Source: Granulosicoccus sp. (GTDB lineage: Bacteria; Pseudomonadota; Gammaproteobacteria; Granulosicoccales; Granulosicoccaceae). From it: DNA of 40,136 nt. Location of the stretch: NCBI GenBank assembly GCA_013002205.1, contig JABDKN010000213.1, forward strand, positions 1-40,136, given 5' to 3'. This document shows, in pieces, positions 1-40,136 of the stretch; the stretch's first letter is position 1; every line of letters starts with the position of its first letter. The notes under the pieces were generated by a model. That model was not told the origin of the DNA. It saw only the letters and a program-made list of their open reading frames with translations, and did no database searches. A program made the translations under genes and the position numbers.

Positions 1-365
1 ACGAGGCCATACGTGTGAGGCGTATCAGTGCGGCGATCGATTGCGGACGTGCGATCAACCCCGATACCGTGGTGGCACAGATCGAAAGTGCCATCGTGTA
101 CGGACTGACAGCGGCGTTCTATGGTGATGTCACCGTGGAGAATGGCGCGGTGGTACAAGGCAACTTCGATGACTACAGGATGTTGAAGCTTGCCCAGATG
201 CCGGAGATAAACGTCGAGATCGTCAACAGCGGTGAGGCCCTCGGCGGTATGGGCACGCCGGGGCTGCCGCCCCTGGCTCCGGCGTTGACCAATGCAGTTT
301 TCTATGCAACAGGCAAACGTATCCGTCGACTGCCGCTGGTTAAGGCAGGCTTCACGATTGCATGA
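1..365 (+). CDS. Molybdenum hydroxylase large subunit, C-terminal fragment (xanthine dehydrogenase / isoquinoline 1-oxidoreductase beta family)
   Basis: The reading frame is open to the left edge, so only about the last 120 residues are present; the GTG at 15 is internal, not a start. The visible part, with AAIDCGRAINPD, QIESAIVYGLTAAFYG, then GGMGTPGLPPLAPALTNA and a closing R-R-L-P-L, is the typical end of the molybdopterin-binding subunit of xanthine dehydrogenase-like oxidoreductases. These hydroxylate aromatic N-heterocycles or aldehydes with an FeS partner subunit and often a c-type cytochrome. The family usually has a Glu in a G-x-G-E-P-G motif here, the base at the Mo site; this protein reads G-M-G-T-P-G, with Thr (codon 255-257). 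The substrate cannot be told, and the partner genes would lie to the left. The convergent SDR/ALDH genes next door could belong to the same oxidative pathway, but that is only proximity. Confidence 0.8.
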   Translation, partial: EAIRVRRISAAIDCGRAINPDTVVAQIESAIVYGLTAAFYGDVTVENGAVVQGNFDDYRMLKLAQMPEINVEIVNSGEALGGMGTPGLPPLAPALTNAVFYATGKRIRRLPLVKAGFTIA

Positions 366-398
366 TAGTGGTTCGCCACAACGCTCCGGTCGTTGACA

Positions 399-1145
399 TC
401 AGATACAGCGACCGCCGTCGATCTCCATACACACACCCGTCACCATGCTGGCCTCGTCAGAGCATAGATAACAGGCTGCATGGCCGATGTCTTCGGGGGT
501 CGAGAAGCGCCCCAGAGGAATCGTAGCGAGAAACTTTGCGCGCATCTCCGGTGTGTCCTCGCCCATGAACGATTTCAGCAGTGGAGTTTCACCAGCGACC
601 GGGTTGATGGCATTGACACGAATTCCCGCTGGCGCAAGTTCAATGGCCATGCTGCGCGTTGCCGTTATCATCCAACCCTTGGAGGCGTTGTACCAGCTCA
701 AATTGGGGCGTGGACTGACTCCCGCCGTGGAGGCGATGTTCAGCACTACGCCATGTCCTTGTGCCTTCATCAACGGGATCACATACCGGGCGCTGAGGAA
801 AACCGACCGGGTATTGACGGCCATGACCCTGTCGAATTCCTCCTCGCTGATTTCGTCAAGCGGCTGGGGCTTGTGTGTCACACCGGCATTGTTGACCAGG
901 ATGTCGATGCGACCGAAGAAGTCGATTGCGCTGTCGCAGAGCTTTTCCATGTCACTGGCACGGCTGACATCGACGACGCAGGCATCAGCCTGCGCCCCCA
1001 GTTCTTTGGAAAACTCGTGCGCGGCGGCTGCATTGATGTCGGCAATCATCACGCGAGCACCTTCTGCAACAAATTTCCTGGCGATACCGGCCCCGAAACC
1101 CGATGCACTGCCGGTGATGATGGCGTTCCTGTCTTTCAGTCGCAT
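399..1145 (-). CDS. Short-chain dehydrogenase/reductase (SDR, classical)
   Basis: A 248-residue classical SDR with a complete Rossmann fold. It has the cofactor motif TGSASGFG at residues 11-18, an acidic D36 after the second strand (favours NAD(H) over NADP(H)), NNAG at 85-88, and the catalytic set S139, Y152 and K156 (YNASK). It should oxidise or reduce an alcohol/ketone pair in the cytoplasm; the substrate is not deducible. The frame extends 25 codons further upstream, but those residues do not look like SDR sequence and run into the end of the aldehyde dehydrogenase gene. The ATG at 1145 has an AAAGG-like ribosome site 7-8 bases upstream, so I chose it. It lies 55 bases downstream of the ALDH gene on the same strand, probably in the same operon: an alcohol-to-aldehyde-to-acid pair would be a sensible reading. 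Confidence 0.9.
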   Translation of the reverse strand: MRLKDRNAIITGSASGFGAGIARKFVAEGARVMIADINAAAAHEFSKELGAQADACVVDVSRASDMEKLCDSAIDFFGRIDILVNNAGVTHKPQPLDEISEEEFDRVMAVNTRSVFLSARYVIPLMKAQGHGVVLNIASTAGVSPRPNLSWYNASKGWMITATRSMAIELAPAGIRVNAINPVAGETPLLKSFMGEDTPEMRAKFLATIPLGRFSTPEDIGHAACYLCSDEASMVTGVCMEIDGGRCI

Positions 1146-1200
1146 ACCGTGCCTTTTCTCATACCGTGTGCCTGCATCGTTGCTGAACCAGTGGCTGCAC

Positions 1201-2655
1201 TCAGTCGTGTCTTGCAGCAACGGTTTTCAAACTTGAAAAACCATACAGGGCCTCAAAGCCCTTTTCCCGACCATGGCCTGACAGCCCGGTTCCGCCAAAC
1301 GGCAATTCGACGCCACCGCCGGCGCCATAGTTGTTGATGAACACCTGGCCGGCACGCAGTTTTTTCGCCAGTCTCATCTGTCGTGCACCCTCGCGACTCC
1401 AGATGGAAGCCACCAGTCCGAACGCGGTGCCATTGGCGATCGCCAGGGCTTCATCTTCATCTTCGAATGCGATGACGGTTTGCACCGGACCAAATATTTC
1501 CTGTTGCGCCAGTATGTGATCCGGGTTCACCCCGGCGAACAGGACCGGCACAACGAAGTAGCCATTGTCCGATGATTCGCTGGCGATTTTTCCCTCAGCG
1601 GCGCGCTCCAGGTCGTGGCCTTGCGCCAGAAATCCATTGACGATGTCGCGTTGCCTGGCAGAGATCAACGGGCCCAGATCCAGATCCTGCAGGGCCGGGC
1701 CGACGCGCAATTCAGCATATCTGGCGGCCATTCGCGAAACCACTTCGTCGTGCATGGATTTTTGTACCAGGATGCGGGATGAAGCCGAACAGGTCTGGCC
1801 GGCATTCTGTATGCCGGCGTTGACAAGAAATGGCAAGGCCGCGTCGATATCCGCATCATTGAACACCAGCTGCGGTGACTTGCCGCCCAGCTCCAGGGTA
1901 ACCGGCACTACGTTGTTCGCAGCCGTTGCCTGAACGATCCTGCCCACCTCGACCGAGCCTGTGAACGAGAGATGGCGCACCAGGGGATGCCCGGCCAGGG
2001 CTGCCCCTGCTTCGGTACCCAGTCCGGGAACCACGTTAAGCGCTCCGGCGGGTAAACCGGCCTCGCGGGCGATGTCGGCGAAGGCCAGCGCTGTCAGGCA
2101 GGCCTCTTCTGCTGGTTTGAGTACGGCCGCGTTACCCATGGCCAACGCTGCACCGACTGAACGACCGATAATCTGCATGGGATAATTCCACGGGATGATA
2201 TGAGCGGTGACGCCATGCGGTTCACGCAACGTGTAGGCCGTGTATCCAGCAAGGTAGGGAATGGTTGCGCCGTGGATCTTGTCAGCGGCACCGGCATAAA
2301 ATTCCAGATAGCGAGCCAGCGCCGCGGCATCTGCACGCGCCTGGGTCAGTGGCTTGCCCACATCGATGGATTCGAGTCTTGCCAGTTGCTCGCATCGTTG
2401 CTGTACCAGCTGGCCAATACGGTATAAAACTCGACCACGTTCTGTTGCGCTCAGGCGACCCCAGCCTGCACTCAGCGATGCATCAGCCCGGCTAACGGCT
2501 GCACAGACATCGGCGTCGCCGCCTCGCGCTATCTGGCAAACCACCTGGCCCGTCGACGGATTGACCAGGTCGAGATACTGAGCGCTGTTCGGTGTCAGCC
2601 ATTCGTTCCCGATGAAACAGCGCGTCGGGTCAAACCACAGCTCGTCTAGTACCAT
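1201..2655 (-). CDS. NAD(P)-dependent aldehyde dehydrogenase
   Basis: A full-length 484-residue member of the ALDH superfamily, which oxidises aldehydes to acids with NAD(P)+. Visible landmarks are the N-terminal F-I-G-N-E-W block, the nucleotide-binding segment IIPWNYP near residue 155, F-T-G-S at 231-234, the general base E255 in LELGGKSPQ, and the catalytic cysteine C289 in GQTCSASSR. The closing P-F-G-G-T-G-x-S-G-x-G-R-E-K-G segment is also typical. The ATG at 2655 has an AGGTGA ribosome site about 6 bases upstream. It is the first gene of a likely two-gene unit with the SDR downstream. The sequence resembles broad-substrate ALDHs such as betaine-aldehyde or gamma-aminobutyraldehyde enzymes, but I cannot assign a substrate, and the choline importer 11 kb away is too distant to be evidence. 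Confidence 0.92.
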   Translation of the reverse strand: MVLDELWFDPTRCFIGNEWLTPNSAQYLDLVNPSTGQVVCQIARGGDADVCAAVSRADASLSAGWGRLSATERGRVLYRIGQLVQQRCEQLARLESIDVGKPLTQARADAAALARYLEFYAGAADKIHGATIPYLAGYTAYTLREPHGVTAHIIPWNYPMQIIGRSVGAALAMGNAAVLKPAEEACLTALAFADIAREAGLPAGALNVVPGLGTEAGAALAGHPLVRHLSFTGSVEVGRIVQATAANNVVPVTLELGGKSPQLVFNDADIDAALPFLVNAGIQNAGQTCSASSRILVQKSMHDEVVSRMAARYAELRVGPALQDLDLGPLISARQRDIVNGFLAQGHDLERAAEGKIASESSDNGYFVVPVLFAGVNPDHILAQQEIFGPVQTVIAFEDEDEALAIANGTAFGLVASIWSREGARQMRLAKKLRAGQVFINNYGAGGGVELPFGGTGLSGHGREKGFEALYGFSSLKTVAARHD

Positions 2656-2901
2656 GGGCGATCACCTGAGTCCGGGTTTACTGGTAGTCACCTGCCTGCT
2701 TCTGGAGCGTAGATGTCAATGGAGATGGGACATCAGTCACAGAGCTGTCGCTGACAGGGCAGCTGCATGGGCGCGGCTCATGAAAGAGTGTAGCAAGTAC
2801 TTCAATCCGGATGTGCGCACAGGCCCCTTTACAGTGACTGACAGTGATCCTGGAGGCGCCAGGGACACCGTTTGGCGTTTGCGCGGTCCGACGAAAGCAG
2901 C

Positions 2902-3501
2902 TCAGGCTCGCCAGTACTGCACGAAACTGGTGACCAGCAACTCCACGATGTCTCGATCGGCATCGGGCGCATCCAGGTACAACTGGTCTGAGAGTCGCAA
3001 TGCAGCGGTTCCGTGTACCCCGGACCAGAGAGCCCTGGCTCCCAGGTGAACCTCCTCGTCGGTGGCAGAAGCATTCAGTCGCCTTAGCTGGAATTCAACC
3101 AGTTCGAACAGGGTGCGTATCTGGTTATCCAGGCCGGGCGGAGGCATCTCGGGTTGTTGGATGCTGCGTGTAAACATGAGATCGAACTGGTGTGTGTGCG
3201 TACCGGCGAATCTCAGGTAGGCGAGTCCCATTGCCTTGATCGCTTCTTCGGGTGTGGCGTTTTCAGACACCGCTTCTGCGCATAACGCATGCAAGGTACG
3301 CAGCCCGATCTCATTGACGTGTAGAAAGATGTCCTGCAGGTTGATGAAAACGGAATAGAGCATGCCAGGGGTGTAGCCGACAGCCGTGGCAATCTGTCGG
3401 GCAGTCACCTTATCGGCGCCTCGATCCCTGACCAGTGTGAGGGTTGCCTCGATGATCATCGCCTGGAGTTCTTCCCGGCTGTGGTCGCTGCGTCGTCCCA
3501 T
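2902..3501 (-). CDS. TetR/AcrR family transcriptional regulator with WHG-type C-terminal domain
   Basis: A one-component repressor of about 199 residues. The N-terminal helix-turn-helix domain is clear (A-R-Q-I-A-T-A-V-G-Y-T-P-G-M-L-Y-S-V-F at roughly residues 36-54). The ligand-binding domain contains LWSGVHGTAAL, the signature of the WHG (TetR_C_33-like) group. The frame is open a further 55 codons upstream. The ATG at 3501 gives the usual family length, but its ribosome site is weak; the ATG at 3606 is an alternative with a Thr/Asp-rich extension. The gene is transcribed away from the VIT/vWA gene at 3720. The intergenic region holds two almost identical palindromes, so autorepression plus control of the divergent gene is likely. 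The inducer is unknown. Confidence 0.88.
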   Translation of the reverse strand: MGRRSDHSREELQAMIIEATLTLVRDRGADKVTARQIATAVGYTPGMLYSVFINLQDIFLHVNEIGLRTLHALCAEAVSENATPEEAIKAMGLAYLRFAGTHTHQFDLMFTRSIQQPEMPPPGLDNQIRTLFELVEFQLRRLNASATDEEVHLGARALWSGVHGTAALRLSDQLYLDAPDADRDIVELLVTSFVQYWRA

Positions 3502-3628
3502 GATTCGCTTGAATGGCGTTTGATTACACGATGTCCGAGTATAGCGAGCTGTAGTGTGAGGATCGGAAGCCTCACCTGCATTTGCATCACGATTGTCGGT
3601 TGTCATGCTCACAGGGACTTGCAATTTA

Positions 3629-3645
3629 ATTAAACAGTGTTCAAT
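3629..3645. promoter_or_regulatory. Putative TetR operator, copy 1
   Basis: A 17-bp imperfect palindrome, ATTAAACAGTGTTCAAT, with 7 of 8 base pairs matching around a central G at 3637. It differs at one base from the inverted copy at 3688-3704. It overlaps a possible minus-strand -10 box (TATATT, 3645-3650), where bound repressor would block transcription of the regulator gene. Size and symmetry are typical of TetR-family operators; binding by the adjacent regulator is inference. Confidence 0.7.
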
Positions 3646-3687
3646 ATAGGCTCCAGCCACGGTCACCAGGCAGTGGTTTTACATGAA

Positions 3688-3704
3688 ATTGAACAATGTT
3701 TAAT
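3688..3704. promoter_or_regulatory. Putative TetR operator, copy 2
   Basis: The 17-bp palindrome ATTGAACAATGTTTAAT is the reverse complement of copy 1 except for the central base. The two centres are 59 bp apart. This copy ends 15 bases before the chosen start codon of the VIT/vWA gene, just before its AAGGAG ribosome site, so a bound repressor would sit on the 5' untranslated region or promoter exit of that gene. Confidence 0.7.
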
Positions 3705-3719
3705 AAAAAGGAGCAGGTT

Positions 3720-5936
3720 ATGAAGATGGATAAGTTACGTAACACTCTGAAAATCGGAAAAGTATTAACTATCTGGGGATGGCTGAGCGCAGCGCTGATG
3801 CTGACGGGACTGGCCGTTGCGAGCAATGCAGCAGCGGCCGGACTTCTGGCGCCAAGGGATGGACGACCACCCTTGACGTTGTCGCAGCAACATGTGTCCG
3901 TCGTCATTGAGAACGGTTACGCAGTGACGGAAATCGAGCAGACATTCAGCAATCCGCACTCCCGGGACCTGGAGGCCTATTACAGCTTCCCGGTGCCGGA
4001 GAATGCGGCGGTGGGTCAATTCACGTTCTGGATCGACGGCCAGCCGGTGCATGCCGAGGTGCTGGAACGGGTTGCTGCCAGGCAGTTGCATGATCAGCAG
4101 AAGCAACTGGGCAATGACACTGCAATAGTGGAACAGAACGGTTACCAGACGTTTGAGATGCAGGTGTCACCGGTTAGAGCCGGGGACGATGTGCGCATCC
4201 GGCTGGTCTATCTGCAACGTACATCGGTCGATCATTCCATGGGACGCTATGTCTATCCTCTGCAGGAAGGCGGTGTCGATGAAGCCCGCGACAGTTTCTG
4301 GTCCCGAAATGAGCAGGTCAGTGAGGCGTTCTCCTTTCGACTGCGACTGCGATCTTCCTACCCGGTGGATGCAATGCGGGTAACCCATGGCCAGGCACGC
4401 ATTACACAACTGGATTCGGGTGAGTGGGAACTGGTCATCGACAGCAAGGCGGGCAATGGTGCAGGCACTGGTACTGGTCTGGATGATCAAGAGGTACGCG
4501 AACGGCTCAGTGCCGATGACTACCTGATCGACGGTCGTCCGCAAGGCATCAGTGATCTGCCAGGTACTCCGGCGGGTACCGCACACATAGCCGGCCAGAG
4601 AGCCTATAGCCTGGACAGGGATATCGTCGTTTACTGGCGACTGGCGGAAAACCTTCCCGGGAGTGTGGATCTTGTTACCTTCAAGGAGGCAGGAGCCGAC
4701 ACGGGTACCTTCATGCTGACCCTGACACCGGGAATAGATCTCGCACCCATCACTGAAGGTCGGGACTGGATTTTCGTGCTCGATAAATCCGGGTCCATGA
4801 AGGGTAAGTTTCCGACGCTGCTTGACGGTGTAGAGCGTGCGCTGCAATCGCTGAATCCGGCTGACCGGTTCAAAGTGATCCTGTTCAATGACAAGGCACG
4901 AAGCCTGTCGAGCAGTTACCTTCCAGCCGGTGCTGCTCAGGTACAGGACACACTCAGGCAGCTTGGCGCTCTACAGGCAGGCGGTGGCACCAATTTGTTC
5001 GATGGTCTGCAACTGGCGGTGAAGTCGCTCGATGCAGACCGGACCAGTGCGATCGTTCTGGTCACTGATGGCGTTGCCAATATCGGAGAAACCAGGATGA
5101 CCGGATTCCTCCAGCTGCTGGACAAGGTCGATGTACGCCTGTTTACGGCGGTCATGGGCAACAGTGCCAATCGGCCGTTGCTTGAAGGACTCGCCCGTTT
5201 CTCCGAAGGTTTTGCAGTCAGCGTATCCACTGACGATGACATCGTCGGGCTGATGCTGCAGATGACGAGCAGAGTCATCCATGAAGCCATGCATAATGTA
5301 GACGTAACGATCGACGGCGTACGTACCCACAGCCTGACTCCCGACAAATTGAGCCGCCTCTATCGGGGTGAGCAATTACTGATAATGGGCAAGTACTCGG
5401 GTTCCGGCATGGCAAGAGTCCAGCTCGATGTCGAGCTGTCCGGGCAGCCCAAGCGTTATGAATCATCCCTCATGTTCCCCGTGGAGTCGCTTGACAACCC
5501 GGAACTGGAACGCCTGTGGGCTTTCGCCACCATCAAGGAACTGCAGGATCAACAATCGCTGATCGGTGAATCAGCCGATAGCGAACAGGGCATTACGGAT
5601 ATTGCACTGACTCACGGTCTGGTAACCGACTACACATCCCTGGTGGTCGTGCGTGACGAGGTCTTCGACGATGCCCGCATCGAGCGGCGCAACGCCCGTC
5701 GTATCCAGCGGGAGACACTGGCCCGGGAATCACGAACCGGGCAGGCCATCAAACCCTCACGCCAGGATGCGCAGTCACCCGCGTTCAACCAGCCGCGTCA
5801 TACCACGAGTGGCGGGGGAGGATCGGCAGGAGTGTGGTTGCTGGCAGTGTTTGTCGGTCTGGTCGTGATAAGGATTGTCCTGGCGTGTCATGATCGTGTC
5901 GTGTCGCGCGGTGCTGATCGTCTCCGGCACGACTGA
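3720..5936 (+). CDS. VIT and von Willebrand factor A domain membrane protein (inter-alpha-trypsin inhibitor-like)
   Basis: A 738-residue exported protein. An N-terminal hydrophobic segment (about residues 15-40, ending A-S-N-A-A-A-A-G) looks like a long signal peptide. A VIT domain follows at about 45-170 (LTLSQQHVSVVIENGYAVTE, then F-S-F-P-V-P-like blocks). Next is a vWA domain starting near 348 with an intact metal-ion site DKSGSM (355-360). At the C-terminus a GGGG run (698-701) precedes one transmembrane helix (about 704-722) and an Arg-rich tail. Bacterial VIT-vWA proteins of this length are known in marine proteobacteria, some as sortase targets; they are presumed to mediate metal-dependent adhesion or protein contacts at the envelope. 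No sortase gene is in the window. I chose ATG 3720 because AAGGAG lies 7 bases upstream; an ATG at 3696 would lie inside the operator. The paired TetR sites suggest inducible expression. Confidence 0.88.
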   Translation: MKMDKLRNTLKIGKVLTIWGWLSAALMLTGLAVASNAAAAGLLAPRDGRPPLTLSQQHVSVVIENGYAVTEIEQTFSNPHSRDLEAYYSFPVPENAAVGQFTFWIDGQPVHAEVLERVAARQLHDQQKQLGNDTAIVEQNGYQTFEMQVSPVRAGDDVRIRLVYLQRTSVDHSMGRYVYPLQEGGVDEARDSFWSRNEQVSEAFSFRLRLRSSYPVDAMRVTHGQARITQLDSGEWELVIDSKAGNGAGTGTGLDDQEVRERLSADDYLIDGRPQGISDLPGTPAGTAHIAGQRAYSLDRDIVVYWRLAENLPGSVDLVTFKEAGADTGTFMLTLTPGIDLAPITEGRDWIFVLDKSGSMKGKFPTLLDGVERALQSLNPADRFKVILFNDKARSLSSSYLPAGAAQVQDTLRQLGALQAGGGTNLFDGLQLAVKSLDADRTSAIVLVTDGVANIGETRMTGFLQLLDKVDVRLFTAVMGNSANRPLLEGLARFSEGFAVSVSTDDDIVGLMLQMTSRVIHEAMHNVDVTIDGVRTHSLTPDKLSRLYRGEQLLIMGKYSGSGMARVQLDVELSGQPKRYESSLMFPVESLDNPELERLWAFATIKELQDQQSLIGESADSEQGITDIALTHGLVTDYTSLVVVRDEVFDDARIERRNARRIQRETLARESRTGQAIKPSRQDAQSPAFNQPRHTTSGGGGSAGVWLLAVFVGLVVIRIVLACHDRVVSRGADRLRHD

Positions 5937-5942
5937 CGAATG

Positions 5943-5982
5943 GGCTGGCGTGGGGAGTATCTCCTGACTCCCTGCGCCAGCC
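5943..5982. terminator. Bidirectional terminator-like hairpin after the VIT/vWA gene
   Basis: A 16-base stem with two central mismatches: arms 5943-5958 and 5967-5982, starting GGCTGGCG and closing CGCCAGCC, with an 8-base loop. It lies in the 78-bp gap between two convergent genes. There is no T run, so it may need Rho or act mainly as a 3'-end protector. Confidence 0.6.
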
Positions 5983-5991
5983 GATGACGCC

Positions 5992-6014
5992 CACACGCCG
6001 GCAACAGGCGTGTG
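5992..6014. terminator. Hairpin directly after the MscS-like gene
   Basis: A perfect 8-bp stem, CACACGCC at 5992-5999 with GGCGTGTG at 6007-6014, and a 7-base loop. It abuts the stop codon of the minus-strand gene. Together with the larger hairpin next to it, it separates two convergent transcription units. No T run is seen. Confidence 0.5.
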
Positions 6015-7724
6015 TCATTGAGATTTCCTTACCACAGCCACGTGGGGAAACGGTATGTTCAACGATTCCCGTGTACAGGCTTCGATGCAGGCACTCTGTA
6101 TCGAACGGCGAATCCTGAGATACGACTTGGCCCCACGGCTGTCACAGGTGACGAAGATCCAGTAATCGATTGACGAGGAATTGGCTTCCTTGAGCTCCAC
6201 CCGGATATCCTTGATGAAGTCGTTCAGGTCGCTGTGTGAGAGCGACTCACGGATGGCATCCCGCAGAATTTTCGGCACGCTGGTCAAACTGATAGCCTGA
6301 TGCTGGTAGTCGATGCCAAACGTACTGTTCACCCCGAATGTACCGCCGCGCGACAGGTTGGTCATCTCCTTTGCATAGAACTCCGTAGTGGGTACGCTCA
6401 TCAGTTGACCACCCCGGTATTTCAGTACGACCGTGTCCGGATTCTGGTCGATCACCTCCAGCAGGGTGTCATCCTCCATCAATACCACATCACCTCGTGA
6501 GCTGGGAAACCACGTATCCTTCCCGGAAGGTCGGGAAGTCACTCCGTGGAACTCAGCCAGGGGTATACGCAGGACGCCGTGCAATTCCGGATTACGCAGC
6601 ACGGTGTACATATTGATCGATTCCACTCGCCACGGCAGATCCCGATAGTGAATCCTTTCCCCCTCGCGCATGGCGCCGATGTTCAGCAGTAACCTGGCTT
6701 CACGCAGGTATTGCGGCAGCAGATGCCGAATTCCCAGGGCCAGTCCGACGATCAGCAAAATCAGCAAGCCAAGCAACAGTACATCTCCGCGTTCGTAAAA
6801 GACCACGAACACGGCAATCAGGATCAGGACGAAGGTCAGTGCCTGGACACTGTAGGCAGCAAGCCGATACCGGGTGCGACTCTCCGCTTCAGTACTGTCG
6901 ACCAGCGATTTGCGGTAACCGCGTAACAGAAAGCGCACCCCGAAGTAGACACCCGATGCCACCAGGATGGCCAGCACAATGGTCAGGCCGCGTCCCGTGA
7001 CAAAATCTCCCAGCGCTTCAAAGACTGTCTGGCTGATCGGCTTGTCACCCTGCAGGTCGGCGATCTGAAAGCGTGCGATCTCGATTGCACTCTGGGCATC
7101 GCTGAGTCGTCCGGCCCACAATTTTTGCAGGCGACCCAGGGATTTGCCGAGCTCACCCTGCGGGTCGAGAGCTATGGCCGGGTCCAGGTTGCTCAATGCC
7201 TCCTGGGCCACCGCTATTTCCTGCTGGCGCAGGGCAATGGTGTCGTTGAGTTCCTTGAGTCTGCGTGGTTTCTCTGTCAGGTCTTTCAGGCTGTCGATCA
7301 CTGGCTGTGCGATCAGGGCAACATCCTCACGCCAGTTGCTCTCTTCAGTGGTGTCCTGGATGGTGAAAAGACTGGTATCGACGCCGCCTGTCGCGATGCT
7401 CTCCAGAGTGGTGCGCAGTTGCTGAATGTCGTTGGTCAGGTCATCAGCCTGACGACGCAGATCGGACTGGTCCTGTTCATTGGCGGCTTCGATCCGTTCA
7501 CCAAGCGAACTGCGTTCATTGATTTTTTGCGTCAGGATCTTCTGAATGTATTCCAGTCGCTGCAGTTTGGATGTCTGCGCCGCGCTGGACGCGGCAGCCT
7601 GATCGACGGGTAACTGAGTCTCGGAATTCTCCGCAGGGACAGCCGTTTCCTGAGCCTGTGCGCAAGGCAGGAACACCCCGGTCAGGTTGATCAGCAGAAG
7701 CGACAGCCAGAGTGTTCTGTTCAT
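6015..7724 (-). CDS. MscS-family-like mechanosensitive channel protein with periplasmic coiled coil
   Basis: A 569-residue membrane protein. It has a signal peptide (residues 1-25, L-P-C-A-Q-A-Q), then a long Gln/Glu/Leu-rich, probably coiled-coil periplasmic region (about 45-230). Three hydrophobic segments follow near 245-267, 287-310 and 315-337. After the third comes a soluble part resembling the MscS beta domain (R-E-G-E-R-I near 353, then V-E-S-I-N-M-Y-T-V-L-R, I-P-L-A-E-F) and a C-terminal alpha/beta region. The general plan is that of large MscS-type channels, which release solutes on hypo-osmotic shock. The pore helix is not the Gly/Ala-rich TM3 of E. coli MscS, so channel activity is inferred. 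The ATG at 7724 has no obvious Shine-Dalgarno sequence. It lies 88 bases downstream of the EndoU gene on the same strand. Confidence 0.72.
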   Translation of the reverse strand: MNRTLWLSLLLINLTGVFLPCAQAQETAVPAENSETQLPVDQAAASSAAQTSKLQRLEYIQKILTQKINERSSLGERIEAANEQDQSDLRRQADDLTNDIQQLRTTLESIATGGVDTSLFTIQDTTEESNWREDVALIAQPVIDSLKDLTEKPRRLKELNDTIALRQQEIAVAQEALSNLDPAIALDPQGELGKSLGRLQKLWAGRLSDAQSAIEIARFQIADLQGDKPISQTVFEALGDFVTGRGLTIVLAILVASGVYFGVRFLLRGYRKSLVDSTEAESRTRYRLAAYSVQALTFVLILIAVFVVFYERGDVLLLGLLILLIVGLALGIRHLLPQYLREARLLLNIGAMREGERIHYRDLPWRVESINMYTVLRNPELHGVLRIPLAEFHGVTSRPSGKDTWFPSSRGDVVLMEDDTLLEVIDQNPDTVVLKYRGGQLMSVPTTEFYAKEMTNLSRGGTFGVNSTFGIDYQHQAISLTSVPKILRDAIRESLSHSDLNDFIKDIRVELKEANSSSIDYWIFVTCDSRGAKSYLRIRRSIQSACIEACTRESLNIPFPHVAVVRKSQ

Positions 7725-7812
7725 TGATTCAATGTGTGGCTGTGTCCAAATGTCCTGCGGTCAAAGCGACTTTTATGCCGATTGCACAGACAGCGCATCA
7801 GCATCTCCAGCA

Positions 7813-8427
7813 CTATTGGCTGCGTACATAGATCGGAAAGGCGGTATTGATCCCGCCGCGACTGGACGTGTAACCCTGGATGGTAAATCCGAGCCCCGAC
7901 GGGCCTTCGAACGGCTGTGCCTGTGGATCGGGGCTGCCGGAATAGGCATTCAGCACCGCCTGTAACACTTCTTCGTGAGAGAGGGAGTCGGGGAAAAAAC
8001 TAGAAAATTTTCCTCTCCACTGTTCACCGTCATGTATCTCGACGGCTGCCGTATAGACACCGGCACGGTTGGGCAGGTCGCGAATGGATTTGACACGTGC
8101 TCCGGCAGGATCCCGCCCACCAGGGCGTGCGTGGTAACCCACGGGCTTGCCACTGCGGTTGATCTCACCGTAGAAGATATGCCACTGATTGATATTCGGA
8201 TCGGTCTTGCTCCACTGGGCGTAGTCCTTGTGCACCTCCCCGGGTGCCTGATCACCGGCATTGATGAAGGCGTGGCTATCGTCGCTGCGCAGTACATCCG
8301 TTGCGCTGCCATTCGCACCGCGCGACAGCGCATTGAGGTCGATGCCAAACTGGTCGAGGTTGACACCGAGCGCCACCAATATGACGGCAATGATCGGAAT
8401 ATACCGTTTGTATCTCTTCACATTCAT
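7813..8427 (-). CDS. Membrane-anchored EndoU-type (bacterial EndoU) ribonuclease
   Basis: A 204-residue protein with an N-terminal hydrophobic segment (about residues 8-24), which reads as an uncleaved signal anchor or signal peptide, and a C-terminal domain resembling bacterial EndoU nucleases. Supporting blocks are WHIFYGEINRSGKPVGYHAR (82-101), R-A-G-V-Y-T-A-A-V-E-I (121-131), WRGKFSSFFPDS (137-148) and the closing YTSSRGGINTAFP (186-198). By analogy with EndoU enzymes, the two histidines H83 and H99 and lysine K140 would be the catalytic triad. Family members cut single-stranded RNA after U and often occur as C-terminal toxins of large contact-dependent inhibition or polymorphic toxin proteins. 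Here the domain stands alone with a membrane/export signal, and no small cytoplasmic immunity gene follows. The start ATG has AGGA 4 bases upstream. Export and toxicity are inference. Confidence 0.78.
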   Translation of the reverse strand: MNVKRYKRYIPIIAVILVALGVNLDQFGIDLNALSRGANGSATDVLRSDDSHAFINAGDQAPGEVHKDYAQWSKTDPNINQWHIFYGEINRSGKPVGYHARPGGRDPAGARVKSIRDLPNRAGVYTAAVEIHDGEQWRGKFSSFFPDSLSHEEVLQAVLNAYSGSPDPQAQPFEGPSGLGFTIQGYTSSRGGINTAFPIYVRSQ

Positions 8428-9065
8428 TTGTCCTGATTGGATATCCCTAACCTAGTCCATTGAGATTGACAAGTCGACTGCGCACCGGGCCGCTGGTGAG
8501 GAATCCGGTCCAATTGCTGAAGAAACCGGGCGTACACGGCAATAAGATGCATAGGCACCTGAAAATTCTCCAGATGCCCCTACTCGATATTACGGGTGTT
8601 TACGCGGTTGGGCTTCGTTGTCGAGCCGCTACTCATCGAGCCTGAGCCCATCGACAGCACAATCGCAGATATCCGCCAGAACTTTGTCGCAACAGTGGTC
8701 AAGGACGAGGATCCTGATACGATTCTCGTGGTCTGTCGGTATACCGGAGAAACCAGCGTCTCCCGGTACGTGATGATGCCGGTGGCCGGTTCATCGATCC
8801 GGTGAACAGTGGTTGCATGGATCAAACTGGATATGCCCCGTATGCGTATACCTTTGCTTAATACCTTTGGATTCGATGTGCAAACGAACAATGACGACGA
8901 CGGTGCTCAATATTTTGCGTGGTGTGCGTGGCACAGCGATCCAGGTAGGGACAATACCTGGCGATTCCCTTGCGAATGGGCTGAGAGTGGATTGAACGTG
9001 CATACAGATAGCCGGCGTGGTCGTCACCGGTCGGACTCCAGTGTGCGATACGGCGTGCCTGGCCA
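8428..9065. other. Long intergenic region with one weak small reading frame
   Basis: This stretch of 638 bases separates the divergent EndoU and MFS genes. I recognise no conserved gene, RNA, repeat array or operator in it. Several frames are open for 60-115 codons on both strands, but only the one ending at 8805 (listed separately) has protein-like composition. It should carry the promoters of both flanking genes; I cannot point to convincing -35/-10 pairs. Confidence 0.5.
8596..8805 (+). CDS. Possible small hypothetical protein or gene remnant
   Basis: A GTG-started frame of 69 codons in the otherwise empty region. The part from residue 7 on is acidic and evenly composed (VVEPLLIEPEPIDSTIADIR, DEDPDTILVVCRYTGETSVS) with codons favouring G/C at the third position, as in the real genes around it. 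There is no clear ribosome site, and the frame stays open back to 8563, so it may be the end of a decayed gene rather than an intact one. I do not recognise a family. Confidence 0.28.
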   Translation: MFTRLGFVVEPLLIEPEPIDSTIADIRQNFVATVVKDEDPDTILVVCRYTGETSVSRYVMMPVAGSSIR

Positions 9066-10400
9066 TTGAGCAGATCTTCTTTGCCTGCGCATATGCTGGC
9101 GGCCTACGGAAGCCTTGCCTTCCCGCTGGCCGCAGCATTTATTGCATTGCAGGTCATCGTGCCAACCTACTATGCTGAATCGACGTCACTGAGTCTGGGT
9201 GCGATTGGGGGTCTGCTGTTACTGGCAAGACTGGTGGACACGGTGACTGATCCTGTGGTGGGGTACTGGTCAGATCAGTCAGGCACCCGGTTCGGTCGGC
9301 GAAAAGTTTTCGTGGTCGTGGCGGCTCCCATGATTGCGGTGTCGGTCTGGTTCCTGTTCAATCCGCCGGCGGATGCTGGAGGGCCCTATCTGCTGTGGTG
9401 GACGGTTGCGATTTACGTTGCAGGCACCCTGTCCATCGTGCCCACCAGTGCATGGGCGGCGGAGCTTTCGGATGACTATCATCAACGCAGTCTGGTCACC
9501 GGTGTGCGAGTCGCATTCGGCATTGCTGGTACTCTCGCAGCATTGCTCGTGCCGGCATTGTCAGGTGGTGATGCGGAGAATCTGGGATCAAGCTTGCAGG
9601 GCATAACCATGCTGGTGCTGCTTACGCTGGCTGTTTCCACACTATGGGCGGCGTGGAAAGTGCCAGACACGGCCATCACTCACCTGCCAAGCCAATCCAT
9701 TCGCGCCGCATGGCAATTGATGACAGCGAAGAACCCGTTTCGGCAGTTGCTGTTCAGCTTCCTGCTCAATGCAGTCGGGAATGCCATTCCCGCCACACTG
9801 TTCCTGCTCTACGTCACGCATGTGTTGCAGGTCCCCGCACAGGCTGGCGTCTTCCTGTTTCTCTACTTTGTTTCAGCGGCTGTTGCCGTGCCGTTCTGGG
9901 TTGCACTGTCACGACGTTTCGGCAAACACAACACCTGGTCGGTCGCCATGCTGCTGGCCTGCCTGTTTTTCGGTTGGACGCCGTTTCTCGACGAAACGAT
10001 GGTGTGGTGGTTTTACCTGATCGTGGCCGCGACTGGTTTTGCCACGGGGGCGGATCTGGCATTGCCTGCTTCGATCAATGCCGATGTGATCGAATGGGAT
10101 GCACTGGAGAGCGGCTATCGACGGCCAGGGCTGTTCTTCGCGCTGTGGGGGACGGCCACCAAGCTCTCCTACGCACTGGCGGTCGGTATTGCCTTTCCAT
10201 TGCTGGAACTGGCAGGTTTCAGTGCCACGGCGACAAATTCTGCAACGTCACTGTGGTGGCTTGCGTTGCTCTATGGAGGGCCAGCGATTCTGTTCAAGCT
10301 GGCTGCCATCGCCGGTATGCGCGGCTATCCGATCAATGAGGCCGTACACTTGCGCATGTGTGAAGAACTGGCCAGGCAGGATGAACCCCGGGTTGGATAG
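9066..10400 (+). CDS. MFS transporter, glycoside-pentoside-hexuronide (GPH):cation symporter type
   Basis: A 444-residue, about 12-helix inner-membrane transporter. The first loop contains DTVTDPVVGYWSDQSGTRFG followed by R-R-K, the GPH/MelB-type signature in which the Asp residues line the cation and sugar site. The second half has W-D-A-L-E-S-G-Y-R-R near residue 350, the typical equivalent motif before helix 10. GPH members import sugars or glycosides with Na+ or H+, though many related proteins carry unrelated solutes, so the substrate is open. The start is uncertain: TTG 9066 keeps the full first helix (L-P-A-H-M-L-A-A-Y-G); the ATG at 9093 trims nine residues. Neither has a strong ribosome site. 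It is convergent with the SNF2 helicase, 31 bases away. Confidence 0.85.
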   Translation: MSRSSLPAHMLAAYGSLAFPLAAAFIALQVIVPTYYAESTSLSLGAIGGLLLLARLVDTVTDPVVGYWSDQSGTRFGRRKVFVVVAAPMIAVSVWFLFNPPADAGGPYLLWWTVAIYVAGTLSIVPTSAWAAELSDDYHQRSLVTGVRVAFGIAGTLAALLVPALSGGDAENLGSSLQGITMLVLLTLAVSTLWAAWKVPDTAITHLPSQSIRAAWQLMTAKNPFRQLLFSFLLNAVGNAIPATLFLLYVTHVLQVPAQAGVFLFLYFVSAAVAVPFWVALSRRFGKHNTWSVAMLLACLFFGWTPFLDETMVWWFYLIVAATGFATGADLALPASINADVIEWDALESGYRRPGLFFALWGTATKLSYALAVGIAFPLLELAGFSATATNSATSLWWLALLYGGPAILFKLAAIAGMRGYPINEAVHLRMCEELARQDEPRVG

Positions 10401-10433
10401 AGTGGTGTCTCTGGTTTGACAGAGTGGTGTCTC
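10399..10433. repeat. 13-bp direct repeat across the end of the MFS gene
   Basis: AGAGTGGTGTCTC occurs at 10399-10411 and again at 10421-10433, a 22-base period. The first copy starts on the last two bases of the MFS stop codon and the second reaches the stop codon of the convergent helicase gene. It looks like a short tandem duplication in the 31-base gap. Confidence 0.7.
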
Positions 10434-13400
10434 AGGCAGCAGAGGCATCTGTATCACTGTTCGCGGCAAACAGGTCCATGATGTCATCAGCGGTCAAGCT
10501 CTGGAGTGCCGTCGCCTCTGTCTGGTTGACCGTCTGGTCGGCGAGCAGTTTTTTATGCTGTTGCATGGCCATGATCTTCTCTTCCACCGTATTGCTGGCC
10601 ACGAGCTTGTAGATGAATACCGGTTTGGTCTGGCCGATTCGATGGGCCCGGTCACTGGCCTGGCTCTCCACTGCCGGATTCCACCAGGGATCGTAGTGAA
10701 TGACGGTGTCCGCTGCGGTCAGATTCAAACCAGTTCCACCTGCCTTCAGGCTGATAAGAAACAACGGCACGTCACCGTGCTGAAATGAATCGATGACTTC
10801 GTCGCGCTTGCGTGTGCGTCCCGTCAGTTTCACGTAGCGCATATTGCGTTTCTCCAGTTCCGCCTCGATGAGTCCGAGCATTTCGGTGAACTGGGAAAAC
10901 AGCAGGATTTTCTTGCCTTCATCGATAAGCTCATCGAGCATGGACATCAGCAATTCGGTTTTGGCGGATTCGTGCAGGCCACGCGCACTGTCGAGTTTCA
11001 CCAAAGCAGGGTGACAGCAGGTCTGGCGCAGCTTCAGCAAGGCATCCAGCATTTCAATATGACTGCGTGCCAGACCACGCTCGGCCAGCAGCGCGCGCAC
11101 ACGCTGCTCCATACTGACACGGATACTCTCATAGAGTCTGGCCTGCCTGGGTTCCAGCGTGACTTCCCTGATGATCTCGGTTTTTGGCGGCAGTTCGGTG
11201 GCGACCTGTTCCTTGCGTCGCCGCAGCAGGAATGGTCTGATCAGGGCGCCAAGCCGTGATTGTCTTTCCAGGCTGCCGTGGGTTTCGATGGGTGTGCGGA
11301 AGTAGCGATTGAAGTGTTTTCGAGAGCCGAGAAATCCGGGCATCAGGAAGTCAAACTGCGACCACAATTCACCCAGATGGTTTTCCAGTGGTGTACCGGT
11401 CAGACAGATACGCCGCTCGATGGTCAGCGTTTTCAGCGCCTGGGTGACCTTGGCCGTCGGATTCTTGATGGCCTGTGCCTCGTCGAGCACGATGCAGCCG
11501 AACTGTTGTTTGCCCAGCAGTTCTATATCCCGCGTGACCAGTGCATAGCTGGTAATGACGATATCCACGGGGTTGGCCGTCAGGTCATCCAGTTTGCGCC
11601 CGGTACCGTGCCAGATCAGCGTCCTGAGTGTCGGCGTGAAGCGTGCCGCTTCGCGTTGCCAGTTGCCCAGCAAACTGGTGGGTGCCACGATGAGCGTGGG
11701 TTGAACAAGTCGTCCGCGGTCGCGCTCCTGCTGAATATGTCCCAGAGTCTGAACGGTTTTCCCCAGACCCATGTCGTCGGCCAGAATGCCGTTGAAACCG
11801 TACTCGGCCAGGAAACCCAGCCACGAAATGCCATCAAGCTGGTAGGGACGCAGCGTGGCTTGTACATTGGCCGGTTTTTCGGTGCGCTGGATGCCCTGGA
11901 AATTGCGCAGTCGTTCTGCCAGATCAAAGATATGCTGTGCCTGATTCCAGGCGACCGTGACACCTTGTTTCTGCCAGTGACTTTCCAACTGGTCCAGTGT
12001 GGCAGCACGTTGCCTGGGCAGGCGCAAGTGCTCTTTACCGGTCGGATCGTCGTACAGCTCCAGCAGCGTTTCGGCTACTGGTGCAAACACCTCCGGTGAC
12101 ACTTCCAGCCATTGTCCATCAGCTGCCTGCAACAGGATGGAACTGTCACGGGAATCTCCCTGCAGCCAGTCGATGACCAGTGGCAGCAGGTCGAAATCCT
12201 GCCCGTCATGCCTGAGCTTCAAGGCCATATCGAACCAGTTGGATGTGGTTTCGCTGACCGTGGCTTCGATCTGAGTGACGGACTGAAAACTCAGGTCGAA
12301 GGGTTCACGCACCTGTACGGTCCAGCCGCGATTGACCAGCTCAGAACGTTCATCGAGCAACTCGCGCCAGGAATGTGCAATGCGCTGCACATCCAGGGCG
12401 CGAGGTTGTTTGTCGGCGCGTGAATAGAACTCGGCATCGTTGGCCTGTGCCGATTCGAATTCGGGGAACTGCTTGCCGAAATCCACCGCGTAACGTAACT
12501 CCGCTGGCAGATCCCGTTTGAGCACGAGCGGTTTGCCGTCGGGTGTCTTGCCTTCCAGCGTGGCATCCGCTTCCATCCCGTCGAAAGGCAGAAGATAGTC
12601 AGCGTAACGAAACTTTATGGAGGCGAAGAAATCGCGGATATCGGGACTGTCGTCACGCGACTGCAGCACCAGTACCGGCTTGGGAGCTTCATCGATGCGG
12701 ACGAAATTGGGAGCCCTGGGCAAGGGCAGGCTGGTGTCCGGCAGGCGTGATGCCAGATAGTTGCTCACCGCCTGGGCGTGTGCCTCGGGCAGGGGTGGTG
12801 CCTTGACGAACTGCGTAAGCAGTCCGACAGGCGGCGAGTTTTCCAGTAATCCCGCGGTGTGTCTTTGCTCATCGACATACCAGGGCGGGTCGGCAGGAAT
12901 CAGGGTCCAGTCTTCGACACCTGGTACACGGGTGGTCAGCGAAAAGCAGTCCTTGTCGTCAAGCTGCCAATCGAAGGCCAGTACCCGGGTGGAGCTGCGG
13001 CGCAAGGGCTCTTCACGGTTGGGGCCCCAGAAACAACGTTCGCAGTCGACGAGTTTATTCATCAGCAAGTGGCCGATGTCACCGTCCACGGTCAGGTCCC
13101 GGAATGAAAAATCACTCTGGCGACCGATGGCAAGTTCCAGTATCGCCCGGTCGCTGTGCAGCACCCAGTCAGGGTGGTAGAAGTGGCCATTGTACCGGTA
13201 GGGAGTCTCCTTGCCATAACCACCGCGTTTGAGCAGACGGCTCTGCAGTATCTGCAGTGTGATGCCGGTCTGGCTCTGCGTCAGTGCCGTACGGTCCAGT
13301 TGATAGAACAGCAGCGGTTCACCCGGTTCGTGGTGTTCATGGGCAGGTGCCGCCTTGCGTCCCTGTTCTACCACTTTCTGCAGCCACCGGTTGACTGCAC

Positions 13401-13719
13401 GCAACGCCTGGTCATCCGGAGTCGGTGTCGCAGTCTGCCGCTCGATCCAGCCCAGCAGTGAAGCCGCAACGTGCTTGCAGTTGTAGCGGACAGGGCATGA
13501 GCATTCGCCATCGAAACGATGAGGTGCGATGATGATGCGCACATGGTAGGGCTCTGCCTGGCTACCCTGGACCGTGCCGTAGAGAATGTTGCCGTCGGCG
13601 ATCCAATCCAGTTCCTGCACTGCACCACTGGCCTTGTATACCTGGCCGCGAGATGTTGCCACCGAACCGCACAGTTCGATGACGTCGTCAAAATTGAGTA
13701 CACGAGGCTGATTGTTCAC
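10432..13719 (-). CDS. SWIM zinc-finger SNF2-family DNA helicase/ATPase
   Basis: About 1095 residues. An N-terminal SWIM zinc finger (C-S-C-P-V-R-Y-N-C-K-H, about residues 72-82) is followed by a long middle region (about 100-600) of the type found in bacterial SNF2 proteins, then a complete Swi2/Snf2 ATPase. Visible motifs are the Walker A LADDMGLGKT near 650, the DEAQ box near 745, LTGTPLEN, and in the second RecA lobe LFSQFTEML, S-L-K-A-G-G-T-G-L-N-L-T and DRAHRIGQ. Such proteins translocate on double-stranded DNA and are linked to transcription recycling or repair (RapA/HepA relatives); SWIM-SNF2 proteins of this layout are common in bacteria without an agreed role. The frame is open to a GTG at 13767; I prefer the GTG at 13719, which has AGCAGG 12 bases upstream and leaves room for the divergent choX promoter, but the start is uncertain. 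Confidence 0.9.
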   Translation of the reverse strand: MNNQPRVLNFDDVIELCGSVATSRGQVYKASGAVQELDWIADGNILYGTVQGSQAEPYHVRIIIAPHRFDGECSCPVRYNCKHVAASLLGWIERQTATPTPDDQALRAVNRWLQKVVEQGRKAAPAHEHHEPGEPLLFYQLDRTALTQSQTGITLQILQSRLLKRGGYGKETPYRYNGHFYHPDWVLHSDRAILELAIGRQSDFSFRDLTVDGDIGHLLMNKLVDCERCFWGPNREEPLRRSSTRVLAFDWQLDDKDCFSLTTRVPGVEDWTLIPADPPWYVDEQRHTAGLLENSPPVGLLTQFVKAPPLPEAHAQAVSNYLASRLPDTSLPLPRAPNFVRIDEAPKPVLVLQSRDDSPDIRDFFASIKFRYADYLLPFDGMEADATLEGKTPDGKPLVLKRDLPAELRYAVDFGKQFPEFESAQANDAEFYSRADKQPRALDVQRIAHSWRELLDERSELVNRGWTVQVREPFDLSFQSVTQIEATVSETTSNWFDMALKLRHDGQDFDLLPLVIDWLQGDSRDSSILLQAADGQWLEVSPEVFAPVAETLLELYDDPTGKEHLRLPRQRAATLDQLESHWQKQGVTVAWNQAQHIFDLAERLRNFQGIQRTEKPANVQATLRPYQLDGISWLGFLAEYGFNGILADDMGLGKTVQTLGHIQQERDRGRLVQPTLIVAPTSLLGNWQREAARFTPTLRTLIWHGTGRKLDDLTANPVDIVITSYALVTRDIELLGKQQFGCIVLDEAQAIKNPTAKVTQALKTLTIERRICLTGTPLENHLGELWSQFDFLMPGFLGSRKHFNRYFRTPIETHGSLERQSRLGALIRPFLLRRRKEQVATELPPKTEIIREVTLEPRQARLYESIRVSMEQRVRALLAERGLARSHIEMLDALLKLRQTCCHPALVKLDSARGLHESAKTELLMSMLDELIDEGKKILLFSQFTEMLGLIEAELEKRNMRYVKLTGRTRKRDEVIDSFQHGDVPLFLISLKAGGTGLNLTAADTVIHYDPWWNPAVESQASDRAHRIGQTKPVFIYKLVASNTVEEKIMAMQQHKKLLADQTVNQTEATALQSLTADDIMDLFAANSDTDASAA

Positions 13720-13726
13720 CGGAGAA

Positions 13727-13757
13727 TTGTACCTGCTACAGACAATTGGTTTATGCT
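13727..13757 (+). promoter_or_regulatory. Weak sigma70-type promoter candidate for choXWV
   Basis: TTGTAC at 13727-13732 and TATGCT at 13752-13757 are separated by 19 bases (or TTATGC with 18). They lie 29-59 bases before the choX start in the gap between divergent genes. The spacing is longer than ideal, so this is only a candidate. Confidence 0.25.
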
Positions 13758-13785
13758 CAAGCGACACCTTTTAGAAGAGATCGTG

Positions 13786-14790
13786 ATGGAAATGCTGAAT
13801 TTGCCCAGCGCTCTGGGCGTACCTGGCGGCAAAGCCGTCCGGTGGAGCACCCGTGCCGGAACCCTGACTACACTTGTCGTGGCCACAGTTATCGCAGCGA
13901 CACCGGCCATGTCCGCCGAACCCGAGACCTGCAAGAGCGTAAGATTTTCCGACGTGGGATGGACGGATATAACGGCCACCACGGCGCTGGCGTCCACCGT
14001 ATTGCAATCCATAGGCTACGATGCCGAAGCGCAGGTACTCAGTGTGCCGGTTACCTATACCTCGTTGAAGAACGGTGACATCGACGTGTTCCTGGGTAAC
14101 TGGATGCCTACCATGGAGGCCGATATTGCCCCATACCGGGAAGACGGATCGGTGCAGACGGTTCGTACCAACCTGGAGGGTGCCAAGTACACACTGGCGG
14201 TCAACGAGGCGGCGGCTGATCTGGGTATCACCGATTTTTCCGACATTGCCGCTCACGCTGAGGCGCTGGATGAAAGCATCTACGGCATCGAGCCTGGTAA
14301 TGATGGAAACCGCCTGATTCAGGACATGATCGATAGCGACGCCTTTGGACTGAAGGATTTCAAGGTGGTGGAGTCCAGCGAGCAGGGTATGCTGGCCCAG
14401 GTGGCCCGCGCCAGCAAACGTGATGAGCCGGTGGTGTTCCTGGGCTGGGAGCCACATCCCATGAACGCCAACTTCGAACTGACATATCTGCAGGGTGGCG
14501 ATGATTTCTTTGGTCCGAATCTGGGTGGTGCCACCGTTGCAACCAATGTCCGTGCCGGGTATGTCGAGGAATGTCCTAATGTCGGGCAGCTGTTGAAGAA
14601 TCTGTCCTTTACACTGGCCATGGAAAACGAGGTCATGGCAGCCATTCTCGACGATGGCGAGGATCCGTTGGATGCGGCAGCAGCGTGGTTGACTGCCAAC
14701 CCGGACACGCTCGATGGCTGGCTGGATGGCGTTACCACGTTCGCGGGTGAGCCGGCGCTGGACGCAGCCCGTTCTGCATTGGGCTTGTAG
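13786..14790 (+). CDS. choX: Choline ABC transporter, periplasmic substrate-binding protein
   Basis: A 334-residue periplasmic binding protein of the glycine-betaine/choline (OpuAC) class. A long signal peptide ends with A-T-P-A-M-S-A around residue 44. The mature part begins with VRFSDVGWTDITATTA, the hallmark opening of ChoX proteins, followed by FLGNWMPTME and VVFLGWEPHPMN, which supply aromatic residues for the quaternary-amine cage. ChoX delivers choline to the ChoW/ChoV importer; choline is then used as an osmoprotectant precursor or carbon/nitrogen source. The ATG at 13786 follows AGAAGAGA by 5 bases; longer in-frame extensions run into the SNF2 promoter region and lack a signal peptide at the start. 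It is the first gene of choX-choW-choV. Confidence 0.93.
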   Translation: MEMLNLPSALGVPGGKAVRWSTRAGTLTTLVVATVIAATPAMSAEPETCKSVRFSDVGWTDITATTALASTVLQSIGYDAEAQVLSVPVTYTSLKNGDIDVFLGNWMPTMEADIAPYREDGSVQTVRTNLEGAKYTLAVNEAAADLGITDFSDIAAHAEALDESIYGIEPGNDGNRLIQDMIDSDAFGLKDFKVVESSEQGMLAQVARASKRDEPVVFLGWEPHPMNANFELTYLQGGDDFFGPNLGGATVATNVRAGYVEECPNVGQLLKNLSFTLAMENEVMAAILDDGEDPLDAAAAWLTANPDTLDGWLDGVTTFAGEPALDAARSALGL

Positions 14791-14839
14791 GCCATCTACC
14801 TGATGCACCTGCGGTCCGGGACATGAGATAGCAGCTGAG

Positions 14840-15676
14840 GTGGAGTGGCTGACTGAAACCAAGGTACCGATCGGCAGCCTGATTGCCCGCTTCGTCGATT
14901 TTCTCAACGATCACGCAGCGGGCTTTTTCGATGCCATCTCCGATTCGCTTGGCTGGATGATCAATGGCACAACCGATCTGCTGCTAAGCGTACCGCCACT
15001 GGTTCTCATTGCTGTCATTACCGTGCTGGCCTGGGTTCTGCATCGCAGATGGGGCTTGACCGTGTTCACTGCACTGTCATTGCTGCTGATCATCAATCTC
15101 GGTTTGTGGGAAGAGACGGTTCAGACCCTGGTACTGGTGTTGTTCGCTACCTTGTTCTGCATGCTCATCGGCGTACCGCTCGGGATTCACGCCGCGCATC
15201 ATCCACGGCTCAATGCGGCGCTGCGACCCGTACTGGACCTGATGCAGACCATTCCCACGTTCGTGTACCTGATTCCCACTCTCATACTGTTTGGCCTGGG
15301 TGTGGTGCCCGGCCTGATTTCCACCATTGTATTTGCGCTCGCGGCACCGGTCAGATTGACCAGTCTGGGTATCTCGGAAGTTCCCAGAAGCCTGCTCGAG
15401 GCTGGTGAATCGTTCGGCTGTACGCGACTGCAGCAACTGTGGCGTATCGAATTGCCACATGCCATGCCGACGATACTGGCCGGTCTGACGCAATGCATCA
15501 TGCTGTCCTTGTCGATGGTGGTCATAGCGGCCCTGGTGGGTGCGGACGGTCTGGGTAAGCCGGTGGTCAGGGCGCTGAACACGGTGAATATCGAAAAGGG
15601 ATTCGAGGCGGGTCTGGCCATCGTGATCGTGGCCATTCTGCTTGACCGGCTATGTCGGCAGCGTCAGCCCCGATGA
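14840..15676 (+). CDS. choW: Choline ABC transporter, permease
   Basis: A 278-residue integral membrane permease with about six to seven hydrophobic helices. It carries the binding-protein-dependent transport signature around residues 175-205 (E-A-G-E-S-F-G-C-T), the EAA-type loop that docks on the ATPase. Sequence such as L-D-L-M-Q-T-I-P-T-F-V-Y-L-I-P and the flanking order choX-choW-choV identify it as the choline/glycine-betaine (ProW/OpuAB-like) type. The start is a GTG 49 bases after choX; the upstream GCTGAGG is a poor and very close ribosome site, so the exact start is less certain. The end is close to choV (64 bases before its chosen ATG). Confidence 0.92.
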   Translation: MEWLTETKVPIGSLIARFVDFLNDHAAGFFDAISDSLGWMINGTTDLLLSVPPLVLIAVITVLAWVLHRRWGLTVFTALSLLLIINLGLWEETVQTLVLVLFATLFCMLIGVPLGIHAAHHPRLNAALRPVLDLMQTIPTFVYLIPTLILFGLGVVPGLISTIVFALAAPVRLTSLGISEVPRSLLEAGESFGCTRLQQLWRIELPHAMPTILAGLTQCIMLSLSMVVIAALVGADGLGKPVVRALNTVNIEKGFEAGLAIVIVAILLDRLCRQRQPR

Positions 15677-15740
15677 TAGTCGGCAGCAGGCCACCAGCGC
15701 CCGGCAGACGGCCTGTCCTCGGATACGGGATCGCGTAGTG

Positions 15741-16919
15741 ATGGATGCGGCAACAGCAGTCAGCGTCAAACATGTCGATGTACTGTTTGGCCCGGCCAGG
15801 CGACGCGCCGAGGCGTTGCAGATGCTGGACCGGGGCTGCGACCGTGAAGCGATACTGGACAGTACCGGCGTCGTGCTTGGAGTGGCCGATGCCTCGCTCG
15901 CAGTACCGGCGGGGTCCATTGCCGTTCTGATGGGGTTGTCCGGATCAGGCAAATCGTCCCTGCTTCGATGCATCAACGGGCTCAATGAAGTGACCCGTGG
16001 TGTACTCGAGGTGACGACTCGCGAAGGTGTCGTCAACGTAGCCAGCTGCAAGGGCGATGAGCTGCGCAATCTGCGTCGTCACAGCCTGGCCATGGTGTTT
16101 CAGCAATTTGCCCTGCTGCCCTGGGCAAGTGTGCGCGAGAACATCGGTTTCGGTCTGTCAGTCCGGGGAGAACCGGAATCGGTAGTGCGGCAATGCGTTG
16201 ACAAGCAACTGGAACTGGTGGGTCTGGAAGCCTGGGCTGACAAACCGATTCACACATTGTCCGGCGGTATGCAGCAACGGGTGGGCCTGGCTCGCGCATT
16301 TGCCACAGATGCCGACATTCTACTGATGGACGAACCGTTTTCTGCACTTGATCCGCTGATCAGGGAGCATTTACAGGATGAACTGCTGGAGTTGCAGAGT
16401 CGGTTGCAGAAGACCATCGTGTTCGTCAGCCATGATCTGGATGAAGCCCTGAAGCTGGGTAACCAGATCAGTATCATGGACGGTGGTCGTATCGTGCAGA
16501 CGGGCAGTGCCGATGACATCGTGTTCAGGCCTGCCAATGATTATGTCCGCCGATTCATTGCCAATATCAATCCTCTTTCTGTGCTGACCGCTGCTGCAGT
16601 CATGCAACCGATCAGCTTGTCCGGCGATCGATTCGAGGACACCACCTCGCAGCTGGTCATTCGCGTGCTCGGGGATGGCGAAATCAGTGCAAGCGTTCGG
16701 GGCAGAGACCATGCCGTGCAAGCGCTGGCCGACACCACGGTCGTGAATGAGGGCGACGATTCCAATCCGGTTTTCTGTGTCAGGCCCGATTCGCCGATCA
16801 GTGCACTGCTGAACATGGCTACCCTCAGTCACTGTCCGATACTGGTTCTGAACGACGACGGGATTCCGTGCGGATTGATTCGGGACCGTGATTTGTTACT
16901 GGCCCTGCAGCGTCAATGA
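15741..16919 (+). CDS. choV: Choline ABC transporter, ATP-binding protein
   Basis: A 392-residue ATPase. It has the ChoV-type N-terminal extension (VLFGPARRRAEALQMLDRG, then ILDSTGVVLGVADASL) ahead of the Walker A MGLSGSGKSS, the signature LSGGMQQR, the Walker B ILLMDEPFSALD and the switch His in VSHDLDEA. The last about 110 residues resemble a CBS-like regulatory region, with one recognisable repeat ending R-D-R-D-L-L-L-A-L. In the related OpuA system, CBS pairs sense ionic strength; that role here is inference. The frame starts earlier (15642), overlapping choW, but those 33 residues are unlike the family, so I use ATG 15741. It energises ChoW with ChoX-bound choline. No bet (choline-oxidation) genes are in the window. 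Confidence 0.92.
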   Translation: MDAATAVSVKHVDVLFGPARRRAEALQMLDRGCDREAILDSTGVVLGVADASLAVPAGSIAVLMGLSGSGKSSLLRCINGLNEVTRGVLEVTTREGVVNVASCKGDELRNLRRHSLAMVFQQFALLPWASVRENIGFGLSVRGEPESVVRQCVDKQLELVGLEAWADKPIHTLSGGMQQRVGLARAFATDADILLMDEPFSALDPLIREHLQDELLELQSRLQKTIVFVSHDLDEALKLGNQISIMDGGRIVQTGSADDIVFRPANDYVRRFIANINPLSVLTAAAVMQPISLSGDRFEDTTSQLVIRVLGDGEISASVRGRDHAVQALADTTVVNEGDDSNPVFCVRPDSPISALLNMATLSHCPILVLNDDGIPCGLIRDRDLLLALQRQ

Positions 16920-17014
16920 CACTGTGATGGTGTTGGCAGTCTTCGCAGGTAGTGCGCTGCACGGACTGCGACCCTGTGTGACAAAGTTATCGTTACGGGC
17001 AAAGCTTTACGACT

Positions 17015-17047
17015 GGTAATCCTGCAGGGCTTACCTCTGGTTTTTTT
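17015..17047 (+). terminator. Possible intrinsic terminator of the choXWV operon
   Basis: GGTAA (17015-17019) can pair with TTACC (17031-17035), with an inner CC/GG pair around a TGCA loop. Seven T residues follow at 17041-17047. The stem is short and interrupted and the T run starts 5 bases after it, so this is plausible but not strong. It lies about 95 bases after choV and 41 bases before the next start codon. Confidence 0.4.
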
Positions 17048-17087
17048 GCGCCGCTAGCACTCTCACAGCATTCGAGAGACTCATCGC

Positions 17088-17471
17088 ATGAACCAACCGC
17101 TTTTCCGTCTATGCGCCGCCATGATTCTGGCGGCATCCGTAACTGCCTGCGGCAGCAAGGCTCCCAAGCCTGTTTCCGAACTTGCGCTGGCAAGCTCTGC
17201 ATTGCAGAACGCCGAGACATCAGGCGCTCGTGAATACGCGCCCATCGAGCTGCGAATTGCCCGCGAAAAGAAAGTCGCCGCGGACCAGGCGGTGGCCAAG
17301 AAGAAATACAGTCGTGCACGAGAGCTGACCGTCGAAGCTCGCGTGGACGCAGAGCTTGCCCGAGCGGCGGCTGATGCGGAGAAATCGCGCCTCGCACTCA
17401 AGGAGGCACAGGACAACATCCAGATGATTCGCGATGAAGCGACGCGCACTTCAATCGGAGCACAAGACTGA
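17088..17471 (+). CDS. DUF4398-type lipoprotein
   Basis: A 127-residue predicted lipoprotein. The signal peptide ends in a lipobox A-S-V-T-A-C with the acylated Cys at 21. The mature part is nearly all charged alpha-helix (S-E-L-A-L-A-S-S-A-L-Q-N-A-E, then A-R-E-K-K-V-A-A-D-Q-A and a long A/E/R-rich helix to the end), the pattern of DUF4398 proteins. Their function is unknown, but they are repeatedly found beside OmpA-domain lipoproteins in gammaproteobacteria, suggesting an outer-membrane/peptidoglycan role. The following gene starts 2 bases after this stop and carries a similar helical domain, so the two are co-transcribed and probably related by duplication. Confidence 0.87.
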   Translation: MNQPLFRLCAAMILAASVTACGSKAPKPVSELALASSALQNAETSGAREYAPIELRIAREKKVAADQAVAKKKYSRARELTVEARVDAELARAAADAEKSRLALKEAQDNIQMIRDEATRTSIGAQD

Positions 17472-17473
17472 TC

Positions 17474-18295
17474 ATGAATACCATTCCATTTCGACCTTTG
17501 ATGACCGCGGCACTGGTGTCCATCGCTTTGAGTGCCTGCAGCAGTGCCCCCAAGGAAATCGAGTCCCTGGAGCAGGCCAGGCTGGCCTATGAAGAAGCCT
17601 CTCAGGATATTGCGGTGGTTCGCCATGCTCCGGAAGAGCTGGATCAGGCCCGTGATGCGCTGCGCGTAGCCGACGCTCGCTGGAAGAAGAAAGATGACAG
17701 GGCGCGTGTCGAGCACTATGCCTATGTCGCCAGTCAGCGAGTGCGCATTGCCAACCTGATTGCCGAGAGTAATGAAACAGATCGTGAGCTGGAAGACATG
17801 GCTCTGGAGCGCCGGAATGTCACTCTGGACCTGCGCGAGGCGGAATTGCTCAAGGCAAGGCAGGAAGCCAGTGAGTTGCAGCGTCAGATGGCTGCCTTGC
17901 AGGCCGAGAAGACGGAACGTGGCATGGTACTGACCCTGGGGGATGTCCTGTTTGCAGTCAATGAAGCCAGGCTGGCTCCAGGTGCTGCGCGCAATATCCA
18001 GAAGATTGCCTCGTTCATGCGCAATTACCCTGACAAGCAGGCCGTCATCGAAGGTCACACAGACAGCATGGGCGATGACGATTACAACATGGATCTGTCA
18101 CGGGATCGTGCATTTGCAGTACGGCATGCACTGATTGCCGAGGGCATTCCTGCCTCGCGTATCTCGACCCAGGGTTTTGGCGAATCGCTGCCGGTTGCCA
18201 GCAACGCCAGTGCAGCAGGTCGACAGGAAAACCGCCGAGTGGAAATCATCTTTCCCGATGCAGGCACCCGCATGACCGAGTACGAAGAGCAGTAG
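17474..18295 (+). CDS. OmpA-domain lipoprotein with N-terminal DUF4398-like helical region
   Basis: A 273-residue lipoprotein. The lipobox A-L-S-A-C places the acylated Cys at 22. A DUF4398-like helical region (about 30-145, A-R-L-A-Y-E-E-A to a Leu/Glu/Arg coiled coil) leads to an OmpA-type peptidoglycan-binding domain at about 150-262. The binding core is visible as IEGHTDSMGDDDYNMDLSRD with the diaminopimelate-contacting Asp and Arg, plus the closing N-R-R-V-E-I-I-F. It would tether the outer membrane to peptidoglycan. It starts 2 bases after the preceding DUF4398 lipoprotein gene, so translation is probably coupled. Hairpins follow within 60 bases. Confidence 0.92.
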   Translation: MNTIPFRPLMTAALVSIALSACSSAPKEIESLEQARLAYEEASQDIAVVRHAPEELDQARDALRVADARWKKKDDRARVEHYAYVASQRVRIANLIAESNETDRELEDMALERRNVTLDLREAELLKARQEASELQRQMAALQAEKTERGMVLTLGDVLFAVNEARLAPGAARNIQKIASFMRNYPDKQAVIEGHTDSMGDDDYNMDLSRDRAFAVRHALIAEGIPASRISTQGFGESLPVASNASAAGRQENRRVEIIFPDAGTRMTEYEEQ

Positions 18296-18305
18296 GTATT
18301 CCCGA

Positions 18306-18351
18306 CTGCCGCGAGGCAGGACTGGCGTGCGGCAGTGTCTACTGCCGCACG
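18306..18351. terminator. Two hairpins between convergent lipoprotein genes
   Basis: A small stem CTGCC/GGCAG with a GCGA tetraloop (18306-18319) is followed by a perfect 11-bp stem, CGTGCGGCAGT (18326-18336) and ACTGCCGCACG (18341-18351), with a GTCT loop. The second hairpin contains the last codons and stop of the minus-strand lipoprotein gene. There is no T tract on either side, so intrinsic termination is not proven. Confidence 0.45.
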
Positions 18352-18836
18352 TATTCCATGGCCGCACCGTCGCTGCCGACCATGACCATACGGTTGGCTG
18401 ACAATTCATAGATATTGGCCTGCCCGGAAATTCCGGGACGACTGTTGACCATCTTGCCAATCAGTGAGGCCATCGGATTGTCACCAGCACTGTTCATCTG
18501 GATGTCCTGATGACTGACCGTATCGCCAGTCAGCGTCCACTGACCATCCAGTTCGAAGCGCATGTTGCCCATCACTTCAGCACTTTCTCCCTGCGGGATG
18601 ATCATTCCGTGCACCGTGCCATCTTCCCTGTATTCGATCGTGGTGGACTGTGGTCCGGATTCAGGGTAGGGATTAAGATCAGTGACCGTCCAGATACCCA
18701 CCAGTTGTGACTTGCTTGCACTATTGACAGTATCGGTGCCGGTATAGGCTGGTCGAACCGGTGGTGTCATCGATGCGCAGCCGGCGAGTGAGGCTGCAAT
18801 CGTCAGTGATACAACGGCTGCTGTTTTACTGATCAT
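18339..18836 (-). CDS. Hypothetical lipoprotein
   Basis: A 165-residue protein with a clear lipoprotein signal (A-A-S-L-A-G-C, acylated Cys at 20). The mature region is rich in beta-prone segments: LVGIWTVTDLNPYPESGP, T-T-I-E-Y-R-E-D-G-T-V-H-G-M, then G-Q-W-T-L-T-G-D-T. This pattern, G-x-W followed by Y-x-x-D-G-T and G-x-W-x-x-x-G-D, is common in small beta-barrel or lipocalin-like domains, but I cannot assign a family. The ATG has AGGAG 6 bases upstream. The gene is monocistronic and convergent with the OmpA lipoprotein. It would sit on the inner face of the outer membrane or in the periplasm. Confidence 0.8.
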   Translation of the reverse strand: MISKTAAVVSLTIAASLAGCASMTPPVRPAYTGTDTVNSASKSQLVGIWTVTDLNPYPESGPQSTTIEYREDGTVHGMIIPQGESAEVMGNMRFELDGQWTLTGDTVSHQDIQMNSAGDNPMASLIGKMVNSRPGISGQANIYELSANRMVMVGSDGAAMEYVRQ

Positions 18837-19050
18837 GAACTACTCCTGTCATTGAGGCTGTCGTCCTGCACCGGGATCTGCCCGACAGGTGGACTGCCTC
18901 TTTACCTAGTTCCCTGCGGGCAAGCCGCCAGGCTGTGTTCTGCAACGTGCGAATCGATACACTAGCACGCGCGCTCAAACTGAAACAATGGGACGGAGCT
19001 AGACTTTGTACCGGTTCCCGTTTATCCGCTGCAACATGACCTCTGTCGTT

Positions 19051-19923
19051 TCAGCCACCCAGGTCAGGCAACACGTTAACAAAACGGTTGATGGCGCTGG
19101 CGACCGGTTCGGGTGTGTCCATGTGCAGATGATGATGCCCGGGCAGGGTAATACTCTGGTGGTGCGCCAGACAATCCAGTCGGGCGCTGGTCTCGACCCG
19201 GCCTGCCAGAAATCCGTGTTCGGCAATGATGGTCAGGGTTTTGCAGGTGAGGGCAGCGAGTATGGCTCGTACCTGGGCCTCTGTCTGGTACTGCGCAGAT
19301 GCCATGCGCAGGCGTGGATCAAAACGCCATTGATAGCCTTGTGAGTTCTGGAGTAGTTGACGCTCGATGATGAGCCTGGCAGATGACACATCCATCGTCG
19401 CCGCCTTCAGCCGGGAGTCGACAGCCTCGCTCTTGTCCCGGAATACTCGCGACCGGAATCGCTCGGGATGCAGCCTGTCCTGCAGTGATCGGGTCATGCG
19501 CGCCGGCAACTCGTCAGCCTCTTCACTCAATGGACCGGTCGCCTCGATCAGAATGAGAGACTGCACCAGTGCCGGACTGGCCACCGCCAGCATGGGCGCG
19601 ATGCAGCCACCCAACGAGTGCCCGGCCACGTGGCAGTCCGACCAACCCAGTGCCTGGATCACCCGCGCCAGCTGAAAGACTATTTCGTGAAGGGCGTAGC
19701 CCTGTGGCAGCGCATCGCTGTAGCCATGACCCGGCAGATCGATCGCGACGAGATCGAAGGCGGGCAGATAGGGCATCAATGGAACGAAGCTGTTGGCATT
19801 GTCCAGCCAGCCATGTATGCAGAGAAGTCGGGGCGCGTCGCGGGCAGAGGCATCGCGCAGGCGGATGCCGGCGATGGTCGATCCCTCGATCTGCAGAGTC
19901 ATGGATTCCAGCGTGGGTCTCAT
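19051..19923 (-). CDS. Alpha/beta hydrolase
   Basis: A 290-residue soluble hydrolase. The oxyanion region C-I-H-G-W-L-D-N, the segment DLPGHGYSD (62-70), the nucleophile elbow GHSLGG (S103) and a late His in LPGHHHLHMDTPE give a complete alpha/beta-hydrolase active site. The fold and length match esterases of the MhpC/YbfF type; the substrate is unknown. Its ATG overlaps the TGA of the upstream Pat acetyltransferase gene (ATGA at 19920-19923), so the two are translationally coupled and this start is preferred over the Met eight residues later. Confidence 0.88.
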   Translation of the reverse strand: MRPTLESMTLQIEGSTIAGIRLRDASARDAPRLLCIHGWLDNANSFVPLMPYLPAFDLVAIDLPGHGYSDALPQGYALHEIVFQLARVIQALGWSDCHVAGHSLGGCIAPMLAVASPALVQSLILIEATGPLSEEADELPARMTRSLQDRLHPERFRSRVFRDKSEAVDSRLKAATMDVSSARLIIERQLLQNSQGYQWRFDPRLRMASAQYQTEAQVRAILAALTCKTLTIIAEHGFLAGRVETSARLDCLAHHQSITLPGHHHLHMDTPEPVASAINRFVNVLPDLGG

Positions 19924-22583
19924 GTCACCGGGACTGCCGTGACCGTCAGGGGGTATTCGTAGATCAGGACTTCAGGGTCCTCCGGATTGTGCCTGCTGGT
20001 AAAGCCAAGTGATTTCATCAGTGACTGCATCGGGTGATTGCCGCGCAACACGTCTCCCTGCAGGCTCTGCAGACCTTGTGCAGTCGCATGCTCTATGAGG
20101 AGTCGCATCAACGCCGAGGCCAGTCCGCAACCCTTCCACTCTTCACTGATGGAGATGGCGAATTCTGCAGACACTCGGTCGCTGCTGATCATGTAGCGAC
20201 ATGCCCCAACCACCAACTCCTGATCATCGGTCGCCACGAAGGCCATCTGGCGATCGTAGTCAAGCTTGGTGAACTGGGCGATCATGCGTGGCGACAATTC
20301 GTTGATGGCGTGCATGAACCGGAAATAACGTGATTCGGCGGACATGTTTCGCACCAGTGCACCAATCGACTCTGCATCTTCCGGCCTGATGGGTCGTAGT
20401 TGCACACGCGCTGCGTTCTTGAGTGTGACATCGCGTACCCACTGCCAGGGGTAGGGGTGTATGGCCAGATGTGCATAGCGTTTGACGGCGGATGAGCGTT
20501 CCAGAACCACGTGTACATCCATTGCCACGGCACCCTCCCTGCTCACTACCAGTGGATTGATATCCACGGAGAACACGTCCGGCAGTTCACAGGCAAACTC
20601 CGACAACTGTCGCAATACATGAGCGACGGGTTTCTGGTCGACTGCTTCACTGTGGCGGAAGGCGCCCATGTAGGTCTGGACCTCACGACATGTGAGCAGT
20701 TCATCGATCAGGTAGCGGTTCAGGGGTGGAAGTTGCACGGCTCGCTGACTGACCAGCGCGGTCAGGTCTCCGCCCACTCCCAGCGAGATGACCGGACCAA
20801 AGTAAGGATCGCGCGAGATGGACAGTGCCAGGCTTCGCGGATTACCCGGACAGTACATCGGCTCCAGCAGCACTCCACGAAATTGCGCATCGGGGCGGCG
20901 CTCCCGAAGGCGTGTCTCGATAGCCTGCCACGCATTGGCAACATGCTGTGCCGAGCTGATGTCCAGTTGCGTTTCGATGACCGAAGCCTTGTAGCTGATG
21001 TTCGGTGAAACCAGTTTCATGACGATCGGATAGCCTATTTCGCTCGCCATGGTGAGCGCTTCATCGAGAGTGCGTGCTCTGCGTGAGCGCAATACGGGAA
21101 TATCCAGATGCTGCATCAGCATGCGCGTCTTCACCGGTCCCAGCACACGGTGACCTGCCTTGATTTCATCATCGATCAGGGAGTGGGCGGCTGAGATATC
21201 CGTCCTGCTTCGGCGTGACGCCGGGTTCGGCAATTGCAGCAGTTGTAGCTGGCTCACATGATAACGGTGCAGGAAATCGAAACCGTCGATGGCGCCTTCG
21301 GGGGTGCGGAATGTCGGAATACCGGCGTGGCCCAACTGGTCCCGGGCTTCGGCCACACTGGCATCGCCCATCCAGCAGGCCAGTAGCGGGTGCCTGCCCG
21401 ATTTGATCTGCACCAGCGATTGGGCAAGCGCCGTCGGAGAATTTCGCCAGTCCGGTACGAAAATCACCAGAATGGCATCGATATCATCCAGGGATTGCAA
21501 TGTCACGATGGCTTTTCGATAGTGCTCGGCGAGCTGTGTCGGGTTGCGCAGCACCAACGGATTGGTTCCGTGCAGATGACCGGCAAGTTCTGACTTCAAT
21601 GTTCTCTGGGTATCGCGGGACAATACCGGTACGGAAAAATGCTTGATTTCCATACGTTCCAGCGCGAGCATGGCAGGCGCAGAGGCATTGCTGACGATGG
21701 CCAGGCGATTGCCCTTCAAGCGGATGCCGGTGGCGAGGATTCGTGCGGCCGCAAACAGGTTATGAAAGGTCCGGATGCGAACGACACCGGCACGGACGAG
21801 TGCGGCCTGAAAGACACTTTCAGAGGAATACACTTCGCCGGTTCGAGTCAAGGCGTCGCAATACCTGGCCGCCTCGTGCGCGGAGCGCATCAGCACCACC
21901 GGTTTGATGCGGGCGGTGGCACTCAGTGCACTCAGCAGGCTGCGTGTTGCATGAACCCGGTCCACGTAGACGATGATGGCTTTGGTGTGCCAGTCCTCAG
22001 CCAGCAGATCCATCAGATCCGACAAGGTGATGTCAGTCTCCTCGCCGGTTGAGAGCAGTGCTGAAAACCCGACTCCACTGGTTTGCGCCCAGTCCAGCAT
22101 GGCGGAGCCCAACGCAGCGGACTGGCTGACGATTGCCAGGGAGCCCTTCTGTATACGGTTTTCACTGAAGGAGGCGTTCAGTCCGACGGATGGTCGAATG
22201 AGTCCGGCACAATAGGGACCCATGAGGCGCATTCCCAGGCGCTGGGCGTAATGATGCATGGCCTGACTGTTGTCGACACCTGACATGACGATGGCGACGC
22301 GGATACCCTTTCTCGAACACTGCACCAGGGTTTTCCTGAGTAGTCGCCGCGGGATAATGATGATGGCCAGCTCTGGTACACCAGGCAGGGACCTGATGGA
22401 TTTGTGACAGGTCATATCAAGCACGCTTTTGTAACGTGGATTGACCAGGTAGAGTTCGCCCTGATAGCCGCCCTGCACCACGTTGCGCGTCAGTTTGTAG
22501 CCGGGTGACTGTTCGCGTGCGCTGGCACCTACCACAACCAGGGAGGCCGGATTCAGGATCTTGTCGAGATGCAGCGTCGTCAT
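19920..22583 (-). CDS. pat: Protein lysine acetyltransferase of the Pat/PatZ type (ADP-forming acyl-CoA synthetase fold plus GNAT)
   Basis: 887 residues, almost exactly the length of E. coli PatZ (YfiQ). Domains in order are a CoA-binding Rossmann domain (about 8-105, V-V-G-A-S), two succinyl-CoA-ligase-like domains (about 150-450), an ATP-grasp domain (about 485-700, G-Y-P-I-V-M-K-L-V-S-P) and a C-terminal GNAT domain (about 730-880). The GNAT acetyl-CoA loop is visible as SEEWKGCGLASALM and the domain ends with S-L-G-F. Pat enzymes acetylate lysines of metabolic enzymes, classically acetyl-CoA synthetase, to switch them off. It is followed by an overlapping hydrolase gene. Across a 147-bp divergent gap lies an HDAC-family deacetylase, a plausible opposing enzyme. 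Confidence 0.9.
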   Translation of the reverse strand: MTTLHLDKILNPASLVVVGASAREQSPGYKLTRNVVQGGYQGELYLVNPRYKSVLDMTCHKSIRSLPGVPELAIIIIPRRLLRKTLVQCSRKGIRVAIVMSGVDNSQAMHHYAQRLGMRLMGPYCAGLIRPSVGLNASFSENRIQKGSLAIVSQSAALGSAMLDWAQTSGVGFSALLSTGEETDITLSDLMDLLAEDWHTKAIIVYVDRVHATRSLLSALSATARIKPVVLMRSAHEAARYCDALTRTGEVYSSESVFQAALVRAGVVRIRTFHNLFAAARILATGIRLKGNRLAIVSNASAPAMLALERMEIKHFSVPVLSRDTQRTLKSELAGHLHGTNPLVLRNPTQLAEHYRKAIVTLQSLDDIDAILVIFVPDWRNSPTALAQSLVQIKSGRHPLLACWMGDASVAEARDQLGHAGIPTFRTPEGAIDGFDFLHRYHVSQLQLLQLPNPASRRSRTDISAAHSLIDDEIKAGHRVLGPVKTRMLMQHLDIPVLRSRRARTLDEALTMASEIGYPIVMKLVSPNISYKASVIETQLDISSAQHVANAWQAIETRLRERRPDAQFRGVLLEPMYCPGNPRSLALSISRDPYFGPVISLGVGGDLTALVSQRAVQLPPLNRYLIDELLTCREVQTYMGAFRHSEAVDQKPVAHVLRQLSEFACELPDVFSVDINPLVVSREGAVAMDVHVVLERSSAVKRYAHLAIHPYPWQWVRDVTLKNAARVQLRPIRPEDAESIGALVRNMSAESRYFRFMHAINELSPRMIAQFTKLDYDRQMAFVATDDQELVVGACRYMISSDRVSAEFAISISEEWKGCGLASALMRLLIEHATAQGLQSLQGDVLRGNHPMQSLMKSLGFTSRHNPEDPEVLIYEYPLTVTAVPVT

Positions 22584-22730
22584 GAACCTGATGGTACCTC
22601 AGCGCGCAGCCTGACATGGAGGCTGCACGCTAAACACGATTGCAGATCCGTTGATCAAGCGCAGTGAGCTTTGCGGTTCATACTGGTATATTTCCATTGC
22701 ATCACGTCACTCGTTCCATCTGGAGGTTCA

Positions 22731-23657
22731 ATGCCCACTGCCCTGATCTCACATCACGACTGTGTGCTCCACGTCAATGGTTCGGGCCACCCTGAATGCC
22801 CTCAGCGAATTGACGCCATCAACGATCAACTGAAAAAGCAGGATGTCTACGATTATCTGGTACACGTCGACGCACCCCGGGCAACCAGGGAACACCTGGT
22901 GCTGGGTCATAGCGAAGCCTACGTCGATCTGATTCATCGCAAGTCACCCACCAACGGATCCATCCAGCTGGATGCCGATACCGCGATGAATGTCCACACC
23001 CTGGATGCCAGTCTGCGTGCCGCCGGGGCCGGTATCCTGGCTGTGGACAAGGTGCTCAGTGGCGCCGTGAACAACGCGTTCTGCCTGACACGTCCACCGG
23101 GTCACCATGCCGAGCGCCTCCAGGCCATGGGATTCTGTTTTTTTGGAAACATCGCCATCGCTGCACGTCATGCCATCCGTCAATACGGTATGGAGCGTGT
23201 CGCGATAGTCGATTTCGACGTACATCATGGCAACGGTACCGAGGATATCGTCGACGGTGATCCGAAAATACTGTTCTGCTCCTCGTTCCAGTTTCCATTT
23301 TATCCGGGTGGATACCGTGACAATGTGGCCAACCAGCGTGTCAATACGCCGCTCAAATCCGGCTGCAACAGTGCCGATTTCAGAGCTGCCATCACGCGTA
23401 CCTGGTTACCCGCGCTGGAGGAATTCCAACCCGAAATGCTGTTTATCAGTGCCGGCTTCGATGCGCACCTGGAAGACCCGCTGGCCAATATCTGCCTGCT
23501 CGATGCCGATTATGTCTGGATCACGCAGAAATTGATGGACGTGGCAGACCGGCACTGCAGTGGGCGGATCGTTTCCATGCTGGAAGGTGGGTATGCCCTG
23601 CCAGCCCTGAGCCGCTGCGCGACAGCCCATGTAAGGGGACTGATGGCGCTGCAGTGA
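22731..23657 (+). CDS. Histone-deacetylase/AcuC/AphA-family deacetylase
   Basis: A 308-residue zinc-dependent amidohydrolase of the arginase-deacetylase fold. The catalytic elements are all present: RPPGHHAE with the His pair H125/H126, DFDVHHGNGT with zinc ligands D163 and H165, the third zinc ligand D244 in SAGFDAHLEDP, and the transition-state Tyr288 in LEGGYAL. Bacterial members deacetylate lysines in proteins (AcuC) or acetylated small amines (polyamine amidohydrolases). The F-x-F-P-x-Y-P-G-G segment and length fit the general class II-like bacterial group. The ATG at 22731 has GGAGG 5 bases upstream, so the longer frame from 22671 is rejected. It is transcribed divergently from the Pat acetyltransferase. 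Confidence 0.9.
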   Translation: MPTALISHHDCVLHVNGSGHPECPQRIDAINDQLKKQDVYDYLVHVDAPRATREHLVLGHSEAYVDLIHRKSPTNGSIQLDADTAMNVHTLDASLRAAGAGILAVDKVLSGAVNNAFCLTRPPGHHAERLQAMGFCFFGNIAIAARHAIRQYGMERVAIVDFDVHHGNGTEDIVDGDPKILFCSSFQFPFYPGGYRDNVANQRVNTPLKSGCNSADFRAAITRTWLPALEEFQPEMLFISAGFDAHLEDPLANICLLDADYVWITQKLMDVADRHCSGRIVSMLEGGYALPALSRCATAHVRGLMALQ

Positions 23658-23700
23658 CCGACGCTGTGCCAGCCGCAGGTACATGATCCGGTTACTGCCG

Positions 23701-23744
23701 TCTCACTGCTATCTCACTGCTATCTCACTGCCATCTCGCTGCCA
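23701..23744. repeat. Four tandem 11-bp repeats
   Basis: Four consecutive units of TCTCACTGCTA: copies 1 and 2 identical, copy 3 TCTCACTGCCA, copy 4 TCTCGCTGCCA. They lie in the 114-base gap between the convergent deacetylase and DHH genes. The graded divergence is typical of replication-slippage expansion. The copy number may vary between strains. Confidence 0.9.
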
Positions 23745-23771
23745 TAGGCTGGATACAGCGGTGCATCAGAT

Positions 23772-24731
23772 TCAGGGCGTGAACTGTCGGCGCATGGCAC
23801 TGGCGAAACGATCCAGTTCGCTGGCCGGAAGGCAGTTGATGCCCGCGGCTGCCTTTCTGCCGCCCCCGGTATCGAACTGGCGACACAGTTCATCGGCTCC
23901 GCTGCGATTGTGCAGTGGCGAGCGCACACTGACCAGGTAGCTGCCGTCGTCGAGCTCACTCAACAGCGCATGGGCGCGCAGAGGGTTCTGCTGTGCCAGT
24001 TCATTGGCATATACACCACTGATGCGCCGCGCAAACGGATCATTGGGGAAAATGAAAATGGCCATGTGTTCGGTGCTTCGATCTGCCTCGATCGCACAGG
24101 CACGAGCGTGATCACTGGCATAACCCTCGGCCAGCGTGGCAAAGGCCGGGTCATCGACAATGAACGAAAACGGGCTGGTGTGCGGTTGCAGACGCCGATA
24201 CAGCTCAGCCGGCAGAAAATACAGATCCTCGAGCGTCGATCCGTAGCTGTTGTAGTTGAGCAGGGTACCCAGGGTTTTGAGCTGTTCCAGCTCACCGGCA
24301 GACAGTTCAAGCGGGCCCGCCGCTTGCGTTGCTCTCGCGTGCAGGTTGTCACCGAACGCTGCGGTGACGGCCCAGGGCAGATAGCGGCCGTCGAGCAACT
24401 CGTTGATGATCAGGCCGGTACAGGTTTCCGCTGCTGTATCGATGTGCGTGGTGAGCCTGGCATGCTGTGGAATTTCCCCCGGAAAGTGATGATCGGCATA
24501 GATTACCGTAGCACCGGTGTCCAGGACGGCAAGCAGCGCGTCGCGATTCCTGTCCAGTGACACATCCAGAATCGTAACCGTGTCTCCGGCACTGGCGTGC
24601 ACTTGCCGGACCAGGGCGATATCGCGCTTGACACCGGTGATCAGGGTGCTGTCCTGCGGATCGGCCAGGCGCAACTGGTGCAGGGCGCACAAACCGTCGG
24701 CGTCGCCATTGAATACATCGATGATTGCCAT
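23772..24731 (-). CDS. DHH-family phosphoesterase with DHHA1-like C-terminus
   Basis: A 319-residue protein. The N-terminal DHH domain shows FNGDADGLCALHQL (residues 7-20, metal-binding Asp residues), LDVSLDRN and the family signature ADHHFPGE. The C-terminus ends with F-D-T-G-G-G-R-K-A-A-A-G, the nucleic-acid/nucleotide-binding GGG motif of the DHHA1 domain. DHH-DHHA1 proteins are Mn-dependent phosphoesterases such as nanoRNase/pAp phosphatases or cyclic-dinucleotide hydrolases. The usual leading His of the first motif is replaced here by Phe-Asn, as in a distinct subgroup, so the substrate is open. The ATG at 24731 has an AGG 8 bases upstream; the in-frame extension to 24800 overlaps pyrD and is rejected. 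It is 22 bases downstream of pyrD, probably co-transcribed. Confidence 0.85.
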   Translation of the reverse strand: MAIIDVFNGDADGLCALHQLRLADPQDSTLITGVKRDIALVRQVHASAGDTVTILDVSLDRNRDALLAVLDTGATVIYADHHFPGEIPQHARLTTHIDTAAETCTGLIINELLDGRYLPWAVTAAFGDNLHARATQAAGPLELSAGELEQLKTLGTLLNYNSYGSTLEDLYFLPAELYRRLQPHTSPFSFIVDDPAFATLAEGYASDHARACAIEADRSTEHMAIFIFPNDPFARRISGVYANELAQQNPLRAHALLSELDDGSYLVSVRSPLHNRSGADELCRQFDTGGGRKAAAGINCLPASELDRFASAMRRQFTP

Positions 24732-24753
24732 GTAATACCTGTCCCTCGGAAAT

Positions 24754-25815
24754 TCAGTGACTCGTACAGTCGATGCAGTCGCGAACCAGTGCCGGCCCAT
24801 GGTAGATCAGGCCGGAATACAGTTGAACCAGGTCGGCACCGAGTGTCAGTTTCCGGCGTGCATCCCGTCCGCAGCTCACACCGCCGACGCCAATCAATGC
24901 AGCGTTGCCATCGAGTCGACTGGCAACGGTCTGCAGACAATCATCTGCCAGTGATCGCAGTGGCTCGCCGCTGAGACCTCCGGCTTCACGTGCATACAGG
25001 TGATGGCGAACCGCCTCGCGTTCACGCGTGGTGTTACCGGCGATGACACCGTCAATCTCATGTTCCAGTACCGCCCGGCAGAATTCGTCGAGCTCCTCAT
25101 TGCTCAAGTCCGGTGCAATCTTTACGAGAACAGGTACCTGTCGGCCGTGTTCGCCTGCCAGTCTGTATTGCGCCGTCTTGAGCAGGGCGAGCAGCTGTTC
25201 GAGCCGCTCACCGTGCTGCAGGTCCCGCAGGCCAGCGGTATTGGGAGAAGAGATATTGACCGTGACGTAATCCGCGTGCGCATAGACACGCTCCAGGCAA
25301 TACAGGTAGTCCTTACCGGCATCGTCCAGGGAGGTCGTCGCATTCTTGCCGATATTGATGCCCAGGCGGCCACGGTAACGGCGTTGCCGGACCCGTTCTA
25401 CCAGGTGGTTCACACCCTTGTTGTTGAACCCGAAGCGATTGATCAGGGCGCCGTACTGCGTCAGTCTGAACAGTCGGGGCCTGTCGTTTCCGGGCTGTGC
25501 TTGCGGGGTGACGGTGCCGATTTCCACATGGCCGAACCCGAGTGCCCCGAGCGCGTCTATATAGTCACCGTTCTTGTCCAGTCCGGCAGCCAGGCCGATC
25601 CGGTTGGCAAAGGTCTGCCCCAGGCACTCGACCTGAGACGTGCTGGCGGCATAGCGTCGTTCAAGCAATGAGGCTATCCCGGCCTGCCAGCGCGGATGGC
25701 TCATGGTGCCCAGTACCAGATCGTGCGCCTTTTCCGGATCCATTTCGAACAGGATGGCACGCCCGAGTCTGAACAGGAGGTCGCGTGGTGGTTCGGAGTA
25801 GCTGTTGTCGTCCAA
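24754..25815 (-). CDS. pyrD: Dihydroorotate dehydrogenase (quinone), class 2
   Basis: Catalyses the fourth step of pyrimidine synthesis, oxidising dihydroorotate to orotate with FMN and passing electrons to membrane quinone. Landmarks are the N-terminal amphipathic helix D-L-L-F-R-L-G-R-A-I-L-F-E-M-D-P-E-K-A-H typical of class 2 enzymes, GLAAGLDKNGD, the FMN/substrate block NISSPNTAGLRDLQ with the catalytic Ser of class 2, V-K-I-A-P-D-L, IAGNTT and G-V-G-G-V. Length is about 353 residues if TTG 25815 is the start, close to the family norm. The frame has no stop up to 25974, but a start at ATG 25884 would overlap the divergent holA start codon. The start is therefore uncertain. Confidence 0.95.
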   Translation of the reverse strand: MDDNSYSEPPRDLLFRLGRAILFEMDPEKAHDLVLGTMSHPRWQAGIASLLERRYAASTSQVECLGQTFANRIGLAAGLDKNGDYIDALGALGFGHVEIGTVTPQAQPGNDRPRLFRLTQYGALINRFGFNNKGVNHLVERVRQRRYRGRLGINIGKNATTSLDDAGKDYLYCLERVYAHADYVTVNISSPNTAGLRDLQHGERLEQLLALLKTAQYRLAGEHGRQVPVLVKIAPDLSNEELDEFCRAVLEHEIDGVIAGNTTREREAVRHHLYAREAGGLSGEPLRSLADDCLQTVASRLDGNAALIGVGGVSCGRDARRKLTLGADLVQLYSGLIYHGPALVRDCIDCTSH

Positions 25816-25882
25816 CGAATGTGTCGCGCTCGTAGCGGGGCAATTTGGGTATGCTACACGTTCGAAAACAGCACCGCCTGCC

Positions 25883-26926
25883 ATGAAGCTCAACCCGGAC
25901 AGACTCGACTCGCACCTGCAGAGAGGCCTGTCGCCCGTGTACCTGTTATATGGCGATGAACCGCTGCAGCTCATGGAGATTGGCGATCACCTGCGTGAGG
26001 AGGCGCGCCGGAACGGATTCGTGGAGCGGCAGGTCATCTTTGCCAACGGGGATGCAGACTGGTCAACTTTTCGTGAGGCCGCAGAGAGCCTCTCACTGTT
26101 CAGTGACCAGCGACTTATCGATCTGCGCCTGCCCGACGGTAAACCCGGTAGGGTCGGGGCTGAGGAACTCAGGCGGTATTGTGCCAGACAGCCGCCGGAC
26201 GTTCTGCTGCTCATCACCAGTGGCAAGCTGGAGGGCACCGGCAACAAGAGTGCCTGGTTCAAAGCCATCGACGAGGCAGGTGTTACGTTGCATGTCCTGC
26301 CCATCCCGCCGAACAAGCTCGGGCCATGGCTGGCGGCGCGGCTGGCAGCCAAAGGCCTGCAAGTGGACAGGGAGACGCTTACGCTGATGGTGGAACGGGT
26401 CGAGGGCAACCTGCTGGCAGCTCGACAGGAAGTGGATAGACTGGCGCTGTTGTATCCACCGGGAGAAATAAGTCGTGAGCAGGTGCTGATCGCCGTGAGC
26501 GACAGTGCACGTTATTCGATTGGCGATCTGCCGGCGGCAGCGCTCGCCGGGGACTCGGTCCGCGCGTTGCGTATTCTCTCTGGCCTGCACGATGAGGCCG
26601 TCAGCGAATTGCTGATCCTGTGGTCCCTGGTCAGTGAGATTCGGGCCGGTGCCCGCACGGCAGAAGCCATCGAGGCCGGACAGGGTGAAAATGCCGCGCT
26701 GAAGTCCGCCGGGGTGTGGCAAAGCCGAGCGCAGCCGCTGAAGAGAGCGCTGGCCAGGCACACGGCAGCATCCTGGCTGTCCATGCTCTCGGCATGCTCA
26801 CAGATTGACCGGCAGATCAAGGGACGGGCGCCAGGGTCCAGCCGCGATGCCCTGGCAGCCTTGACCACAGAGCTTGCCGGCCACGGCGAGATACCGCTGA
26901 AAAGACACCCGGGGATACCCGCATGA
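25883..26926 (+). CDS. holA: DNA polymerase III subunit delta
   Basis: 347 residues, matching E. coli HolA (343). The delta subunit is the wrench of the clamp loader that opens the beta clamp. The start M-K-L-N-P-D-R-L and the block [18 protein letters not shown] are the characteristic beginning; F-A-N-G-D-A-D-W follows near residue 50, and E-V-D-R-L-A-L-L-Y marks the lid region. The ATG at 25883 follows a gap of about 67 bases from divergent pyrD. Its TGA overlaps the asnS start as ATGA, so translation of the two is coupled. In many gammaproteobacteria holA sits beside lptE and leuS; that arrangement is absent here. Confidence 0.94.
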
Positions 26927-28317
26927 ATCAGGTTGATATCGCCGATCTACTGTCCACGACGCCTGCAGGCCAGGACGTCGTCGTGCAGGGCTGGGTTCGC
27001 AGCCGGCGCGATTCCAAGGCAGGACTGTCGTTTATCTCGCTGTATGACGGCACCTGCTTTGATGCCCTGCAGGTCGTCGCAGAAGAGTCACTGGAAAATT
27101 ACCATGGCGATGTCCTCAGATTGTCATCCGGCTTTGCCGTGGAAGTGAGAGGCAGGCTGGTGCCGTCCGAGGGCAAGGGGCAGGTGGTTGAACTGCAGGC
27201 CACAGGTGTGCGTATCGTGGGTGCTGTGGATGATCCCGAACAATATCCAATCGCCAAGAAGCGGCACACCTTCGAATACCTGCGGCAGGTGGCGCATCTT
27301 CGTCCTCGCACCAATGCATTCGGTGCGATCAGTCGGGTACGCTCGACCCTCTCGTGCGCAATCCACCAGTACTTCAAGGATCGAAGATTCCAGTGGGTGA
27401 ATACGCCGTTGATCACCACCAGTGATTGCGAAGGGGCTGGCGAACTGTTTCGCGTCAGTACACTGGATGCCCGGAAGCCTCCTTTGAATACCAGTGGGCA
27501 GGTGGATTTCGACAAGGATTTTTTTGCCCGGGAAGCCTACCTGACGGTATCCGGTCAATTGAACGCGGAGAGCTATGCGCTGGCCCTGAGCAAGGTCTAT
27601 ACCTTTGGTCCTACCTTTCGTGCCGAGAATTCCAACACCAGTCGGCATCTGGCTGAATTTTGGATGGTGGAACCGGAAATGGCGTTTGCCGATCTACAGG
27701 ACAATGCTGATCTGGCCGAAGATTTTCTCACGTATCTGTTCAGGGCCGTACTGGAGGAACGCGAAGACGACATTGCATTTTTTGCCCAGCGCATCGACAA
27801 AAATGCCCTGGCTCGCCTGCATCATGTGGCCGAGTCCAGTTTCGAGCGCATGGACTACAGTGACGCAATCGAACGGCTGGAAAATTCCGGTAAACGCTTC
27901 GAGTTTCCAGTGAGCTGGGGACTGGATCTGCAGTCTGAACATGAGCGCTGGCTGGCAGAAGAGCATGTCGGCCGGCCGGTGATCCTGCAGAACTATCCGA
28001 AAGAGATCAAGGCTTTCTATATGCGCGACAATGACGATGGCAGGACGGTCGCGGCGATGGATGTGCTGGCGCCGGGCATCGGTGAGATCATCGGTGGCAG
28101 TCAACGTGAGGAACGCCTGTCAGTGCTGGATGAGAAGCTTGCGGCATTGGGACTCAGCGAGGAGCTGGACTGGTATCGGGATCTTCGACGTTACGGCAGT
28201 ACTCCGCATTCGGGCTTCGGCATGGGTTTCGAGCGAGTGCTCAATTACATCACCGGTATGGAGAATATTCGTGACGCCATTCCGTTTCCACGTGTGCCGC
28301 GCAGTGCGCCGTTTTAG
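26923..28317 (+). CDS. asnS: Asparagine--tRNA ligase
   Basis: 464 residues, the standard length for bacterial AsnRS. An N-terminal OB-fold anticodon-binding domain (about 1-110, [13 protein letters not shown]) precedes a class II catalytic core. Motif 2 is visible as [20 protein letters not shown] around residues 230-250, and motif 3 as [15 protein letters not shown] around 431-445. The A-E-N-S-N-T-x-R-H and G-G-S-Q-R-E-E-R blocks distinguish AsnRS from AspRS. The start overlaps the holA stop by 4 bases (ATGA). The enzyme charges tRNA-Asn in the cytoplasm; its presence suggests direct Asn-tRNA synthesis rather than only transamidation. Confidence 0.97.
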
Positions 28318-28401
28318 CCATGAAACGCCGCATCCGGTCATGCATGAGCCAGACTGCAGGCCCGGATTGCAGGTCATGAATTTATCGCAGGAGATCCAAG
28401 C

Positions 28402-28962
28402 ATGAGCAATAACCCTGAAGTGGACTGGAATACGATCCCGGTACCGCAGGACGACGGAGGCTGTGAGCACCTGACCGGTATGTCGATGCCCTCGCTGTCC
28501 TTGCAATCGACATCCGGACAACGGGTGAACCTGTCTGGCGAATCAGGGTTGGTGGTCATCTATGCCTATCCGATGACGGGCATACCGGGAATAGCGCCGC
28601 CCGACGGCTGGGACATGATCCCGGGCGCACGCGGCTGCACGCCACAATCCTGCTCCTTTCGTGATCATGCTCAGGAGCTTGCACAGCTTGGCGTGGATAA
28701 AGTATACGGTGTGTCCAGCCAGAGCAATGTCGATCAAGCTGAAGCTGCCACACGACTGAAACTGCCCTTCGAACTGCTGTCGGACGAGCAGCATGAACTG
28801 GCCGACGCCATGCGATTGCCGGAATTCACGGTCGAGGGCCGACGCCTGCTCAAGCGCCTGGCGCTGGTCGTGCGGGGCGGTGTCGTGGTGAAGGTTTTCT
28901 ATCCGGTGTTTCCGCCGGACCGGAATGCCAGTATGGTCATCGAATGGCTGCGCGAACAATGA
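28402..28962 (+). CDS. Peroxiredoxin (AhpC/TSA-redoxin, BCP/PrxQ-like)
   Basis: 186 residues. The core reads V-V-I-Y-A-Y-P-M-T-G, then PGARGCTPQSCSFRDH with the peroxidatic Cys at 79, the threonine and Arg of the active site, and a second Cys at 84. A C-x4-C pair is the resolving arrangement of BCP/PrxQ enzymes, giving a monomeric two-Cys peroxidase of H2O2 or organic peroxides. An insertion of about 16 residues (I-P-G-I-A-P-P-D-G-W-D-M-I) separates the Y-x-Y-P strand from the active site, which is unusual; an N-terminal extension with C21 is also present. AGGAG lies about 8 bases before the ATG. It follows asnS by 84 bases on the same strand. Confidence 0.85.
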   Translation: MSNNPEVDWNTIPVPQDDGGCEHLTGMSMPSLSLQSTSGQRVNLSGESGLVVIYAYPMTGIPGIAPPDGWDMIPGARGCTPQSCSFRDHAQELAQLGVDKVYGVSSQSNVDQAEAATRLKLPFELLSDEQHELADAMRLPEFTVEGRRLLKRLALVVRGGVVVKVFYPVFPPDRNASMVIEWLREQ

Positions 28963-29051
28963 GTACTGTATGAAAAGTCGGTGAACACGATCCGCCGTAC
29001 TTGCCAGCCTGAATTCGTGTGATTACTCTTTGCAATGCCAGGGAGATGCCC

Positions 29052-29753
29052 ATGTCATACCACTTGAACACCAGGAAACAATCGTCAGTTAAAGCACTGT
29101 CTTCACCCGGGAACCGTCGCGGATTCACGCTGGTGGAAGTGGCCATCGTACTGGTCATCATCGGGCTGGTGCTGGGAGGCGTGTTCAAGGGACAGGCACT
29201 GATCGACAACGCACGCGTACGCTCCATGACCACCGAGGTAGCCGGAATACAGACCGCCTGGTTATCATTCCAGGAGCGTTACCGATCCATACCCGGAGAT
29301 TTTGCCAAGGCTGGCACCCAGATTGACAGCGCAGCGGTTCCGGGCAACGGTAATGGCCGTGTGGATGAGTCGAGCGAACGCGCCGGCGTATGGCAGCAAC
29401 TGGCTCTGGCGGGATTCATCAGTGGCAGCTTCGATGGCTCGCAGGCGGCCGTGGGTACCGCAACCGATCTGGAATGCGCCCCGGGCACCTGTCCGAGGAA
29501 TCCCTACAACGGTTACTACAAGATCAGCTACAGTGCCCAGGCGGCGGATGTCGACACACCGGCGCATGAGATAGTGACCGGCAAGCATATACCCGTGAGC
29601 ATCCTCTCTCAACTTGATGCAAAGCTGGATGACGGGCGACCGAATGCCGGACGTTTTCGAGTTCACCGGGCATTTGCCAGTGTCTGCACCCGTGCAGGTG
29701 AATGGGATATCAGGTCGGCCAATTCCAATTGTGCAGGAGTTCTGCGCGAGTAG
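29052..29753 (+). CDS. Type IV pilin/pseudopilin-like protein (prepilin N-terminal methylation motif)
   Basis: 233 residues. A 24-residue leader ends in R-R-G and is followed by FTLVEVAIVLVIIGLVLGG, the class III prepilin motif with cleavage after Gly24, Phe at +1 and Glu at +5 (E29). The rest is a soluble C-terminal domain with a D-F-A-K-A-G block after the helix and four Cys residues in the second half, probably disulfide-paired. It should be processed by PilD and extruded by a type IV pilus or type II secretion machine, none of which is encoded in the window. AGGGAG lies 6 bases before ATG 29052; the in-frame ATG at 29046 is too close to it. The leader is long, but such leaders occur in pseudopilins. 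Confidence 0.85.
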   Translation: MSYHLNTRKQSSVKALSSPGNRRGFTLVEVAIVLVIIGLVLGGVFKGQALIDNARVRSMTTEVAGIQTAWLSFQERYRSIPGDFAKAGTQIDSAAVPGNGNGRVDESSERAGVWQQLALAGFISGSFDGSQAAVGTATDLECAPGTCPRNPYNGYYKISYSAQAADVDTPAHEIVTGKHIPVSILSQLDAKLDDGRPNAGRFRVHRAFASVCTRAGEWDIRSANSNCAGVLRE

Positions 29754-29773
29754 GCAATCCCGCCTCTTTCAGT

Positions 29774-29801
29774 TTGACCTCAGCGTGCAATGCTGTAGCA
29801 T
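29774..29801 (+). promoter_or_regulatory. Candidate promoter with palindrome ahead of the amidoligase cluster
   Basis: TTGACC (29774-29779) and TAGCAT (29796-29801) are separated by 16 bases, matching 5/6 and 4/6 of the sigma70 consensus. The palindrome ATGCT-GT-AGCAT (29790-29801) covers the -10 box and could be an operator half or chance symmetry. Predicted transcription would start about 72 bases before the first cluster gene. Confidence 0.35.
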
Positions 29802-29879
29802 CACGTCCGATGTGCGTCACCATTGTGCTGTCGGGATGTCAGGCAGCTGCCATGTACACTGAGTCCGGGGTCTGCCGCT

Positions 29880-31055
29880 GTGACAAATAGCATTTCGATA
29901 GGCATTGAAGAGGAATACCTGCTGGTCAACCCGCATACGCGTGAGCTGGCAAAACACCAGGCTGCAGGATTCATGGACAGGTGCAAGGACCTGCTTGGCC
30001 CGCGGGTCATGCACGAAATGCTGCAAAGCCAGATAGAGATAGGTACGGGTGTGTGTCACACCATCGACGAGGCGCGGGCCGAGCTGCTTGAACTACGTAC
30101 GGGAGTCGCATCGGTTGCCCGGGACTTCGACCTGTGTCTGATTGCCGCCTCCACTCACCCCTGGTCATTATGGAGCGAGCAGGAGCCAGTGGACATGGAA
30201 CGCTATCGCATCATGGGTGTGGAGCAAGCCAGTATTGCCCGTCGCATGGCCATTTGTGGCATGCATATTCACGCCGGTATTGCCGACCGCGATCTGCGGG
30301 TGGACCTGATGAGCCAGGTCAGCTACTTTATGCCGCACCTGCTGGCGCTCAGTGGCTCCTCACCGTTCTGGGAAGGCATCGACACAGGTCTGAAATCCAT
30401 GCGGCCAACCATTGCCGGTCATCTTCCACGATCAGGTCTGCCGGAATCTTTCGACAACTGGAATGACTGGACGGACATGCTCGAGGACATGACCGCCTGC
30501 GGCATGATTAACGATCCGTCACGCATCTGGTGGGACCTGCGTCCAAGCGTTCGCCACCCCACCCTGGAGATTCGAATCTGCGATGTGTGTACATGGGTGG
30601 AGGATGCACTGTGTATTGCGGCCCTGTATCAGTCTCTGTTGACCTTTCTGTCCCACCTCCGGGCCAACAATCAGCGCTGGCGTACCTACCGGCGTATTCT
30701 GATACTTGAGAACAAGTGGCGTGCACAGCGATACGGTATCGACGCACAGCTTGGGGATTTTGGCAAAAGGCAGGCAGTGCCGTTGCCTGAACTCATCGAT
30801 GAGCTGGTTGAGTTGCTGCGTCCTCACGCCGAGAGCCTGGGTTGCGTGAGCGAGGTCGAACATGCTCGCGTGATCGCGAGCCGGGGCAGTAGTGCGGATC
30901 ACCAGTTGAAGGTGTATCAGGAAAAACTGACCGGTGGCGCCTCCGATCGGGAGGCACAGATGGCAGTCGTAGACTGGCTCATTGCCGAGTCCGTACCCTC
31001 TGAGTCGGCCACTGCCGCCGCATCGGTTTCCAGCGAAGAGCTCGAGCCCGGGTAA
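29880..31055 (+). CDS. YbdK-type carboxylate-amine ligase (glutamate-cysteine ligase 2, GCS2 family)
   Basis: 391 residues. Family marks are the metal/ATP-binding start SISIGIEEEYLLV (residues 4-16), M-H-E-M-L-Q-S-Q-I-E-I-G-T-G, the C-G-M-H-I-H-A-G-I block, and D-L-R-P-S-V-R-H-P-T-L-E-I-R-I, all typical of YbdK proteins (COG2170). They have the glutamine-synthetase-like fold of gamma-glutamylcysteine synthetases and form an amide by phosphorylating a carboxylate. E. coli YbdK has only weak glutamate-cysteine ligase activity and its real role is unclear. The start is GTG 29880; earlier in-frame codons do not resemble the family. The stop is 8 bases before the next gene, making it the lead of a five-gene set of ligases and hydrolases. 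The C-terminal 20 residues are Ser/Ala/Glu-rich and extra to the fold. Confidence 0.88.
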   Translation: MTNSISIGIEEEYLLVNPHTRELAKHQAAGFMDRCKDLLGPRVMHEMLQSQIEIGTGVCHTIDEARAELLELRTGVASVARDFDLCLIAASTHPWSLWSEQEPVDMERYRIMGVEQASIARRMAICGMHIHAGIADRDLRVDLMSQVSYFMPHLLALSGSSPFWEGIDTGLKSMRPTIAGHLPRSGLPESFDNWNDWTDMLEDMTACGMINDPSRIWWDLRPSVRHPTLEIRICDVCTWVEDALCIAALYQSLLTFLSHLRANNQRWRTYRRILILENKWRAQRYGIDAQLGDFGKRQAVPLPELIDELVELLRPHAESLGCVSEVEHARVIASRGSSADHQLKVYQEKLTGGASDREAQMAVVDWLIAESVPSESATAAASVSSEELEPG

Positions 31056-31063
31056 CGGCACCG

Positions 31064-32221
31064 TTGAAGCAATCACCTGTACCGGACTTCCTGCATCCTG
31101 ATGAGCAGGTACATCCTGCCGTTGCCGAACTGCTCGCACATGCTGTTACGCCCATGCGGCTGCAGTATTTCCACCATACCCATGAATTTCCGCTGGTCGC
31201 TCCCGGGAAGGTGACCTTTGTCTGGATTGGCGCTGCCGACCGGGTATGTCTGTTGCGATGGATCCATGGTGGCATTGACCGTCTTGAATTCCGGCCTGTT
31301 ACCGACACGCCATTGTGGCTGCTGAGTCTGGATGTCATTGACAATGGCCGCTTCGAGTACAAGCTTGGGGTAGAGCAGGACGGCAGGCAAGAGTGGGTTC
31401 TGGATCCACTGAATCCGGATCGAGCGGGAGATCCCTACGGAGAAAACTCCGTATGCATGACCTATGGCTATACGCAACCCAGTTGGAGTATGCCGCAAGG
31501 TGCCCCGGCGGGCACCATCGAGCCGCTGCACGTTCTCAGTAGTGTGTTCGCAGAAACGCGCGAGGAGCAGGTATACCTGCCTGCAGATTATCAGCCGGAG
31601 TTGATCTATCCGCTTCTCATTATTCATGACGGGGCGGATTTCGTTACCTATGCAGATCTCTCCACATCACTGGATAACCTGATTGCCTCGGGTGTCATCC
31701 CGCCGGTCATTGCCGCACTGGTACAGACGCGCGACAGGCTTGGAGAGTACGCACGTGGACATCGGCATGCCCGCTATATCGTCGGTGACCTGATGCCGCA
31801 TGTCAGCCGTCGCTACCGAGTGTCAGAACGTCCCGAGGATCGCGTACTTCTCGGGGCCAGTCTCGGAGCGGTGGTCTCCCTGGCAACGATTTTCCGCTAC
31901 CCCGGTGTATTTGGCGGAGCTGTATTGCATTCCGGGTCGTTTATTCTGGATGAGCGCAAACTGGAGGGGCGTCCTCACCCCGTGTTCGAGCGGGTTTCCC
32001 GCCTGGTCAAGGCATTCAGGCGCACGCCCAACATGCCGGAGCTGCGTGCCTTCATATCCACCGGTGAACTGGAAGGCCTTGCATCAGAGAATGAGGCACT
32101 TGCAAATCTATTGCATAAAAACGGTGTAAGTGTTTTATTCAGGAGTGCCTGGGATGGGCATCACTGGCACAACTGGCGTGATCAGTTGCGCGAGGGGCTG
32201 GAGTGGGTGTTGAAACGATAG
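31064..32221 (+). CDS. Enterochelin-esterase-like hydrolase with N-terminal early-set domain
   Basis: 385 residues. The N-terminal third (about 45-130: V-T-F-V-W-I-G-A-A-D-R-V, F-E-Y-K-L-G-V, V-L-D-P-L-N-P-D-R-A) resembles the early-set/CBM48-like domain of enterochelin esterases. The rest is an esterase-D alpha/beta hydrolase, with L-L-I-I-H-D-G-A-D-F at the oxyanion strand, the nucleophile elbow GASLGA (S266) and a histidine near 366-369 in W-D-G-H-H-W-H-N-W. It lacks an obvious signal peptide, so it is probably cytoplasmic. Fes-like enzymes cut cyclic trilactone siderophores; no siderophore genes are here, so an ester, thioester or amide made by the neighbouring ligases is a better guess. 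It begins at TTG 31064, 8 bases after the previous stop, with no good ribosome site; ATG 31154 is an alternative. Confidence 0.82.
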   Translation: MKQSPVPDFLHPDEQVHPAVAELLAHAVTPMRLQYFHHTHEFPLVAPGKVTFVWIGAADRVCLLRWIHGGIDRLEFRPVTDTPLWLLSLDVIDNGRFEYKLGVEQDGRQEWVLDPLNPDRAGDPYGENSVCMTYGYTQPSWSMPQGAPAGTIEPLHVLSSVFAETREEQVYLPADYQPELIYPLLIIHDGADFVTYADLSTSLDNLIASGVIPPVIAALVQTRDRLGEYARGHRHARYIVGDLMPHVSRRYRVSERPEDRVLLGASLGAVVSLATIFRYPGVFGGAVLHSGSFILDERKLEGRPHPVFERVSRLVKAFRRTPNMPELRAFISTGELEGLASENEALANLLHKNGVSVLFRSAWDGHHWHNWRDQLREGLEWVLKR

Positions 32222-32246
32222 TGGTAACGAACGACACGGAGAAGGC

Positions 32247-33503
32247 ATGACTGAACGTACTGTAAACATCGGATTGTCATTAGGTGCGGATATCTGCTGG
32301 CCTATCTGTTATGAGACCTTGTTGCGCGATCTGCAACTGAATATCCGCCACGGCGGTGAGCAGCTGACGTTTGCCTCGGAGAGGGTGACCATCGAGCCGT
32401 TCAACCTGCAGCAATCCGTCAAGTACGAGGTGGTCATAGATCGCCTGACACACTGGTATTCAACCAGCCGTGAATGGATAAAGAAGGGAATTCTTCTTGA
32501 TGATCTGTATGTCTACAACAATCCCTGGTCCCTGCAATCCAATGAGAAGCATACTTCCTATGCGGCCATGATGCGTCTGGGATTACCGGTTCCGGAAACC
32601 TGGATGCTGCCACCCAAGGCCTATGAGCAGTCGGATGATCTACAGGAGACACTGAGAAAGTATGCGCGCATGTTCTCCCTGGAGGACATAGGCAATGAAA
32701 TCGGGTATCCCTTTTTCATGAAGCCTTACCATGGTGGTGGCTGGAAAGGTGTATCGAAAATTGACAACCTGAACGAACTGCAGCGCGCCTACGATCAAAG
32801 CGGTACCGAGGTGATGAACCTGCAGGCGGCCGTACTGCCGCACGACTGGTTCGTTCGCTGTGTTGGGCTAGGGCCGCAGATGCGCAAGGTCAACTACGAT
32901 CCCTCAGCACCACTACACGATCGTTACCGGATGGATGTCGACTTTCTGGATGCTGCCGACAATTCCGTACTGGAGGACATGACCGTCACGATCAACAGTT
33001 TTTTCGGCTGGGATTTCAATTCCTGTGAAGCGCTGCGCCGGGATGGAATCTGGCACCCCATCGACTTCGCCAATGCCTGTCCGGACAGTCAGGTGACCTC
33101 GCTGCACTATCACTTTCCCTGGCTCATCAAGGCCAACCTGCGATGGTCGATCTTCTGCGCGGCGACCGCTCGTCCCATGCATCGGAACCTGCTCTGGGAC
33201 CCTTACTTCGCTGTCGCCGACAAGGATCTTTCACCGCGCGAGAAATTGTCCGAGTATGCGGCAATCGCTCATCAGCGATTTGAAACCGAACGTTTCCGTG
33301 AATTCTGCCAGACGCACCTGTCGCATCTGGACGAACTGGCTTATGAGTTCTTTGCTTCGGATACCCTGCGTGATGCCATCCACCAGAAGGTGTCTGCACT
33401 GTTTCCCGTACACGAGATAGACGAGTTCACCGAGATGTTCTGGCAGCGTATCCAGAGCTGGCGTGATACTGAAGGCGCACGGGGCGATGCGGATGGTTTC
33501 TGA
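32247..33503 (+). CDS. ATP-grasp ligase (first of two in the cluster)
   Basis: 418 residues. The N-terminal part ends in NNPWSLQSNEKHTSYAAMMR (91-110), then G-L-P-V-P-E-T-W-M-L-P-P-K as in RimK/glutathione-synthetase-type ATP-grasp enzymes. A nucleotide lysine and glycine loop follow, G-Y-P-F-F-M-K-P-Y-H-G-G-G-W-K-G (153-168). The metal-binding strand is probably W-D-F-N-S-C-E-A-L then W-H-P-I-D-F-A-N-A-C. Such enzymes activate a carboxylate as an acyl phosphate and join it to an amine or thiol. The substrate is unknown. GGAG lies 9 bases before the ATG. It starts 25 bases after the Fes-like esterase. Some automatic annotations call such proteins glutathione synthase; the residues do not justify that name. 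Confidence 0.82.
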   Translation: MTERTVNIGLSLGADICWPICYETLLRDLQLNIRHGGEQLTFASERVTIEPFNLQQSVKYEVVIDRLTHWYSTSREWIKKGILLDDLYVYNNPWSLQSNEKHTSYAAMMRLGLPVPETWMLPPKAYEQSDDLQETLRKYARMFSLEDIGNEIGYPFFMKPYHGGGWKGVSKIDNLNELQRAYDQSGTEVMNLQAAVLPHDWFVRCVGLGPQMRKVNYDPSAPLHDRYRMDVDFLDAADNSVLEDMTVTINSFFGWDFNSCEALRRDGIWHPIDFANACPDSQVTSLHYHFPWLIKANLRWSIFCAATARPMHRNLLWDPYFAVADKDLSPREKLSEYAAIAHQRFETERFREFCQTHLSHLDELAYEFFASDTLRDAIHQKVSALFPVHEIDEFTEMFWQRIQSWRDTEGARGDADGF

Positions 33504-33586
33504 TCGGGCAATCACAATTCAGCGCGTTTGCGGACCGCGCTGCCATGGGCACATCGCATGAGCCGGCGCACACGACGGGATAATTC

Positions 33587-34318
33587 ATGAAAACGGTCAC
33601 TCGCTGGTATTCGCCACGGTTGGAGCAAGAGATCACACTGGCACGCTGGGGTCACTGGGGGCAACCGGTGGTGCTGTTTCCCACAGCTGGCGGTGATGCT
33701 GAAGAAGCCGAGCGAATGCACCTGATCGGTGCTATCCATCCACTGATCGAAGCAGGCCGAATCAAAGTCTATTCGTTCGATAGTATCGCCGGGCGGGCGC
33801 TGGCCGCGCAGTCCGGATCCGTGGAGCATCGCTGCTGGTTGCTCAAGCAGACTGGTGAGTACCTGGTTCATGAAGTGGTGCCTGCCATCATCGAGGACTG
33901 TGGTGGTGAATGGCGAGAGCTCATAACAGCAGGTGCCTCCATTGGTGCATACAATGCAGTGGCCATGTTATGCCGCTATCCCCAGGTATTTCGTGCCGCT
34001 ATCGGCATGAGCGGTACCTATGATCTGGAAACCTTGCTGGGATTCCAGGGTAACGAGGACTATTACCTGTCAACGCCGCTGCAGTTCCTGCCCAGGCTCG
34101 GACCGGGCGAGCTGCTCAGTACCTTGCACTCACGCTTCGTACTTCTGCCTTTCGGGCAGGGTCGCTGGGAAAATCCCAACGAATCCTGGCATATGGCCAA
34201 GGTACTCGGTGCGGCCGGCATACCCAATCGGGTGGACGCCTGGAGCCATGAATTCGATCATGACTGGCCAACCTGGCGACAGATGCTGCCGCGCTATCTC
34301 GATGAACTCGCCGATTGA
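33587..34318 (+). CDS. Small esterase (alpha/beta hydrolase, esterase-D type)
   Basis: 243 residues. It has an alpha/beta-hydrolase core without the early-set domain of the other esterase in the cluster. V-V-L-F-P-T-A-G-G-D forms the oxyanion strand, GASIGAYNA the nucleophile elbow (S118), M-S-G-T-Y-D follows, and the late His is in F-D-H-D-W-P-T-W-R (H225), a layout typical of esterase-D proteins that occur beside ATP-grasp genes. No signal peptide is seen. It lies between the two ATP-grasp genes, 83 bases after the first and 91 before the second. A second, unlike hydrolase in one operon suggests a different bond or a thioester-unloading step, which is inference. Confidence 0.83.
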   Translation: MKTVTRWYSPRLEQEITLARWGHWGQPVVLFPTAGGDAEEAERMHLIGAIHPLIEAGRIKVYSFDSIAGRALAAQSGSVEHRCWLLKQTGEYLVHEVVPAIIEDCGGEWRELITAGASIGAYNAVAMLCRYPQVFRAAIGMSGTYDLETLLGFQGNEDYYLSTPLQFLPRLGPGELLSTLHSRFVLLPFGQGRWENPNESWHMAKVLGAAGIPNRVDAWSHEFDHDWPTWRQMLPRYLDELAD

Positions 34319-34409
34319 GCGCAGATCAACGGTGCCTGCACCGGCGATCAGTCTGCCCCGGGGATCGCGAGTCGATCACTGAATGGCCTGAACAGGAGAC
34401 CACATCCGC

Positions 34410-35630
34410 ATGAACGTGATTTTCATCGAGCCGGGCTTCCCGGCCAACCAGCGCCAGTTCGTACGTGCACTGGCTTCCATAGGTGCCAATGTCATCGGCA
34501 TTGGTGAGAGGCCCTATGACTGGCTGGACGAGGAAACGCGCGCCTGGCTGACATCGTATCAGCAGATCAGCTCGGTCACCGACGAGGCAGCATTGGAATG
34601 GGCGGTTCGGCAGGCTCAGGACGCACAGTGGGTTGACCGGATGGAGGCGGTAGTGGAAGCGCATGTGCTTCCGGCTGCGCATGTGCGCGAACGCTGCGGG
34701 ATCCCGGGCACCACGGCCAGAACCGCGTACCTGTGCCGCGACAAGGTGGCCATGAAGGATGTCCTGCGAAACGCTGGCGTGCCGACCGCCGCATCTGCCG
34801 GTTTGTCCAGTACCCGGGAAGCACTGGAATTTGCCGATGTCGTCGGCTACCCCGTCATCATCAAGCCACGGGATGCAGCCGGTGCAGCCGGTACCTACCG
34901 CGCCAACGACCAGGCAGAATTACAGCTGGTGGCGCAGGGTTGTGGGCTGGCTGATGGTGCGCCAGTGGCAATCGAGGAGTTCGTCGAGGGACATGAGGGT
35001 TTCTATGACACATTGACCGTCCAGGGAGAGCCCGCGCACGAGTTCATCAGCCATTACTACCCCAATGTGCTGGAAGCCATGCGCGCACGCTGGATCTCAC
35101 CGCAGATCATTTCCACCAATCGGCTGCACGATTCCGGATACGACGAGATCAGGCAGATGGGTAAGCGGGTCATCGATGCGCTGGGTATTCACACCTCGGC
35201 CACACACATGGAATGGTTTTACGGACCCAAGGGCCTCCGTTTTTCAGAGATTGGCTGTCGCCCACCGGGCGTCGGTCAATGGGAAAGCTACTGCGCCGGT
35301 AACGAGTTCGATCTGTACCGCGAGTGGGCCATGGCTGTCTGTCATCTGCACACCGATCAGCAACCGAGCCGGCGTTACAGTTGCGGCATCATTGCCCTGA
35401 GACCGGACCGTGATGGCAATATCTTCAGCTATGAAGGTGTGGAGGGCGTATTCAGCCAGTACGGTGAGAACATTGTCGAACAGTACTTCCCGGAACCGGG
35501 CACACCGACGCAGGGGGTGGAGGCAGGGTACATGGCCAACGCCTGGCTACGCGTGCGGCATCCTGACTATGACGAACTGCGCCACATTCTCAATGATATC
35601 GGTGAACGAGTGCAGGTAAGGGCGGGGTGA
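34410..35630 (+). CDS. ATP-grasp ligase (second; biotin-carboxylase/CarB-like)
   Basis: 406 residues. An N-terminal Rossmann-like domain (M-N-V-I-F-I-E-P-G-F-P) leads to C-R-D-K-V-A-M-K-D-V-L-R, then G-V-P-T-A. The ATP-grasp core has V-I-I-K-P-R-D-A-A-G-A-A-G-T, V-A-I-E-E-F-V-E-G-H-E-G-F-Y and the metal-binding M-E-W-F-Y-G-P-K-G-L-R-F-S-E-I-G-C-R-P. This is the arrangement of biotin-carboxylase-like ATP-grasp amino-acid ligases (BacD and relatives). It is not an acetyl-CoA carboxylase subunit: no partner gene is here and the R-x-P-P-G end differs. It most likely joins a carboxylic acid to an amine. AGGAG lies about 11 bases before the ATG. Last gene of the cluster, convergent with ntrC 33 bases away. 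Confidence 0.83.
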   Translation: MNVIFIEPGFPANQRQFVRALASIGANVIGIGERPYDWLDEETRAWLTSYQQISSVTDEAALEWAVRQAQDAQWVDRMEAVVEAHVLPAAHVRERCGIPGTTARTAYLCRDKVAMKDVLRNAGVPTAASAGLSSTREALEFADVVGYPVIIKPRDAAGAAGTYRANDQAELQLVAQGCGLADGAPVAIEEFVEGHEGFYDTLTVQGEPAHEFISHYYPNVLEAMRARWISPQIISTNRLHDSGYDEIRQMGKRVIDALGIHTSATHMEWFYGPKGLRFSEIGCRPPGVGQWESYCAGNEFDLYREWAMAVCHLHTDQQPSRRYSCGIIALRPDRDGNIFSYEGVEGVFSQYGENIVEQYFPEPGTPTQGVEAGYMANAWLRVRHPDYDELRHILNDIGERVQVRAG

Positions 35631-35638
35631 ACGAGTGC
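35601..35638. repeat. 13-bp direct repeat across the end of the second ATP-grasp gene
   Basis: GGTGAACGAGTGC occurs at 35601-35613 and 35626-35638, a 25-base period. The first copy encodes residues near the C-terminus; the second contains the stop codon (35628-35630). It resembles a slippage duplication that may have moved the stop codon. Confidence 0.7.
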
Positions 35639-35663
35639 GGTGAGGTTAACGTTGACCGCGACG

Positions 35664-37079
35664 CTACAACTCCAGCTCCTTTATTTTGCGGGTAAGCGTG
35701 TTACGACCCCAGCCGATCAGACGCGCGGCTTCCTGACGACGATCCTGCGTCTTGTTCAGGGCGCACTGGATCAGGATGCGTTCCACGGCTGGTTGGGCAA
35801 TGGCCAGTAGATCGGTACGTCCATCGTGCAACTGACGGTTTACCCATTGGCGAAGTCCGTTTTCCCAGTCCACTTCCCGCTGAGATGAAGCATCCCTGAC
35901 CTGCGCAGGCATGTCCTCCACGGTCAGTTCTGTGCCGCCGGCCATGACCGTCAGCCAATGGGCGGTATTCTGCAGTTGCCGTACATTCCCCGGCCAGCTC
36001 AGTGAGCTGATATAGGCTTCGAAAGCGGGCGACATGACCTTGGCTTCCTCACCAAGCTCCTCGGCCGCCCTGGCCAGAAAATGCTTGAGAAGTCGGGGTA
36101 TGTCCTCGCGTCGCTCCCGCAATGGTGGCGCTTCGATGCGGATCACATTGAGTCGATGAAACAGGTCTTCGCGGAATCGCTTCTGTTCTACCAGGGATTC
36201 GAGATCCTGATGGGTCGCTGCAATAATACGGACGTCCACCGTGATCGGAGTATGCCCGCCAACACGGTAGAATTGCCCGTCGGCGAGCACGCGCAGCAAT
36301 CGTGTCTGCAAAGTGGCCGGCATGTCACCGATCTCGTCGAGAAACAGGGTGCCGCCATCGGATTGTTCGAAACGGCCGATGCGGGTGCTTTGCGCGCCGG
36401 TGAAGGAGCCTTTCTCATGACCGAACAATTCGGATTCCATCAGATCGTGCGGGATGGCAGCCATGTTCAGTGCCACAAACGGTTTCTCGGAGCGCGGGCT
36501 GTGCCGATGCAGTGCATGAGCTATCAGCTCTTTACCGGTGCCGCTTTCGCCGTTGATCAGCACGGTGATTTTGGATCGTGACAGTCGACCGATGGCCTTG
36601 AACACGTTCTGCATGGCAGGTGCATCGCCGATCAGTTCGGGAGGTTCATCCTGCTGCTGTTTCATCTTTCCGCGACTGGGCGAGGGAGTCTGGCTACGCT
36701 TCTCCTTTTGTGTGCTGCAGGCGCGACGTACCTGGTCGATGACGTTATCCACGTCAAAGGGCTTCGGAATATACTCGAACGCCCCACGCTCGAACGCTGA
36801 GACCGTGTTGTCCAGGTCTGAAAAGGCGGTCATGATCAGGACTGGCAGCTCGGGATGTGTGCGTTTTATCTGGTCGAGCAGTGACAGACCGTCGGAACCT
36901 GGCATACGAATATCGCTGATGACAGCATCCGGGGTCAGCGCATTACCACGCATGGCGTCCAGGGCCTCGTCGGCGGACTCGAACACATTGACTGTCATGC
37001 CTGCCTGTTTCAGCGTTTTTTCCAGTACCCACCGGATAGATTGATCATCATCGATGACCCAGACGTATTCGTCGCTCAT
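35664..37079 (-). CDS. glnG: Nitrogen-regulation response regulator NtrC (sigma54-dependent activator)
   Basis: 471 residues. Receiver domain at 1-120 with acidic D10-D12 and phospho-acceptor D56 in [13 protein letters not shown] at F-E-Y-I-P-K-P. The AAA+ domain has the Walker [10 protein letters not shown], the sigma54-contacting loop as GSFTGA (a common variant of GAFTGA), and [10 protein letters not shown]. The C-terminal Fis-type HTH reads [19 protein letters not shown]. When phosphorylated by NtrB under nitrogen limitation, it activates glnA and ammonium or amino-acid genes. The ATG at 37079 overlaps the ntrB TGA (ATGA), so the 19-codon extension to 37136 is rejected. Confidence 0.96.
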
Positions 37080-38158
37080 GCTATCTCCAAAGGAATCAGT
37101 ACGGTGAATATGGTGTTGCCGGGCTCGCTGCTGCATTCGATCAGTCCACCCAGCTGGTTCATAATCGATTGTGCGATGGACAAGCCAAGCCCTGTACCAC
37201 CGTCAGTGCCGGTCACCATCGGGTAGAAAATCTGATCGAGCAGCGTATGCGGAACACCCGGCCCGTCATCGATGATCTGCACACAGGCGACCAGTGGATG
37301 CAGGGTGCCACCGATGGTGAAATTGCTCACCACGCGAGAACGAAAAATGATCATGCCCGACTCATCGAGTGCCTGCAGCGCGTTGCCTGCAATGTTCAAC
37401 AGGACCTGCACCAGCCTGTCGCGATCGGTCAGGCATTCGGGAATGCTGGGATCGTAATCGAAGCGAACCTGAACATCGTCCGCCGCCCCGGCGATGACGA
37501 TCTTCCTGACATGTTCCAGCACTTCGTGCAGGTTCACGACATCACGTCGCGGTCGGGAGGTCGGACCAAGCATGCGATCGATCAGGCTCTGCAGCCTGTC
37601 CGCTTCGCGGATGATGATCCTGGTGTATTCACTCAGTTCGGCATCGGGTAGCTGGCGATCCAGCAACTGAGCCGCGCCACGAAGTCCACCCAGCGGATTC
37701 TTGATTTCGTGGGCAAGTCCCCGCAGCAGAGAGCGAGCATGTTCCTGTTGAGCCAGTATGGCCTCATCGCGGGCAATGCGCAGCGGCCGATCGATGATAT
37801 TGATTTCCAGAATCAGACCGGGGCGGGAGTCATCCTGGCGGTATGGAGACAGGTACAGGTCGACCACCTGCGGATCGCGGCCGTGCGGTTCAACGGACAC
37901 CTGCCTATCCGTAAACGGCTGGGATGCCTGCAGGGCAATTCGGATACGCGCGAACAGGGAGTCCGGAATCGTCAGTGCCCGGGTAAGGCGCTGGCCCAGC
38001 ACTTTGCGGGCACTGATTCCCAGCAGTTGCTCAGCCGCATTGTTCAGATAATCGATGCGCATACCGTCGTCGATGGCGATCACCGCCGTCGCCATCGCGT
38101 CGAGCACGTTGAGTTCGTCTGCCTTCGAAGGCACTGGAAATATAGTCACGGACTTCAA
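37076..38158 (-). CDS. glnL: Nitrogen-regulation sensor histidine kinase NtrB
   Basis: 360 residues. An N-terminal PAS-like domain (L-D-A-M-A-T-A-V-I-A-I-D-D, N-N-A-A-E-Q-L-L-G) is followed by the dimerisation/phospho-acceptor block GLAHEIKNPLGGLRGAAQLL with H150, and the ATPase with the N box N-I-A-G-N-A-L-Q-A-L, D-D-G-P-G-V-P and G-T-G-L-G-L-S-I. No membrane segment: cytoplasmic, controlled in related bacteria by PII protein. The start is uncertain: TTG 38158 gives full length; GTG 38149 or ATG 38095 are options, the last fitting the sigma54-like element at 38161-38176. It overlaps ntrC by 4 bases. The two-gene unit has an NtrC-type site upstream. Confidence 0.95.
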   Translation of the reverse strand: MKSVTIFPVPSKADELNVLDAMATAVIAIDDGMRIDYLNNAAEQLLGISARKVLGQRLTRALTIPDSLFARIRIALQASQPFTDRQVSVEPHGRDPQVVDLYLSPYRQDDSRPGLILEINIIDRPLRIARDEAILAQQEHARSLLRGLAHEIKNPLGGLRGAAQLLDRQLPDAELSEYTRIIIREADRLQSLIDRMLGPTSRPRRDVVNLHEVLEHVRKIVIAGAADDVQVRFDYDPSIPECLTDRDRLVQVLLNIAGNALQALDESGMIIFRSRVVSNFTIGGTLHPLVACVQIIDDGPGVPHTLLDQIFYPMVTGTDGGTGLGLSIAQSIMNQLGGLIECSSEPGNTIFTVLIPLEIA

Positions 38159-38160
38159 TC

Positions 38161-38176
38161 TGCAAATTGCGCACCT
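38161..38176 (-). promoter_or_regulatory. Candidate sigma54 (-24/-12) promoter of ntrBC
   Basis: On the minus strand AGGTGCGCAATTTGCA keeps the invariant GG-N10-GC spacing and a full TTGCA -12 box; the -24 box differs from TGGCAC at three bases. It lies about 140 bp downstream of the NtrC-type repeat, a normal enhancer distance. The predicted transcript start, about 38150, would exclude the TTG start of ntrB, so one of the two calls needs shifting. Confidence 0.35.
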
Positions 38177-38300
38177 TGCCGGAGCGAGTCAGATTGCCTG
38201 ATGTATTCCAGTAAATTTCAATTAATACAACAAGTTAAAGCGAATGTTTTTTTCACGAACTTCACTGGCTTGCATCCCGATGGTGCCGGCGCGACCAGTA

Positions 38301-38319
38301 TCGCACTATTATAGTGCGA
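38301..38319. promoter_or_regulatory. NtrC-type binding site upstream of ntrBC
   Basis: TCGCACTA-TTA-TAGTGCGA is a perfect palindrome with 8-bp arms. Its core GCACT-N5-AGTGC matches the known NtrC consensus GCACY-N5-RGTGC. It lies about 140 bp before ntrB, so NtrC probably autoregulates its own operon, as is known in enteric bacteria. Binding is inferred. Confidence 0.6.
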
Positions 38320-38363
38320 CATGTCCCGGCAACTTCGGATTTACTGTGCACTCATGCACAGAT

Positions 38364-38383
38364 TGCTGGCGGGAACGCCGGCA
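38364..38383. terminator. Hairpin after the DUF3149 gene
   Basis: An 8-bp stem with one G-T pair, TGCTGGCG (38364-38371) with CGCCGGCA (38376-38383) and a GGAA loop, begins 6 bases after the DUF3149 stop codon. A small inverted repeat, TGTGCA-CTCA-TGCACA, follows at 38345-38360. No T run, so termination is only suggested. Confidence 0.4.
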
Positions 38384-38388
38384 GGGAT

Positions 38389-38544
38389 TCAGGATGATGC
38401 GCTTTCATCGTTCTTTTCACCGTCGCGCATCATGTGCGTGATGAAATACCAGGCGAACCAGAGCGCCATCAGGATGAGAAATCCTATGACCAGAGCGGAC
38501 ATGATGCCGACGGAGTCCGAAAAAAGTTCTGCCCATAGTTCCAT
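38389..38544 (-). CDS. DUF3149-type single-pass membrane micro-protein
   Basis: 51 residues: a start MELWAELFSDSVGIM, one hydrophobic helix (about 13-35, S-A-L-V-I-G-F-L-I-L-M-A-L-W-F-A-W-Y) and a polar, acidic C-terminus ending E-K-N-D-E-S-A-S-S. The combination M-x-L-W-x-x-L-F-x-S-D-x-G-x-M-S with a single helix is the pattern of DUF3149 proteins, found in beta- and gammaproteobacteria, of unknown function. The ATG has an AGG about 8 bases upstream. It lies between ntrB and the sugar isomerase on the same strand with gaps of 230 and 266 bases, so it is probably a separate unit. Its size makes it easy to miss by automatic gene calling. Confidence 0.8.
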   Translation of the reverse strand: MELWAELFSDSVGIMSALVIGFLILMALWFAWYFITHMMRDGEKNDESASS

Positions 38545-38810
38545 GGTTGCGCCTCATACCCGTTATATAGCCCTGCCAGGCTCAGTACAGAGGATATAGG
38601 TGAACTGCCGGATCGGCATTGATCACGGTCAAGCAGGCGCAGTATCCTCCGGCCGGTCAGGTTCAGCTCGATGAGGTTGATGCCGGGTTCAACCGCGGTA
38701 CAGGCCCCATGCCAGGTCGTTCAACAGGTTTCCCGTCAGTGGTGGAAGACTCGCCGCGGCGGATGCGCCGGGCGTCGGTTGGTGAGCTTGGGTCGATCAC
38801 GTGTCGACTT

Positions 38811-39665
38811 CTACCTCAATACCAGTCCGGACCTGCCGGCAACGTCTTTGAGAAAGGGCAGGCCGACGGAGATGACCTCATCCGGATTGTCGGCGACAGG
38901 GCGCCAGATGGCCAGCGCCCCTGCGATATCCACATCCACATGATTCATGCTTTCAAGGGTAAGCGTTCCTGAGTAACTTATGGCGGCAAGACCTTGCATG
39001 ACCGCGGACCAGTCGACCATCCCCTGTCCCGGTGTTCCCCGATTACTCTCCGATACATGCACGTATCCGAGGAAGGGGGATGCGGTGGCGAAGGCACTGC
39101 CGAAGTCGCGTTCTTCGATGTGCATGTGATAGGTATCCAGGTGTATCACCACGTTGCCCGCACTCAGGCGTTCAATATAGTCGACAGCCTGTTGCGCCGT
39201 ATTCATCAGGTGCGTCTCGTACCGGTTGCAAGGCTCGATACCCAGTTGCAGATTGAACCGGCCAGCGAGTCTGGCAGCCGATTCGAGAAAGTGGCAAACG
39301 GAATCCTTTTCTTCCTGAGTCGGTGCACGGCCGGTCGTCCTTCCAATGGTGGTATACGTCACACCGCTGAGTATGCCTGAGCCCAGTGCCTGCGTAACCT
39401 TGAACGCCGGTTCGAGAAAGGCCAGGGCTTCATCGGGGCTGCGCATGATGTCCAGCGATGCCGGGAGACCGAGTGAACATACCAGTGTAAAATCGTACTC
39501 CCGTGCCAGTCGAACACTGGCCGCCACATCGATCTCGTCGGGTCGAAGTAGCGGGATTTCCAGTACCGTTACACCGTGATCACGAAGCGACGGTGCGACC
39601 GCCGATATCTGCTGCGGTTGCCACGTTGGCGCAAATGCAAAGGTATGTACACCGAGTGTCGCCAT
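38811..39665 (-). CDS. Sugar-phosphate isomerase/epimerase family protein (D-tagatose/D-psicose 3-epimerase-like)
   Basis: 284 residues, AP-endonuclease-2-type TIM barrel. Metal-binding residues are visible in order: L-G-I-E-P-C-N-R-Y-E (first Glu), H-L-D-T-Y-H-M-H-I-E-E (Asp and His), V-H-V-S-E-S-N-R-G-T-P-G-Q-G and T-L-E-S-M (last Glu). This spacing is that of ketose 3-epimerases, which invert C3 of free sugars such as tagatose, psicose or fructose. The ATG at 39665 has GGGGAT 8 bases upstream. It starts 4 bases after the ABC ATPase gene, so it belongs to that operon; the transported sugar is probably its substrate. The extended frame to 39725 overlaps the ATPase and is rejected. Confidence 0.9.
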   Translation of the reverse strand: MATLGVHTFAFAPTWQPQQISAVAPSLRDHGVTVLEIPLLRPDEIDVAASVRLAREYDFTLVCSLGLPASLDIMRSPDEALAFLEPAFKVTQALGSGILSGVTYTTIGRTTGRAPTQEEKDSVCHFLESAARLAGRFNLQLGIEPCNRYETHLMNTAQQAVDYIERLSAGNVVIHLDTYHMHIEERDFGSAFATASPFLGYVHVSESNRGTPGQGMVDWSAVMQGLAAISYSGTLTLESMNHVDVDIAGALAIWRPVADNPDEVISVGLPFLKDVAGRSGLVLR

Positions 39666-39669
39666 GAGT

Positions 39670-40136
39670 TTATCCCCGTGTTTCATGAAGTGCCGCGTCA
39701 GCTGCGTCGGCGCCGACGATTTCACTGACGAGTCTGTTCATGGTGGTATCAGCAGTATTCAGAATGTTGACCACGCGTCCCTGACGCAGTACCACGATGT
39801 GATCGGTGACGCTCAATACGTCATTGAGCCTGTGGGAAATCAGCACCACCGCGATGCCCTGCTGCTTGAGCTGGCGGATCAGGTTCAGAACGCTTTGCAC
39901 TTCTTTTACCGCCAGAGCTGCCGTGGGTTCATCCATGATGACCAGACTCGGATTGAACGTCAGTGCTCGTGCGATCGCCACGGTTTGCTGCTGCCCGCCT
40001 GAAAAGGTGCCGACCGGCCGACTGATCGATGGCAGGCTGGCGCCCAGTCGGTCAATCATTTTCCCGGCCTCCTCATGCAGGGTTCGCCGGTCAACGAACC
40101 ACGGCATGCCCAGCACCGTCTTGCGCGGTTCCCTGC
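39670..40136 (-). CDS. Sugar ABC transporter ATP-binding protein, C-terminal part
   Basis: The frame runs off the right end, so the N-terminus with the Walker A is missing; about 155 residues remain. Present are the signature FSGGQQQTVAIARAL, the Walker B LVIMDEPTAALAV and the switch His in LISHRLNDV, followed by a short tail ending G-A-D-A-A-D-A-A-L-H-E-T-R-G. The single remaining ABC unit with V-K-E-V-Q-S-V-L after the D-loop fits ribose/fructose-type importers with a one-domain ATPase (FrcA-like), rather than the two-domain RbsA/XylG type. Permease and binding-protein genes should lie to the right. Translation of the isomerase gene follows 4 bases after the stop. Confidence 0.85.
   Translation of the reverse strand, partial: REPRKTVLGMPWFVDRRTLHEEAGKMIDRLGASLPSISRPVGTFSGGQQQTVAIARALTFNPSLVIMDEPTAALAVKEVQSVLNLIRQLKQQGIAVVLISHRLNDVLSVTDHIVVLRQGRVVNILNTADTTMNRLVSEIVGADAADAALHETRG

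Follow-up and report, generated by a model that had tools for sequence, protein, structure and literature searches.

A conserved set of ATP-grasp ligase and serine esterase genes in Granulosicoccus sp. and in related loci of several phyla

A set of five co-directional genes has been found in Granulosicoccus sp. between positions 29880 and 35630 of the window, by which we mean the whole analysed stretch of 40,136 nucleotides of contig JABDKN010000213.1. In the order GCS2-EST1-ATG1-EST2-ATG2, these genes encode two ligase folds (GCS2 and ATP-grasp) and two serine esterases. Both ligase folds act through acyl-phosphates, and the reading towards which we lean, if by a modest degree, is that the five genes are one unit, a cytoplasmic and ATP-driven module that would produce an amide- or ester-linked metabolite without the ribosome or an NRPS. 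The core of the set is EST1-ATG1-EST2, usually accompanied by ATG2, and GCS2 is the member of one variant. That the set is kept across records of several phyla, in places with up to six ATP-grasp genes together, suggests a chemistry that cells value.

Layout of the cluster and family assignments

The original prediction had described five same-strand genes in this order with gaps of 8-91 bases, and all five frames were found, with intergenic gaps of 8, 25, 83 and 91 bases in gene order as taken from the coordinates. Its three unrelated ligases can be retained as far as the GCS2 and ATP-grasp family calls go, but they represent only two folds, as ATG1 and ATG2 are both ATP-grasp proteins. It had also seen no transporter in the window, which has to be corrected for part of a sugar-type ABC ATPase gene where the contig ends (39670-40116), not close to the cluster. 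Promoter and terminator signals did not rise above the level of shuffled sequence, and a PADLOC search for known anti-phage defence, with six proteins at E 0.01, returned 0 families.

The first gene, GCS2 (29880..31055, plus strand), starts with GTG at 29880, with an alternative TTG at 29823 possible, and encodes a YbdK-type carboxylate-amine ligase. It matches the Pfam GCS2 model (8.9e-54; 183 bits against a cut-off of 21), NCBIfam NF010039 (473.4 bits against 371) and the YbdK-family model TIGR02050 (294.3 against 176.4), and its PDB matches include the YbdK-type structures 1tt4 (2.2e-44) and 1r8g (4.1e-44). As a glutathione-type glutamate-cysteine ligase it scores below cut-off with TIGR02048 (55.6 against 249), with four PRK13517 models and with PRK13518, and an ordinary glutathione synthetase is encoded elsewhere in the same genome (contig C210).

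ATG2 (34410..35630, plus strand; ortholog group a) passes two ATP-grasp models of Pfam, CPSase_L_D2 (38.0 against 19.8) and ATP-grasp (36.2 against 27), and its best PDB match is the L-amino acid ligase 4wd3 (8.7e-13), a homology that hints at a putative ligase of the L-amino-acid-ligase type. One group-c member of the family reaches 27.8 with LAL_C2, for which the cut-off is 29.4. The residues K112, K152, E190, E268, E280 and R284, which we take to be the ATP/Mg residues with their known catalytic roles, are invariant in all 95 grouped sequences across the three ATG2 groups, a count that covers 95 of 103 family members, the other 8 being shorter frames left out of the grouping. Scores with the purine equivalogs all lie below cut-off (purK 30.5 against 318, purD 27.4 against 288, purT 24.9 against 502). 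The concern that one of the ligases might be an ordinary glutathione or purine enzyme is thus answered for GCS2 and ATG2 by the models named here, together with the separate location of the genome's glutathione synthetase.

The central gene of the core, ATG1 (32247..33503, plus strand), has no Pfam match above cut-off, the match to Dala_Dala_lig_C being weak (19.3 against 24). Because its best PDB profile match covered only about 48 positions of D-Ala-D-Ala ligases, its family was read from the predicted fold, on which basis it is classed as a divergent ATP-grasp enzyme; the model has a pLDDT of 88.8. Its best structural match is RimK 5zk6 (Z 20.1, rmsd 2.9, 263 aligned, model residues 6-308), and by Foldseek the best is ArgX. 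The likeness to RimK, LysX and ArgX lies in the fold of residues 6-308, with aligned rows 10-14% identical to ATG1, whereas ATG1 differs from them in about 110 more C-terminal residues that are mostly helical; with PurK-type structures (Z about 17) the alignment reaches about residue 411. Synapsin and inositol-phosphate kinases are also near (Z about 17-18), so ATG1 could phosphorylate rather than ligate. Its aligned relatives number 61, at 61-89% identity, and a search for plasmid-borne copies found none at E 1e-20.

The RimK and ArgX matches are what one would expect if ATG1, as a RimK- or LysX/ArgX-like enzyme, added amino acids to a protein or carrier from which the hydrolases then removed them. 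Such protein or peptide tagging seems unlikely, as no protease family known from tagging systems turns up among the matches of the five genes and no recurrent small carrier-like gene occurs among the families called, although calls in related loci were limited to genes of at least 60 codons and a shorter carrier could be missed.

The two esterases flank ATG1 and belong with it to the core. EST1 (31064..32221, plus strand) is a Fes-like serine esterase with an N-terminal beta domain (PF00756, 7.7e-19) and a GxSxG motif at 264-268. Its predicted model (pLDDT 93.6) matches Fes 3mga best, over both domains (Z 33.7, against 27.9 for CBM48-CE1), so that it shares a two-domain fold with Fes and with the CBM48-CE1 feruloyl esterases. 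EST2 (33587..34318, plus strand) is a small PF00756-type esterase which passes that model narrowly (25.3 bits against a cut-off of 22), with GxSxG at 116-120 and no match in a PDB sequence search at E 0.01. The resemblance of EST1 to Fes over both domains would fit an operon for catabolism or siderophore hydrolysis, with the esterases as its principal enzymes and the products recycled by the ligases. This is very unlikely, since EST1 scores 87.9 bits with the Fes equivalog model against a cut-off of 222, and the recurrent neighbour families identified by HMM, with rarer neighbours partly scanned, include no iron-uptake or siderophore gene.

Conservation of the gene set

In the 49 of 80 related loci that extend at least 3.5 kb to either side of ATG1, EST1 is its upstream neighbour in 47 and EST2 its downstream neighbour in 46, and ATG2 is present in 39; homologues of the core genes are thus neighbours elsewhere, as the original prediction required. 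Across 81 loci, EST1 was called in 79 and EST2 in 75. The locus set is drawn mostly from metagenome bins, some of them closely related, and 76 further relatives were found that lie outside it. Genes in the related loci were called with our own codon-bias script rather than a published gene finder, and families were named by HMM on one or two representatives and by clustering for the other members. The carrier records are titled Proteobacteria, Gemmatimonadetes, Eisenbacteria, Planctomycetota, Acidobacteria and Ilumatobacter. Of 27 genomes of the host genus, 7 contain close homologues of the complete set of five genes, and the other 20 contain a close homologue of none.

All five genes are under purifying selection, with dN/dS of 0.03-0.11 against three relatives. 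Among 75 adjacent pairs of called ATG1 and EST2 frames the median overlap is 4 bases, starts and overlaps being approximate with this caller, and in the window the two are separated by 83 bases. Distance matrices of seven partner families are correlated with that of ATG1 (Mantel r 0.73-0.90, with 0/999 permutations as high), a correlation that is also expected from species history alone. Apart from the module and the glycogen genes described below, each family is limited to 8 of 81 loci at most, in a set where loci are unequal in length and distant genes are under-sampled.

The grouping of these genes is not due to chance, as is evident from the conserved order, the all-or-none occurrence in the genus and the dN/dS values. 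Five unrelated genes brought together by chance, or a loose stress island, might be suspected from the way in which members drop out, GCS2 not being called in 59 of 81 loci and ATG2 not in 22; this is extremely unlikely, being contradicted by the conserved order and also by co-inheritance, the overlaps and the rarity of outside families.

No printed description of the gene set was found in the open-access literature, outside which lies a 2009 amidoligase survey, so that an earlier note is possible; nor were open-access papers found that join glgA with ATP-grasp or Granulosicoccus with ATP-grasp. Among known systems, the Anbu operon consists of ATP-grasp, alphaE, transglutaminase-like and Anbu genes, and an amide-ligase role has been proposed for it (PMC6376114). 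It is like the present set in being a conserved, uncharacterised ATP-grasp operon with such a proposed role, and differs in that alphaE, transglutaminase and Anbu are all absent from the window's five genes.

Proposed chemistry and the glycogen synthase variant

In the ligase module that we favour, ATG1, with its RimK/LysX-like fold, would form the defining bond, coupling a carboxylate with a small molecule at an amine or hydroxyl of the latter, and ATG2, if it acts as an L-amino-acid-ligase type enzyme, would add an amino acid. In the window's variant, GCS2 may add a gamma-glutamyl-like or other carboxylate-amine bond. EST1 and EST2 would act on an ester- or amide-linked intermediate by cleaving, editing or releasing it, where EST1, by analogy with Fes, might open an acyl ester. 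The joining of amino acids without ribosome or NRPS would be shared with L-amino acid ligases (BacD, and 4wd3 as the best PDB match of ATG2) and with ATP-grasp/amidoligase clusters, from which the present set differs in having a divergent ATP-grasp enzyme nearly always placed between two esterases, and in a second variant that includes glycogen synthase.

This second variant carries an S51-like peptidase gene and as many as six ATP-grasp genes, whose products would take the place of GCS2, and the cluster encloses the glycogen synthase gene. A GlgA call was made in 25 of 81 loci, and in 21 of these group-a ATG2 directly follows GlgA, with a median overlap of 4 bases. The cluster GlgA is of the classical type, scoring over the TIGR02095 cut-off in all 22 whole genomes checked for the 25 loci, and it is the sole such protein in 21. 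GlgC and GlgB families were called in 10 and 9 of 81 loci, respectively, with representatives confirmed by HMM, and GlgP is also present in one locus (L090; HMM).

These neighbours raise the possibility that the module decorates or prepares an alpha-glucan, with GlgA extending, or the ligases aminoacylating, a glycogen-like polymer or primer from which EST1 removes acyl or aminoacyl esters. The N-terminal profile of EST1 agrees with this in matching a glucoamylase starch-binding domain (E 0.0014), as do CBM_20 matches in 20, CBM_48 in 6 and AMPK1_CBM in 3 of 56 family members at E up to 0.1, and the best Foldseek rows, which are feruloyl esterases, several titled CBM48-CE1. However, 51 of the same 56 members match Enterochelin_N, and Fes is the closer structure. 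In addition, no GlgA was called nearby in 56 of 81 loci, the window among them, nothing in the window's genome passes the TIGR02095 cut-off, and in locus L051 there is a second, distant GlgA-like gene (29% identical). This gene (L051_2) was the one first picked for its locus, and the Mantel correlation of GlgA with ATG1 is 0.82 (0/999) without this outlier and 0.35 (62/999) with it. An alpha-glucan role for the module is rather unlikely on the evidence as a whole. A more specific form, which we hold to be quite improbable, is that the ligases and GlgA jointly build a combined store of carbon and nitrogen, either an alpha-glucan with aminoacyl or peptidyl substituents or a glucan started from an amino-acid primer. 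EST1 would then be an esterase bound to the glucan, the S51-like enzyme its peptidase, and the GCS2 variant of Granulosicoccus a stripped form with a small acceptor. If true, this would be a previously undescribed connection of ATP-grasp amidoligases with glycogen. Since in many genomes the cluster surrounds the sole classical glycogen synthase gene, it can be tested whether ligases of the amino-acid type have a part in the way bacteria metabolise storage polysaccharides.

Variable members: ATG2 and GCS2

The uneven presence of ATG2 and GCS2 counts against the favoured reading of the five genes as one ligase module. ATG2 was called in 59 of 81 loci and not in 22, with contig ends as part of the reason. 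That it had moved elsewhere when missing at the ATG1 locus was considered and rejected, as only 2 of 18 whole genomes have one at E 1e-40, and ATG2 is thus dispensable rather than obligatory. A GCS2 gene close to ATG1 was recorded in 22 of 81 loci, contig ends again accounting for part of the 59 without it. The original prediction of five families as a unit therefore stands as regards a conserved unit, but GCS2 is among its less constant members, and the core is EST1-ATG1-EST2.

On an unrooted tree, the GCS2-type ligases that accompany the core were recruited from three clades or more, in addition to one GCS2-CBS form. Of 24 carrier genomes in which no copy is linked, 19 have a protein over the NF010039 cut-off, and such proteins are common in general (44 of 398 genomes in the phylum sample). 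The idea that GCS2 is an obligate partner encoded at a distance was rejected because of the loci, identities and tree placement of the unlinked copies: like the window's GCS2, YbdK/NF010039 ligases pass this model, but of 20 unlinked copies fetched from carriers, 18 share only 45-51% identity with it. In the GCS2 tree, two unlinked copies (L110, 69%; L112, 67%) join the main cluster clade and a third (L111) is sister to the copy linked to the core in L044. The remaining 17 fall in the second subfamily, and nested among them are the copies linked to the core in L033 and L077. In a sample locus (L093), whose setting is unlike the cluster, the unlinked GCS2-type copy adjoins N-formylglutamate amidohydrolase and GGDEF/EAL genes, and the N-formylglutamate amidohydrolase family is present in 9 of the 20 unlinked-copy loci.

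A conserved core of two esterases and an ATP-grasp enzyme

The host genome comprises 4.46 Mb, of which the window is contig C271, and the five-gene layout of the original prediction was confirmed at 29880-35630, where a YbdK-type ligase (GCS2), a Fes-like esterase (EST1), a divergent ATP-grasp enzyme (ATG1), a small esterase (EST2) and an L-amino-acid-ligase-type ATP-grasp enzyme (ATG2) are encoded on one strand with gaps of 8, 25, 83 and 91 bases. By profile comparison, GCS2 belongs to NF010039, the model for YbdK-type carboxylate-amine ligases; GCS2 scores below the cut-offs of the glutathione models, and ATG2 below those of the purine models. ATG1 had no match to Pfam reaching the cut-off. 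Directly upstream of the cluster, a prepilin-like protein with an N-terminal methylation motif is encoded at 29019-29753, and its family occupies the equivalent position in loci L011-L014, though not in L027. An NtrC/NtrB-like regulator pair, recognised by eye at 35664-38158, is convergent with the cluster and stops 33 bases short of ATG2; L071 and L076 also have members of both gene clusters on the downstream side of the core. At the contig end, a partial sugar-type ABC transporter ATPase (39670-40116) adjoins a xylose-isomerase-like TIM-barrel gene.

A scan for ATG1 in an 84,980-species collection gave 169 pattern matches, of which 156 are relatives, and the best 80 of these 156 together with the window make up 81 loci, with genes predicted by a purpose-written caller and family names taken from HMM searches on representatives. 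Among these 81 loci, EST1 is found in 79, EST2 in 75, ATG2 in 59, an S51-like peptidase gene (S51) in 39, GCS2 in 22 and a GCS2-CBS protein in 3, while the glycogen genes GlgA, GlgC and GlgB occur in 25, 10 and 9, respectively, and a BesA/PGM1-like ATP-grasp gene in 8; the commonest family apart from the module and glycogen genes also reaches 8/81. That homologues are neighbours elsewhere is borne out by the 49 of 80 non-window loci with 3.5 kb on either side of ATG1, where EST1 lies upstream in 47 and EST2 downstream in 46, and where ATG2 (39/49), S51 (26/49), GlgA (17/49) and GCS2 (12/49) are also found. Among the best 80 relatives, the loci nearest to that of the window are titled Granulosicoccus, and carrier records also include Microvirga, Rhodobacteraceae, Woeseiaceae, Gemmatimonadetes, Eisenbacteria, Ilumatobacter, Planctomycetota and Acidobacteria, among others; the loci come mostly from metagenome bins, so individual taxon assignments may be wrong, some loci are closely related, and L046 and L060 share one bin. 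A TRAP transporter permease-like gene was seen by eye in 6/80 loci, including L021:10953-12227 and L023:13235-14590, and adjoins ATG2 in L023.

Two variants and the glycogen link

The core EST1-ATG1-EST2 occurs in two variants. The first, in Granulosicoccus, Microvirga and many Rhodobacteraceae, has the order GCS2-EST1-ATG1-EST2-ATG2; the second, in Woeseiaceae and others, frequently reads ATG2c-S51-EST1-ATG1-EST2-ATG2b(opposite strand)-GlgA-ATG2a, with a tail sometimes extended by BesA-like and PurD-like ATP-grasp genes, and L057, L063 and L085 carry six ATP-grasp genes each. For the 95 of 103 ATG2 proteins that are long enough, three ortholog groups (a, b and c) are distinguished, with at most one member per group per locus, mean identity of 30-34% between groups and the listed ATP-grasp residues present in all. 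Small GCS2 and S51/GlgA are nearly exclusive, L077 being the sole locus with both. The 22 linked GCS2 proteins belong to at least three clades of an unrooted tree (a main clade of 19, L033 with L077, and L044), and the GCS2-CBS protein follows EST2 in L064, L070 and L078, with two CBS domains in the L064 protein directly past EST2 (L064:12027-14950). That one chemistry was recruited more than once suggests that the core benefits from a carboxylate-amine ligase.

Several side loci also involve GCS2. The gene after GCS2-CBS in L064 resembles, by eye, a succinylglutamate desuccinylase/aspartoacylase. The cluster is seemingly split in genome G471, with ATG1-EST2-ATG2 in L026, where the EST1 match is only partial, and GCS2-EST1 in L110, which may also be a binning effect. 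Main-clade GCS2 stands away from EST1 at L112:5835-9275, adjoining a Tle1-like phospholipase-domain protein and a 344-aa protein with no Pfam match at 1e-5. In a second NF010039 subfamily (L093:5938-9951, L095-L101 and L104), GCS2 is paired with a member of the N-formylglutamate amidohydrolase family in 9 of 20 fetched unlinked-GCS2 loci, the HMM assignment being for L093 only; this looks like another putative amidoligase-amidohydrolase pair, and several of these loci are flanked by GGDEF/EAL-type genes.

In 21 loci, ATG2 group a comes directly after GlgA, and the two overlap by a median of 4 bases; L090 has the order GlgC-GlgP-ATG2c-S51-EST1-ATG1-EST2-ATG2b-GlgA-ATG2a. For 22 of the 25 GlgA loci (all except L051, L074 and L086), whole genomes were checked: GlgA exceeds the cut-off of the GlgA model TIGR02095 in 22/22 and is single-copy in 21, and by coordinates the cluster GlgA is the positive gene in 22/22, being one of the two in G479. 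L051 holds an additional distant GlgA-like gene (29%) adjoining GlgC. The EST1 N-terminal domain has a weak likeness to the glucoamylase starch-binding domain (E 0.0014; CBM_20 in 20/56 members), and likeness to the Fes N-terminal domain is commoner (51/56). No match to GlgA at cut-off was obtained in the host genome, and a sub-cut-off match is present in most same-genus genomes searched, irrespective of cluster presence; the glycogen link is therefore valid for one variant and unexplained for the other.

Distribution and co-inheritance

The module is widespread yet sporadic. When the host is compared with 26 genomes of its genus, ATG1, GCS2, EST1, EST2 and close ATG2 homologues are all present in seven (G000, the host, with G007, G012, G018, G023, G024 and G026), and none of these was found in the remaining 20/27, several of which are incomplete; distant, weak ATP-grasp matches to ATG2 occur in 27/27. 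Of 398 genomes sampled across the phylum, only two, the host's included, carry ATG1 at E 1e-15. The five genes all have dN/dS of 0.03-0.11 in comparisons with three relatives; in a fourth comparison, the value is 0.13 for EST1 and saturated for the other four. Pairwise distances correlate with those of ATG1 at 0.73 for EST1, 0.80 for EST2, 0.88-0.90 for the ATG2 groups, 0.83 for S51, 0.85 for GCS2 and, for GlgA, 0.82 without one outlier and 0.35 with it, which fits inheritance as a unit, some correlation being expected from species history alone.

Folds, predicted chemistry and candidate products

The ATG1 model, built from a 62-sequence alignment (pLDDT 88.8), is predicted to adopt an ATP-grasp fold, with RimK as its closest match (5zk6; Z 20.1, rmsd 2.9, 263 residues, 12% identity), followed by synapsin, inositol-phosphate kinases and LysX/ArgX (Z ~17-18), and about 110 C-terminal residues, modelled as mostly helical, lie outside the RimK match. 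The EST1 model (pLDDT 93.6) matches Fes across both domains (Z 33.7) and, after Fes, CBM48-CE1 feruloyl esterases (Z 27.9). Each esterase has a GxSxG motif, and alignment places S266, E337 and H366 of EST1 and S118, E195 and H225 of EST2 in at least 88% of members; from their spacing, we infer that these are probably the catalytic triads.

The conserved unit, the enzyme folds and the retained residues are established here. In the proposed mechanism, ATG1 and ATG2 would activate carboxylates as acyl-phosphates and transfer them to amines or hydroxyls, GCS2 would perform the same activation and transfer with a different fold, and EST1 and EST2 may hydrolyse or transfer ester-linked intermediates. 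The enzyme families are individually known, and no description of their combination was found in the open-access literature searched, a scope that does not take in the 2009 survey likeliest to mention it. Amidoligase natural-product clusters gather differing ligase folds and amino-acid-ligase-type enzymes together. Of three candidate products, namely a tagged protein, a decorated glucan and a free metabolite, the last is preferred because the loci, like such clusters, combine two ligase folds and are rich in amino-acid-ligase-type enzymes. An ATP-grasp example from these clusters is the putative ligase AlpC of the argolaphos cluster (PMC8976061).
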